Positions 1 through 38,381 of a stretch of 38,381 bases of DNA are shown piece after piece. Where the stretch lies: positions 1 through 38,381 of IMG/VR virus record IMGVR_UViG_3300006917_000015, one strand, 5' to 3'. The notes beneath the pieces are model-generated. The model searched no databases, had not been told where the DNA came from, and saw nothing but the letters and a program-made list of their open reading frames with translations. The DNA is from a virus. The translations under genes were made by a program, and so were the position numbers. The first letter of the stretch is position 1; the number at the start of each line of letters is the position of its first letter.

Positions 1-123
1 GCAGGAACGGCGGCCATGTATACTTCGGAGTCCCGTCCTTATGCAGGAGGGGCTCGCCACCCCGCACAATGGGCTTCTGGCGCACGAACAAAATGGTTTC
101 CCCTTCCGGGGCGATGTTGGTAA
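1..123. repeat. Terminal direct repeat, left copy (circular closure)
   Basis: Bases 1-123 are identical to 38259-38381. The repeat lies inside the primase-helicase reading frame, which stays open across the join. It is therefore most simply the overlap of a circular or circularly permuted genome assembly, not a physical terminal repeat. P22-type phages package headful, permuted DNA, which fits. Confidence 0.95.
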
Positions 124-145
124 GATACTCGACGAATCCTTGCAT
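1..145 (-). CDS. Primase-helicase, N-terminal segment (gene continues at the window end)
   Basis: This is the 5' end of the primase-helicase gene whose body lies at 36106-38381. The ATG is at 145-143 and is preceded by GGAG seven bases upstream. Reading leftward the first residues are MQGFVEYLTNIAPEGETI. They continue in frame through the 123-bp terminal overlap into the residues read from 38349. The TTG near 38349 is therefore an internal codon, and the true protein is about 765 aa, 18 residues longer than the stretch that fits linearly at the right end. Upstream lies the polA stop at 193, with a hairpin between. The gene is probably co-transcribed with polA. Confidence 0.85.
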   Translation of the reverse strand, partial: MQGFVEYLTNIAPEGETILFVRQKPIVRGGEPLLHKDGTPKYTWPPFL

Positions 146-166
146 TGTCTTCTCCAGTGACTCTTG

Positions 167-194
167 AGCCCGGCCTAACCCGCCGGGCTTTTTT
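167..194 (+). terminator. Intrinsic terminator acting on rightward transcripts
   Basis: An 8-bp perfect stem (AGCCCGGC / GCCGGGCT) with a 7-nt loop is followed on the plus strand by a run of six T. On the minus strand the hairpin is not followed by T, so leftward polA-to-primase transcripts should read through it. No plus-strand gene lies just upstream. In the circle, the nearest rightward genes end at about 36126, and everything between is antisense to primase. Confidence 0.65.
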
Positions 195-2151
195 ATTTAC
201 CGTATTGCTCCATCACCTTGACTTCGGCGTTGAGCGGAAAGCCTTGCGCCCATTCGGGCGCAGTGCACATGCCCTCGTGTAATCGTTCGGCTACAAACTC
301 GGCTGCCTCGTTCGCACATTCAATAACGATTTCGTCGTGCACGTGCAGCACCACTTTAAGCCCTTCACGATCCAGTTGCCTCAAACTATGGCGCAGCAAA
401 TCATTGGCCGTCGCTTGGGTGATGTTCTCGCACGCAAGCCCCTTCCATAACCTTGCGCGCGGCCATTCTTTGGCGTCCTGTGCAGGCTTCCATGCTGCCT
501 TCAGATACGTCACGCCCTCTTCTTCCAAGCGGGCGAACGGATAACATAGAACGCGACCCGACGGCAGGCAATACCAAAGATGTTGGCCGTCAAACATATA
601 CACCACGCGGCCAGCACGAAACTCCGTGTTGACATTTCGCATGGCGCGGGTGTAGGCGTCCTCCAGCTTCTGCCAGTAGCGCACCGCCCACGGGTTGGCA
701 CGACGCCAACGATCCACGATGCGCTGCGCCTCGTGTTCGGTCATGTGCACGCCGTAAGCGCGGCCCATGGCGCTAAACGCACCGATACCGCCCGCGAAGC
801 CAAGGCTCAGGATGGCGACCTTGCCGATCTGGCGCTGATCACCCGTCACCGCCTCGGGTGTGGTGTTGTAGATGCCGGCGGCTTCACGCTTGTAGATGTC
901 ACCGCCCGCGCGGAACACATCCAGCACTTGCTCGGCGAGCGGGTCGGCAGAGAGCCAAGGCGTGGCGCGGGCTTCTATCGCTGCCCAGTCGGCCACGACG
1001 AGAACGTGACCTCGGGCGGGTACAAGGGCGGGGCGCAGCATTGACTTAAGAACGTCTGTAATGCGTTTGCCGAATCGGGGCACGACACTGTGACCGCGTA
1101 CCAAGGCTTGACGAGCTGCTTGTGGCTCATCGCAACATTTACGCGTAAAGTTATGGACTTGTGCTCCGTAGCTTGAAGCACGTCCGGTGGCACTTCCACC
1201 AGCAAATACAAAGGCTCCCCGGACACGGCCATCCTCCACGTCAGCTAACTGCTTCAGCCGACTGAACTTAGCCACCGACGAGGCCCAAAGGTCATCCGCG
1301 CACTGGATGACCTCGGCCACATCGGGCGGCACTTCGTCGGGGTTGTCCATGGCGAGCAGGTTGGCCCGCACGGTCTTGTCAATACTAAACTTTTTATCGC
1401 CGTCTTTGTATACCGTCATCAGCTTCTTGGCCTCGGGGCCGACTCGCTCCAGCACCCACTCGCGCATCTTGGGGCTGCGGACGGTAAGGATTATTCCTTT
1501 CGTCACCTCGGCGACGGTCTGTTCAATGTCCTGCAATTCAGATTCCGCGTAGCGGATCGCCGCCTCACAGAGCGGCACATCGACGCCGACACCACGGTCG
1601 TTGATGCGCTCGTTGACGTGGTAGTCCGCGAGCTCCGTCTCGGATAGGTCGCGCATCGCCTTGCTGATCTCGCGCATGGCGCGCACGTCCTGCTCGCAGT
1701 AGGCGACCATCTCGGCCATCAGCTCGGGATCGTTGCTGAACGTACCGTCAGGCCGTGGGATCGAGAGCTGGCGGATTAACTGCGCGCCGCGATGGTCTTT
1801 CTTCATCTTGGATGAGAGCGCACGGCCGATGTCCTCAAGGCTGCCAGGTAGGCAGTTAGCCCGCGCCTGCGCCGCCGTGCAGTAGAACTGCTCCAGCAGA
1901 TGGTTCGTCTGGCAGACATACCAAAGGATCAGCCGCTCAAACGCAGCGTTATGCGCGCGGATCTGTCCTTTGAAGTTAGCCACGCGCTCAGGGAACGGAT
2001 GCTTCGGCAGCCACGTCACGACGGGCTCGTCGTCAAACGCATAGGACATGCAGAGCACCTCAGTGCTCATGTCTTGCGCGTAGTTGTAGACGCCCTGCGT
2101 CTTCAGATCGCAGCGGCTGCGCGTTTCAAAGTCTAGCCAAAGGATTGCCAT
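193..2151 (-). CDS. polA: Family A DNA polymerase with 3'-5' exonuclease domain
   Basis: Replicative DNA polymerase of about 652 aa. The N-terminal exonuclease shows LDFET (Asp7, Glu9) and a YCEQDV motif. The polymerase domain has motif A (VVADWAAIEA, near residue 390), motif B (RQIGKVAILSLGFAGG, near 440) and motif C (HVHDEIVIE, near 605). The start at 2151 (MAILWLDFET) is preferred over an in-frame ATG 18 codons upstream, because the exonuclease motif begins at once, as in the family. It overlaps the upstream methyltransferase-like gene by 19 bases, so it is translated as part of that operon. Motif B has Phe where Tyr is usual at the position of E. coli Tyr766. It is shorter than bacterial Pol I and lacks a 5' nuclease domain, which is typical of phage enzymes. 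Confidence 0.95.
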   Translation of the reverse strand: MAILWLDFETRSRCDLKTQGVYNYAQDMSTEVLCMSYAFDDEPVVTWLPKHPFPERVANFKGQIRAHNAAFERLILWYVCQTNHLLEQFYCTAAQARANCLPGSLEDIGRALSSKMKKDHRGAQLIRQLSIPRPDGTFSNDPELMAEMVAYCEQDVRAMREISKAMRDLSETELADYHVNERINDRGVGVDVPLCEAAIRYAESELQDIEQTVAEVTKGIILTVRSPKMREWVLERVGPEAKKLMTVYKDGDKKFSIDKTVRANLLAMDNPDEVPPDVAEVIQCADDLWASSVAKFSRLKQLADVEDGRVRGAFVFAGGSATGRASSYGAQVHNFTRKCCDEPQAARQALVRGHSVVPRFGKRITDVLKSMLRPALVPARGHVLVVADWAAIEARATPWLSADPLAEQVLDVFRAGGDIYKREAAGIYNTTPEAVTGDQRQIGKVAILSLGFAGGIGAFSAMGRAYGVHMTEHEAQRIVDRWRRANPWAVRYWQKLEDAYTRAMRNVNTEFRAGRVVYMFDGQHLWYCLPSGRVLCYPFARLEEEGVTYLKAAWKPAQDAKEWPRARLWKGLACENITQATANDLLRHSLRQLDREGLKVVLHVHDEIVIECANEAAEFVAERLHEGMCTAPEWAQGFPLNAEVKVMEQYGK

Positions 2152-2723
2152 TGTTCTGCCATCGCCTCTGCAATTCCAGTGTAGGTTACGCTGCGTAGTT
2201 TCCATCTGTCAGCAGACGGCGGCAGCTTATTTTGTCCGCTTGCGGTTTGGTTTGCGCGTCTCGCTTCACGGCCGCCAGGTAGCACATCTGTCGGGATTAG
2301 CAGCGGCAGGTTTTTTAGCCATAAACACGTCGCTTTAGACGCGTCATGCCCAAACTGCCACGGCTGAATGATCTGATCTGGTTTACGTACACGAGACGAG
2401 ATGCACCCAATCGGATTCTCTAATGCAATATGCGGGATCGGCGCGTTAAGAAGCGTATGCACAAACAGCAGCGCTTCTTCGGTTTTCTTCGCTCGACCCG
2501 GCACACGCTTGTTCCAATGCAGTCCGCTTGACGCCAGATACGTGCAAGGCGGATGCGCGATCATCAGATCCCATCCGTCATCCATAATATCCAGCACGTT
2601 GCCTTGATAGTGCGGCCCCGGCGCTTCCGTAGGCAACAGATCGCATGACATGGCGTCATGCCCGCGCTTGCGGAACGCATCCCGAACCGCACCAGAGAAT
2701 TCACACGCTATGAGTACACGCAT
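2133..2723 (-). CDS. Small cytosine-C5-methyltransferase-like protein
   Basis: The 196-aa protein begins MRVLIACEFSGAVRDAF, a SAM-binding type strand-loop of the C5-methyltransferase kind. It carries HPPC at residues 57-60 and ALENP near 101-105, corresponding to the catalytic PC loop and a degenerate ENV motif. It is much shorter than a normal Dcm and has no evident target-recognition domain. Whether it methylates phage DNA cannot be told. Similar stand-alone proteins are common in phages with this replication set. The start at 2723 is chosen because the methyltransferase-like homology begins there. No good Shine-Dalgarno sequence is visible, and a GC-rich hairpin sits just upstream. A longer frame extends to 3047 but only shadows the upstream gene. 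Confidence 0.7.
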   Translation of the reverse strand: MRVLIACEFSGAVRDAFRKRGHDAMSCDLLPTEAPGPHYQGNVLDIMDDGWDLMIAHPPCTYLASSGLHWNKRVPGRAKKTEEALLFVHTLLNAPIPHIALENPIGCISSRVRKPDQIIQPWQFGHDASKATCLWLKNLPLLIPTDVLPGGREARRANQTASGQNKLPPSADRWKLRSVTYTGIAEAMAEQWQSFG

Positions 2724-2731
2724 AGAAGATC

Positions 2732-2751
2732 GGGGGCCGTTGCCGGCCCCC
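2732..2751 (-). other. Intercistronic hairpin with GCAA tetraloop
   Basis: On the minus-strand transcript an 8-bp stem (GGGGGCCG / CGGCCCCC) closes a GCAA loop, a stable GNRA tetraloop. It fills the gap between the stop at 2758 and the methyltransferase-like start at 2723. No T-run follows, so it is more likely an mRNA processing, stability or translation-control element than a full terminator. Confidence 0.55.
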
Positions 2752-2757
2752 TCTCCA

Positions 2758-3399
2758 TTAGGCAGCGCGACGCCGACGCATGGTAGCGGCCGGTGGCGGC
2801 TCGTCGCCTTCCGGCTTCGAGTCACCCGCACCGTCCATCGACACCCACTCAACAACGTCAAACACGGGAGTAAAAATTCTCCCGTATGACTTATGCTGGT
2901 AGTGCTCCTTCTTGAGCACGACGACCGGCACCGGCTTGTCTTGGTTGGTCTCAACCTGAGCAGCGATGGCTGCCGCCAAGGTCTGAACCGAGCGCTTACC
3001 GCCGACCGAAGTCGTCGTGTAGCGGCACTCAAGACCAGCGTCCTCACCGGAGATGCACTTGAGGCTCATGCCCACCTGCGTCTCCCAGCCCTTCTTGCTC
3101 TGCGGCGGGGCAGCGTCGAGCTCTGGCAGCGGCTGAGTCACCGATACCATCTTCTCGCCGAGCACCTCACCGTCGCCCCAAGCAATGAAGCCGTGGACGA
3201 ACGAGAAAGGATTGACCGCCCACTTACTGCCTTCTTCGACTTCGGTTTGATCCGCGCCAAAGACCCAGTGACCCGTCTTGTCCATCTTGAGGATGGCCGT
3301 ACCCACCGCGCCGACTTCGGCTTGGATGGAACGCAGGGCCGTGGAGAGGGAAGAAACGGCAGGCAAGCCCGCCTTGCTGAACGTAGTGATGTTTGACAT
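2758..3399 (-). CDS. Conserved phage replication-cluster protein, possible ssDNA-binding protein
   Basis: 213 aa. The protein opens MSNITTFSKAGLPAVSSLS, has a central Trp/Phe-rich segment (GSKWAVNPFSFVHGFIAWG), and ends in a Pro-rich and then Arg-rich tail (PPPAATMRRRRAA). I do not recognise a catalytic motif. It lies between the DUF2800 nuclease and the polymerase operon, where related phages commonly carry a single-strand DNA-binding protein (DUF2815). The sequence does not clearly match DUF2815, so the ssDNA-binding role is positional inference. Unlike classical SSBs, the tail is basic, not acidic. The ATG at 3399 is preceded by AAGGAGT, a strong ribosome-binding site. It follows the upstream stop by only 11 bases. 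Confidence 0.6.
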   Translation of the reverse strand: MSNITTFSKAGLPAVSSLSTALRSIQAEVGAVGTAILKMDKTGHWVFGADQTEVEEGSKWAVNPFSFVHGFIAWGDGEVLGEKMVSVTQPLPELDAAPPQSKKGWETQVGMSLKCISGEDAGLECRYTTTSVGGKRSVQTLAAAIAAQVETNQDKPVPVVVLKKEHYQHKSYGRIFTPVFDVVEWVSMDGAGDSKPEGDEPPPAATMRRRRAA

Positions 3400-3410
3400 T
3401 ACTGTACTCC

Positions 3411-4535
3411 TTACACAAGTTTAGAAAGGGCCGCAGTCAACTGCGTCCCGATTTGCAACACGGCGGGCCGGGGATCGCTCTCCGGCGCCAACGTGGTGCC
3501 CGACGAGACAGAGACGACTTGACCTTCCGGCAGGCCGAGCTTCAGCTTTTTGAGCTTCTTCTCCGCTTGTGCCGGCGAGATCAGACTCGTCTCCGTCACT
3601 TCTGTGATCGGCAGCAGGGCGCAGAGCGCCGCTTTTGCCGTCTCCTCATCGCGCCACTGGCGAGTGGCACGCTTCTGCACGAGCTTGTAGCCCGGCACGG
3701 GGTTCCCAGACTCTAACACTTGCAGCGCAAGGCCGCGTAGGTCAGAGATCCAACTTTCTAGCACATTCGCACGCTCAAGCATCTGCCCGAGTTGCGTAGC
3801 GTCCAGTTCCTTGACTTGCTGTTGCAGCGCGCGATCCACCGCGCCCGTCATCACCGGGCATACGGGCTTCGCTGCACACCAACGGCAGTGATCGCCAGCA
3901 TGGAGCGGGGCGTCGGGCTTCTCAGACTGCTTGACTGCGTAGATCAGCTCACGCTCAAACTGGCGGATGCGGTCGAACGATGCCACCCACCGCTTGACGT
4001 TTGGCGGCTGAACGATGATGCACTCAACGTCTTTCGCGCCGTCAAATACCCACGCTAACTTCGGCGTGCGAATCGCCGCCGCAGCATAGAACATGAGTTG
4101 CGGATTTTCCTCAGCCTCGACCGCAACGCCGTCGCCGAATTTCCAATCCAGTATAACGGCACGATCACCGATACGGCCAATAAGATCACAAGAGCCAAAA
4201 ACACCCGGAAGGACTTGGCCGAAAGAGACAACCTCTTCGACCGAGAATTCCAGTTCGTGGGTTGGGTCGATTTCATTGAGCGCCTCCATAGCAGGCTGCA
4301 CCTTGTCTACGACCAGATCCGCAGTGAGGAATGTGCCGTTAAACTCAGTGCCGAGCAGTTGTTTGATTTCTTTGTTTTGCCCGAGGACTTCGGCCATCAC
4401 GTTGTGCAGCAGCGTACCTTCGTCGGCGTACTTGCTGGATGGTTTTGGCGGGACTTTCTGGCAGAGGGCAACGCTGCCAGGGCAGTTGATGACGCGCTTG
4501 GCCGTCGATCCGCCCACAATATTGCTATGACTCAT
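3411..4535 (-). CDS. DUF2800 family PD-(D/E)XK nuclease, Cas4/RecB-like
   Basis: 374 aa. The N-terminus (KRVINCPGSVAL then YADEGTLLHNVMAEV) is the DUF2800 signature. The nuclease core shows Asp117 (GSCDLIG) and the D-x-K pair Asp130/Lys132 (ILDWKFGDG). Cys18 together with Cys217, Cys220 and Cys226 (DHCRWCAAKPVC) can ligate a 4Fe-4S cluster as in Cas4 and AddB. It is predicted to be an exonuclease used in phage recombination or DNA end processing. The ATG at 4535 has AAGGAGAG six bases upstream. This is the first gene of the leftward replication operon, directly behind the promoter at 4566-4594. Confidence 0.85.
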   Translation of the reverse strand: MSHSNIVGGSTAKRVINCPGSVALCQKVPPKPSSKYADEGTLLHNVMAEVLGQNKEIKQLLGTEFNGTFLTADLVVDKVQPAMEALNEIDPTHELEFSVEEVVSFGQVLPGVFGSCDLIGRIGDRAVILDWKFGDGVAVEAEENPQLMFYAAAAIRTPKLAWVFDGAKDVECIIVQPPNVKRWVASFDRIRQFERELIYAVKQSEKPDAPLHAGDHCRWCAAKPVCPVMTGAVDRALQQQVKELDATQLGQMLERANVLESWISDLRGLALQVLESGNPVPGYKLVQKRATRQWRDEETAKAALCALLPITEVTETSLISPAQAEKKLKKLKLGLPEGQVVSVSSGTTLAPESDPRPAVLQIGTQLTAALSKLV

Positions 4536-4565
4536 ACTGGACTCTCCTTTAGATCACTTGAGGCC

Positions 4566-4594
4566 AGAATAAGACGGCCGAATAGGCTTGTCAA
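4566..4594 (-). promoter_or_regulatory. Sigma70-type promoter of the leftward replication operon
   Basis: On the minus strand TTGACA (4594-4589), a 17-bp spacer and TATTCT (4571-4566) form a near-consensus promoter about 30 bp upstream of the DUF2800 start. The spacer contains CTATTCGGCCG, which recurs in the spacer of the rightward early promoter at 31811-31839. A host sigma70 holoenzyme would be expected to read it. Confidence 0.75.
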
Positions 4595-4616
4595 CTATTC
4601 TTTTGTGCCGTAGGAT
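4588..4616 (+). promoter_or_regulatory. Possible weak rightward promoter for the nuclease-helicase operon
   Basis: TTGTCA (4588-4593), a 17-bp spacer and TAGGAT (4611-4616) lie just before the ATG at 4623, so the transcript would be nearly leaderless. Its -35 hexamer overlaps the -35 of the leftward promoter on the other strand, because TTGTCAA is the complement of TTGACAA. The -10 is poor and the call is tentative. Confidence 0.3.
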
Positions 4617-4622
4617 TCACTC

Positions 4623-4910
4623 ATGCGCGAGAAAACAATTGAAGAGTATTTGACGTGGGCCGTGGAGCGTGTCGGGGGCGTGACGTTTAAGTTCCGCTCG
4701 CCGTCGCAGCGCGGGGTGGCGGATCGGATCGTGTGCCTGCCCAATGGCGACACATGGTTCATAGAGCTGAAGACAGACGGCGGGCGTCTCTCACCGTTGC
4801 AAAAGGTCTTTGCGTCCGTCATGGCGCAGACGAAGCAGAAATACAAGGTTCTCTGGTCAACCGAGCAGGTCGATGCTTTCATTACGTCCGTATCAAGAGA
4901 CCGCTGCTGA
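4623..4910 (+). CDS. VRR-NUC domain nuclease
   Basis: 95 aa, essentially a single VRR-NUC (virus-type replication-repair nuclease) domain. The PD-(D/E)XK core is Asp34 (RGVADRIVCL), Glu48 and Lys50 (WFIELKTDGG), with Gln60 (LSPLQ) in the following helix. Stand-alone phage proteins of this family are small, and VRR-NUC nucleases act on branched DNA. It is the first gene of a short rightward operon and overlaps the start of the SNF2 helicase by 38 bases. This nuclease-helicase pairing is usual for the family and suggests joint action at stalled or recombining forks. The Shine-Dalgarno sequence is weak (AGGATT before CACTC). Confidence 0.9.
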   Translation: MREKTIEEYLTWAVERVGGVTFKFRSPSQRGVADRIVCLPNGDTWFIELKTDGGRLSPLQKVFASVMAQTKQKYKVLWSTEQVDAFITSVSRDRC

Positions 4911-6210
4911 CTTCCTCTACGAGCGCGACCGCGCGATGGTGCTGGCGCCCGTAGGCGCTGGTAAGACGGCGCTGACGCTGCGGGCGATGCAGGACGCACT
5001 GCGCGAGGGCGTCGTCACGCGCTGGCTTGTCGTCGCGCCGCTGCGGGTGGCGCAGCACGTCTGGCCGGTCGAGGCACCCAAATGGGCACCCGATTTGACC
5101 CTATCCGTAGCCGTTGGCTCACCGGCGTGGCGCATGAAGGCGTTGGAGTCCGACGCCCGTGTGGTGGTCATCAACTACGACAACCTGCAATGGCTCGCCA
5201 AGCAACGGCTTGACTTTGACGGCGTGGTGTTTGACGAGCTGACGCGCCTGAAGAACCCCTCTGGCGTGCGCTTCAAGGCGCTGCTCAAGGTGCTGGACAA
5301 GGTGCCGGTGCGCTGGGGGCTGACCGGATCGTTCACGTCCAACGGCCTAGAGGACGTGTTCGGGCAGTGCAAGATCATTGACCAGAGTCTGCTCGGGCGC
5401 AGCAAGGGCGCCTTCTTGCAGCAGTATTTCATTTGCATCAACCGCGAGTATGGCGAGTGGACGCCGGCGACAGGCGCGCTGGAGCAGGTTATGGCGCGCA
5501 TCAAGCCCGCCACGTACGTGCTGGAGCCAGGTCAGTACAAAGACAAACTGCCACCCGCCCACGTCGTGCAGCTACGCACCGAGATGGTGGATCGGGAGCC
5601 GTACGAGAAGATGAAGCGCGACTTCCTCGTGGAGTTTCCCGACGCGACGGTACTGGCTGCCAACGCAGCGGCCGTCACGTCCAAGCTACAGCAGATGGCC
5701 TCGGGGTTCGTCTACGACACGACCCGCACGGCGTCCGCTCGACCGGGCAAGTTTGACGTAACGCAGGACGCTGTGTGGTTTTCGCACCACAAGTTTGACC
5801 TGTTGGACGAATTGCTAGAAGAAAACCAGCACGCCAATACGATAATTGTTTACAATTACAAGGAAGAGCTGGCCGAGTTGCAGCGGCGATACCCCAAAGC
5901 GCAGACCATTGACGTGCCGGGTGTCATTGACAACTGGAACGCGGGCAAGGTCGAGCTGCTGCTGATCCATCCGAAGTCAGCGGGGCACGGCCTGAACCTT
6001 CAGCACGGCGGCTGCCGAATGGTGTTCCTGTCGCTGCCGTGGTCGCTGGAAGAGTACGAGCAGACCGTCGGGCGACTGCACCGTAGCGGGCAGACGCAGG
6101 ACGTGTGGGTGTACATCTTGCTAACTAACAAGACGATAGACGAGAAAATCTGGGCGTCGTTGCATGACAAACGCGCCTTATCTGATGTGGCTATGTGGGA
6201 GTTACGATGA
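4873..6210 (+). CDS. SNF2-type superfamily 2 DNA helicase/ATPase
   Basis: 445 aa. The start at 4873 gives MLSLRPYQETAADFLYERD, a Q-motif-like beginning. Walker A is APVGAGKTALT (about 25-35). The DEAH-box position reads VVFDELTRLKNP near residue 118. The C-terminal lobe carries SAGHGLNLQHG (motif V) and QTVGRLHRSGQ (motif VI), which is the SNF2 signature. Expected to translocate on double-stranded DNA and help recombination or replication restart. The frame remains open to 4810, but that part overlaps the nuclease gene and looks like a shadow. AGG lies close to the ATG. Its TGA overlaps the next gene's ATG at 6207. Confidence 0.9.
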   Translation: MLSLRPYQETAADFLYERDRAMVLAPVGAGKTALTLRAMQDALREGVVTRWLVVAPLRVAQHVWPVEAPKWAPDLTLSVAVGSPAWRMKALESDARVVVINYDNLQWLAKQRLDFDGVVFDELTRLKNPSGVRFKALLKVLDKVPVRWGLTGSFTSNGLEDVFGQCKIIDQSLLGRSKGAFLQQYFICINREYGEWTPATGALEQVMARIKPATYVLEPGQYKDKLPPAHVVQLRTEMVDREPYEKMKRDFLVEFPDATVLAANAAAVTSKLQQMASGFVYDTTRTASARPGKFDVTQDAVWFSHHKFDLLDELLEENQHANTIIVYNYKEELAELQRRYPKAQTIDVPGVIDNWNAGKVELLLIHPKSAGHGLNLQHGGCRMVFLSLPWSLEEYEQTVGRLHRSGQTQDVWVYILLTNKTIDEKIWASLHDKRALSDVAMWELR

Positions 6211-6404
6211 ACTGGCGCGAACTAAACGCACAACTGAACCAAATGACTGAGGCTGAGGTCAAAGGCCTGCTTGACGTAGAGCTCGTAGAGCGGCGCCGGG
6301 TGACGTTCGTTGAACGTCTACACCAGCGCTACTGTGCTCTGCGTGCCATCCGTGAGCGCGCAGAGATGATGGCCTTACTTGCTCCGCGAACGCAGGAAGC
6401 GTAA
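6207..6404 (+). CDS. Small helical protein of unknown function
   Basis: 65 aa, beginning MNWRELNAQLNQMTEAEVKGLL and rich in Glu, Arg and Leu. It is predicted to be nearly all helical. I do not recognise the family. The ATG at 6207 overlaps the helicase TGA (ATGA), with GGGAG six bases upstream, which decides this start over a GTG at 6195. It is the last gene of the rightward nuclease-helicase operon. Its 3' end overlaps by 30 bases the convergent metallophosphoesterase gene, and no terminator is visible between them. Confidence 0.7.
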   Translation: MNWRELNAQLNQMTEAEVKGLLDVELVERRRVTFVERLHQRYCALRAIRERAEMMALLAPRTQEA

Positions 6405-7442
6405 GTAGTCCGCCCCTTCCTCGGGATCCCACCACACCTTGACGAGATCAGGGTGCTCTGGCGGCAACTCGGGGTTGATGGTCGTGACCGCACAGGGCGA
6501 CAGCGCGTTGTCGCGGAAGCCCTTGTCCTTCGCAAAGCGGTCATAGACCTTGTAGCTGGCGACCTTGCAGGCGTGCATCGTTATGCCAGATATTGCATCT
6601 TTGAGCACGCTGTACGCGCTCTCGTGCTTATGACCTGCGACGTAGATGTGATCGCGCGTGCCCATGAGCGCCGCCTTCATCGGCCCGTGCGCCGGATTCC
6701 AGATCGACGAGCCGGCGTGGTCGTGGCGTGCGTTCACACGCACCTCGCGCCCGTTCGGAAAGCGCAAGGCGATGCGGGCCTCGGAGGACTTGTACAACGC
6801 GCTTTGCTGTTTTGCGATCCATTTGAGCGGGTCTCCGGCACCTGACCACAGGTCGTGGTTGCCGCCAATCATGTAGATCCAATCGCAGCGGTTGACAAAC
6901 CACTCTGCGATCTTCCAAGCCTGCGCCGCTGACGTACTCTGGTCGGCGTAAAGCCTTGCTAAACGGCCGCACCAGTTGTTGGTGGTGTCACCGACGTTAG
7001 CCGCGAAGAGCCCTTCGGTCTTGTTGACGAGCGCCGTGTGCTGCTCGATAGCCTCAATGTCGCAGCCGTCGTCGTCAACGTGCGGGTCGCCAAAGTGCAG
7101 GATGCCGATGGCACCTGACAACTTGATCCGTATCGGGATCAGTTTGCTGGCTTCTTCATGCTCGCGCTTGTGCGCGAACTTGCGCTTGCGCTGCTCAATC
7201 AGCTCTTCAATCGGCACGTCATCATCTGGCAGCGGGGTGAACTCAAACCCGGCGTGCTCAGAGACCTGCCGCCCAGGTACGTAGGTTGACTCGGGGATCG
7301 TGTACCCCTTGGCCTTCATCTTCTTTAGCCGCATGAGAACGCTGCGCTCGTTGAGCCCGAGTTTCTCTGCTGCTGCGATGCGGATGCCGTTACATTCTTG
7401 TAGTGTTTTTAAGATTACTTCATCAGTTGCCTTAGCCTTCAT
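6375..7442 (-). CDS. Metallophosphoesterase with N-terminal helix-turn-helix
   Basis: 355 aa. The calcineurin-type core shows FGDPHVD (Asp119, His121), NVGDTTN (Asp152), IGGNHDLW (Asn195, His196), ARHDHAG (His240/His242) and AGHKHES (His271/His273), a complete di-metal site. Residues 1-45 (EVILKTLQECNGIRIAAAEKLG followed by LNERSVLMRLKKMKAK) look like a Fis-type helix-turn-helix. The combination suggests a DNA-directed phosphatase or nuclease, but the substrate is unknown. Standard start with GGAG six bases upstream of the ATG at 7442, close behind the metallopeptidase gene. It is the last gene of the late operon and is convergent with the rightward operon. Confidence 0.85.
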   Translation of the reverse strand: MKAKATDEVILKTLQECNGIRIAAAEKLGLNERSVLMRLKKMKAKGYTIPESTYVPGRQVSEHAGFEFTPLPDDDVPIEELIEQRKRKFAHKREHEEASKLIPIRIKLSGAIGILHFGDPHVDDDGCDIEAIEQHTALVNKTEGLFAANVGDTTNNWCGRLARLYADQSTSAAQAWKIAEWFVNRCDWIYMIGGNHDLWSGAGDPLKWIAKQQSALYKSSEARIALRFPNGREVRVNARHDHAGSSIWNPAHGPMKAALMGTRDHIYVAGHKHESAYSVLKDAISGITMHACKVASYKVYDRFAKDKGFRDNALSPCAVTTINPELPPEHPDLVKVWWDPEEGADYLRFLRSRSK

Positions 7443-7445
7443 TGC

Positions 7446-7802
7446 TTACTCCATTGTCATCAACATTTGTTGTAGTAGATGTCCCAGCCGATCCACGAGT
7501 TGCTCGTCTTCTGACAAGTCCGGGTGGCCAGCCACGTCAAGCATGGCATGAGTTGCCTCATGCGCCCACACCTGTTGGCGATTCGTGCCTTTACATGAAC
7601 TTATGATGTGTATCTCATACTTGTCTGGAAGCCACATTCCAACACAATTTTTGCCATGCCGCCACTTTGAGGGCGGAATGACTTTTACTTTGATGGTGTG
7701 ACCCGCGAGTTGAAACTGTCGCGGGATGCCGTCGGAGCGGCCTACGGGCTCGGTTGTGCCCACTGCTGCAACGCGCGCAGCTTGGCGTTTTGTATGTCGC
7801 AT
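7446..7802 (-). CDS. Small HEXXH metallopeptidase
   Basis: 118 aa. The zinc motif is HEATH (residues 81-85, VWAHEATHAMLD), with an acidic LSEDE at 97-101 that could give the third ligand. The N-terminal half has a beta-strand pattern (HTIKVKVIPPSKW, YEIHII), as in small phage zincin-like proteins. The substrate is unknown. It follows the lysis genes and overlaps Rz by 61 bases, so it may assist lysis or process virion protein. The start is uncertain: ATG at 7802 lacks a good Shine-Dalgarno sequence, and a GTG at 7763 would also keep the domain. Confidence 0.7.
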   Translation of the reverse strand: MRHTKRQAARVAAVGTTEPVGRSDGIPRQFQLAGHTIKVKVIPPSKWRHGKNCVGMWLPDKYEIHIISSCKGTNRQQVWAHEATHAMLDVAGHPDLSEDEQLVDRLGHLLQQMLMTME

Positions 7803-8203
7803 TGCGCGGCTAACTCTCGTAGCTCGGGCCCGATGTCTGGCCCCGCTCCAAGATTTTCTCCAACCGATCCTGCACTGCTCCCGGCGGCGGGGGCGGTTCC
7901 ATTAACTCCTTCGGCGGCTGGGCGGGCAGGCACTGCGGCGGGGCTGACGCACAACCGGACAGGAGCAGAGCGAACAGGACGGCGAGCAAGAGAAGCCAAT
8001 TCGGATGCGTACGTGCTTGAAGCCATTTCAGCGCGTATGCGATTAGCACGCTCGGCCCGTAGTTCAGCTTCCAGACGCTCCACTTGAGGGCGAATTTCTT
8101 CACGGCCTTGCTCCCGAAATGTGTGTACCGCGTAGACTGCCAGCAACCCTAAGCCGGCAGTCAAGATCAAATGCGGCGCGTACTTCAGTAACCAGTAAGG
8201 CAC
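7742..8203 (-). CDS. Rz: Inner-membrane spanin, Rz-like
   Basis: 153 aa, type II membrane topology. Residues 5-26 are hydrophobic (LLKYAPHLILTAGLGLLAVYA). A charged coiled coil follows (QVERLEAELRAERANRIRAEM, about 40-62) and then an Ala/Pro-rich periplasmic tail. It would pair with the lipoprotein Rz1, encoded inside it in another frame, to fuse inner and outer membranes at lysis. The start is GTG at 8203, overlapping the endolysin stop by one base (TAGTG). The call rests on topology, the lysis context and the nested Rz1, because Rz sequences diverge strongly. Confidence 0.8.
   Translation of the reverse strand: MPYWLLKYAPHLILTAGLGLLAVYAVHTFREQGREEIRPQVERLEAELRAERANRIRAEMASSTYASELASLARRPVRSAPVRLCVSPAAVPARPAAEGVNGTAPAAGSSAGSVGENLGAGPDIGPELRELAAQCDIQNAKLRALQQWAQPSP
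7810..8103 (-). CDS. Rz1: Outer-membrane spanin lipoprotein, Rz1-like, nested in Rz
   Basis: Read in a different frame entirely within the Rz gene. The GTG start at 8103 has GGGAG seven bases upstream. A hydrophobic segment (LLLLAVLFALLLSGC) ends in a lipobox (LLSGC), so the mature lipoprotein would begin at Cys51. It then carries a Pro-rich stretch (CLPAQPPKELMEPPPPP), the hallmark of Rz1 proteins. The 50-residue lead before the Cys is longer than usual, so an internal start (for example a GTG near residue 19) is possible. Embedded Rz1 genes are known from lambda. Confidence 0.75.
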   Translation of the reverse strand: MKKFALKWSVWKLNYGPSVLIAYALKWLQARTHPNWLLLLAVLFALLLSGCASAPPQCLPAQPPKELMEPPPPPGAVQDRLEKILERGQTSGPSYES

Positions 8204-8544
8204 TACTTTACACCATTGTGTTCAAAAGAGTAGTGGTTGCCGTCGTCGAAGCGGCCGCCCCAGCGCGCTAGCGGGTGCTGCTGCTCCCACCACTCGCCAA
8301 GCGGCTTGTGGTCTTCGGACTGCTCTAAGAATTCTCCGTTGCGAAACAGGTTCAAGTCAATCGCCAAACGCACCTTGTGTGCGCTATTCGGGTGGCTGTA
8401 GGACTTGCGTACACCCAAAGCGCCGTGGACTCTGGGGTCTCTGTAGGCGTCGCCTAATGAGACCTCATAGCCCATCAAATACGCCTGCTCAATCAGCTTA
8501 GCAACAAGGCGTGCAAACACACGTTGTTTTTGCCCAAGTGTCAC
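8203..8544 (-). CDS. Endolysin, M15-family L-alanyl-D-glutamate peptidase type
   Basis: 113 aa. The zinc site of M15 peptidases is visible: SAHKVRLAIDLNLF (His56, Asp63) and DGNHYSFEH (His104, with His109). The upstream AYRDPRVHG segment also fits the family. It cleaves the peptide stem of peptidoglycan. No signal peptide is present, so release must depend on a holin, and three small membrane proteins precede it. GTG start at 8544 overlapping the preceding TGA (GTGA). Its length is at the short end of the T5 endolysin type. Confidence 0.88.
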   Translation of the reverse strand: MTLGQKQRVFARLVAKLIEQAYLMGYEVSLGDAYRDPRVHGALGVRKSYSHPNSAHKVRLAIDLNLFRNGEFLEQSEDHKPLGEWWEQQHPLARWGGRFDDGNHYSFEHNGVK

Positions 8545-8768
8545 GCCTTGTCTGCCTTCGCATCTAATTTGTCGTTGATGCGGTTCAGCATGGTTTTGAT
8601 CTCGTCAATGTCCGCTCTGTAGTCAGCGCGGGTGACGTAGGTCAGCGGCAGTTGCCGCACATCGCGGTCAAGGCGTTCGATACTGCGACTGATTGTGTTC
8701 AAAATCCAGCCGCCGAACAGACCGGCGATGCCTACCATAATGTTGAAAAGGATCTGGCCGTCATCCAT
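8541..8768 (-). CDS. Small membrane protein with C-terminal coiled coil (holin-region)
   Basis: 75 aa. Residues 7-26 (LFNIMVGIAGLFGGWILNTI) form one membrane helix, followed by a heptad-like charged region (RADIDEIKTMLNRINDKLDAK). The start at 8768 overlaps the previous gene's stop (TGATG). An upstream in-frame extension to 8846 only shadows that gene. It is the gene directly before the endolysin, so a holin or antiholin role is plausible. The single helix resembles class III holins and small lysis regulators, but there is no specific match I can name. Confidence 0.65.
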   Translation of the reverse strand: MDDGQILFNIMVGIAGLFGGWILNTISRSIERLDRDVRQLPLTYVTRADYRADIDEIKTMLNRINDKLDAKADKA

Positions 8769-8947
8769 CACACGCTCCGTAGCACTATCATGACTAACCA
8801 ACTGATGAGTGCCCCGGCGGATAACCACAGCAACTTCTCCACCCAATCTAGCCGACGGTCTACGGCGCGTAGTTTGGTCTCTACGGCGCGAATCCGGTGC
8901 GTGTAATCGGTCTTGAGTAGCTTGAGATCCTTGGGCTCAACAGTCAT
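8768..8947 (-). CDS. Small coiled-coil membrane protein (holin-region)
   Basis: 59 aa. A basic/acidic helical N-terminus (LKTDYTHRIRAVETKLRAVD) leads to one C-terminal membrane helix (KLLWLSAGALISWLVMIVL, about 39-57). Its orientation mirrors that of the next protein, whose helix is N-terminal. The ATG at 8947 overlaps the previous stop (ATGA). A longer frame to 9106 is rejected because it shadows the neighbouring gene. Candidate lysis-timing or holin partner by location, with no sequence proof. Confidence 0.65.
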   Translation of the reverse strand: MTVEPKDLKLLKTDYTHRIRAVETKLRAVDRRLDWVEKLLWLSAGALISWLVMIVLRSV

Positions 8948-9138
8948 TTCTCTGCCAGCGCCTGCGTCGTCATCGCCCGCAACACCAGGTTCGCTAGCGC
9001 CCCTACCATCAAGATCGCCGCAGCGACCTCTTGCCCCCACAGCACGGTCATATGACCGCCGACCAGCTCCAAGCCGCCAAGGACGGCAAGGAGGACGTTC
9101 CACCAAACGGTTTTAGATTTGATTGCGCCTTTGATCAT
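8944..9138 (-). CDS. Putative holin, small two-helix membrane protein
   Basis: 64 aa with two hydrophobic segments, WWNVLLAVLGGLELVGG (about 12-28) and EVAAAILMVGALANLVL (about 37-53). The N-terminus is positively charged (MIKGAIKSKT) and the tail is short. This is class II holin-like architecture and the first gene of the lysis cassette. The ATG overlaps the ejection-protein stop (TAATG), with GAGG eight bases upstream. It is the best holin candidate of the three small membrane proteins, but the assignment is structural inference. Confidence 0.6.
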   Translation of the reverse strand: MIKGAIKSKTVWWNVLLAVLGGLELVGGHMTVLWGQEVAAAILMVGALANLVLRAMTTQALAEK

Positions 9139-11048
9139 TATTGCGGCCTCATAGCGTTGCGGTTCTCGCCGGCGGCGAGCGCGTTAGTGACAGCAGCAGC
9201 CGGTGTAGCGCCACGCGCCACACCGCGACCAGCCGCGCGAACAGGCTCCAGCGCGGCCTCAGCCCGCCCCGCACGGCGCTGCGCCGCCTCCAAGGCAAGC
9301 GCGGCACGCTCTGGATCCAGCATGTCGGTTGCAATTTCAATGGCAAGCTGGCGGTCAATCTTGCCAGCCAAACGCTTCATAATTGCGTTGGCGACCGTTG
9401 TGACGCGGTTGAGCAGAGACGGGAACTGAGCGCCGCCAGCCACTTCCAACATCAACTGCGAGCCAGCCGTTTCGGCACTTGGGCCAGCCGGACGAGCAGC
9501 GCGAGCTTGCTCGCGGGACTTCGCTTGACGTGCCAAGTCCTTGCGGATGTCTTCAACAACCTTGACCTGATCGGGCGTAAGCACGTCGGAGAGTTTTTCA
9601 AACCGAGTGCCACCCGTTGTCGCACGTTGGATGGTCTGCGGCGCAGCCTCAACTGCCCCGGCAAACGACGCAGGGCGCAACTTCTCTTCGCCTTGCAACG
9701 CCGAAGTGAGCTTGCCTTCAAGGTATTGGCCGACTTCCATTTGATTGATCGGCTTACTCTGCTGCGCGAAAGTTTCGCGGGCGCCTTTATACGCATCGGC
9801 TTTGCTTTCGAGCCACTTTAAAAACTCAGCCCGAGTGCCCGCGATAGCGGCGGCTTCAGACTTGCCAATACCAAACGTCGCAGGATCGCGGATGAGATCA
9901 TCAAAGGCCATCTTAACGTAGTGCAGATTTTGCACCGGATACTGCGCTGTCTGCGCGGGGACAACCACTTCACCCATAAGCGAACCGCCGGGAGCCGTGG
10001 CGCGCGTTTCGGGGGTAGTTCGCCCTATAACAAATTTTTGCCCTCGTTCGGCGGCAAGTCTTGATGCGCGCGCCAGCACTTGATCCATAGACGGACGGCC
10101 AAGAAGCCCCGTAAATACTTCGTCGGCGGCCACCAACTGTTTTCCAGCGGCGCCATAATTAGTTTTGGCCGTGGCGTCGCGGAGTTTCTTTGCAGTCTCA
10201 AGTTGCAACGGCGTTCCGCCTACTTCACGAATAGCCCCCGCACGAGCTGCGTCCTGCGCTTGACGGCGCGCCATGTACTCAGACGGCAGGATCTTCTCAG
10301 CCGACTCTTGCAGCGCGGAGAAACGCGTCGCACCTACAGGCGATGCAGCCTCACCGGCTGTCGGCATAGCGCCCGGTACGATTTCAGGCTGTTGGCGCAA
10401 CGCATTGATAATCTGCGGTGCGCGGCCTTCAGCGGCCTCCAACAGTACGTTAGCCTTACCGCCGCGCAGCGCTTGCTCCAGCGCGTTAACGGTGGCACGA
10501 CCGCCTGCCTCGAGTGGTGCAATGATAGGCCGCAGAGGATCCGTGAACCGCGAGACGGTGCCTAACACTTGACCCGTGCGCGCAGGCGCTACCGCAGCGC
10601 CAGCACCCGTGATCGTAGACACATCAGCAGCAAATCCAACCGGATCGGTAGCAATCGTATTCTTGAGCGCTTCTACGCTGCCATAGCGGTCTTTGTAGAC
10701 GCCGCCGACTGCGTTTGCCTTTTCAATAAACTCTTGCGCTTTGTCCGGTCGCGCCATCCACTCTTGCGGGATAAAGCGAGCGTACGCGCCGGTCAGCACT
10801 TCACCAAGTTGCTCCAGCGTCTCACGCGGGCGTGTGACCGCCGTGTAGAGACCGCGCAACATCTGCGCGCCGCTCTCAGGAATGTTGCTGATGGCTTCGC
10901 GGCCAGTCTGCGCCCAAGTGCGGCCAGTCGGGATTTCGCTCTGCGGAGCGCCTTCTGCCGAGTCCCAAACTACTTTAGCTGGGTCAACGGATTCTGGCTT
11001 CTTGGCGCTAGGCTTGTCCCACTGAACTTGTTTGGGATCAATCGGCAT
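9138..11048 (-). CDS. Ejection (DNA transfer) protein, P22 gp16-position
   Basis: About 636 aa, predicted mainly helical and Ala/Arg/Glu-rich. It contains a hydrophobic Gly/Ala segment (GFAADVSTITGAGAAVAPA, near 160) and long amphipathic helices near the C-terminus (AALALEAAQRRAGRAEAALE). It is the third and largest of three consecutive internal virion proteins, like P22 gp7-gp20-gp16, which leave the capsid with the DNA and cross the host envelope. The start at 11048 (MPIDPKQVQWDKPS) has GGGAG eight bases upstream and overlaps the preceding gene by 11 bases. An ATG six codons earlier lacks such a site. Assigned by position and composition. Confidence 0.65.
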   Translation of the reverse strand: MPIDPKQVQWDKPSAKKPESVDPAKVVWDSAEGAPQSEIPTGRTWAQTGREAISNIPESGAQMLRGLYTAVTRPRETLEQLGEVLTGAYARFIPQEWMARPDKAQEFIEKANAVGGVYKDRYGSVEALKNTIATDPVGFAADVSTITGAGAAVAPARTGQVLGTVSRFTDPLRPIIAPLEAGGRATVNALEQALRGGKANVLLEAAEGRAPQIINALRQQPEIVPGAMPTAGEAASPVGATRFSALQESAEKILPSEYMARRQAQDAARAGAIREVGGTPLQLETAKKLRDATAKTNYGAAGKQLVAADEVFTGLLGRPSMDQVLARASRLAAERGQKFVIGRTTPETRATAPGGSLMGEVVVPAQTAQYPVQNLHYVKMAFDDLIRDPATFGIGKSEAAAIAGTRAEFLKWLESKADAYKGARETFAQQSKPINQMEVGQYLEGKLTSALQGEEKLRPASFAGAVEAAPQTIQRATTGGTRFEKLSDVLTPDQVKVVEDIRKDLARQAKSREQARAARPAGPSAETAGSQLMLEVAGGAQFPSLLNRVTTVANAIMKRLAGKIDRQLAIEIATDMLDPERAALALEAAQRRAGRAEAALEPVRAAGRGVARGATPAAAVTNALAAGENRNAMRPQ

Positions 11049-12225
11049 ACTCAACGCTCCCGTCATCGTACTCTACGACACGACGGCCGTTGAGTGTGCC
11101 TTGGCGCTTGATCTGGCGAGAAACAGAAATCTCAGGGTAGTAGTCCAACACTTCAGGGCTCTTTTGCCCGAGTCGCTCACGTTCCGTGTTGTATTTGCTA
11201 ATGACGTTGCGCGCCGATTCGTTGTTGATGCGAATGATGCGGCGAATACCTTCAGCCGTCGTGACCGGATTACCGCCCGCAATGCTCTTAGCAAACTCGC
11301 GGTCAGCATCCGAAAGACCGGTGCCTGCACCAAACGCGGTGATGCGCTCGGCAACCTGTTGACCAATGCCCGCGAAGTACGCTTCAGTAGACGCCACGTC
11401 GATGCCAGCGGCGCGAGCAAGCGCGAGTTTAGCGTCGGCAAATGTGCCAGAGATAAACTTTGGATCGTCAAGCAACGGCATCAACTGACGCGAAGTCTCA
11501 ATCGTCTTGAGCGCCGAATCAGCGTTGTCGCGGTATTTGTCCAAACGACCTGCCGCAGCTTTACCAATCGCGCCGCTAAACTCTTTTTCGGACGGCATGT
11601 TAATCGTGGTACGGGGTGCGCCAGCACCGGCAATACGTATTTTTTGGGCTTCAACGTCGGCCGATACAGGAACAAACAACTTGGCGCGTTCAGCCGGCGG
11701 AATCTGTGACAAGAACTGTCCGCGCAACGCTGCTTGCAGTTGCATAGGATCGTCGGGCAGTGTGTTGGCGGCGTAGTCGCGGAATTGCGGCACAATGGTG
11801 CCTTGCGCGATCATAAAGTCTAAATTGTCAAGCACTTGATCTTTGGTCGGCGGCGCTTCGCTGTACGCCAGATCGCCAAGCATTTTTTGAAAACGGCCGT
11901 AATTTTCGTCGGCCATTTTGACTTGTAAACCTTGAGTTTCAAGCCCCGTCTTTGCTGCCGTAGCGCGCTTACCTGCAATGTCGGCAAACGAAGCGGCCAT
12001 CTCGGCGCCAGGCTTACCAAATCGCAAAAGCTGATTCTGCGCTTCAGGCGTACTAAGATCGGCGGTGGAAAGAAAGTTACGCAGCTCTGCGGCGCGTGCC
12101 GCTTCAGCAAGCGCAGCCTCATCGGCAGCACGTTGCTTGCGCGCACCGCGACCGGCTTCTAATCCTTGCACATATGAGCCAAGGACGTTAACCGGCTCCA
12201 GTTGGGTTGCACCAATGACTGCCAT
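11038..12225 (-). CDS. Ejection (DNA transfer) protein, P22 gp20-position
   Basis: 395 aa and strongly helical, with an Ala/Glu/Arg-rich N-terminus (RGARKQRAADEAALAEAARA). The middle holds a segment (SDADREFAKSIAGGNPVT) that I have seen in phage internal virion proteins. No enzyme motif is evident. It lies between a gp7-like and a gp16-like gene, so it is taken as the second ejection protein. GGGAGG seven bases before the ATG gives a strong ribosome-binding site, and the site straddles the previous gene's stop. Confidence 0.65.
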   Translation of the reverse strand: MAVIGATQLEPVNVLGSYVQGLEAGRGARKQRAADEAALAEAARAAELRNFLSTADLSTPEAQNQLLRFGKPGAEMAASFADIAGKRATAAKTGLETQGLQVKMADENYGRFQKMLGDLAYSEAPPTKDQVLDNLDFMIAQGTIVPQFRDYAANTLPDDPMQLQAALRGQFLSQIPPAERAKLFVPVSADVEAQKIRIAGAGAPRTTINMPSEKEFSGAIGKAAAGRLDKYRDNADSALKTIETSRQLMPLLDDPKFISGTFADAKLALARAAGIDVASTEAYFAGIGQQVAERITAFGAGTGLSDADREFAKSIAGGNPVTTAEGIRRIIRINNESARNVISKYNTERERLGQKSPEVLDYYPEISVSRQIKRQGTLNGRRVVEYDDGSVEYAD

Positions 12226-12228
12226 GAC

Positions 12229-12999
12229 TTAGCCTCCCATCCCGTACTGGCCGGTATAGGGAATAGCCGAGCCGCCATACGGCCCTGCGGCACCTCCGCC
12301 GATACCAGAGCTAGGCGCGTTAAAATAGCCGCCCTTGTATAGACCATAGCCCATCGCGCCTTGACCAAGCGCTTGTGACAGCGCGTTGGCTTGGCCGAGA
12401 TAGCCAGAGGCGCGGGCTTGGCCGCCCTGCATGAGCAGATTGCCGACGTTGGTGCCCATCTGGCCCGCCTGCCCCGCGACCTGCTGCGCGGCGGTCTGTC
12501 CCGCACCGTACATGCTACCGAGAACGCCAAGACGAGTGCCGAGAAGCGCTTGAGCGCGATTAAAGGCGTTCATGTACTCTTGCGAGCCCATCTCTTGCCC
12601 ATACCGCTGCCCGGCTTTGATAGCCGATCCGCTCAAGAGACCGCCGCGCGCAGCCTGCATACGCTCTAGAGCCTTCTCGCCTTCCGCAAGACGGAACGCG
12701 TAGCCCGGATCCATTTGCATCTGTTCGGCAGTAAAAGGTTGGCCTAAAGACCCATACCCGGCTGAGGCAGCGTCACCACCAAGGCCAAGCAACCGCATCA
12801 ACTCGTTTTGCGAGGTAATACCTGCTTGACGAAACGGCTCTTGCAGTTCCGTCTGCTTTTGAAATATGTCGCGTTGAACGTCGGCGGCCTGTTCGGCGGC
12901 TTGCGTCTGCGCCTTAGCGGCTTTGCTCGCCCCGCGTGACGCGACGGCGCCACCGACGACGGCACTACCTAAAATTGCTGCTGCGGTTCCAATGGCCAT
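12229..12999 (-). CDS. Ejection protein, P22 gp7-like
   Basis: 256 aa. A hydrophobic Gly/Ala N-terminus (AAAILGSAVVGGAVASRGAS) is followed by helical Gln/Ala-rich repeats (QTQAAEQAADVQRDIFQKQ) and a low-complexity Gly/Tyr/Gln-rich C-terminus (GGGAAGPYGGSAIPYTGQYG). This architecture is typical of the first internal virion protein of P22-like phages, which may insert in the host membrane. The start overlaps the GNAT stop by one base (TAATG). Family assignment is by architecture and position. Confidence 0.7.
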   Translation of the reverse strand: MAIGTAAAILGSAVVGGAVASRGASKAAKAQTQAAEQAADVQRDIFQKQTELQEPFRQAGITSQNELMRLLGLGGDAASAGYGSLGQPFTAEQMQMDPGYAFRLAEGEKALERMQAARGGLLSGSAIKAGQRYGQEMGSQEYMNAFNRAQALLGTRLGVLGSMYGAGQTAAQQVAGQAGQMGTNVGNLLMQGGQARASGYLGQANALSQALGQGAMGYGLYKGGYFNAPSSGIGGGAAGPYGGSAIPYTGQYGMGG

Positions 13000-13457
13000 T
13001 ACGCCACCTCTCTAATATACGTGCGTTCCATAGGACGAAAGCCTTTTCGCGCATAAAGACTGGCCATCTTATCCGCGCGTTCATCTTCAAGGGCAATCAT
13101 AAAGAGCGCTACTGCGCCCTTTGCGATTGCCCACGATTCGATTGTCTCGTACATCGCCTGCCCTGCACCGTTGCCCCGCGCTTCCGGGGTCAGCCACCAC
13201 CACAACTCCTGCACTACCATATTGGAAGGGCTGAAGTACATAGGGTAGAACAATGCGCCTGCAATGCCAATAATCTTGCCATCTTCTTCGGCCAACCAGA
13301 CCCCAACCGACGGATCGTTGATGGCGCGTAAGTAAAAGTCTGAATAGCCTTCTACGTCAAACGGAATGACGCCGTGCATCGGTGATGCCGCGTGAAACGC
13401 CTGCCCTAGCGGCAGGTATCGCGGCAAATCCTCTGCGATGGCGTTGCGTACGATCAC
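12999..13457 (-). CDS. GNAT-family N-acetyltransferase
   Basis: 152 aa. The acetyl-CoA site is RGNGAGQAMYETIESWA (R-x-x-G-x-G/A form, about 93-110). It is preceded by VVQELWWWLTPEA and followed by a variant of the C-terminal GNAT motif (YARKGFRPMERTYIREV). The substrate is unknown. The gene lies among tail and ejection genes and is co-translated with them: the GTG start overlaps the preceding TGA, and its stop overlaps the next ATG. This suggests modification of a virion or host protein late in infection. Stand-alone GNAT proteins at this place occur in other P22-like phages. Confidence 0.85.
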   Translation of the reverse strand: MIVRNAIAEDLPRYLPLGQAFHAASPMHGVIPFDVEGYSDFYLRAINDPSVGVWLAEEDGKIIGIAGALFYPMYFSPSNMVVQELWWWLTPEARGNGAGQAMYETIESWAIAKGAVALFMIALEDERADKMASLYARKGFRPMERTYIREVA

Positions 13458-13789
13458 GAAATCTCTCGCCCCGAGCAGCGGATGTTGATCGCCGATCCGG
13501 TGCCCGCAATCGTCGAGATCGACCCGCCCGACGCGACGACGTGGCCGACGAGCTCAGGAAACGTGTAGGTCTCAGATGGCAGCAGCGTCTTGGACTTGAC
13601 GATTAGGTTCTGGTTGCCGGCGTTGTCAAAGGCTGTGACCAGATTGACCGACAGCGTGGCAGCCGTGCCGCTGTAGTTGGTCGCCGTGAACTTGTCGATG
13701 ATGGCCGATACGCCAGAGGCGCTGTACTGCGTCGTCTGACTAGACTCGGCAATCTTAGCCGGGATCAATACTCGTACGTTAACTGCCAT
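13454..13789 (-). CDS. Small beta-rich virion-associated protein
   Basis: 111 aa, opening MAVNVRVLIPAKIAESSQT, with alternating hydrophobic strands (ATLSVNLVTAF, LIVKSKTLLPSETYTF) that predict a beta-sandwich. No motif is recognised. It lies between tail-fibre genes and the GNAT gene, so it is probably structural. AAGGTG five bases before the ATG at 13789 supports the start. Confidence 0.6.
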   Translation of the reverse strand: MAVNVRVLIPAKIAESSQTTQYSASGVSAIIDKFTATNYSGTAATLSVNLVTAFDNAGNQNLIVKSKTLLPSETYTFPELVGHVVASGGSISTIAGTGSAINIRCSGREIS

Positions 13790-13797
13790 ACGTCACC

Positions 13798-14430
13798 TTA
13801 GAATGTAAAGACCATGCGCACACGGCCTGCTTGGCCGGCGTCACCATCGAAGAAGAACCCGCCGTCGCCGCCGGCACCCGCTGTCAGCGAGCCATCGCCC
13901 GCGACACCTGCGGCGCCGGTCTGCTCGTACGCCGCACCACCGTTGCCGGTCGTGTTGGTCGTGTTGCCGCCTGTGGCCGTGCCGCCCGGCCCTTGGATCG
14001 GATAGGATCCGTACGTACCACCACCGCCGGGGTTGGCGGTCATGGTCGTGATCGTATACGTGCCGCTAAACACGTTGGAGAACGTGCCGTAGCTGCCATC
14101 CAGCGTTGAGGACGTGGCGCCTGCGCCACCCGAGCCCACCGTGTAGTTGATTGTCTTGAGTGCGTCACCGCCGCTCAAGACGAGCACGGTCTTGCTGTAG
14201 CCGCCGCTGCCGCCACCCGCGCCCGCAAAAACTTCAGGCTCCATCGGCACGATAAAGCCGACGTAGCCGTAGCCGCCACCGCCACCGGCTCCCCACACTT
14301 CAATCGTCACGCCCGTAGCGCCTGTGGGGATGGTCACGAACCCTGTGCCTGGCGTTGAATGGTCATACACGCCCGCACCAGCGCCGCCGGTCGTGCCATT
14401 GATGAACGCTGCTAGGGTTGCGCCGCCCAT
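13798..14430 (-). CDS. Glycine-rich tail tip/adhesin protein
   Basis: 210 aa, about a third glycine, with the pattern GVTIEVWGAGGGGGYG followed by many GG and polyglycine turns (AGAGGGSGGYSKT, NPGGGGTYG). This is the glycine-rich domain found at the tips of phage fibres, forming polyglycine-II type loops that contact the receptor. The start at 14430 (MGGATLAAFING) overlaps the upstream stop (TAATG). A start ten codons earlier would lie in the upstream gene. It likely works with the preceding fibre proteins in host recognition. Confidence 0.65.
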   Translation of the reverse strand: MGGATLAAFINGTTGGAGAGVYDHSTPGTGFVTIPTGATGVTIEVWGAGGGGGYGYVGFIVPMEPEVFAGAGGGSGGYSKTVLVLSGGDALKTINYTVGSGGAGATSSTLDGSYGTFSNVFSGTYTITTMTANPGGGGTYGSYPIQGPGGTATGGNTTNTTGNGGAAYEQTGAAGVAGDGSLTAGAGGDGGFFFDGDAGQAGRVRMVFTF

Positions 14431-15230
14431 TAGGTCAAGCCTGCTCCGCTGATGAACCACGAGGTCGCGCCGACCTTGATGCAGGTCGCCACGCCGTTCT
14501 GGGCGAGGGTGCGCGTGCCGGTCGTCGTGCTGTTAACGAGCGTTAGCGTGTCCGACGTAATGGCAATCGAGAGCGCCGAGGCGTTGAGGTTAATAATGAT
14601 AACGACCGTACCAACCGCAAACGGCACCGACGCGTTGGCCGGGATTGTCAGCGTCAAGCTGCTGCCGTTCATTACGACCGACTTACCAGCGTCAGATGCG
14701 ATCAGCGCATAGTTGACCGTCTTGCTGTTTTGCGGCGCGTCGCGGTAGCCAATCGGATAGTTGGTGTTGGACGGCGCGTTGTCGGGGATCAGCGCTGTGC
14801 CCGTGAACGTCGGGTTGGCAATCGGCGCGTACTTGGCGTCGGAGGCCGTCTTGGTGTAGGCGTCCGTGATGCCGTAGCCCGAGAGCGTCGTCGGCGTGTC
14901 GCTGAGATTTGCCCATTGGATGCCTGCGACGCTGAAGTCGTTGACACCCGACACGTTGTCGTACGTGCCGATGACCACGTTAGTTGAGGTCATCAGAACA
15001 AACTTGTACGACACGCCTTCGGTCAGCCAGATCGCCTGAGCCGTACGGCCAGCGGCGTTGAGGATAATCGGATTCGTGTTCGGCGTGCCGCCCGTGGAGT
15101 CCGTGTAGGTCGCCTGCAACGTGGTGGTGCCAGCCGTGTAAGTGTAGAGCTTACCGCCAGACAGAATGTTGCCGTTGTTGTCGAAGAACTGCGCCCCGAC
15201 ACCGGCGAAAGGGGAAAGGAAAACGCTCAT
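14430..15230 (-). CDS. Tail fibre/tailspike protein with P22-like head-binding N-terminus
   Basis: 266 aa. The N-terminus (FLSPFAGVGAQFFDNNGN followed by a Gly-rich turn, LYTYTAGTTTLQATYTD) is the attachment domain seen on many phage tail proteins. The middle holds a fibre repeat (LSDTPTTLSGYGITDAYTK then DAKYAPIANPTFTG), and the rest is Thr/Ser/Ala-rich beta structure. No enzyme motif is seen. It is short for a complete receptor-binding fibre, so it may carry the glycine-rich protein encoded next. The start overlaps the previous gene's last codon. Confidence 0.65.
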   Translation of the reverse strand: MSVFLSPFAGVGAQFFDNNGNILSGGKLYTYTAGTTTLQATYTDSTGGTPNTNPIILNAAGRTAQAIWLTEGVSYKFVLMTSTNVVIGTYDNVSGVNDFSVAGIQWANLSDTPTTLSGYGITDAYTKTASDAKYAPIANPTFTGTALIPDNAPSNTNYPIGYRDAPQNSKTVNYALIASDAGKSVVMNGSSLTLTIPANASVPFAVGTVVIIINLNASALSIAITSDTLTLVNSTTTGTRTLAQNGVATCIKVGATSWFISGAGLT

Positions 15231-15931
15231 ATATACACCTGCATAACGGTCAATATGATAGACGGAATCGCTGGGTGGGGAGCCGCCGCCGCAAAGTGCT
15301 GCAACTGCACGCTAAGATCGTCAACGGAAAAATATAACTGAAAATAGTCGCCGTTGGATAGCGGCAAGAAAAAGTTTGCAGCCGAGAAAATCTCGGCGTT
15401 GTTGCCCTGAATCTGAATCAACGACCCAGAATTGGCGACCGCCGTGCCGTTGATGGCGGGCCAAATGTAAAACTTGCCGCTACCGCCTGAAGTCTTGTCC
15501 ACCTGAATGGAAAACTGGATGTTGTAGATGGCGGGCCGCGAGACCTTGATCTTGCTGCTGTCAGCCGGATCACGGTAAATGCCGTACGCCGTGTCGGCGT
15601 TGTTGTACGTGATGGCTTTGGCCGTGTTGATCGTTGTAGCCGCTTGAGTCTGCGTTGAAAAGAACGACCCGAAACTTACGGGCGTAAATTCCAATCGCGG
15701 AGGACGCAATTCCAATGCGTCAATGCGCGACTCAGCGACGGCTAACTGGGAATCTGTGGCTGAGTTGCTATATGGCGTCAGCTCCAAATCCGCAATAGAG
15801 ACCTGCGTAGTACCGCCGCCCGTGAGCTGGAACTGGTTGTTGAAGAACCGGAACCACTCACGGGAGATCAGCCCCGTGCTCTCTTCAAAGAGCGGGACGC
15901 GCGGCGCGGGGATTTTAGTGATGTTAGGCAC
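15227..15931 (-). CDS. Putative tail needle with C-terminal C1q/TNF-like knob
   Basis: 234 aa. The N-terminal part (FEESTGLISREWFRFFNNQFQL) is common in proteins next to gp10. A short helical stretch (SQLAVAESRIDALELR, about 60-76) could trimerise. The C-terminal 140 residues have a jelly-roll pattern (RPAIYNIQFSIQVDK, KFYIWPAINGTAVA, DYFQLYFSVDD) reminiscent of the C1q/TNF-like knob on the Sf6 tail needle. Its position right after gp10 is that of P22 gp26, the needle that plugs the tail. The coiled coil is much shorter than in gp26, so a decoration or fibre role remains possible. Confidence 0.5.
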   Translation of the reverse strand: MPNITKIPAPRVPLFEESTGLISREWFRFFNNQFQLTGGGTTQVSIADLELTPYSNSATDSQLAVAESRIDALELRPPRLEFTPVSFGSFFSTQTQAATTINTAKAITYNNADTAYGIYRDPADSSKIKVSRPAIYNIQFSIQVDKTSGGSGKFYIWPAINGTAVANSGSLIQIQGNNAEIFSAANFFLPLSNGDYFQLYFSVDDLSVQLQHFAAAAPHPAIPSIILTVMQVYI

Positions 15932-17441
15932 TGGTGCCCGCCAAGCGCAGCTCGGCGCCCATGATCGCTGTCACCATCGGATCCGCTGCCGTCAGCTCGT
16001 ACACGCGGTCGCGCGACTTGAGCGTAGCGCCAAGACGGCGCCAGATGACGCGCGTCTGCGTCGCGCCGATGGGGCCAAGCGACTCCCATCGCTCGTGGCT
16101 CCATGTGTGGCCGCCGTCGTCCGACCAGCGCAACATGACCTGCGGATGCTCCACGCTGTTAGGCGGCTGACCTTCGATCTGGATGCGCCCGAGGTTCTCT
16201 TGGAGCACCAGACCGTTCTGCTGCTGCGCGAGGTTGCCCATGTCGTCGTACAGCCCGCCCACGCCCGTCTGGCAGTCCAACTGCAACTGGTGGTGGATCG
16301 TACGCGTCAAATTATTGGCGCCTGTCGGCAGCGCGCGCCAACGTCGTAGCCAGCGCTGCTCCTGCAAGTCGTCGCGGAAGTAGCGCAGGTCAAAGTTATA
16401 GAGACGGCCGTCTTGGTAGTCGCCCACCAGCGGTTTGCCTTGGAAGCGAGCCTGGCAGTTGGAGCGATGGCGGCGGAACTTGCCTTTGGAAAAGCCCGCA
16501 CGTTCGTGCCATGCGCCTGTTGCTGCGTCGTACACCCAAGTGGTGTCGGCGCTTGGGAAGATCAGCACGTAGAACGCATGACCGTCCTGCTGGTACGTAT
16601 AACCGATGGCGTCGGTCATGTTGTCGTACTGCTGGATGTCAAACTCAATCGCGTGCGTTGAGACGCGCACACCTTGGTAGCCCTGCGCGCGGTAGACGAT
16701 GCCTTGGCCGCGAGCGTCGGCGCCGAGCCAGAACACGCTGTTGTCGAGTTTGGCTACTGAGTACGGTGCGATACAGCCGATTTCGTTGTACGCGCCTTGG
16801 ATGCGCGTCAGCGGGAAGTCAGGATCGCCCGAGTTGTACCAGACCTCAACCGAGTTGGTGCCAAAGAGCCACGCCTCACGGTGGTCGATCATCACGGCCA
16901 CAAGGCCGTCAGGCGAGCCTTCCGCGCTTGCAAAGTCTAGCGGGTCGATGGAGAGGCCATCTAGCAGCGCCGTAATCCACACGCGTTGGCTGTTCGGCTC
17001 GTTGAAGACGAAGTAGCCATCCAAGTAACCCACCGTCACCGCGCCGGGGAAGTCCGGGTCGGTGATCTGCTGGAAGACGCCTGTGTTGAAATTGTAGATG
17101 TAGCTCTCAGGATTGCAGGCAACGAAGAGCTGCTGGCCGTTATCGGCCATTGACACGGGGCCGCTGTTGGCGATGTCGCCGAGCTTGGTCGCGTTCAGGT
17201 CGTTGTCGAGCTTGTAGAACTCGCTGCCCGAAGCGACGTACACGTCGGTGCTGTGCGCCCAAAGGCCACGGATGGGGCCGCTACCGACGGTGATGAGCTG
17301 CCGCAGACCGGGGCAGCGTTGCAGGTAGGCGGGCTCCTTGCCACCCTCGGGAATGACCTCCGGGTACAAGTTGACCATCCGATTGTCGGCCGCGTTTACG
17401 CTGCGAACAACGTAAGACGACCCGAGAATCGGCGACTTCAT
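15924..17441 (-). CDS. Packaged DNA stabilisation protein, P22 gp10-like tail hub
   Basis: 505 aa, matching gp10 of P22 (472 aa) in size and order. It begins MKSPILGSSYVVRSVNAADN and contains repeated beta-propeller-like blades (GYLDGYFVFNEPNSQRVWIT, REAWLFGTNSVEVWYNSG, NSVFWLGADARGQGIVYRA). It would form the hexameric nozzle below the gp4 adaptor that keeps packaged DNA in the head. The start overlaps the gp4-like stop by one base (TAATG). The C-terminus overlaps the next gene by 8 bases. Confidence 0.88.
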   Translation of the reverse strand: MKSPILGSSYVVRSVNAADNRMVNLYPEVIPEGGKEPAYLQRCPGLRQLITVGSGPIRGLWAHSTDVYVASGSEFYKLDNDLNATKLGDIANSGPVSMADNGQQLFVACNPESYIYNFNTGVFQQITDPDFPGAVTVGYLDGYFVFNEPNSQRVWITALLDGLSIDPLDFASAEGSPDGLVAVMIDHREAWLFGTNSVEVWYNSGDPDFPLTRIQGAYNEIGCIAPYSVAKLDNSVFWLGADARGQGIVYRAQGYQGVRVSTHAIEFDIQQYDNMTDAIGYTYQQDGHAFYVLIFPSADTTWVYDAATGAWHERAGFSKGKFRRHRSNCQARFQGKPLVGDYQDGRLYNFDLRYFRDDLQEQRWLRRWRALPTGANNLTRTIHHQLQLDCQTGVGGLYDDMGNLAQQQNGLVLQENLGRIQIEGQPPNSVEHPQVMLRWSDDGGHTWSHERWESLGPIGATQTRVIWRRLGATLKSRDRVYELTAADPMVTAIMGAELRLAGTSA

Positions 17442-18238
17442 TAGTAGTTACCGGCGTAGATGTTGTACCGATTGCGACGGGCAATCACGCTGTACGGCAT
17501 CGCCATCACATCGCGCGGGTTGTTGATGCGCTTGAGATTACGCTTGCTGTACATCGCCACGCGGCGCACATCGGCCGCAGGTTCCACGCCAAACTCTGGC
17601 GCCAACTCCAGCGCCAAGTTGTAACGGAACGCCCGCAGGTAGCCGGGCGGCATCAGGATTTCCGTCTCTAACGTCGCCGGATCTAACAGCCGTTGCACCG
17701 AGATGAAGTGGAACTCCAACGTGCGGCTTGGCACCGGATATACCGACATGGAAATGTCGGGGAACGTGTTGTTGACAAACATCACTTGCGGGTAGGTGCT
17801 AGTGACCGTTTTGACCGCAATGTTGTTGTACTGCAACTGGTTGATGAACTTAATGCCGTACGACACGTTCGTTGACGGGTCGCGGAAGAAAGTGGAGTCG
17901 TCAAGCAGGATCGGGCGCTGCTGCGCGGGGACGGGATTGCCGTCCTCTAGCGACAAGTAGTCGTCGTCCTGCGTGATGATCGGCACTTCGCTTTGGGTGC
18001 CGATGACGTAAACAAAATCGCCCGTGGGGCCAAGGGTGCGGATGCGCTCGCCGGCAGGCCAAAAATAGGTTTGGTCTTGGGTGCAGAACACGGCGAGACG
18101 CTCTGTGTTCCAGCTATCCACCATCTGATCGAACGCCGATAAGGCGTCCTGCGCCATCGAAGCCGAAGGCGTTTCGCCTTCAGCCAGGATACCGAGCAGA
18201 CGCAAAGCCCCGTTAATCTGATCGCCTGCGGTTGCCAT
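17441..18238 (-). CDS. Tail accessory/head-completion adaptor, P22 gp4-like
   Basis: 265 aa. The opening (MATAGDQINGALRLLGILAE followed by GETPSASMAQDALSAFDQM) is characteristic of gp4 family adaptors that bind below the portal ring. The rest alternates helices and strands with a conserved-looking LMPPGYLRAFRYNLALELAPE segment. P22 gp4 is 166 aa, and longer versions like this are usual in other P22-like phages. AGGA lies in the tail of the upstream gene, and its TAA is three bases before this ATG. Confidence 0.85.
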   Translation of the reverse strand: MATAGDQINGALRLLGILAEGETPSASMAQDALSAFDQMVDSWNTERLAVFCTQDQTYFWPAGERIRTLGPTGDFVYVIGTQSEVPIITQDDDYLSLEDGNPVPAQQRPILLDDSTFFRDPSTNVSYGIKFINQLQYNNIAVKTVTSTYPQVMFVNNTFPDISMSVYPVPSRTLEFHFISVQRLLDPATLETEILMPPGYLRAFRYNLALELAPEFGVEPAADVRRVAMYSKRNLKRINNPRDVMAMPYSVIARRNRYNIYAGNY

Positions 18239-18241
18239 GGC

Positions 18242-18436
18242 TTATTGTTTCCTCTTACGCCGTACCCTTAACTCGTTACCGGCCTCAACAGGTTCCGGCG
18301 ATGCAGGTTCTTCGTCCTGCACCGCCGGTTCCGTGGGGTCAAACTCTTCCCAGCCGTTCTCGTAATCCGTAACCACTTCTAAATCAGAAATGGCCACCTT
18401 TGTGCCGTGAACCGGATGGCGAAGATAGTAGTGCAT
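18242..18436 (-). CDS. Small acidic/basic protein of the head gene cluster
   Basis: 64 aa beginning MHYYLRHPVHGTKVAISDLEV. It has an acidic, Pro-rich middle (EEFDPTEPAVQDEEPASPEP) and a basic end (RVRRKRKQ). No family is recognised by me. The ATG at 18436 follows the upstream TAA by one base. A longer frame reaching 18550 is a shadow of the preceding gene. Position among head genes suggests a minor virion or assembly protein. Confidence 0.6.
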   Translation of the reverse strand: MHYYLRHPVHGTKVAISDLEVVTDYENGWEEFDPTEPAVQDEEPASPEPVEAGNELRVRRKRKQ

Positions 18437-18437
18437 G

Positions 18438-18716
18438 TTACGGAAGCATCCCGTAGGTCTGCATCGCGGCTTCCAACTCCGACACGCGATCTTGAAGGTT
18501 CTTGATAACCGACAGCACCGTGTTGCCTTCGTTCTTCGTAACGAAGCCAAACGGGGTCGTCTGCGTCAAGTCTTGGATTGCGAAATCAGCCGGGCTCGGC
18601 GCCGTAAAAGTAATGTCAGTCAGTGCGGCCGTGTTGGCAGCCACCTCAGGAACGAAGCGAGCTCCGTCCAAAAGCTGGTCTGCGTACGCCACACCAATCG
18701 GCTTGGTATTAGGCAT
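18438..18716 (-). CDS. Small head-cluster protein with C-terminal coiled coil
   Basis: 92 aa. The N-terminus is MPNTKPIGVAYADQLLDG, with a beta-rich middle and a short coiled coil (VLSVIKNLQDRVSELEAAMQ). The function is not recognised. It is downstream of the putative decoration protein and separated from it by the strong hairpin at 18738-18765. GAGG nine bases before the ATG supports the start. It could be a head-fibre or trimeric virion component. Confidence 0.6.
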   Translation of the reverse strand: MPNTKPIGVAYADQLLDGARFVPEVAANTAALTDITFTAPSPADFAIQDLTQTTPFGFVTKNEGNTVLSVIKNLQDRVSELEAAMQTYGMLP

Positions 18717-18737
18717 GAAACTAGTCCTCTAGGCAGT

Positions 18738-18765
18738 GCCCCCTACGGCCGAAACCGTAGGGGGC
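18738..18765 (-). other. Strong 11-bp hairpin between head genes
   Basis: GCCCCCTACGG pairs perfectly with CCGTAGGGGGC around a 6-nt loop, in the 58-base gap after the putative decoration gene. Neither side is followed by a T-run, so it is not a classical terminator. Located just downstream of coat and the putative decoration gene, it could protect the 3' end of a highly expressed mRNA or partly limit expression of downstream tail genes. Confidence 0.6.
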
Positions 18766-18773
18766 GTTTGCTA

Positions 18774-19175
18774 TTACGAGATGCGGTAGACAGTCCACGC
18801 ACCGTCGCCGGTCTTACGGCAACGGAAGTGGCCTGACGTAGCAGCCGCAACCGCGCCCGCGCCAACCAGCGTCCAACCCGTGCCGACAGCAACCGTGATC
18901 GCATCCGATCCCGACGCATCAATGTTGATGACGAAGAAATCAAATGCCGCATCGACTTTCGCCGTGGACGAGTAAGCGGCTTCCCACAAAGCAACGGTCG
19001 GGAGGACAAGGTTGCCCGCCGTACCGTTGAACGTAAAGAGACCGCCAGCCAACTGAGCCGGGGTAGCCGTCGCGCCGGCAGTCAGCGCCGTGGGGGCGCC
19101 CTGCGCGAACATGATCGGCTCGCCGACATTGCCAGCGCCAACCTGATAACCACTAGTACCGTTAGGAAGTGCCAT
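18774..19175 (-). CDS. Putative capsid decoration protein
   Basis: 133 aa, opening MALPNGTSGYQVGAGNVGEP and rich in Ala, Gly and Thr, with small beta strands (GLFTFNGTAGNLVLP, FDFFVINIDAS, AITVAVGTGWTLVG). It resembles lambda gpD-type and other small head decoration proteins in size and composition. It follows the coat gene after 31 bases, where decoration proteins are often found. CGGAG nine bases before the ATG gives good initiation. The call is by context and composition. Confidence 0.5.
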   Translation of the reverse strand: MALPNGTSGYQVGAGNVGEPIMFAQGAPTALTAGATATPAQLAGGLFTFNGTAGNLVLPTVALWEAAYSSTAKVDAAFDFFVINIDASGSDAITVAVGTGWTLVGAGAVAAATSGHFRCRKTGDGAWTVYRIS

Positions 19176-19206
19176 TTTTAGTTACTCCGTGAAATAAGAT
19201 TAAACA

Positions 19207-20418
19207 TTAGCCCCAGATGCGGCAAGCCATCTGCGGACGGATCACCGAGTAGCCATACAGCACGTCGATACGGCAAGGCATACGGTCGTTGTTGATGTCG
19301 TACTGACGGACAACGCGCATGGAGATACCGTTGTGAACCTGACGCGACGCCATGTCAACGCCCTGCGGGAGCAGGAGGTCAGCCGTGGCAAACGTGATCG
19401 CATCCTTGTGGTACACGAGGTTCTGGGCGTACTGACCAGAAGCGGCACCCAAGTAGGTCACGACATCGCTCGCGGCCGGCAGCTTGCTGACCGTGGCGAG
19501 AGCGTGCGTCGGGCCGTACACGGCAGGCGCGAACTCGACATCCACGAACTCGGTCGAAGCCGAGGTCACGGTGTTCTGCACGACGAACTGCTGCAACGAA
19601 CCAGTGGACTCGCGGGTCTGCGGGTTGACCGCGTACACGCCAGCAATGGTGAACACGTCGCCAGGGACGAGCGTCAAGCCGTCGGTCACGTTGTCGAGCG
19701 TCAGCTTGTTCGCACCGTTGGTCAGCGTCGTCTTCACAATCGGGGTGTCCGAACGTGAGGCCGAGCCGTTGGTGTGCTGCTTGATCGACTGCGACATGTT
19801 GATCTCTTCGTAGCCCAACACGCCAACACCCATCAAGCCGTTCTTGAACTGACGGCTGATCGTGTCGGTCGGGTTGAAGAGACCCTTCATGCCTTCCACG
19901 AGCGCAGCGTTAGCGGCCGGGTTGACGGTCGCGTAGCGCGGCGACATGACAGCGGCGGCTTCGTTGAGCTTCTGCTGCGCCTGCAACAGAACCAACGAGG
20001 TGCCCGGCGTGGTGCCCGGCGAACCAACCGACTGATAGACGCTCTTGAAGCTGTTGGCAACGTCGGCGTCGATGCTGGAGGCGAGCTGGCTGATACGCGG
20101 CTTGAGCACGCGCTCAGCGAAGTCGTCCAACTGGAGGGCCATTTCGGCGCTGGTGAAGTTGATGCCGATGTGCTTCTGCGAGGCGACCGTGAGCGTGGTG
20201 AACTGCTCGTTGTCGTCCTGCACCTGCAAAGCGGCGCCGTCGGTCACAAGGGCACGATCCGGCAGACGGATGCGGAGGGTCGAACCGATCTTGGCACCTT
20301 CAACAGCGAAGCTGTCGTCGTACTGACGGTTGACGTTGCGGGTGATCACGAGGTTGTTCTCCAGGATTTCCAGAGCTTTCCGCGTGATCATGTCAATAGT
20401 AAGAAGTGTATTAGCCAC
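19207..20418 (-). CDS. Major capsid (coat) protein, P22 gp5-like
   Basis: 403 aa, close to P22 coat (430 aa). It begins MANTLLTIDMITRKALEILE, with the N-arm and early strands seen in the P22 coat family (IGSTLRIRLPDRALVTDG, FTTLTVASQKHIGINFTSA). The HK97-fold helix region is LDDFAERVLKPRISQLASS. The middle (TKLTNG-like TLTNGANKLTLDNVTDG onward) fits the inserted domain. It starts with GTG at 20418, but TTTGGAG eight bases upstream is one of the strongest ribosome-binding sites in the genome. It is driven with scaffold by the promoter at 21259-21286. Confidence 0.92.
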   Translation of the reverse strand: MANTLLTIDMITRKALEILENNLVITRNVNRQYDDSFAVEGAKIGSTLRIRLPDRALVTDGAALQVQDDNEQFTTLTVASQKHIGINFTSAEMALQLDDFAERVLKPRISQLASSIDADVANSFKSVYQSVGSPGTTPGTSLVLLQAQQKLNEAAAVMSPRYATVNPAANAALVEGMKGLFNPTDTISRQFKNGLMGVGVLGYEEINMSQSIKQHTNGSASRSDTPIVKTTLTNGANKLTLDNVTDGLTLVPGDVFTIAGVYAVNPQTRESTGSLQQFVVQNTVTSASTEFVDVEFAPAVYGPTHALATVSKLPAASDVVTYLGAASGQYAQNLVYHKDAITFATADLLLPQGVDMASRQVHNGISMRVVRQYDINNDRMPCRIDVLYGYSVIRPQMACRIWG

Positions 20419-20436
20419 AATATATCTCCAAAGAAG

Positions 20437-21213
20437 TTAGCGGTGACGCGCTTCCCACTGCTTAATCTGTCTCAGGCGCTCGGCTTCGATCCACTCCGAC
20501 GTGCTCATTTCCTTGATGGAGCGTGGGTCGGTCGTGTCTCTTACCGGCGCGCCGACGGTTTTGGCCGTCACAGGCTTAATCGGCGGAGGCGCACTAGTTG
20601 TCTTTTTGACCGGCGGATTGTCAGCCAACTTGACTTCAATCTTACCGATCTCCTTGGCTTGCAGGTAGGGGCTCAAGCGGGCAATACGTTCAGCTTCTTT
20701 AGGGTTGGATCCGAGGTAGTAAGCCAACTCGGGGCCAACGTCCGAAGCCTGAATCGTCTCAGCCATCACGTTCGTAATCCGTAGCGCCGGGTTGTACGCG
20801 ACTTGTTCAAAGTCATCGTACTTCTCACGCGCCACTTCTTCCTTCTCGTGATACGCCTCTAGGAGCTCTAACTGCTGCCGTTCGGCCTCTCGACGGGCTA
20901 GGAGTTCTGCCGCCTTACGCTCAGCCAAAGCCTCTGCGTACGCTTCAGGATCCTCGTCCTTCGGGGGCAACGGCGCAGACTCGTCGGCCTTAGCGGCCTG
21001 CGGAGCCTTCACAGCTTGCTCACGTTCCCACTTGCGACGTTCCCGTGCAAGTCGTTTGCCGACCATCGCGTCCAGTTCCTCTTGGGTGAACGTCTTGGCT
21101 GGCTTTTCTTCCGGCTGCTGTGCCTCTTGGGCAACAACTTCGGGTTCCGGTGCGGCCGTCGCTTCCGGTTCCGGCGCGGGTACTTGTTCCGCTACAACTT
21201 CATTCTCAGACAT
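20437..21213 (-). CDS. Capsid scaffolding protein
   Basis: 258 aa and highly charged. An acidic, Pro/Glu-rich N-terminus (EQVPAPEPEATAAPEPEVV) leads to a long helical centre (AEALAERKAAELLARREAER) and a basic C-terminus (EAERLRQIKQWEARHR) that would bind coat protein. This layout and the place directly before the coat gene define a P22 gp8-type scaffold. AAGGAT five bases before the ATG at 21213. It is released during maturation, and no protease gene is adjacent. Confidence 0.85.
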   Translation of the reverse strand: MSENEVVAEQVPAPEPEATAAPEPEVVAQEAQQPEEKPAKTFTQEELDAMVGKRLARERRKWEREQAVKAPQAAKADESAPLPPKDEDPEAYAEALAERKAAELLARREAERQQLELLEAYHEKEEVAREKYDDFEQVAYNPALRITNVMAETIQASDVGPELAYYLGSNPKEAERIARLSPYLQAKEIGKIEVKLADNPPVKKTTSAPPPIKPVTAKTVGAPVRDTTDPRSIKEMSTSEWIEAERLRQIKQWEARHR

Positions 21214-21232
21214 GTTTGATCCTTACGAATCC

Positions 21233-21249
21233 CTGGTGAACCGCACCAG
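21233..21249 (-). other. Hairpin in the scaffold mRNA leader
   Basis: CTGGTG / CACCAG, a 6-bp perfect stem with a 5-nt loop, lies between the predicted start of transcription (downstream of 21259) and the scaffold ribosome-binding site. A leader stem of this sort can stabilise an mRNA. Confidence 0.4.
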
Positions 21250-21258
21250 TACGGTTAA

Positions 21259-21286
21259 ATTTTACGCTGTTGCGCAAAAGAGTCAA
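21259..21286 (-). promoter_or_regulatory. Late sigma70-type promoter for scaffold and coat
   Basis: Minus strand TTGACT (21286-21281), a 16-bp spacer and TAAAAT (21264-21259). The -35 overlaps the stop codon of the tailspike gene, and the -10 lies in the 69-bp gap before scaffold. It would give extra transcription of the two most abundant assembly proteins. Confidence 0.6.
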
Positions 21287-22515
21287 GTTGCTGGGCTAAC
21301 ATTTGACACATACGCTACAGCCCAATCTGTTCCGACAACATGGCTACTACCCGTCGTAAGTCTTGCCCACCCTAAAACTGCCATATTGTTTGCGTCTAAC
21401 GACGGCAGCAAATTCCAAACAAAATCGCCTCGTGTGTACGCTCCAGAAACAGGTATTGACAATGCGTATTGTTCTTTTCGCCCAAAAGTGTTGTTGCATA
21501 CGGCGACTGACGCCGACATTAAGTTACTAGTGTTTGTTAACGCCGGGGTAATTGAAAGAATATTATTTTCAACTGCGCCATTAAATTCAGTTGCACCTCT
21601 AAAAATAGCTTGATCTTGCCAATCTAAAAACGTATTGCCGACAACTCTAAAGCCGGTCGTGTTTAATAGCACCAGTGCCTGCACGGCAGTTCCAGGCGTG
21701 CCAAAAATTAACGTGCGGCCACCAAAAAAGTAGCATCCTTGAACAACGAGCCCGACAACGGAGTTTGCGTCAACGCCGTCACAATATATGGCGGCGCCTT
21801 TAATGTTTTCAAAGTAGCACCCATCAAAAACTACGCCACTAATTGTTTTTGTAGTGACTGGTGCTAAATAGCAACCGGCGCCGTTTGTGTCTGTAATACC
21901 CTCAAAATCACAAGCGGTAAATTTGATGCCGGCAGTGTTTCCGGTAATTTTTATGCCCGTTGCGCCGCGAAACTCAACGCGGTCAAAATGGTTATTGTTA
22001 CACTCAACGCCGTAATTGAACAATTCGGTGGTGATACTGAACGCGGAAACATTTTTCCAGTTGTTTCCCCAAGCGTTGTCGCCTACTACCCCCCGGTAAA
22101 GGTTGTAGAAGTACAAGTTTGAAAAACTGGATTTATTTACCCATGTCAGAGTCAGGCCGCGAGCAAGGTTATTATCAGACCAGATAGAAATGTTTTCCAT
22201 CCGAAGGTCTTGAATTCTTGCGCCGGTCGTGCCCGTAAAATCTATAACTGTTTCATCAGTCGTAAAACCGCTTCCATAGATAATTGAATCAAACTTGCTT
22301 TCGCCTACTATGTTGATGCTTTTGTCAACAGTTAGCGTACTAGTAACAACGTACGCACCTTTTGGCAAATACATTGTTTGACCGCGCGTCATTGCGGCAA
22401 TACAGGCAACAAACGCTGCGGTATCGTCAGTAACGCCGTCTCCTGTTGCGCCATAGTCTCGCACATTAAAGACTGCGCCTTTAATCATCGAAAAAGTGGC
22501 TTTTGTAAGCGACAT
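21283..22515 (-). CDS. Tailspike, right-handed beta-helix (pectate-lyase-3 type)
   Basis: 410 aa. The signature FNVRDYGATGDGVTDDTAAF (about 16-35) begins a right-handed parallel beta-helix, with repeated rungs (IKITGNTAGIKFTACDFEGI, VVFDGCYFENIKGAAIYCDG, LVVQGCYFFGG). It probably binds or cleaves a surface polysaccharide, but no catalytic residues can be assigned by eye. No head-binding domain precedes the helix, so it must attach through another protein. The gene looks AT-richer than its neighbours and lacks a clear Shine-Dalgarno sequence (AAAATAAA before ATG). Both fit recent acquisition. Confidence 0.8.
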   Translation of the reverse strand: MSLTKATFSMIKGAVFNVRDYGATGDGVTDDTAAFVACIAAMTRGQTMYLPKGAYVVTSTLTVDKSINIVGESKFDSIIYGSGFTTDETVIDFTGTTGARIQDLRMENISIWSDNNLARGLTLTWVNKSSFSNLYFYNLYRGVVGDNAWGNNWKNVSAFSITTELFNYGVECNNNHFDRVEFRGATGIKITGNTAGIKFTACDFEGITDTNGAGCYLAPVTTKTISGVVFDGCYFENIKGAAIYCDGVDANSVVGLVVQGCYFFGGRTLIFGTPGTAVQALVLLNTTGFRVVGNTFLDWQDQAIFRGATEFNGAVENNILSITPALTNTSNLMSASVAVCNNTFGRKEQYALSIPVSGAYTRGDFVWNLLPSLDANNMAVLGWARLTTGSSHVVGTDWAVAYVSNVSPAT

Positions 22516-22523
22516 TTTATTTT

Positions 22524-23540
22524 CTACACAAAATAGGAGGCTGAAAAATACAGTTGTGCGTTTGTTCTGCTACTTTGGTCTACCGATCTGGAAGTCCACA
22601 ACGCGGTAGTAGCGTTTAACGAAACATAAATTACGCCATCATTGTAGTCGTTTCCGCTAACACTGCTAAACGCCACAAACCCCCGCGCAGTTTGATTTGC
22701 GTTTGATGTAAAAGGCAACCCACCAAAAGTAAAGTTAGATGCGCTTACAGATGCGTCTGTTGTGTAATCTACGTACCACTCAACAAAAACAGATCGGCCT
22801 ATACGAGTGTACAGTCCGCTAGAAGTGTTAACTGTAGTGGTGCCAGACGCGCTTGTCATCGTAGGCGTCCAAGTACCCTCTTCGTACCAGTTGAGCAGCT
22901 CGCTCGTCATTCCCGCCGCGTGGGTGTTAGCGGAGAAGTCGATGCCTTTGGCGGCGGTGCCGACGACGAGGTTGCCGTTACCGACGGTAAGATCGCCACC
23001 ATTTGACAGCGTTAGCTTTGCAGCGCCCCAGGTAATAGTTGAATCTGCCGCGCCCGTTCCTGCCGTATACCAAGCATGATCGCCCGACGCATGCTCGTAC
23101 TGCGTTGCATAGCCAGAAACAGTGCGCTTATACGCACCATCGTAGTATGTATTAGCGAAAATACGGAAGTTATCGCCGCTGCTTCCGGTCAGAGCGCCGC
23201 CGCCAGTTGAGCCTGCTGAGGCAAACTGCAATACAGGGCCGAAAGCACTTGACCATGCGCTAGGGGCTACGCCTAACCCTGCGTTTCCTGCGCTGTTAAC
23301 TTCAAATTTTTTCGTACTGTTTGTGCTAACCGCAACAGTGTTTGCAGCCGGAAGATATACGCCGTTTGCAGGGATGGTAGAGCCTGTTACTGCAACACTA
23401 GCCGCCGAAACTGCACGTCCAGCAGTTACGTCAGCAGCAGACACTTTTACAGTGCTGCCACTTTGCACAATGGGTAGCACTTCAGTTCCGGCAAGCGGAG
23501 TAGTCGCGCCAGTAAGCTGGGAAATCTTCTTGTCAGCCAT
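22524..23540 (-). CDS. Tail fibre-like protein
   Basis: 338 aa. The N-terminus (MADKKISQLTGATTPLAGTE then VLPIVQSGSTVKVSAADV) is the common attachment module of phage appendage proteins. It continues into Ser/Thr/Gly-rich beta repeats (NSTKKFEVNSAGNAGLGVAP, LSNGGDLTVGNGNLVVGT) and a C-terminal domain (WYEEGTWTPTMTSASGTTTV, GRSVFVEWYVDYTTDAS) seen at the ends of many fibres. AAGGAG seven bases before the ATG at 23540 is strong. It may be the adaptor on which the following tailspike sits. Confidence 0.75.
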   Translation of the reverse strand: MADKKISQLTGATTPLAGTEVLPIVQSGSTVKVSAADVTAGRAVSAASVAVTGSTIPANGVYLPAANTVAVSTNSTKKFEVNSAGNAGLGVAPSAWSSAFGPVLQFASAGSTGGGALTGSSGDNFRIFANTYYDGAYKRTVSGYATQYEHASGDHAWYTAGTGAADSTITWGAAKLTLSNGGDLTVGNGNLVVGTAAKGIDFSANTHAAGMTSELLNWYEEGTWTPTMTSASGTTTVNTSSGLYTRIGRSVFVEWYVDYTTDASVSASNFTFGGLPFTSNANQTARGFVAFSSVSGNDYNDGVIYVSLNATTALWTSRSVDQSSRTNAQLYFSASYFV

Positions 23541-23551
23541 TTCAAATCTCC

Positions 23552-25276
23552 TTAATTATCTATTACTAGCGCGCGGTATCCGACGCCGCCAGAATCCGGT
23601 GCGCCGAGTTTAACGCGTTTTAGGCTAAACACTCCGCTCTCATTTATTTGCACAAGAACCGAGGCTTCACCTGTTGATCCTTGTTTTGCAACTATCGCAT
23701 CTGTTCTAGTCGCTGTTGACGTAGCTGTTCTTAATGCAATTTCAGCCCCAACATAGGTGGCACCAGCCGATCCTACTTGCCGAGAAACAATTTCGGTAGC
23801 GATTGCATCGTTAGAGCTTGAGTTGACGCCATACGTTTGCCATTGCCCTAATGCTTCCGTATCTACAGTTGCGGTTTTTCCTGCCGTGTTTTGATGCGAC
23901 CTTAGCATCTTTAGAGTCGCCGCATTTCCTGTGTTGGTGGAGTAACACTCCATTTTAGCGATTGGGTCATCTGCGCCTTTTCGCGCTAAGAATGATGGGG
24001 TTTCATACCCATCAACACCAATCGACATTAAAACTGTTACATTCGTGCCGCTTACGCGTGTTTCAAAGTTTTGAATGGGTGCAGTGTTGTATGCATACGG
24101 GTTAATTATCGTAATGTGCACATTAGCACTAGCAGCATCTACAAGCGGGGTAGACGTTTCATTTGCTTCAAAATACGGTGCCAGCATCGTAATTGTGCTG
24201 GCGTTGGTTGTACTGTCAAATTTAGTAGCGTAATAATTTACTTCAAAAATAGTGTTTTGAAATACTGTTCCTTGATCTCGGTAGCCCAAATATCCATATT
24301 CGTACGTAGCAATATATGACTTGCCGATACTGAGCCCGTAATTTCCATTGTCAGTGTTGTTGCCAGCATAAATACCAACGCTTCCGGCAACAGTGTTGCC
24401 CGGCCCAATCAATCTGCCATGCCCGATAAAACAGTTAATTCCGTAAGCAAGCCTAATGCCGACCTTAAAACCCTCTATCTCGTATTCATCAACTGAAAGC
24501 TCTCGACAAGGCTCAACAATGCTTATATACGAAATTCCGTTTCCGGTTGATGCAACGGAAGAAAAAACTTTTAAGTTAGAGATTGAGTTTTTTGTTGTAT
24601 TTTCTGGAATTTCAATGCCGTTTCCAGATGCCGATCCAAATTGCAATATGCTGCTTTTCGGGCCATCGCCAAAAAGTTGAACATTGTTTTTAAGGCTAAC
24701 GGCGGATGAGCAAATGTAAGTACCTTCTGGGAGGTATATAGTTCCGCCGCCAGCGCTAAATGCCGCATCAATTGCGGCTTGAATCGCCGCAGCGTCATCC
24801 GTCACGCCATCGCCTGTCGCGCCGAAGTCCTTAACGCTAACAATGTCGCGCTCTTTAGACTGCACGCTACGCGGAACAGCTCCTGTACCCGCCTGCAAGA
24901 AAGTCACAGCGCCAGCACTGGCAACCTGCGAAGTCTGCGTCTGGACGGTTGAGAACTTAACCAGCGCGCCTTCATGCAAGCCTTGCGTGAACGTGACGGT
25001 ATTGTTGTCGGTCTCCACGTACGAAGAGCCTTCGTACTGGTTGACGCCATCAACAAACACTTGCAGGTTGTTTGCGCCAGCGGCGTAGGTCATCGTCGTC
25101 AGATTGAAGACCGTCTGACCGGCAGTCGCGGTCTGGACTTCCTCAAACCCAACGTAGGTCTGAATGTCCGACGCATACGCCTTCTTTGTCACGTTGTCTT
25201 GAACGACAACGAACAGATCGGTGCCTTCGACCGGCGAGTCTACAAGCGGAAGGTCTGAAATCTTAACGATTGCCAT
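23552..25276 (-). CDS. Tailspike with attachment domain and beta-helix
   Basis: 574 aa. Residues 1-30 (MAIVKISDLPLVDSPVEGTD) are the appendage attachment motif. A beta domain (TAGQTVFNLTTMTYAAGANN) follows, then the pectate-lyase-3 signature VSVKDFGATGDGVTDDAAAI (about 146-165), and beta-helix rungs to about residue 390. The C-terminal part (STNTGNAATLKMLRSHQNTA onward) looks like a separate trimerising/receptor domain. It is probably a polysaccharide-binding or depolymerising spike. The 5' part, up to about 24840, has the GC-rich base use of the rest of the genome, and the remainder is more AT-rich. This is consistent with a mosaic join after the conserved N-terminus. Confidence 0.82.
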   Translation of the reverse strand: MAIVKISDLPLVDSPVEGTDLFVVVQDNVTKKAYASDIQTYVGFEEVQTATAGQTVFNLTTMTYAAGANNLQVFVDGVNQYEGSSYVETDNNTVTFTQGLHEGALVKFSTVQTQTSQVASAGAVTFLQAGTGAVPRSVQSKERDIVSVKDFGATGDGVTDDAAAIQAAIDAAFSAGGGTIYLPEGTYICSSAVSLKNNVQLFGDGPKSSILQFGSASGNGIEIPENTTKNSISNLKVFSSVASTGNGISYISIVEPCRELSVDEYEIEGFKVGIRLAYGINCFIGHGRLIGPGNTVAGSVGIYAGNNTDNGNYGLSIGKSYIATYEYGYLGYRDQGTVFQNTIFEVNYYATKFDSTTNASTITMLAPYFEANETSTPLVDAASANVHITIINPYAYNTAPIQNFETRVSGTNVTVLMSIGVDGYETPSFLARKGADDPIAKMECYSTNTGNAATLKMLRSHQNTAGKTATVDTEALGQWQTYGVNSSSNDAIATEIVSRQVGSAGATYVGAEIALRTATSTATRTDAIVAKQGSTGEASVLVQINESGVFSLKRVKLGAPDSGGVGYRALVIDN

Positions 25277-25279
25277 TCA

Positions 25280-25444
25280 TCACTCCAGCAGCAACATGCC
25301 GCCATCTTCTTGAGTCAGGTTGTCGCCCGTTTCGGTGAGCAGATTGCCCACAGAAGCGCCGCTATCTAGCGTACCGGAGAACAGCGTAGCCACGGCCCCA
25401 AGGCCGATAGCTATGCCGTTTCGCAGCGCGACTCCCCAACTCAT
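25280..25444 (-). CDS. Small Gly/Leu-rich phage protein
   Basis: 54 aa: it begins MSWGVALRNGIAIGLGAVAT, has a weakly hydrophobic N-terminal half, and ends in an acidic repeat-like tail (NLLTETGDNLTQEDGGMLLLE in pieces of the form L-T-E-x-G-D-N-L). Proteins of this form are frequent before tail genes in podovirus genomes, but have no known function. Its ATG overlaps the previous TGA (ATGA), and its TGA is two bases before the tailspike ATG, arguing for translational coupling. Confidence 0.7.
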   Translation of the reverse strand: MSWGVALRNGIAIGLGAVATLFSGTLDSGASVGNLLTETGDNLTQEDGGMLLLE

Positions 25445-25743
25445 CGGATGTTAATGGGCTTTGCGTAGACCGAGCCGCTATCAGCAACACGGATTGCACT
25501 TACTCGCCAAGACGCGCCAGTGCCTTGTGGCACAATGAACGGAATCGGCGTGTATGCCGGGATCGGGGTGCTGGAGGTCGTCGCAGTGACGCCCTCGCCT
25601 ACCACCACGTAGCAGGGGGTCGTCGCCCACACCACCACGCCTTGCGGGCCAGCCTGCCAAGTCGCCGTGGAGCCGGCAGTGTCCGTGTAGGCCACCGTAC
25701 GCCCCGGAAACAGGGCATCAGCCAAAGGGTTAAGAAGTTCCAT
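25441..25743 (-). CDS. Small beta-rich virion-associated protein
   Basis: 100 aa, Thr/Val/Pro-rich and strand-forming (TATWQAGPQGVVVWATTPCY, VVVGEGVTATTSSTPIPAYT). It ends SVYAKPINIR. No family is recognised. GAGG seven bases before the ATG at 25743. The location between portal and tailspike genes suggests a structural role. Confidence 0.6.
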   Translation of the reverse strand: MELLNPLADALFPGRTVAYTDTAGSTATWQAGPQGVVVWATTPCYVVVGEGVTATTSSTPIPAYTPIPFIVPQGTGASWRVSAIRVADSGSVYAKPINIR

Positions 25744-25752
25744 TAGTTATCC

Positions 25753-26115
25753 TCAAGCAAGGAATCTGAGCTTATATAGAGTGCTCAAGTAAAGAGCCAC
25801 AATTTCGTCAATAATGTTCTGAATTGCCGACTCTTTTTCGTCGCAAAACTTGTACCGATTCTTTTCAATTTCGGCCAAAGAGTCCTGCAAAAACTCAATG
25901 ATATTGCCGTTTTTCTTGGCCGATTGCAGCGAAATGGGGCCAATCAGGCCGTGTCTACCCTGATAAGCCTCGGCAAACGAGTCCGCCAAGTCTACGATTT
26001 CGTCGTAAAACTTCCCTAACGCCTTGTGTTTGGCGTAGCTGCGCGTGTTCAGATGCACCGAGTGGGCGACATCCCGCGCTAGGAACAGATGACCTACAAA
26101 ATCGGCTGGTTTCAT
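25753..26115 (-). CDS. DUF5856-like helical protein
   Basis: 120 aa, all-helical. The N-terminus (MKPADFVGHLFLARDVAHSV followed by HLNTRSYAKHKALGKFYDEI) has the His/Glu-spaced helices of the DUF5856 phage family, which resembles Dps/ferritin-type four-helix bundles. Possible metal-binding residues are spread as in those bundles, but metal binding is not established. The ATG overlaps the portal TGA (ATGA), so the two are translated together. Its role near the portal is unknown. Confidence 0.6.
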   Translation of the reverse strand: MKPADFVGHLFLARDVAHSVHLNTRSYAKHKALGKFYDEIVDLADSFAEAYQGRHGLIGPISLQSAKKNGNIIEFLQDSLAEIEKNRYKFCDEKESAIQNIIDEIVALYLSTLYKLRFLA

Positions 26116-28247
26116 CGCATACCTTCCGCTGGCGGCACCAAATCACCACTTGACATCATGCCGCTGATTGTGCCCATGACTATATCTTGGACTTGCTGTT
26201 CGTTCAAGCCGCTTTCAACCGCCTTAATGCGGTCGGTTTCGGCTTGGTACGCCTTGACCTGCGCCTCAAACTCCTTGACCTGCACCTCGCGGGCTTCCAT
26301 GGACTGCTGGATGCCCTGAAGCATCTGCTGCATCATGCCCATTTCCTGCGACATGGCTTCCATTTGCTGGTTAGCCGCCTGCAAGGCCGGATCTTCCTCG
26401 TCCGCGAGCAGTTTGGGGTCGATCATCTTCTGAAGACGCTTGGCAATCTCCTGCGCACCCGGCCAGTCCATGTTCTTAACGAACAGGTCGCCCGCCACGC
26501 CCCACAGGTTCGGGTTGGCTTGCAGGATCTGGCTCATCGCGTCCATCGCTTCCTGACGCTTGGTCATGTACGACGGGCCTGTAGTTACAGCAACGTCGTA
26601 CTTACCGACTGACGGGTTGTAGATCTTCTCGATCACCACGCCCGTTTCGTCCATCAGCTTACGCACCGGCTCGGGCTGCATCGGGTTGATCTTAACGGTC
26701 GAAGTCTCGCCGTCAATACCAATGATGCGCGCGATGCGCTGGGTGTCGTAAATCTTCGGGATAAGGTCAACGAGCTGACGCGTGACGTAGCGAATGGCGC
26801 GAGCCAGGTTGTCAACGTAATGGTATGTGCCTGTGTCGCCTTGCTTCTCACGCGCCAAGATGGCCCGGCCAGAGCGCTCGTTAGACGTGGCGCCAAGGCT
26901 GGAGTCATATTGACCCGTTGTTCCTTTAATGTCATCCGCCGCGCCCATCTTCGCCTGTATCAAGCCCGTCTGGGCGAGCGGCGGTGGTGCGCGTTGCGGT
27001 AGCGGCAGGACTGCGCCCTGCCCGTCAGTCACGTCAGGGTTGACCTCAAGGTACGGCCAGTTGGTCGTATTGGCGGTCTTCCACTGCGTCTCATAGCCTT
27101 CAAACTGTCCGCCGTATCCAATGAACGGCGCCTTGGGCGCGAGGGCCAGCATCTCTGCTTCCTGCGACACCCAGTAGTTGTACATGCGCTGGGCGTCCTT
27201 GGCGTTACGCACAAGGCCAGAGATGTACATGCGTCCTTCGACTTCAAACTCGTTGCCGACGACGCGCACGACCGGGATCCACTTGCCCGGCCACTCTTGC
27301 TCTTCAAGAATCTCGTACCCGTTGGTCTTCATCCACTTGATGCGCACGACATCTACGTCGCGTGTGCGCACCGGCTGAAGGCCTAGCATCTCTAGTTCCT
27401 TGGCTTCTGGTGAGCCATCAAAGGCCGTCTGGTTGCCTGGGTACAGATTCAGCGTAGCGCTGGAGTGTTCTTTGTAAAAATACTCCGCGATACGCACCGT
27501 ATCACGGTTGATCCAGTTGTTGAGCGCTGCGTCACCGACGCCACGCTGGATGATGGACGAGATAGGCTCTGCGTTCGGGTACAGCCGCTCGTAGTCGCTC
27601 TTAGGGATGTCTTCGGTGATGAAACACCACTCGGCGTCAGAGCCGCATGGATCCTGAATGGCAGGATCCATGTACACGCTAAAGCTGTTACGCACGCGAC
27701 CGATGCGGATGTCCTGCTCAAAGGTATCCTCGTCGCAGTATTCCGTCAGAACGCGCAAGTAACCCTCACCGTAGGTGACTTGGTTCTCGCACGCGGTGTC
27801 GTAGGCTACGTCGGCGTCTGAGATGTACTCAATGTGCCGCACGATGCCATCAAAAATCTCAGCGACCTCAATGTCCGCCTTGTCATCAACGGGGATGACC
27901 TTGCCCGACGGGCGGTTCTGTCGCTGATCGTTCGTGACCTGCCGCACATGCTGCGGCAGCTTGTTGATGGTCAGACACGGACGCGCGTTGACCGTCTGGC
28001 CCTGCACCGATCCGCGTGTGGCCAGCACGTCCTGCGGCCACTGCCACTGGTTGTCGGGCGAGCCTGCCATGAAGCGCAGGTCGTCCAGCTCATCCTCACG
28101 GCTGTCGCTGTACGCCGAGAGGGCCATCTGCATCCGGTCGCGCGCTTGCGCCAGAACGTCCGCAGGGTCTTTCTTGCGATTGCCCCGCGACGTAGGCGAG
28201 TTCGCTACGTAGCCTGCACCGATGATTCCAGTGGGATCTTTAGCCAT
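26112..28247 (-). CDS. Portal protein, P22 gp1-like
   Basis: 711 aa, against 725 aa for P22 portal. It has the family's aromatic stretch (DLRFMAGSPDNQWQWPQDV) and the segment ARPCLTINKLPQHVRQVTND near residue 90-110, followed by QRQNRPSGKVIPVDDKAD. The long C-terminal helix (QAANQQMEAMSQEMGMMQQM, then QVKEFEAQVKAYQAETDRIK) corresponds to the barrel helix reaching into the capsid. Twelve copies form the DNA entry ring. The ATG overlaps the preceding stop (TAATG). Confidence 0.93.
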   Translation of the reverse strand: MAKDPTGIIGAGYVANSPTSRGNRKKDPADVLAQARDRMQMALSAYSDSREDELDDLRFMAGSPDNQWQWPQDVLATRGSVQGQTVNARPCLTINKLPQHVRQVTNDQRQNRPSGKVIPVDDKADIEVAEIFDGIVRHIEYISDADVAYDTACENQVTYGEGYLRVLTEYCDEDTFEQDIRIGRVRNSFSVYMDPAIQDPCGSDAEWCFITEDIPKSDYERLYPNAEPISSIIQRGVGDAALNNWINRDTVRIAEYFYKEHSSATLNLYPGNQTAFDGSPEAKELEMLGLQPVRTRDVDVVRIKWMKTNGYEILEEQEWPGKWIPVVRVVGNEFEVEGRMYISGLVRNAKDAQRMYNYWVSQEAEMLALAPKAPFIGYGGQFEGYETQWKTANTTNWPYLEVNPDVTDGQGAVLPLPQRAPPPLAQTGLIQAKMGAADDIKGTTGQYDSSLGATSNERSGRAILAREKQGDTGTYHYVDNLARAIRYVTRQLVDLIPKIYDTQRIARIIGIDGETSTVKINPMQPEPVRKLMDETGVVIEKIYNPSVGKYDVAVTTGPSYMTKRQEAMDAMSQILQANPNLWGVAGDLFVKNMDWPGAQEIAKRLQKMIDPKLLADEEDPALQAANQQMEAMSQEMGMMQQMLQGIQQSMEAREVQVKEFEAQVKAYQAETDRIKAVESGLNEQQVQDIVMGTISGMMSSGDLVPPAEGMR

Positions 28248-28387
28248 TACTTGCTCTTTTTACCTTGCGCCTTTCGCTTGACCGAATACGCAATGGCCAC
28301 GGCTTGCTTTTGCGGCTTGCCGGCCTTCATTTCGGCCTTGACGTTCTTGCGGAACGCCGATTTGCTTGCAGACTTGACTAACGGCAT
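28247..28387 (-). CDS. Tiny basic phage protein
   Basis: 46 aa, Lys/Ala-rich: MPLVKSASKSAFRKNVKAEM, then AGKPQKQAVAIAYSVKRKAQ. This is a frequently seen small protein of podovirus head clusters with no known function. The start at 28387 overlaps the previous TAA and the stop overlaps the portal ATG (TAATG at both ends), which makes it a convincing gene despite its size. It is probably a nucleic-acid-binding or virion accessory protein, inferred from charge only. Confidence 0.75.
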   Translation of the reverse strand: MPLVKSASKSAFRKNVKAEMKAGKPQKQAVAIAYSVKRKAQGKKSK

Positions 28388-28578
28388 TAGGCCATTCTCC
28401 CTCGGTTGCGCATCGGCATGGGTGAGGGACGAAAATCCGCCGTTGTACGTACAATGTCCTGCGCCACACGCTTGCGCGGCATAGGCATCCGAGGCTGTTT
28501 AGCCGGTGCGCCAGACGGTTGAGCCAACATGTCGCCGATAGTAGCGCGTCGAGAGACGCCCATAGGGCCGTATGCCAT
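28387..28578 (-). CDS. Small basic Met/Pro/Arg-rich protein
   Basis: 63 aa beginning MAYGPMGVSRRATIGDMLAQ, with a run of Met, Pro and Arg (PRMPMPRKRVAQ, SPMPMRNRGRMA). It looks intrinsically disordered and is strongly positive. No family is known to me. The start lies two bases after the upstream TAA, with GAGG nine bases upstream. The stop shares a base with the next ATG. One of four consecutive small basic genes between terminase and portal. Confidence 0.65.
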   Translation of the reverse strand: MAYGPMGVSRRATIGDMLAQPSGAPAKQPRMPMPRKRVAQDIVRTTADFRPSPMPMRNRGRMA

Positions 28579-28580
28579 GA

Positions 28581-28733
28581 TTACTTCCTCTTTTTAGCCG
28601 TTTTGGCTGATTGTCGGAAGGCTTTGGCCGTCGGAGCGCCTTTACTTCCGGGTTTGCGCATCTTCTCACCACTACCGGCCGCAATGCGAGCCCGTTTAGC
28701 GTGAATGTTGCTGTAAAGACCTGGTTTAGCCAC
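28581..28733 (-). CDS. Tiny basic phage protein, GTG start
   Basis: 50 aa beginning (M)AKPGLYSNIHAKRARIAAGS, then GEKMRKPGSKGAPTAKAF, ending KTAKKRK. I recognise this as a recurrent small phage protein (MAKPGLYxNIHAKR type) without known function. GTG at 28733 with AGGTGG four bases upstream. It overlaps the end of the preceding gene by 8 bases. A longer frame on this strand (28499-28741) is a shadow. Strong positive charge suggests nucleic-acid contact. Confidence 0.75.
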   Translation of the reverse strand: MAKPGLYSNIHAKRARIAAGSGEKMRKPGSKGAPTAKAFRQSAKTAKKRK

Positions 28734-28989
28734 ACTTCCACCTTCTAAGTGATGCTTTTGCTCGCTCCGCAGGGCCTTTTGACTTAGCCACTACGCCCTT
28801 CATGCGCGCGCAAAACGATTTCTTACGTCCTGCGTCCGCCTTCGTCTTCGGACTCGGCGCTGGCGCCTTGAGGTTAGAGCCCGTCTCGCGGTTGTACTTG
28901 GCTCGGCCCTTGGCCGTGAGCCCCGCGCCCTTCGACACGGGTTGCTTCTCGCCTCGTCCAACCGACAGTGATACGCCTTTCTTAGCCAT
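28726..28989 (-). CDS. DUF6321-like small basic protein
   Basis: 87 aa beginning MAKKGVSLSVGRGEKQPVSK, with GLTAKGRAKYNRETGSNLKA and KKSFCARMKGVVAKSKG. The GLTAKGRAKYNR...G core and the SFCARM-like end are typical of the DUF6321 family found beside terminase genes. The function is unknown. The start at 28989 shares a base with the terminase stop (TAATG), which decides it over an ATG five codons earlier. Highly basic and probably disordered. Confidence 0.75.
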   Translation of the reverse strand: MAKKGVSLSVGRGEKQPVSKGAGLTAKGRAKYNRETGSNLKAPAPSPKTKADAGRKKSFCARMKGVVAKSKGPAERAKASLRRWKCG

Positions 28990-30515
28990 TAGGCACCCAT
29001 CCAACTGTTTGTCACCGCGTTGCCTTGCGACATGCGTAGCGTGCGCGGCTTCTCCCGATACTCCCGTCCTGCGACCGGATACGCGAACGTCACTGCGAGT
29101 GCGTCCGCCGCATCGGGTGAGGCCAACCCTCTAGCTTTCATATCCTTCTTGCTCTCTAGCAAGATCGCCCCGGCCGAGTTGAACTTTTGATGCGGGCCAC
29201 AGATGTCGGACTTGAGCGCCCGATCCTGCGGCAAAGCAGCCGTTTTGAGCCACTCACGCATGTCGCCCCACATCTCGGAGCGTTTGTTCTGATACATCGC
29301 CGGGTTCTTCGACTTCCAGCCAAAGTTTACCCCACGAACCTTATACCGCTGCTCTTTCAGCCGGTCAAGTACGCCGTAGCCAAGCCCACCCTCGTCGATG
29401 ACCGTGAGCGCCGGTTGGTACTCTTCTATCGCGTCGATGACGCGTCCGACCGTCTCCATCGTGTCTTCGCCTTGGTAGCGTTTAATCGCAACAATATCTC
29501 GTCCTTGTCGAACAACGATGACCGTACTGTCAGCTCCGCCTCGCGCTGGATCGACTCCGATAATGCGTGGCGCGCTCTCGTCCTTGTACCGTGGCCGGCC
29601 CATAGCCTCCTCCACAATTCGCGGACTAATGAACTGGTCGTCGCCGTCCGAAGGAAACTCTCCGTACACCTCCACTCGCGCTTGGGTGCTGTCGGCGCCG
29701 TACTCGGCGATGATCTGCTCGTAGACGGCTTTGTCCGTGTCCTCGACTTGCCGCGCGTCGATGTTTTGCGTTTTCCAGAAGGCTCGTTTGCCGTTGAAGC
29801 ACTCATAGAAGTACCCCTCATTGCGTCGTGGGTTGCTAAACGCACACCAAAAGCGGTTCGGCGTGTTCTCCGTAAAGAACCCCGCCGTCACCGACCAGAT
29901 CGGGTCAGGTATACCCGACGCCTCGTCGAAGATCACCATTACGCCATCGTGGTTGTGCACGCCCGCGTACGCGTCTGGGTTCTCCTCGCTCCAGAGCCGC
30001 CCCTCCACCGACCAGTAGCGCGTACCTTTCTTCAGGTCTCGCTCCACCAGCTCCGCGAGCCACTTAGCCGGCATGACGCGCGTGGCTGACACCTCGAACC
30101 AATGGCTGTTGATCAGCAGCGCCAGCCACTTAGTCACCTCGGCCCAGGTGACCGACCGCAACTGCGCTTCCGAGTTAGCCGACACAATGGTCGTGGAACC
30201 AATTCTAGTTGATAACATCCATAGAATTAGCCAAGAAACCAAAGCAGACTTACCGATACCACGACCGGAGGCGGTCGCCATGCGCATGACCTCATACGCA
30301 GAGGCCGTCTTGTTTTTGGCAATGTGCGCCGCGAGATCCCGCAGCACCTTGCGCTGCCACTTGCGCGGCCCGTGGAAGTGCTCCAGCGGCGTGTCCTTCT
30401 GCCCCCACGGGAACGCGAACAGCACGAACGCCTCCGGGTCGTCCTTGATGGCGGGCGTCCACAGCTGCGCCATGAGGCGCTGCTCGTCCTCGGCGCTATA
30501 GATCGGTAGTTGCAT
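28989..30515 (-). CDS. terL: Terminase large subunit
   Basis: 508 aa packaging motor and nuclease. Walker A is SGRGIGKS (83-90). Walker B is VMVIFDEAS (192-200) with catalytic Glu198. The RNase H-like nuclease has Asp322 (IIGVDPARGGADST), Asp374 (LTVIDEGGLGYG) and the late SPDAADALAVTF. It overlaps the small subunit by 20 bases. It cuts and pumps phage DNA through the portal. Complete motifs show an intact enzyme. Confidence 0.95.
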   Translation of the reverse strand: MQLPIYSAEDEQRLMAQLWTPAIKDDPEAFVLFAFPWGQKDTPLEHFHGPRKWQRKVLRDLAAHIAKNKTASAYEVMRMATASGRGIGKSALVSWLILWMLSTRIGSTTIVSANSEAQLRSVTWAEVTKWLALLINSHWFEVSATRVMPAKWLAELVERDLKKGTRYWSVEGRLWSEENPDAYAGVHNHDGVMVIFDEASGIPDPIWSVTAGFFTENTPNRFWCAFSNPRRNEGYFYECFNGKRAFWKTQNIDARQVEDTDKAVYEQIIAEYGADSTQARVEVYGEFPSDGDDQFISPRIVEEAMGRPRYKDESAPRIIGVDPARGGADSTVIVVRQGRDIVAIKRYQGEDTMETVGRVIDAIEEYQPALTVIDEGGLGYGVLDRLKEQRYKVRGVNFGWKSKNPAMYQNKRSEMWGDMREWLKTAALPQDRALKSDICGPHQKFNSAGAILLESKKDMKARGLASPDAADALAVTFAYPVAGREYREKPRTLRMSQGNAVTNSWMGA

Positions 30516-30969
30516 ATTCTGCCATCGGCGCGGATGCCGCGCGGGTGGGGGCGTGGGTCAGTGCAGCCGGTGTATCCGACAGTGCTCGGCCCTCGATAAC
30601 GCGAGCGTTCGCCTCTTGCAGCGCCGCGGTGATGCTAATCTGCTGCTGGATGTCCACCTGCACCTGCTGCTTGGCGACCCAGCCATGCACGTGCTGGAGT
30701 ATGGCAAGAGAAGCCTTTGTATCGCCATTGCGAGCCGCAAGACGCAGTTGGTTCGCGGCCTCAGATTCACTATCTGCACGACCCTTGGCCTCCGCCATCG
30801 CTGCCAGAGGATCCATCTGGCATAGCCGCCTGTATTCGGTGGGCAGCATCCCCGCTGCCAAGGCAAGACTATCACCCTTCAACCCGAGCGCGGCGGCGTC
30901 ATAAATCGCCTGAAGGCGCGCTTCGGTGGCCTTGATCTCACGAGGCTCAAACGGGAGCGATTTGAACAT
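30496..30969 (-). CDS. terS: Terminase small subunit (putative)
   Basis: 157 aa. The N-terminal half (ATEARLQAIYDAAALGLKGD then SLALAAGMLPTEYRRLCQMD) forms a helix-turn-helix-like DNA-binding module. A central helix (AANQLRLAARNGDTKASLAI) and a Gln-rich segment (AKQQVQVDIQQQISITAALQ) would form the oligomer, with a disordered Ala/Pro tail. This layout matches small terminase proteins that recognise the packaging site, often located within their own gene. First gene of the late operon. No good Shine-Dalgarno sequence precedes the ATG at 30969. Confidence 0.7.
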   Translation of the reverse strand: MFKSLPFEPREIKATEARLQAIYDAAALGLKGDSLALAAGMLPTEYRRLCQMDPLAAMAEAKGRADSESEAANQLRLAARNGDTKASLAILQHVHGWVAKQQVQVDIQQQISITAALQEANARVIEGRALSDTPAALTHAPTRAASAPMAEYATTDL

Positions 30970-31162
30970 GCGTCAACAGTACCGTGCGCGTAAGGAAATG
31001 GCAAGCGGTGTGCAGGATCCCCTGCCGGGAGGCCGCGATCCACAACATCCGTGTGGCCTGTGTGCCGGGGCGGAGTGCCTTAGGTATGCAGCACTATTGT
31101 GCCTTCAGCTTCCTCCCGGTCGCTACCAGCGCACCTGGTCAGACACCGCGACGAAAGGTTAG
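30968..31162 (+). CDS. Possible small Cys-containing protein, divergent from terS
   Basis: 64 codons, MRQQYRARKEMASGVQDPLP then CGLCAGAECLRYAALLCLQL. GGAG stands ten bases before the ATG, and the start codon overlaps the terS start on the other strand. The C-x2-C-x4-C spacing could bind a metal, but no family is known to me. It would lie before the operator-rich region. It may be chance coding. Confidence 0.3.
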   Translation: MRQQYRARKEMASGVQDPLPGGRDPQHPCGLCAGAECLRYAALLCLQLPPGRYQRTWSDTATKG

Positions 31163-31168
31163 CAAAGA

Positions 31169-31201
31169 ATCCTTTAGCAAGGCAACACGCTAATAAAGGA
31201 T
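31169..31201. repeat. 8-bp inverted repeat
   Basis: ATCCTTTA (31169-31176) and TAAAGGAT (31194-31201) are perfect inverted arms 17 bp apart. They could form a hairpin or bind a dimeric regulator next to the tandem operators. Confidence 0.5.
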
Positions 31202-31205
31202 ACGG

Positions 31206-31245
31206 CTGTAAGCAATGGGCTACAACTGTAAGCAATGGGCTTACG
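31206..31245. promoter_or_regulatory. Two tandem operator-like inverted repeats, 20-bp period
   Basis: CTGTAAGCAATGGGCT occurs at 31206-31221 and 31226-31241. The second copy extends to GTAAGC-AATGG-GCTTAC (31228-31244), a perfect 6+6 inverted repeat. The first copy is the same with one arm slightly degenerate. The 20-bp period is about two helical turns, so two dimers would bind the same DNA face, as at repressor operators. TACGGCTGT flanks both sides (31201-31209 and 31242-31250). Confidence 0.6.
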
Positions 31246-31362
31246 GCTGTTTGCTGAAAAAATAAAAAATTTTTTGTGGCCCCATCGTAACAGTGACCTG
31301 TCGCCTCCATGACCCTCCCCCCCATGCTCTCAGCAAACGAGCCGTCAGCATGCAAGCGTAAC

Positions 31363-31393
31363 GTTATAACGTAACAGCTAGTCGGCGTGTCGA
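31363..31393 (-). promoter_or_regulatory. Possible leftward late promoter overlapping a palindrome
   Basis: Minus strand TCGACA (31393-31388), a 19-bp spacer and TATAAC (31368-31363). The -10 lies inside the perfect palindrome ACGTTATAACGT (31361-31372). It faces terS about 400 bp downstream. The spacing is longer than optimal, so it would be weak without an activator. Confidence 0.3.
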
Positions 31394-31425
31394 GCTGCCA
31401 GCCGATCGCATCCAGGCTTGTGGGC

Positions 31426-31762
31426 GTTGGGCAATTTGGGCAATGCCCAAGCAAGTCGGTTTTGAACCATGCGGCCGTCAGCCGTTGGGCAATTTGGGCA
31501 ACCAAAAGCAAATAGCCCAAAATGCCCAATGGCGGGCGTTGGGCAATTTGGGCATGACCCACCAGCATCGCTGCCGGCCGAGGATTTCACTGTCAAATTA
31601 CGCTTGTGAAATTTCACAGCCTAAAAATAGAATTTCCACCTTTAGCAGACAACCATGACCCAAATTGCCCAAGACTCTCAATTCGGCCTGCACTTTCAAT
31701 TAGTTAGCGGTGGGCAATTCTCCCCAAAAACATGACCCAACGCATGACCCAAATTGCCCAAC
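31426..31762. repeat. Iteron-like 17-bp repeat family (candidate replication origin)
   Basis: Consensus GTTGGGCAATTTGGGCA. Exact copies are at 31426-31442, 31484-31500 and 31538-31554 (plus orientation). Inverted near copies are at 31746-31762, 31657-31673 and 31514-31530 (the last matches 14 of 17). A weaker direct copy is at 31709-31725. Plus-oriented exact copies fill the left half and inverted ones the right half. Each unit contains GGGCAATTTGGG with an AATT core. The repeats are non-coding and adjacent to the early promoter, which resembles iteron origins bound by an initiator protein. Confidence 0.75.
31605..31618. promoter_or_regulatory. 14-bp perfect palindrome, operator-like
   Basis: TGTGAAATTTCACA is fully symmetric. 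A third TTTCAC half-site lies at 31585-31590. It resembles a CRP half-site pair, but the arms are only 4 bp apart and not 6, so CRP binding is not expected. It lies between the direct and inverted halves of the iteron family. Confidence 0.5.
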
Positions 31763-31810
31763 GCCAAAAATACATAGCAACAAAGGCCACTAATATCTGT
31801 AAAACAATCC

Positions 31811-31839
31811 TTGACAGACTATTCGGCCGCATTTAATCT
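31811..31839 (+). promoter_or_regulatory. Sigma70-type promoter of the rightward early operon
   Basis: TTGACA (31811-31816), a 17-bp spacer and TAATCT (31834-31839), 33 bp before the ATG at 31873. Its spacer contains CTATTCGGCCG, shared with the leftward replication promoter at 4566-4594, displaced by one base. It lies immediately after the iteron array. Confidence 0.75.
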
Positions 31840-31872
31840 GTACTCACTGACAACGCACTTGGAGTACACGCC

Positions 31873-32076
31873 ATGAAAACAATCCGCGACAAATTCAAAT
31901 CACACCGCAACGGTTGGACAACATCATTTGAGCAGCAATACCACAACGGCATGATCACGGTAACAATCCGCACCGACGCCGGTGAGGTATACGATCGCAT
32001 CCGTTGTGATGACTACCGCAACGCCATGGATTACTGGCGCGCCTTTAATGGTATCGCCAAGGCGGTGCGCTCATGA
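31873..32076 (+). CDS. First early protein, unknown function
   Basis: 67 aa, MKTIRDKFKSHRNGWTTSFE then QQYHNGMITVTIRTDAGEVY. Mixed alpha/beta, with a basic N-terminus and Trp/Tyr-rich end (YRNAMDYWRAFNGIAKAVRS). Not recognised. It is the first gene behind the early promoter, with TTGGAG eight bases before the ATG. First early genes often encode host-takeover proteins, but nothing in the sequence proves that here. Confidence 0.7.
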   Translation: MKTIRDKFKSHRNGWTTSFEQQYHNGMITVTIRTDAGEVYDRIRCDDYRNAMDYWRAFNGIAKAVRS

Positions 32077-32219
32077 CTCGCATTATCAACACCACCATTC
32101 TCTGCTGCGCCGCCGTCGCCGCGTTCGGTTTCGTCGCCGACGATATCGCGCTCACCTATGGCGCTGTCATTGTCGGCGGCATCGTGTCGGTCATTGACTA
32201 CCTGCGCGACACTCTGTAA
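32073..32219 (+). CDS. Tiny two-helix membrane protein
   Basis: 48 aa with two hydrophobic stretches, IINTTILCCAAVAAFGFVA (4-22) and LTYGAVIVGGIVSVIDYL (27-44), separated by a short acidic turn (DDIA). The ATG overlaps the preceding TGA (ATGA), which supports translation. The function is unknown. An early membrane protein could act in superinfection exclusion or host membrane alteration (inference). Confidence 0.6.
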   Translation: MTRIINTTILCCAAVAAFGFVADDIALTYGAVIVGGIVSVIDYLRDTL

Positions 32220-32222
32220 ACT
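32194..32222 (+). promoter_or_regulatory. Possible promoter for the clamp-like gene
   Basis: TTGACT (32194-32199), 17-bp spacer, TAAACT (32217-32222), 38 bp before the ATG at 32261. The -35 and spacer lie inside the end of the small membrane protein gene. Good spacing and four to five matches per hexamer, but no CTATTCGGCCG block. Confidence 0.45.
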
Positions 32223-32260
32223 TATTTCGTACAGTAAACTAACCTAAAGGACTAATCGCC

Positions 32261-32962
32261 ATGCAATACTCACTCACTATCTCTCTCGCCACCTTGCGCG
32301 CCGCCCGTACTCATTCGGCCGAAAAAGACTTGCGCACCTATTTGTGCGGCGTCTATCTTGACACGCAGCGCGGTAAGGTAGTCGCCACTGACGGCCACCG
32401 GATGCTAGTCGCCAATGCGCGCGGCGTTATGTATCCGACGGGCGCCGCCGTCATCATCCCGAATGACTTACTTGACGCAGCGCTAAAGCAATTCACGGGC
32501 GACTACGCACGCGGCAAGTCATTAGGCGCTGCGGACGTGTTGATCACGGTAGACGGCGCGCAAAATACCCTGACGATCAAGACGCCATCCGGCCAGGTGC
32601 AAGGCCAGCCACTTTCAGGCCAATTCCCTGAGTGGCGCCGTGTTGTGCCCAAAGGCGATGAAGTGACGACGACGGCACCAGCCGTGATCAACTGGCAATA
32701 CGTCACCGATGCGTGCGACGCCATCACCATTGCGCGCAATGTGCCGAAGTCCAAGGCAGGCCAGCACCCTGTGCGTGTCCACCAGCGCGGCGAGTTTCCG
32801 TCGGTCATCTGCGACACCGACGCGGATATCGTCGTCATCGTCATGCCACTGCGCAACGATATGAGCGCCGAAGCGCCGCGCAATGCGTGTGGCATGGCGC
32901 ACCTAGATGCGCTGCCGTACAGCGATGAGACGCGCGAGACCGTCGCCGCCGAAGCTGCCTAA
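32261..32962 (+). CDS. Beta sliding-clamp-like protein (DNA polymerase III beta type)
   Basis: 233 aa, about two thirds of a bacterial beta clamp (366 aa). The phage clamp-like motif RTYLCGVYLDTQRGKVVATD followed by GHRMLVANA is clear, with PNDLLDAALKQF and the FPEWRRVVPKG element seen in beta-clamp domains (the bacterial FPDYRRVLP region). It probably encircles DNA as an oligomer and could act as a processivity factor, or bind host polymerase. The partner polymerase (phage PolA or host Pol III) is not known. AAAGGA nine bases before the ATG. Confidence 0.75.
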   Translation: MQYSLTISLATLRAARTHSAEKDLRTYLCGVYLDTQRGKVVATDGHRMLVANARGVMYPTGAAVIIPNDLLDAALKQFTGDYARGKSLGAADVLITVDGAQNTLTIKTPSGQVQGQPLSGQFPEWRRVVPKGDEVTTTAPAVINWQYVTDACDAITIARNVPKSKAGQHPVRVHQRGEFPSVICDTDADIVVIVMPLRNDMSAEAPRNACGMAHLDALPYSDETRETVAAEAA

Positions 32963-33052
32963 CATGGCGAAACGCGCGGCGCCCATGGCCGCGTGTCTAC
33001 GGGTGTGACCCGTACTGATGAGCCACTAACCTAAACTAAAGGAAACAACGCC

Positions 33053-33352
33053 ATGGGATACACCATCAACGACAGCGACAACCGACACAATGGCTGGACA
33101 AACTACGCCACCTGGCGTGTCAACCTGGAAATATTCGACGGCATGGATATACGCGACGACTTCGGCGACGACTTGCCGAGCACTCACGCGCTCGCCGATT
33201 GGCTGGCCGATCTCGCCGACAACCACGTTACTAACTTCGGCTCGCTGGATGGCGCCGCCGTGGACTACGCCCGCGCGTTCCTCGCCGATGTTAACTGGCG
33301 CGAGATTGCCGAACATATGTTAGACGCCGCGCGCGTCGATGCTGAAGCCTGA
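33053..33352 (+). CDS. Conserved phage protein with NGWTNYATW motif
   Basis: 99 aa. The segment HNGWTNYATWRVNLEIFDGM identifies a widespread family of small phage proteins, often beginning with an NxWxNYxTW signature (DUF7249-like). The rest is acidic and helical (DLPSTHALADWLADLADNHV). No activity is known. AAAGG ten bases before the ATG. Its leader shares ACTAACCTAAA with that of the clamp-like gene. A 6-bp hairpin (32999-33013) precedes it in the 90-bp gap. Confidence 0.75.
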   Translation: MGYTINDSDNRHNGWTNYATWRVNLEIFDGMDIRDDFGDDLPSTHALADWLADLADNHVTNFGSLDGAAVDYARAFLADVNWREIAEHMLDAARVDAEA

Positions 33353-33382
33353 TTCATCACAACTAACTGGAGACCTAAAACT

Positions 33383-33739
33383 ATGAAAACTGCAACACTC
33401 GCCGCGCTCGCCGTGGCTACCCTCACCACGACCGCGCAAGCGGGCATATTCGCCACAAGCCCCATGGCCGCGCCGATGAAGGGGCGCACGGTACTGACAA
33501 CGGACGCGTGTGCGCTGCCGCTGGATGCCGCCGCGCTCGGTACGACGGCGGGCAACCTAGCGGGCATGCGCCGCGCGTTCTACTACCTCGACAGCGGGCG
33601 CACGGAAGAGGGGTGCTGGCGCTACGATGCCGAAACGGTCGTCCTCGCATGGCCAGCATCGAAGGTGCTCACCCGCCGACCCGTGGGTAACTTCAAGGTG
33701 ACTGACCGCAAGGCTACCGCATGGGAGGCGCTGCGATGA
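33383..33739 (+). CDS. Exported protein with signal peptide, unknown function
   Basis: 118 aa. The N-terminus MKTATLAALAVATLTTTAQAG is a clear Sec signal peptide with an AQA-G cleavage site after residue 20. The mature part has two cysteines (TDACALP, EGCWRYD), which could form a disulfide, and a beta-rich pattern (AETVVLAWPASKVLTRR). It would be secreted to the periplasm. A secreted early protein is unusual and might affect superinfection or the host envelope (inference). GGAG lies ten bases before the ATG. Its TGA overlaps the next ATG. Confidence 0.75.
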   Translation: MKTATLAALAVATLTTTAQAGIFATSPMAAPMKGRTVLTTDACALPLDAAALGTTAGNLAGMRRAFYYLDSGRTEEGCWRYDAETVVLAWPASKVLTRRPVGNFKVTDRKATAWEALR

Positions 33740-33945
33740 GCAAGGCCAACTATGTGATCCGCTACACGGCGGGCGGCGCTGAGTACGAGGGGCGCTACAT
33801 GCTGCTAGAACGTGACGCCGACGGGCGGTATACGGGCGTGGCGCGGCCTGTGGAGCTGCCGCAGGACGCGACGGCCTTTGCCAAGGCGCAAGCCGAAGCC
33901 ATCGCCAACGGCCAGCCCTGCGAGGCCGTGGAGCTGCCAGCGTGA
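33736..33945 (+). CDS. Small early protein, unknown function
   Basis: 69 aa starting MSKANYVIRYTAGGAEYEGR, with a two-strand beta start and a helical acidic end (DATAFAKAQAEAIANGQPCE). Not recognised. GGGAGG seven bases before the ATG at 33736, which overlaps the upstream TGA and decides this start over one five codons earlier. Confidence 0.7.
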   Translation: MSKANYVIRYTAGGAEYEGRYMLLERDADGRYTGVARPVELPQDATAFAKAQAEAIANGQPCEAVELPA

Positions 33946-34154
33946 CGGCGCAAGCCCGCAGCGCCCTGCGTAGCCGCCCCCGCTGCCCTACGTGCAACGG
34001 GAGCGGCTACGACCCTCTGATACCGCCGGACGATGACCTAGGCTCATTCGACTGCCTCGTATGCGACGGCACCGGATACGACAACCGCACACCCGACCAA
34101 TGGCTACCCGACCTGATACCAACCCAACGTGAGGAACACGACCCATGGCTATGA
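33942..34154 (+). CDS. DnaJ-type zinc-finger small protein
   Basis: 70 aa with two C-x-x-C-x-G-x-G motifs, CPTCNGSGYD (about 15-24) and CLVCDGTGYD (about 38-47), enough for one zinc site. These DnaJ central-domain motifs occur alone in many small phage proteins, where they may bind protein or nucleic acid. No J-domain is present. GTG start overlapping the preceding TGA (GTGA). Confidence 0.75.
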   Translation: MTAQARSALRSRPRCPTCNGSGYDPLIPPDDDLGSFDCLVCDGTGYDNRTPDQWLPDLIPTQREEHDPWL

Positions 34155-34429
34155 CACTCGGTGACATATTCAAAAAATTGCGTGCTTGGTGGAACGGCGA
34201 GCACGACGACCCCGCGCTGTTCGTAGGCGCGGCTGATACCGTCCCCGACCATCAGTTTAAAGACTTGACACGCCGCCTACGCGAGCGCCAAGAGGCCGCC
34301 CGTGACGAGCTCGGCGAGCGCCACTTGCTGCACCCAAGCCATGCACCCAAACGCCGCAAGCCGCGCAAGCTCGGTGCGCCCGTCAAGGCCAAGCGCAGCA
34401 AGGCCAAGGGCAAGAGGGCGCAGCCGTGA
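34145..34429 (+). CDS. Small protein with highly basic C-terminus
   Basis: 94 aa. An N-terminal helix (MTLGDIFKKLRAWWNGEHDD), then Arg/Glu helices (TRRLRERQEAARDELGERH) and a Lys/Arg-rich tail (PKRRKPRKLGAPVKAKRSK). Probably nucleic-acid-binding by charge. No family is recognised. GAGG ten bases before the ATG. Overlaps the zinc-finger gene by 10 bases. Confidence 0.65.
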   Translation: MAMTLGDIFKKLRAWWNGEHDDPALFVGAADTVPDHQFKDLTRRLRERQEAARDELGERHLLHPSHAPKRRKPRKLGAPVKAKRSKAKGKRAQP

Positions 34430-34791
34430 CGCGCCTATCGTGGGACGAGCTCGACGCCTTCGCGCGTGACCTGGGGCGGCCTGACGATGCGGAGACCATG
34501 TACCGGCAACCGGCCGCGCTGCACCCGTACGCACCCGCGCAACCGGCCACCGAACCGGCCACGGGTGATGCGGTCAACCCCGACCATTACAAAGTCGGCG
34601 GTATTGAAACGATCGACTACATGAGGGCTAAGAGTACGCCCGAGGAGTTCGAGGGTTATCTACGCCTATCGGCGCTCAAGTACCTGAGCCGCGTCGGCCA
34701 TAAGCACGGCGACCATGACGCCGCACGGGCTGAGGAGTATAAAAAAGCTCTGTGGTTTATTGATCGCCTGGTGCGAGAGGTGGAGCGATGA
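34426..34791 (+). CDS. DUF3310 protein (T7 gp1.7-like nucleotide kinase region)
   Basis: 121 aa. The C-terminal 75 residues are a DUF3310 domain: VNPDHYKVGGIETIDYMRAK, then RLSALKYLSRVGHKHG and EEYKKALWFIDRLV. The same domain is found in T7 gp1.7, a nucleotide kinase, but there it is part of a larger protein, so kinase activity here is uncertain. The N-terminal 45 residues are a Pro/Ala-rich extension. GTG start overlapping the upstream TGA. Confidence 0.8.
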   Translation: MTRLSWDELDAFARDLGRPDDAETMYRQPAALHPYAPAQPATEPATGDAVNPDHYKVGGIETIDYMRAKSTPEEFEGYLRLSALKYLSRVGHKHGDHDAARAEEYKKALWFIDRLVREVER

Positions 34792-35123
34792 CCCGCGACG
34801 ACATCATCGACCGCGAATTACTTGAACTCGCTGCGAAGGCGGCTGGTGCAACGTGGATTGATGACAACTGGCCGGAAGACTTGCCGGGACTGATGCTTGA
34901 CTTTGGAAAAGGGACTACGCAATGGAACCCCCTTGCCGACGACGGCGATGCGCTGCGGTTGGCGGTGAAGTTGGGATTTTGTGTAGACATTAAAAAACAA
35001 TTTACTGTTGCAGGACGTTCGTATGAAAACCGTTGGCAACAATCTCACGACATCGCCCCCTACGCCGCCACCCGCCGAGCCATTGTGCGAGCCGCAGCAG
35101 AGATTGGGAGGAACATGAAATGA
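34788..35123 (+). CDS. Conserved small phage protein, DUF2591-like
   Basis: 111 aa, with LLELAAKAAGATWIDDNW, WNPLADDGDALRLAVKLGFC and YAATRRAIVRAAAEIGRNM. This layout is common in small proteins of betaproteobacterial phages and prophages and resembles the phage ABA-sandwich/DUF2591 group. No activity is known. The first 21 bases of the gene are identical to the start of the gene at 35547. ATGA overlap with the DUF3310 gene. Confidence 0.7.
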   Translation: MTRDDIIDRELLELAAKAAGATWIDDNWPEDLPGLMLDFGKGTTQWNPLADDGDALRLAVKLGFCVDIKKQFTVAGRSYENRWQQSHDIAPYAATRRAIVRAAAEIGRNMK

Positions 35124-35347
35124 CCCTTGACAGCATCATTCAAGTAGCGCGTGAAGTTGGATTCACTATAAAAGTAGAGGACGTTGATAAGTTTGAACGC
35201 TTCGCCGCACTCGTTGCCGCAGCCGAACGGGAGGCGTGTGCGAAGGTGTGTGACGTTCAAATTGCAAGCGAAGTGCTAACTAAACTAGAAAAATACCGCG
35301 CAGGGTTTATTGCAGACGTTATACGTGCGAGAGGAGAAATGAAGTGA
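35120..35347 (+). CDS. Small early protein with EREACAKV motif
   Basis: 75 aa: MTLDSIIQVAREVGFTIKVE, then FAALVAAAEREACAKVCDVQ, ending DVIRARGEMK. The helix around EREACAKV is repeated in the 60-aa protein at 35547 and is frequent in small phage proteins. Function unknown. GGGAGG lies eight bases before the ATG at 35120, which overlaps the upstream TGA. Confidence 0.7.
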   Translation: MTLDSIIQVAREVGFTIKVEDVDKFERFAALVAAAEREACAKVCDVQIASEVLTKLEKYRAGFIADVIRARGEMK

Positions 35348-35550
35348 GCGACATAGTAATTAACCAAGGAATAATAGCCAGCACATCGGTGACCGACACC
35401 ACACGACGAATTTACGGCAGCACTATTGCGCTTGCGTCAATGCTCACAGATGCCCACAGAAAACTTCGGTACTTTGTCATTGAAGAAGTGAACGGCGGTG
35501 TTCAGTTGAAATTCACTAATACAAACCCAGAACCGGAGCAACCGCGATGA
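35344..35550 (+). CDS. Small early protein, unknown function
   Basis: 68 aa, MSDIVINQGIIASTSVTDTT then MLTDAHRKLRYFVIEEVNGG. Mixed strands and a helix. Not recognised. GTG start overlapping the preceding TGA (GTGA). It separates two related genes (35120 and 35547), as if inserted between them. Confidence 0.6.
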   Translation: MSDIVINQGIIASTSVTDTTRRIYGSTIALASMLTDAHRKLRYFVIEEVNGGVQLKFTNTNPEPEQPR

Positions 35551-35729
35551 CCCGCGACGACATCATCCAACTAGCACTAGAGCATTTCGGCGCAGTACTT
35601 AAACCGTCTGATTTGGAAGTGAAGTTAGCCGCGCTTGCTGTAGCCGCCGAGCGTGAGGCGTGTGCGAAGGTGGCAGGGCCGCACTTAAACGGCGAGATTG
35701 CCGCCGCGATTCGGGCGAGGGGTGAATGA
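35547..35729 (+). CDS. Small protein, partial duplicate of neighbours
   Basis: 60 aa. It begins MTRDDIIQLALEHFGAVLKP, sharing the first seven residues with the protein at 34788. The rest (LAALAVAAEREACAKVAGPH, ending IRARGE) matches that at 35120. It therefore looks like a recombinant of the two. ATGA overlap with the preceding gene. Function unknown. Confidence 0.65.
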   Translation: MTRDDIIQLALEHFGAVLKPSDLEVKLAALAVAAEREACAKVAGPHLNGEIAAAIRARGE

Positions 35730-35920
35730 TGGACATCCCAAAGGCTGAACTCGACGCCATCGTACGCAACTACGTCAACACGGTGCACACACTCTGCCAT
35801 TACGAGCTGGCGCTACACACCATCGCCAACATGGGGCGAGACAACGCCGACGACGCGCACACCATCGCTCGCAAGGCGCTAGAAGCAGGGCGCGAGCGTG
35901 CCAAAGCTAACGACGACTGA
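35726..35920 (+). CDS. Small helical early protein
   Basis: 64 aa, MMDIPKAELDAIVRNYVNTV then HTLCHYELALHTIANMGRDN, Ala/His-rich and helical. Not recognised. Two ATGs occur in a row (35726 and 35729). The first overlaps the upstream stop (ATGA), with GAGGGG upstream serving either. Confidence 0.65.
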   Translation: MMDIPKAELDAIVRNYVNTVHTLCHYELALHTIANMGRDNADDAHTIARKALEAGRERAKANDD

Positions 35921-36101
35921 ATGGTGGATCCGGCGACTGTGCCGCCACATTGACACGGTACGGCGGGTAGCGCGGCTCCAGCCTTGGAACCGCCTCCCGC
36001 TTGTGACCGATAGGGCGCTCGTTCATGAGCGCTACACTCAACTAAAGGCCAATAAACGTGACGTACTTACTCTTGACTATCGTCGGCGCCATTCTGGTTG
36101 A
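35898..36101 (+). CDS. Possible basic early protein
   Basis: 67 codons from a GTG at 35898, overlapping the previous gene by 23 bases: MPKLTTTEWWIRRLCRHIDT, then VARLQPWNRLPLVTDRALVH. Basic and Trp-rich, with no recognised family. No clear Shine-Dalgarno sequence. It could be real or a chance frame, since a tiny membrane ORF overlaps its end. Confidence 0.35.
   Translation: MPKLTTTEWWIRRLCRHIDTVRRVARLQPWNRLPLVTDRALVHERYTQLKANKRDVLTLDYRRRHSG
36015..36032 (+). other. 6-bp hairpin near the end of the early operon
   Basis: GCGCTC / GAGCGC with a 6-nt loop. No T-run follows, so terminator function is doubtful. Confidence 0.35.
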
Positions 36102-36126
36102 GTGGCTATTCTCCGACAACGGATAG
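36058..36126 (+). CDS. Possible 22-residue membrane peptide
   Basis: GTG at 36058 with AAGG nine bases upstream encodes (M)TYLLLTIVGAILVEWLFSD and two more residues, a single hydrophobic helix. Its leader (ACTAAAGGCCAATAAAC) resembles that of the gene at 33053. It overlaps the 3' end of the convergent primase gene by 21 bases. Very small, so tentative. Confidence 0.3.
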   Translation: MTYLLLTIVGAILVEWLFSDNG

Positions 36127-38381
36127 CGCGGGCTCTGCACCCTCGGCCATCCGGCGAAGCTCCGACTTCGACAGGTTCGCAAACTGCGGGTGAGCGAATA
36201 TGTGCTTCTTGGTCGGGTACTCTTTTGAGTGCAACCGGCCAACATCCACCCAGCCCGCATCGCGCAGCGCGTGCATGAGCGCAGCAGGGACAACCTTGAC
36301 GCCAGAGGGCGCCATACCCTGCAAGCGATCACAAATCTGATAGAAGGGCGAGGCGATCACGCCGCGCGAGAAGTCGCCCTGACGCTGACGGATCATCTCG
36401 ACTAGGAACGACTCGGCCGTGCTCATCGCCGATTCGATCATAATGGCCTTCGCTTCGGTCATCGGCGGCGCGGCGCCTGGGTTGAACTTGGACACGTCAC
36501 GCGCATCCAGCCAAGCCGCTACAGCCTCAAAGCCGCCGTTGTGATACCAGTGCCAGAGCGCTTGCGCGTCGAAGGGCGGCAGACGATCTGCGTCTGACCA
36601 CACGACGAACCAGCGGCGGTCATCTGACGGTAGGCTGATAGCGGCGCGCTCGTTACTGAACGACACCACGAGCACGCGGTTCAGCGCCTCGTATGGGTGC
36701 AAGCCCTTGCGGTTGACCGTGAGCAGCTCAGGCGGCGCGGCAATGATGGGCTTGAGGCTATTCTCCAGCGCTCGGCGGTCTTTAGCCTCGGCTTGGCGCA
36801 ACTCGTTGATGACGATGACCTCGGACTCCAGCGCGTAACCCCACTGCGAGTTCAATTCTTCGTTGCGTACGGTCGTGACGTTGACGCGCTGATCGCCACC
36901 GATAGACCAAAAGAACGGCGCCCAGAGCGTGTCCTTACCGCTGCCGGGCTTGCCCGCGTGCAGCACCGCATGGTTGATCTTTTGGTTGGCATGCTGACGT
37001 TTGTAGGCCATCACGTCAAAGACGTGCTCGCGCTCGGCCTCGTCTGGGATCATCCGCTCGGCATGTTGTAGCCACATGGATACGTCACCGCCCGTGACGG
37101 CAGGGCGCGCATCGCGCCAGCGGTTGCCGTACACGAGCCCGTTACGGCTGACGAGAATGGACTCGCCAGCGGCGAACGTGACGCCGACCAGCGCCCGTGC
37201 GCCCATCGCCTGACGGTTCTCGTCAAAGCAGACCGACGCCTCAATGCGGCGGTTGTTGTGGATGCTGTGGCAACTGACGTGGCGATACAGCGCGTTGAAG
37301 GTCGAGCGCGAGAGCTCTCGGCGATCTTCCATGTCAAAGTAAGAGTCATCGTTCTGGACGTACGCAAAGCGCTCGTACCACTTTGACTTGTCAATGCGGC
37401 CAAGCTCTCGGCGCTCGACTTGCTTGACGACCTCGCTGGCTTCGTCTGGGTACTCGGCGGTCGGTGTGATCTTGCTCAAGGCGGCCTCCATCTTCTTTGC
37501 CAGCAGGTCGTCCCGCAGGCCATAGCCCGTCTTGGGGCCACCCTCGGCTTCCACCCACCGAAGGAACCGCTCGCTGTCCCACTCACCACAATGGCCGTGG
37601 AAGCACTTATAGCTACGGGAAACGGGATTGTACCGCCCGCCGGGGTCGTTCGTCGTGTGCTCGGCATGGTTGGGGCAGACCACCCCGTACCAACCCTCGC
37701 CGTTGGCCTTATCCAACAGCAACCCTCGGGCTTGGATCCACTCCAAAACGGTGTCAAGACCGTCGTCCTGAAGATATACGCCGCGTATATACGCCGTATC
37801 GACAGGGCCAGGGGTGACGCCAAGCGCTTTAACGATCTGCGTTAAAGTGAACTCGCGCTCAGGGTGGAACTCCACCAGAACGGACTCGAAATTATCGCGC
37901 CCTTCCTTCAGATTGACGCTGCCGGGGATGCGGAAGTTACGCACCGGATTCACCGCACCGGGGTCGGTGAATCCTGCCTCGGCGATGGCCTTAATCGCGG
38001 CGCTGAACTCGCCCTTCAGCGGCTGATCGTCAAGGCCGAAGGTGTAGCCCCACTGGTAATTGCCGGGGCTAGTCTCGATCTTCCACGTCGGCTCCAGCGG
38101 CGGGACTTTGGACTTCGTGCCCACGTCATCCAGCACCAAGAACGCCACCCGCTCGCAGTTAGCGGCAGAGGCCGACAGGCCGTCGGTGAAGCGCTCGACG
38201 ATGAAGCAGCCCGTGTTGGCGTACCAGGCACCCTTGCGGGTGAAGTTAGCGCGCTCCGGCAGGAACGGCGGCCATGTATACTTCGGAGTCCCGTCCTTAT
38301 GCAGGAGGGGCTCGCCACCCCGCACAATGGGCTTCTGGCGCACGAACAAAATGGTTTCCCCTTCCGGGGCGATGTTGGTAA
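36106..38381 (-). CDS. Primase-helicase: AEP-type primase, zinc site and SF3/DUF5906 helicase
   Basis: Main part of a protein of about 765 aa whose first residues are encoded at 145-124, across the circular join. The N-terminal RepB/AEP-like primase region has FLVLDDVG (acidic pair near 92-93). A zinc site, CPNHAEHT with CFHGHC, lies near 243-272. The helicase has Walker A AGKPGSGKD (near 484-491), Walker B EVIVINELRQ (near 528-537) and DDRRWFVVW downstream, as in DUF5906/SF3 helicases. It would prime and unwind at the origin. Downstream of polA in the leftward operon. Confidence 0.9.
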   Translation of the reverse strand, partial: TNIAPEGETILFVRQKPIVRGGEPLLHKDGTPKYTWPPFLPERANFTRKGAWYANTGCFIVERFTDGLSASAANCERVAFLVLDDVGTKSKVPPLEPTWKIETSPGNYQWGYTFGLDDQPLKGEFSAAIKAIAEAGFTDPGAVNPVRNFRIPGSVNLKEGRDNFESVLVEFHPEREFTLTQIVKALGVTPGPVDTAYIRGVYLQDDGLDTVLEWIQARGLLLDKANGEGWYGVVCPNHAEHTTNDPGGRYNPVSRSYKCFHGHCGEWDSERFLRWVEAEGGPKTGYGLRDDLLAKKMEAALSKITPTAEYPDEASEVVKQVERRELGRIDKSKWYERFAYVQNDDSYFDMEDRRELSRSTFNALYRHVSCHSIHNNRRIEASVCFDENRQAMGARALVGVTFAAGESILVSRNGLVYGNRWRDARPAVTGGDVSMWLQHAERMIPDEAEREHVFDVMAYKRQHANQKINHAVLHAGKPGSGKDTLWAPFFWSIGGDQRVNVTTVRNEELNSQWGYALESEVIVINELRQAEAKDRRALENSLKPIIAAPPELLTVNRKGLHPYEALNRVLVVSFSNERAAISLPSDDRRWFVVWSDADRLPPFDAQALWHWYHNGGFEAVAAWLDARDVSKFNPGAAPPMTEAKAIMIESAMSTAESFLVEMIRQRQGDFSRGVIASPFYQICDRLQGMAPSGVKVVPAALMHALRDAGWVDVGRLHSKEYPTKKHIFAHPQFANLSKSELRRMAEGAEPALSVVGE
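38259..38381. repeat. Terminal direct repeat, right copy (circular closure)
   Basis: Identical to bases 1-123. The genome unit is therefore 38258 bp. Confidence 0.95.

Follow-up and report, generated by a model that had tools for sequence, protein, structure and literature searches.

An array of 9-bp units in the intergenic stretch beside the small terminase gene (terS) of a P22-type phage genome is very likely an iteron-type replication origin bound by the phage's own primase-helicase. This reading is supported, at the level of sequence, by the array itself, its layout and spacer, the candidate binder and the covariation between residues of this protein and bases of the units. An iteron origin had already been proposed in a sequence-only reading of this DNA, and it is now the best supported one, as the array is kept in position and layout among relatives, flanks an AT-richer spacer and covaries with its putative binder. 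Covariation points to the primase-helicase as the binding protein, and replication would start at the array; we likewise infer physical binding, melting of the DNA, helicase loading and initiation at this place.

The array and its genomic setting

The window, that is, the whole stretch of 38,381 nucleotides that was analysed, corresponds to a virus record of IMG/VR, and its portal, TerL and tail genes are P22-like. Besides a family A polymerase and a primase-helicase of 747 aa, it codes for an exonuclease, an SNF2-type helicase and a protein with a weak likeness to sliding clamps. Three exact copies of the 17-mer GTTGGGCAATTTGGGCA lie on the plus strand at 31426, 31484 and 31538, and three inverted near copies at 31514 (3 mismatches), 31657 (3) and 31746 (2), just as previously described for 31426-31762. 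These six are all the matches that a pattern search finds in the whole 38.4-kb window, where shuffles lead one to expect a mean of 0.11, and all of them fall within the intergenic stretch beside terS. The repeat, first taken as a 17-bp element, is present as such, but a periodicity of nine within it resolves it into two tandem 9-bp units (in the window, TTTGGGCAA / TTTGGGTCA). A weight-matrix (PWM) scan finds about 14 of these units within the same interval. The units form two sets, the left one mostly on the plus strand and the right one mostly on the minus strand, separated by a spacer of about 90 bp that contains the 14-bp palindrome reported before; AT content is 54% at 31556-31655 vs 42% across the window. 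The features concerned are as follows.

193-2205, minus strand: family A DNA polymerase, in the same replication module as the primase-helicase
30496-30969, minus strand: candidate small terminase subunit (TerS) adjoining the array, from position and conservation, with no family match
31080-31568, minus strand, and 31443-31658, plus strand: open reading frames crossing the array, apparent chance frames
31426-31563, plus strand: left set of 9-bp units (sets d-g), from the PWM scan and exact 17-mers
31426, 31435, 31461 (weak), 31484, 31493 and 31538, plus strand: plus units of the left set (PWM scan)
31512-31530 and 31554-31563, minus strand: minus units of the left set (PWM scan)
31564-31654, no strand: spacer, AT-richer than the window, candidate unwinding region
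31605-31618, no strand: 14-bp palindrome TGTGAAATTTCACA, mid-spacer
31655-31762, minus strand: right set of 9-bp units (sets a-c; PWM scan)
31655, 31664, 31732, 31744 and 31753, minus strand: minus units of the right set (PWM scan)
31709-31718, plus strand: single plus unit of the right set (PWM scan)
31811-31839, plus strand: early promoter candidate TTGACA-17-TAATCT ahead of the early operon, read from the sequence
32261-32962, plus strand: weak sliding-clamp-like protein, below the Pfam cut-off
36106-38349, minus strand: primase-helicase of 747 aa with DUF5906 SF3-type helicase, AEP-like N-terminus and predicted C-terminal winged helix; proposed initiator

The array lies between terS (minus strand) and the early operon (plus strand), and this operon separates it by about 4.3 kb from the primase-helicase gene (array at 31.4-31.8 kb; gene end at 36.1 kb). 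The stretch is very probably non-coding, because the open reading frames that cross it look like chance frames through the repeats and because arrays built from other units occupy this interval in related phages. The early promoter candidate was missed by a consensus scan, as its second hexamer falls just outside the rule of that scan.

Several other features of this neighbourhood were observed. No Rfam families or tRNAs were found in the window, and the stretch 30985-31170, upstream of terS, folds no better than shuffles; it is also conserved in the related locus L052, with neither an Rfam match nor a folding signal. Two 20-bp direct repeats (TACGGCTGTAAGCAATGGGC) occupy 31201-31240, where many relatives have a different second type of repeat, consisting of repeats of about 22 bp or of AGTTAGTG..CACTAACT palindromes. 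Between the array and terS, at 31245-31330, nearly all relatives have a G-rich block followed by an A/T tract (in minus-strand reading), possibly a DUE, a packaging site or a late promoter.

At the scale of the genome, composition is a poor guide. The cumulative GC skew had been suggested as a check, and its detrended minimum falls at different places in nine genomes and does not mark the array. T-A skew points to the array in nine genomes, but it coincides with divergent transcription. Regarding the 38258-bp circle that had been assumed for such a calculation, the 123-bp terminal repeat does exist, but it resembles an overlap left by the assembler, given that in complete relatives it is exactly 127. 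Comparison of the window by DNA with the nearest phage records gave no match.

Arrays in related phages

Relatives were found through the primase, 80 of them in viral contigs and 8 in MAGs, and they make up an uncultivated, mostly freshwater group; some of the MAGs are binned as Rhodoferax or other freshwater bacteria, bins of phage contigs being weak evidence of the host. The gene order polymerase, primase, early genes, interval, terS, terL is kept among them, and most loci in which the interval is present have 9-bp unit arrays there, with unit sequences that differ between phages (TGTGGGCAA, TTTGGGTCA, TGTTGGCTA, TGTTGGCAG, TGTGGACAA, TGTAGGCAA, TATTGGCAA and others). The first site search was seeded with the family consensus, and a de novo k-mer search led to the same arrays. 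Tandem 9-bp pairs are present in 43 of 50 non-redundant loci, which together hold 189 pairs at exactly 9 bp vs 6 after dinucleotide-preserving shuffling. The arrays thus share the interval beside terS; a random scatter of the repeats across related genomes, which had been named as an observation that would speak against an origin, is not seen.

The layout is retained in most loci with an intact interval, and in many clades it varies by no more than a few bases: three units and a reversed one precede two units and the spacer, beyond which come two or three units in reverse, two forward, two more in reverse and additional reversed units. Spacer length is also tightly kept (median of 106 bp), with an AT content of 0.60 vs 0.52 and 0.43 on either side. 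The central dyad of the spacer is often different in relatives (e.g., CTGTATN4ATACAG, TGTAAGGAATTCCTTACA or TTTCATAATGTGAAA), and in L052, L086, L089, L098 and others it changes among several palindrome types between related phages; TTGTAAG-like sequences, similar to these spacer dyads, are found at the early promoters of those phages. About 230-300 bp upstream of terS, L093 has some nine units head-to-tail in a run, which suggests that units spread by local duplication. In L280, L309, L335, L336 and L337, the units are TGTGGATAA, which matches the DnaA box TTATCCACA exactly when read as its reverse complement; they stand in tandem with 9-bp spacing and may be put to double use by host DnaA.

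A clear tandem array is missing in some relatives (L045-L048, L088, L095, L123 and others), in part because the contigs end there. Phage DSL-LC05 (OR003940.1), whose TerL is 71% identical to that of the window, has an unrelated primase, a hardly recognisable TerS and no array, which is compatible with either the primase-helicase or TerS as the binder. The polymerase of this phage belongs to family B. Replication modules are exchanged within the phage group, as DSL-LC05 illustrates.

Covariation and the identity of the binder

In an AlphaFold model (mean pLDDT of 76, and about 71-88 in the winged-helix part), the C-terminus of the primase-helicase is predicted to be a winged helix, with helices at 669-677 and 688-697 and strands at 701-706 and 715-719; residues 707, 709 and 712 are all placed in the loop joining the two strands. 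The best fold match is the C-terminal region of the NrS-1 primase, and this primase is also the only result of a PDB sequence search. The next fold match is the SaPI5 primase-helicase 7ola (Z 17.9, 290 residues, reaching residue 739), and further matches include the primase-helicases of ASFV and poxviruses and PriRep1 with dsDNA.

When about 2,070 columns of primase, TerS, polymerase and TerL were compared in 58 loci, residue 709 of the primase was the only well-covered column separating G from non-G at unit position 2. G at this position, found in 45 loci, goes with Arg709 (or with Pro709 in the distant L124), and T or A, found in 13, goes with Ala, Gly or Lys709. Similarly, just two well-covered columns, residues 707 (Lys) and 712 (Asp), accompany A at position 6. 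Some poorly covered short columns (primase 747; TerS 134, 135 and 138) also separate classes by chance, as single poorly covered columns of polymerase and TerL do for position 4.

To test the rule, 231 further loci were fetched, 113 of which have a callable unit, the unit frame being chosen blind to positions 2, 4, 6 and 8. Arg709 goes with G in 90/92 of them and other residues with A or T in 21/21; concordance is 98/100 once primases at least 97% identical to the first set are removed, and 62/64 among new primases less than 85% identical to it. The unit frame is ambiguous in both exceptions, L312 and L317. In L169, L175, L176 and L179, which combine Ser709 with Lys707/Asp712, the units can be read as TATGGACAA and then agree with both rules, the other strand being also possible and the choice resting on GG preference. 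In 123 dereplicated loci, the labels of residue 709 and position 2 agree in 120, and the label changes 12-13 times on a tree built from residues 1-620. Residue 709 explains 84% of the entropy of the position-2 label (49% for the next-best column), and none of 100,000 runs in which the label was simulated on the tree attains the observed association. The position 6 rule is weaker than the position 2 rule, with about 10 exceptions in 123: Lys707 is found with A or T in 47/56 loci, and other residues with G in 66/67.

Not every position of the unit behaves in this way. Phages whose primases are 97% identical, and whose TerS proteins are 96-100% identical, still differ at positions 4 and 7-9, so these are not tracked by either protein; positions 4, 7, 8 and 9 are either not read or another factor also acts on them. 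A first segregation test, inside one clade, found no primase column that tracks the units, which is consistent with the later result because that clade varies at positions 4 and 7-9 and not at 2 or 6. The joint change of wing residues and repeat bases in more than 100 relatives indicates, as far as sequence comparison goes, that the primase-helicase binds the array.

Other binders were also considered. The primase-helicase and the first early protein had been put forward in the sequence-only reading; the former is singled out by covariation, and no early-operon gene was found to track the unit class. An HTH gene near the SNF2 helicase (L129 2210-2545) was rejected, as its variation does not follow the unit class in the few genomes that were compared; it has weak matches only, and no homologue was detected in the window. 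That the array is a packaging region (pac or cosB-like) bound by the adjoining TerS seems very unlikely. It does lie directly upstream of terS in nearly all relatives, with a conserved G-rich/A-T tract between the two, but TerS is 96-100% identical between phages with different units, and it is the primase wing that tracks the units. No TerS column separates the position 2 classes, and the three that separate other classes belong to a poorly covered C-terminal tail, one class having only 3 loci; TerS was rejected as the binder, as none of its well-covered columns separates unit classes. Recognition by DnaA of the host, or by a phage protein resembling DnaA domain IV, is the least probable alternative: the units of some relatives (TGTGGATAA or TGTGGACAA) are exact or near DnaA boxes, and the distant relative L124 (MW202483.1) encodes a stand-alone DnaA C-terminal domain protein at 7083-7379, but no such domain was found in the window or the close relatives searched, and the window unit TTTGGGCAA, like many others (TGTTGGCTA, TTTGGGTCA, TATAGGTCA), is not a DnaA box. 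A DnaA-box origin was discarded in the window, where TTTGGGCAA / TTTGGGTCA are unlike TTATCCACA boxes.

Covariation tells who binds, not what follows, and the primase-helicase might instead bind a control region that represses or switches the divergent early (plus) and late/terminase (minus) promoters, with initiation elsewhere. The position of the array between divergently transcribed units, close to the promoter candidate at 31811-31839, and the operator-like dyads within the spacer are in line with this possibility. It is nevertheless improbable, given that a replicative helicase-primase is untypical as a repressor, that opposed sets whose AT-rich spacer hardly changes in length suit strand opening better than promoter occlusion, and that the promoter candidate is about 50 bp outside the array.

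If the array is an origin, the C-terminal winged helix of each primase-helicase subunit would recognise one 9-bp unit. Residue 709 would read position 2 (Arg for G; Lys, Gly, Ala or Ser for T or A), and residues 707/712 would influence position 6 (Lys/Asp with A or T, otherwise mostly G). Once assembled on both of the opposed sets, the protein would melt the AT-rich DNA that separates them, and helicase rings would be loaded on the strands laid bare; the first primers for the family A polymerase would come from the N-terminal primase domain.

Relation to known origins

The array is best read as an iteron origin of the PICI/SaPI kind that belongs to a P22-type phage and is recognised by the primase-helicase of that phage. 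Two iteron sets on either side of an AT-rich region are a constant feature of PICI origins, and the organisation has been described as present in no other known bacterial replicon (PMC6092414). In PICI/SaPI origins, whose initiators are of the Rep or Pri-Rep type (PMC6092414; PMC7581432; 7ola, 7pds), as proposed here, a D5/SF3-kind primase-helicase has a C-terminal dsDNA-binding domain that recognises the iterons. The presence of this domain is a prediction for the window's protein, from the winged helix and the 7ola match, and covariation suggests that it sets iteron specificity. By contrast, SaPI and PICI origins adjoin the rep gene, directly downstream of it, while the window's array is beside terS, about 4.3 kb from the initiator gene. 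Moreover, PICI/SaPI are satellites without their own capsid genes, whereas the window, with its portal, TerL and tail genes, represents a complete P22-type tailed phage, and its 9-bp units form tandem pairs or triplets in a fixed layout, unlike those of PICI/SaPI.

The alpha protein of phage P4 joins a primase, an SF3 helicase and a C-terminal origin-binding domain that acts on short repeats (ori, crr), an arrangement like that of the window's initiator. P4 is a satellite that needs two separate sites, ori and crr, whereas only a single array was found in the window; the likeness was drawn without comparing the P4 iteron sequence.

The origins of lambda O and P22 gp18 (PMC8022706) are also similar in that a phage-encoded initiator acts on iterons that differ between related phages. 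However, their iterons are within the initiator gene (gene 18 in P22-like phages; PMC8022706) and a DnaB-type helicase is used, whereas here the iterons are intergenic and the initiator would itself be the helicase. The C-terminal helicase of the NrS-1 primase-polymerase (6k9c) is the best structural match to the helicase part, but the open-access sources consulted link no iteron array to that protein.

With rather less confidence than the origin itself, we also favour a wider, twofold claim: that a large group of free-living P22-type phages, mostly from freshwater, has as its standard origin a kind of replicon that had been ascribed to phage satellites alone, and that the initiator of this origin recognises the iterons by a simple wing code (709 with base 2, 707/712 with base 6). 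If such a residue-to-base code is true, origin specificity would be predictable from protein sequence.

A likely origin and its likely initiator can now be named for a widespread uncultivated phage group, for which the open-access literature searched describes no origin, and the replication of tailed phages would be linked to the origin design of phage satellites. The rule for protein-DNA recognition, which came from covariation and was confirmed in further genomes, could be used to predict which phages and satellites have an origin in common or compete for one.
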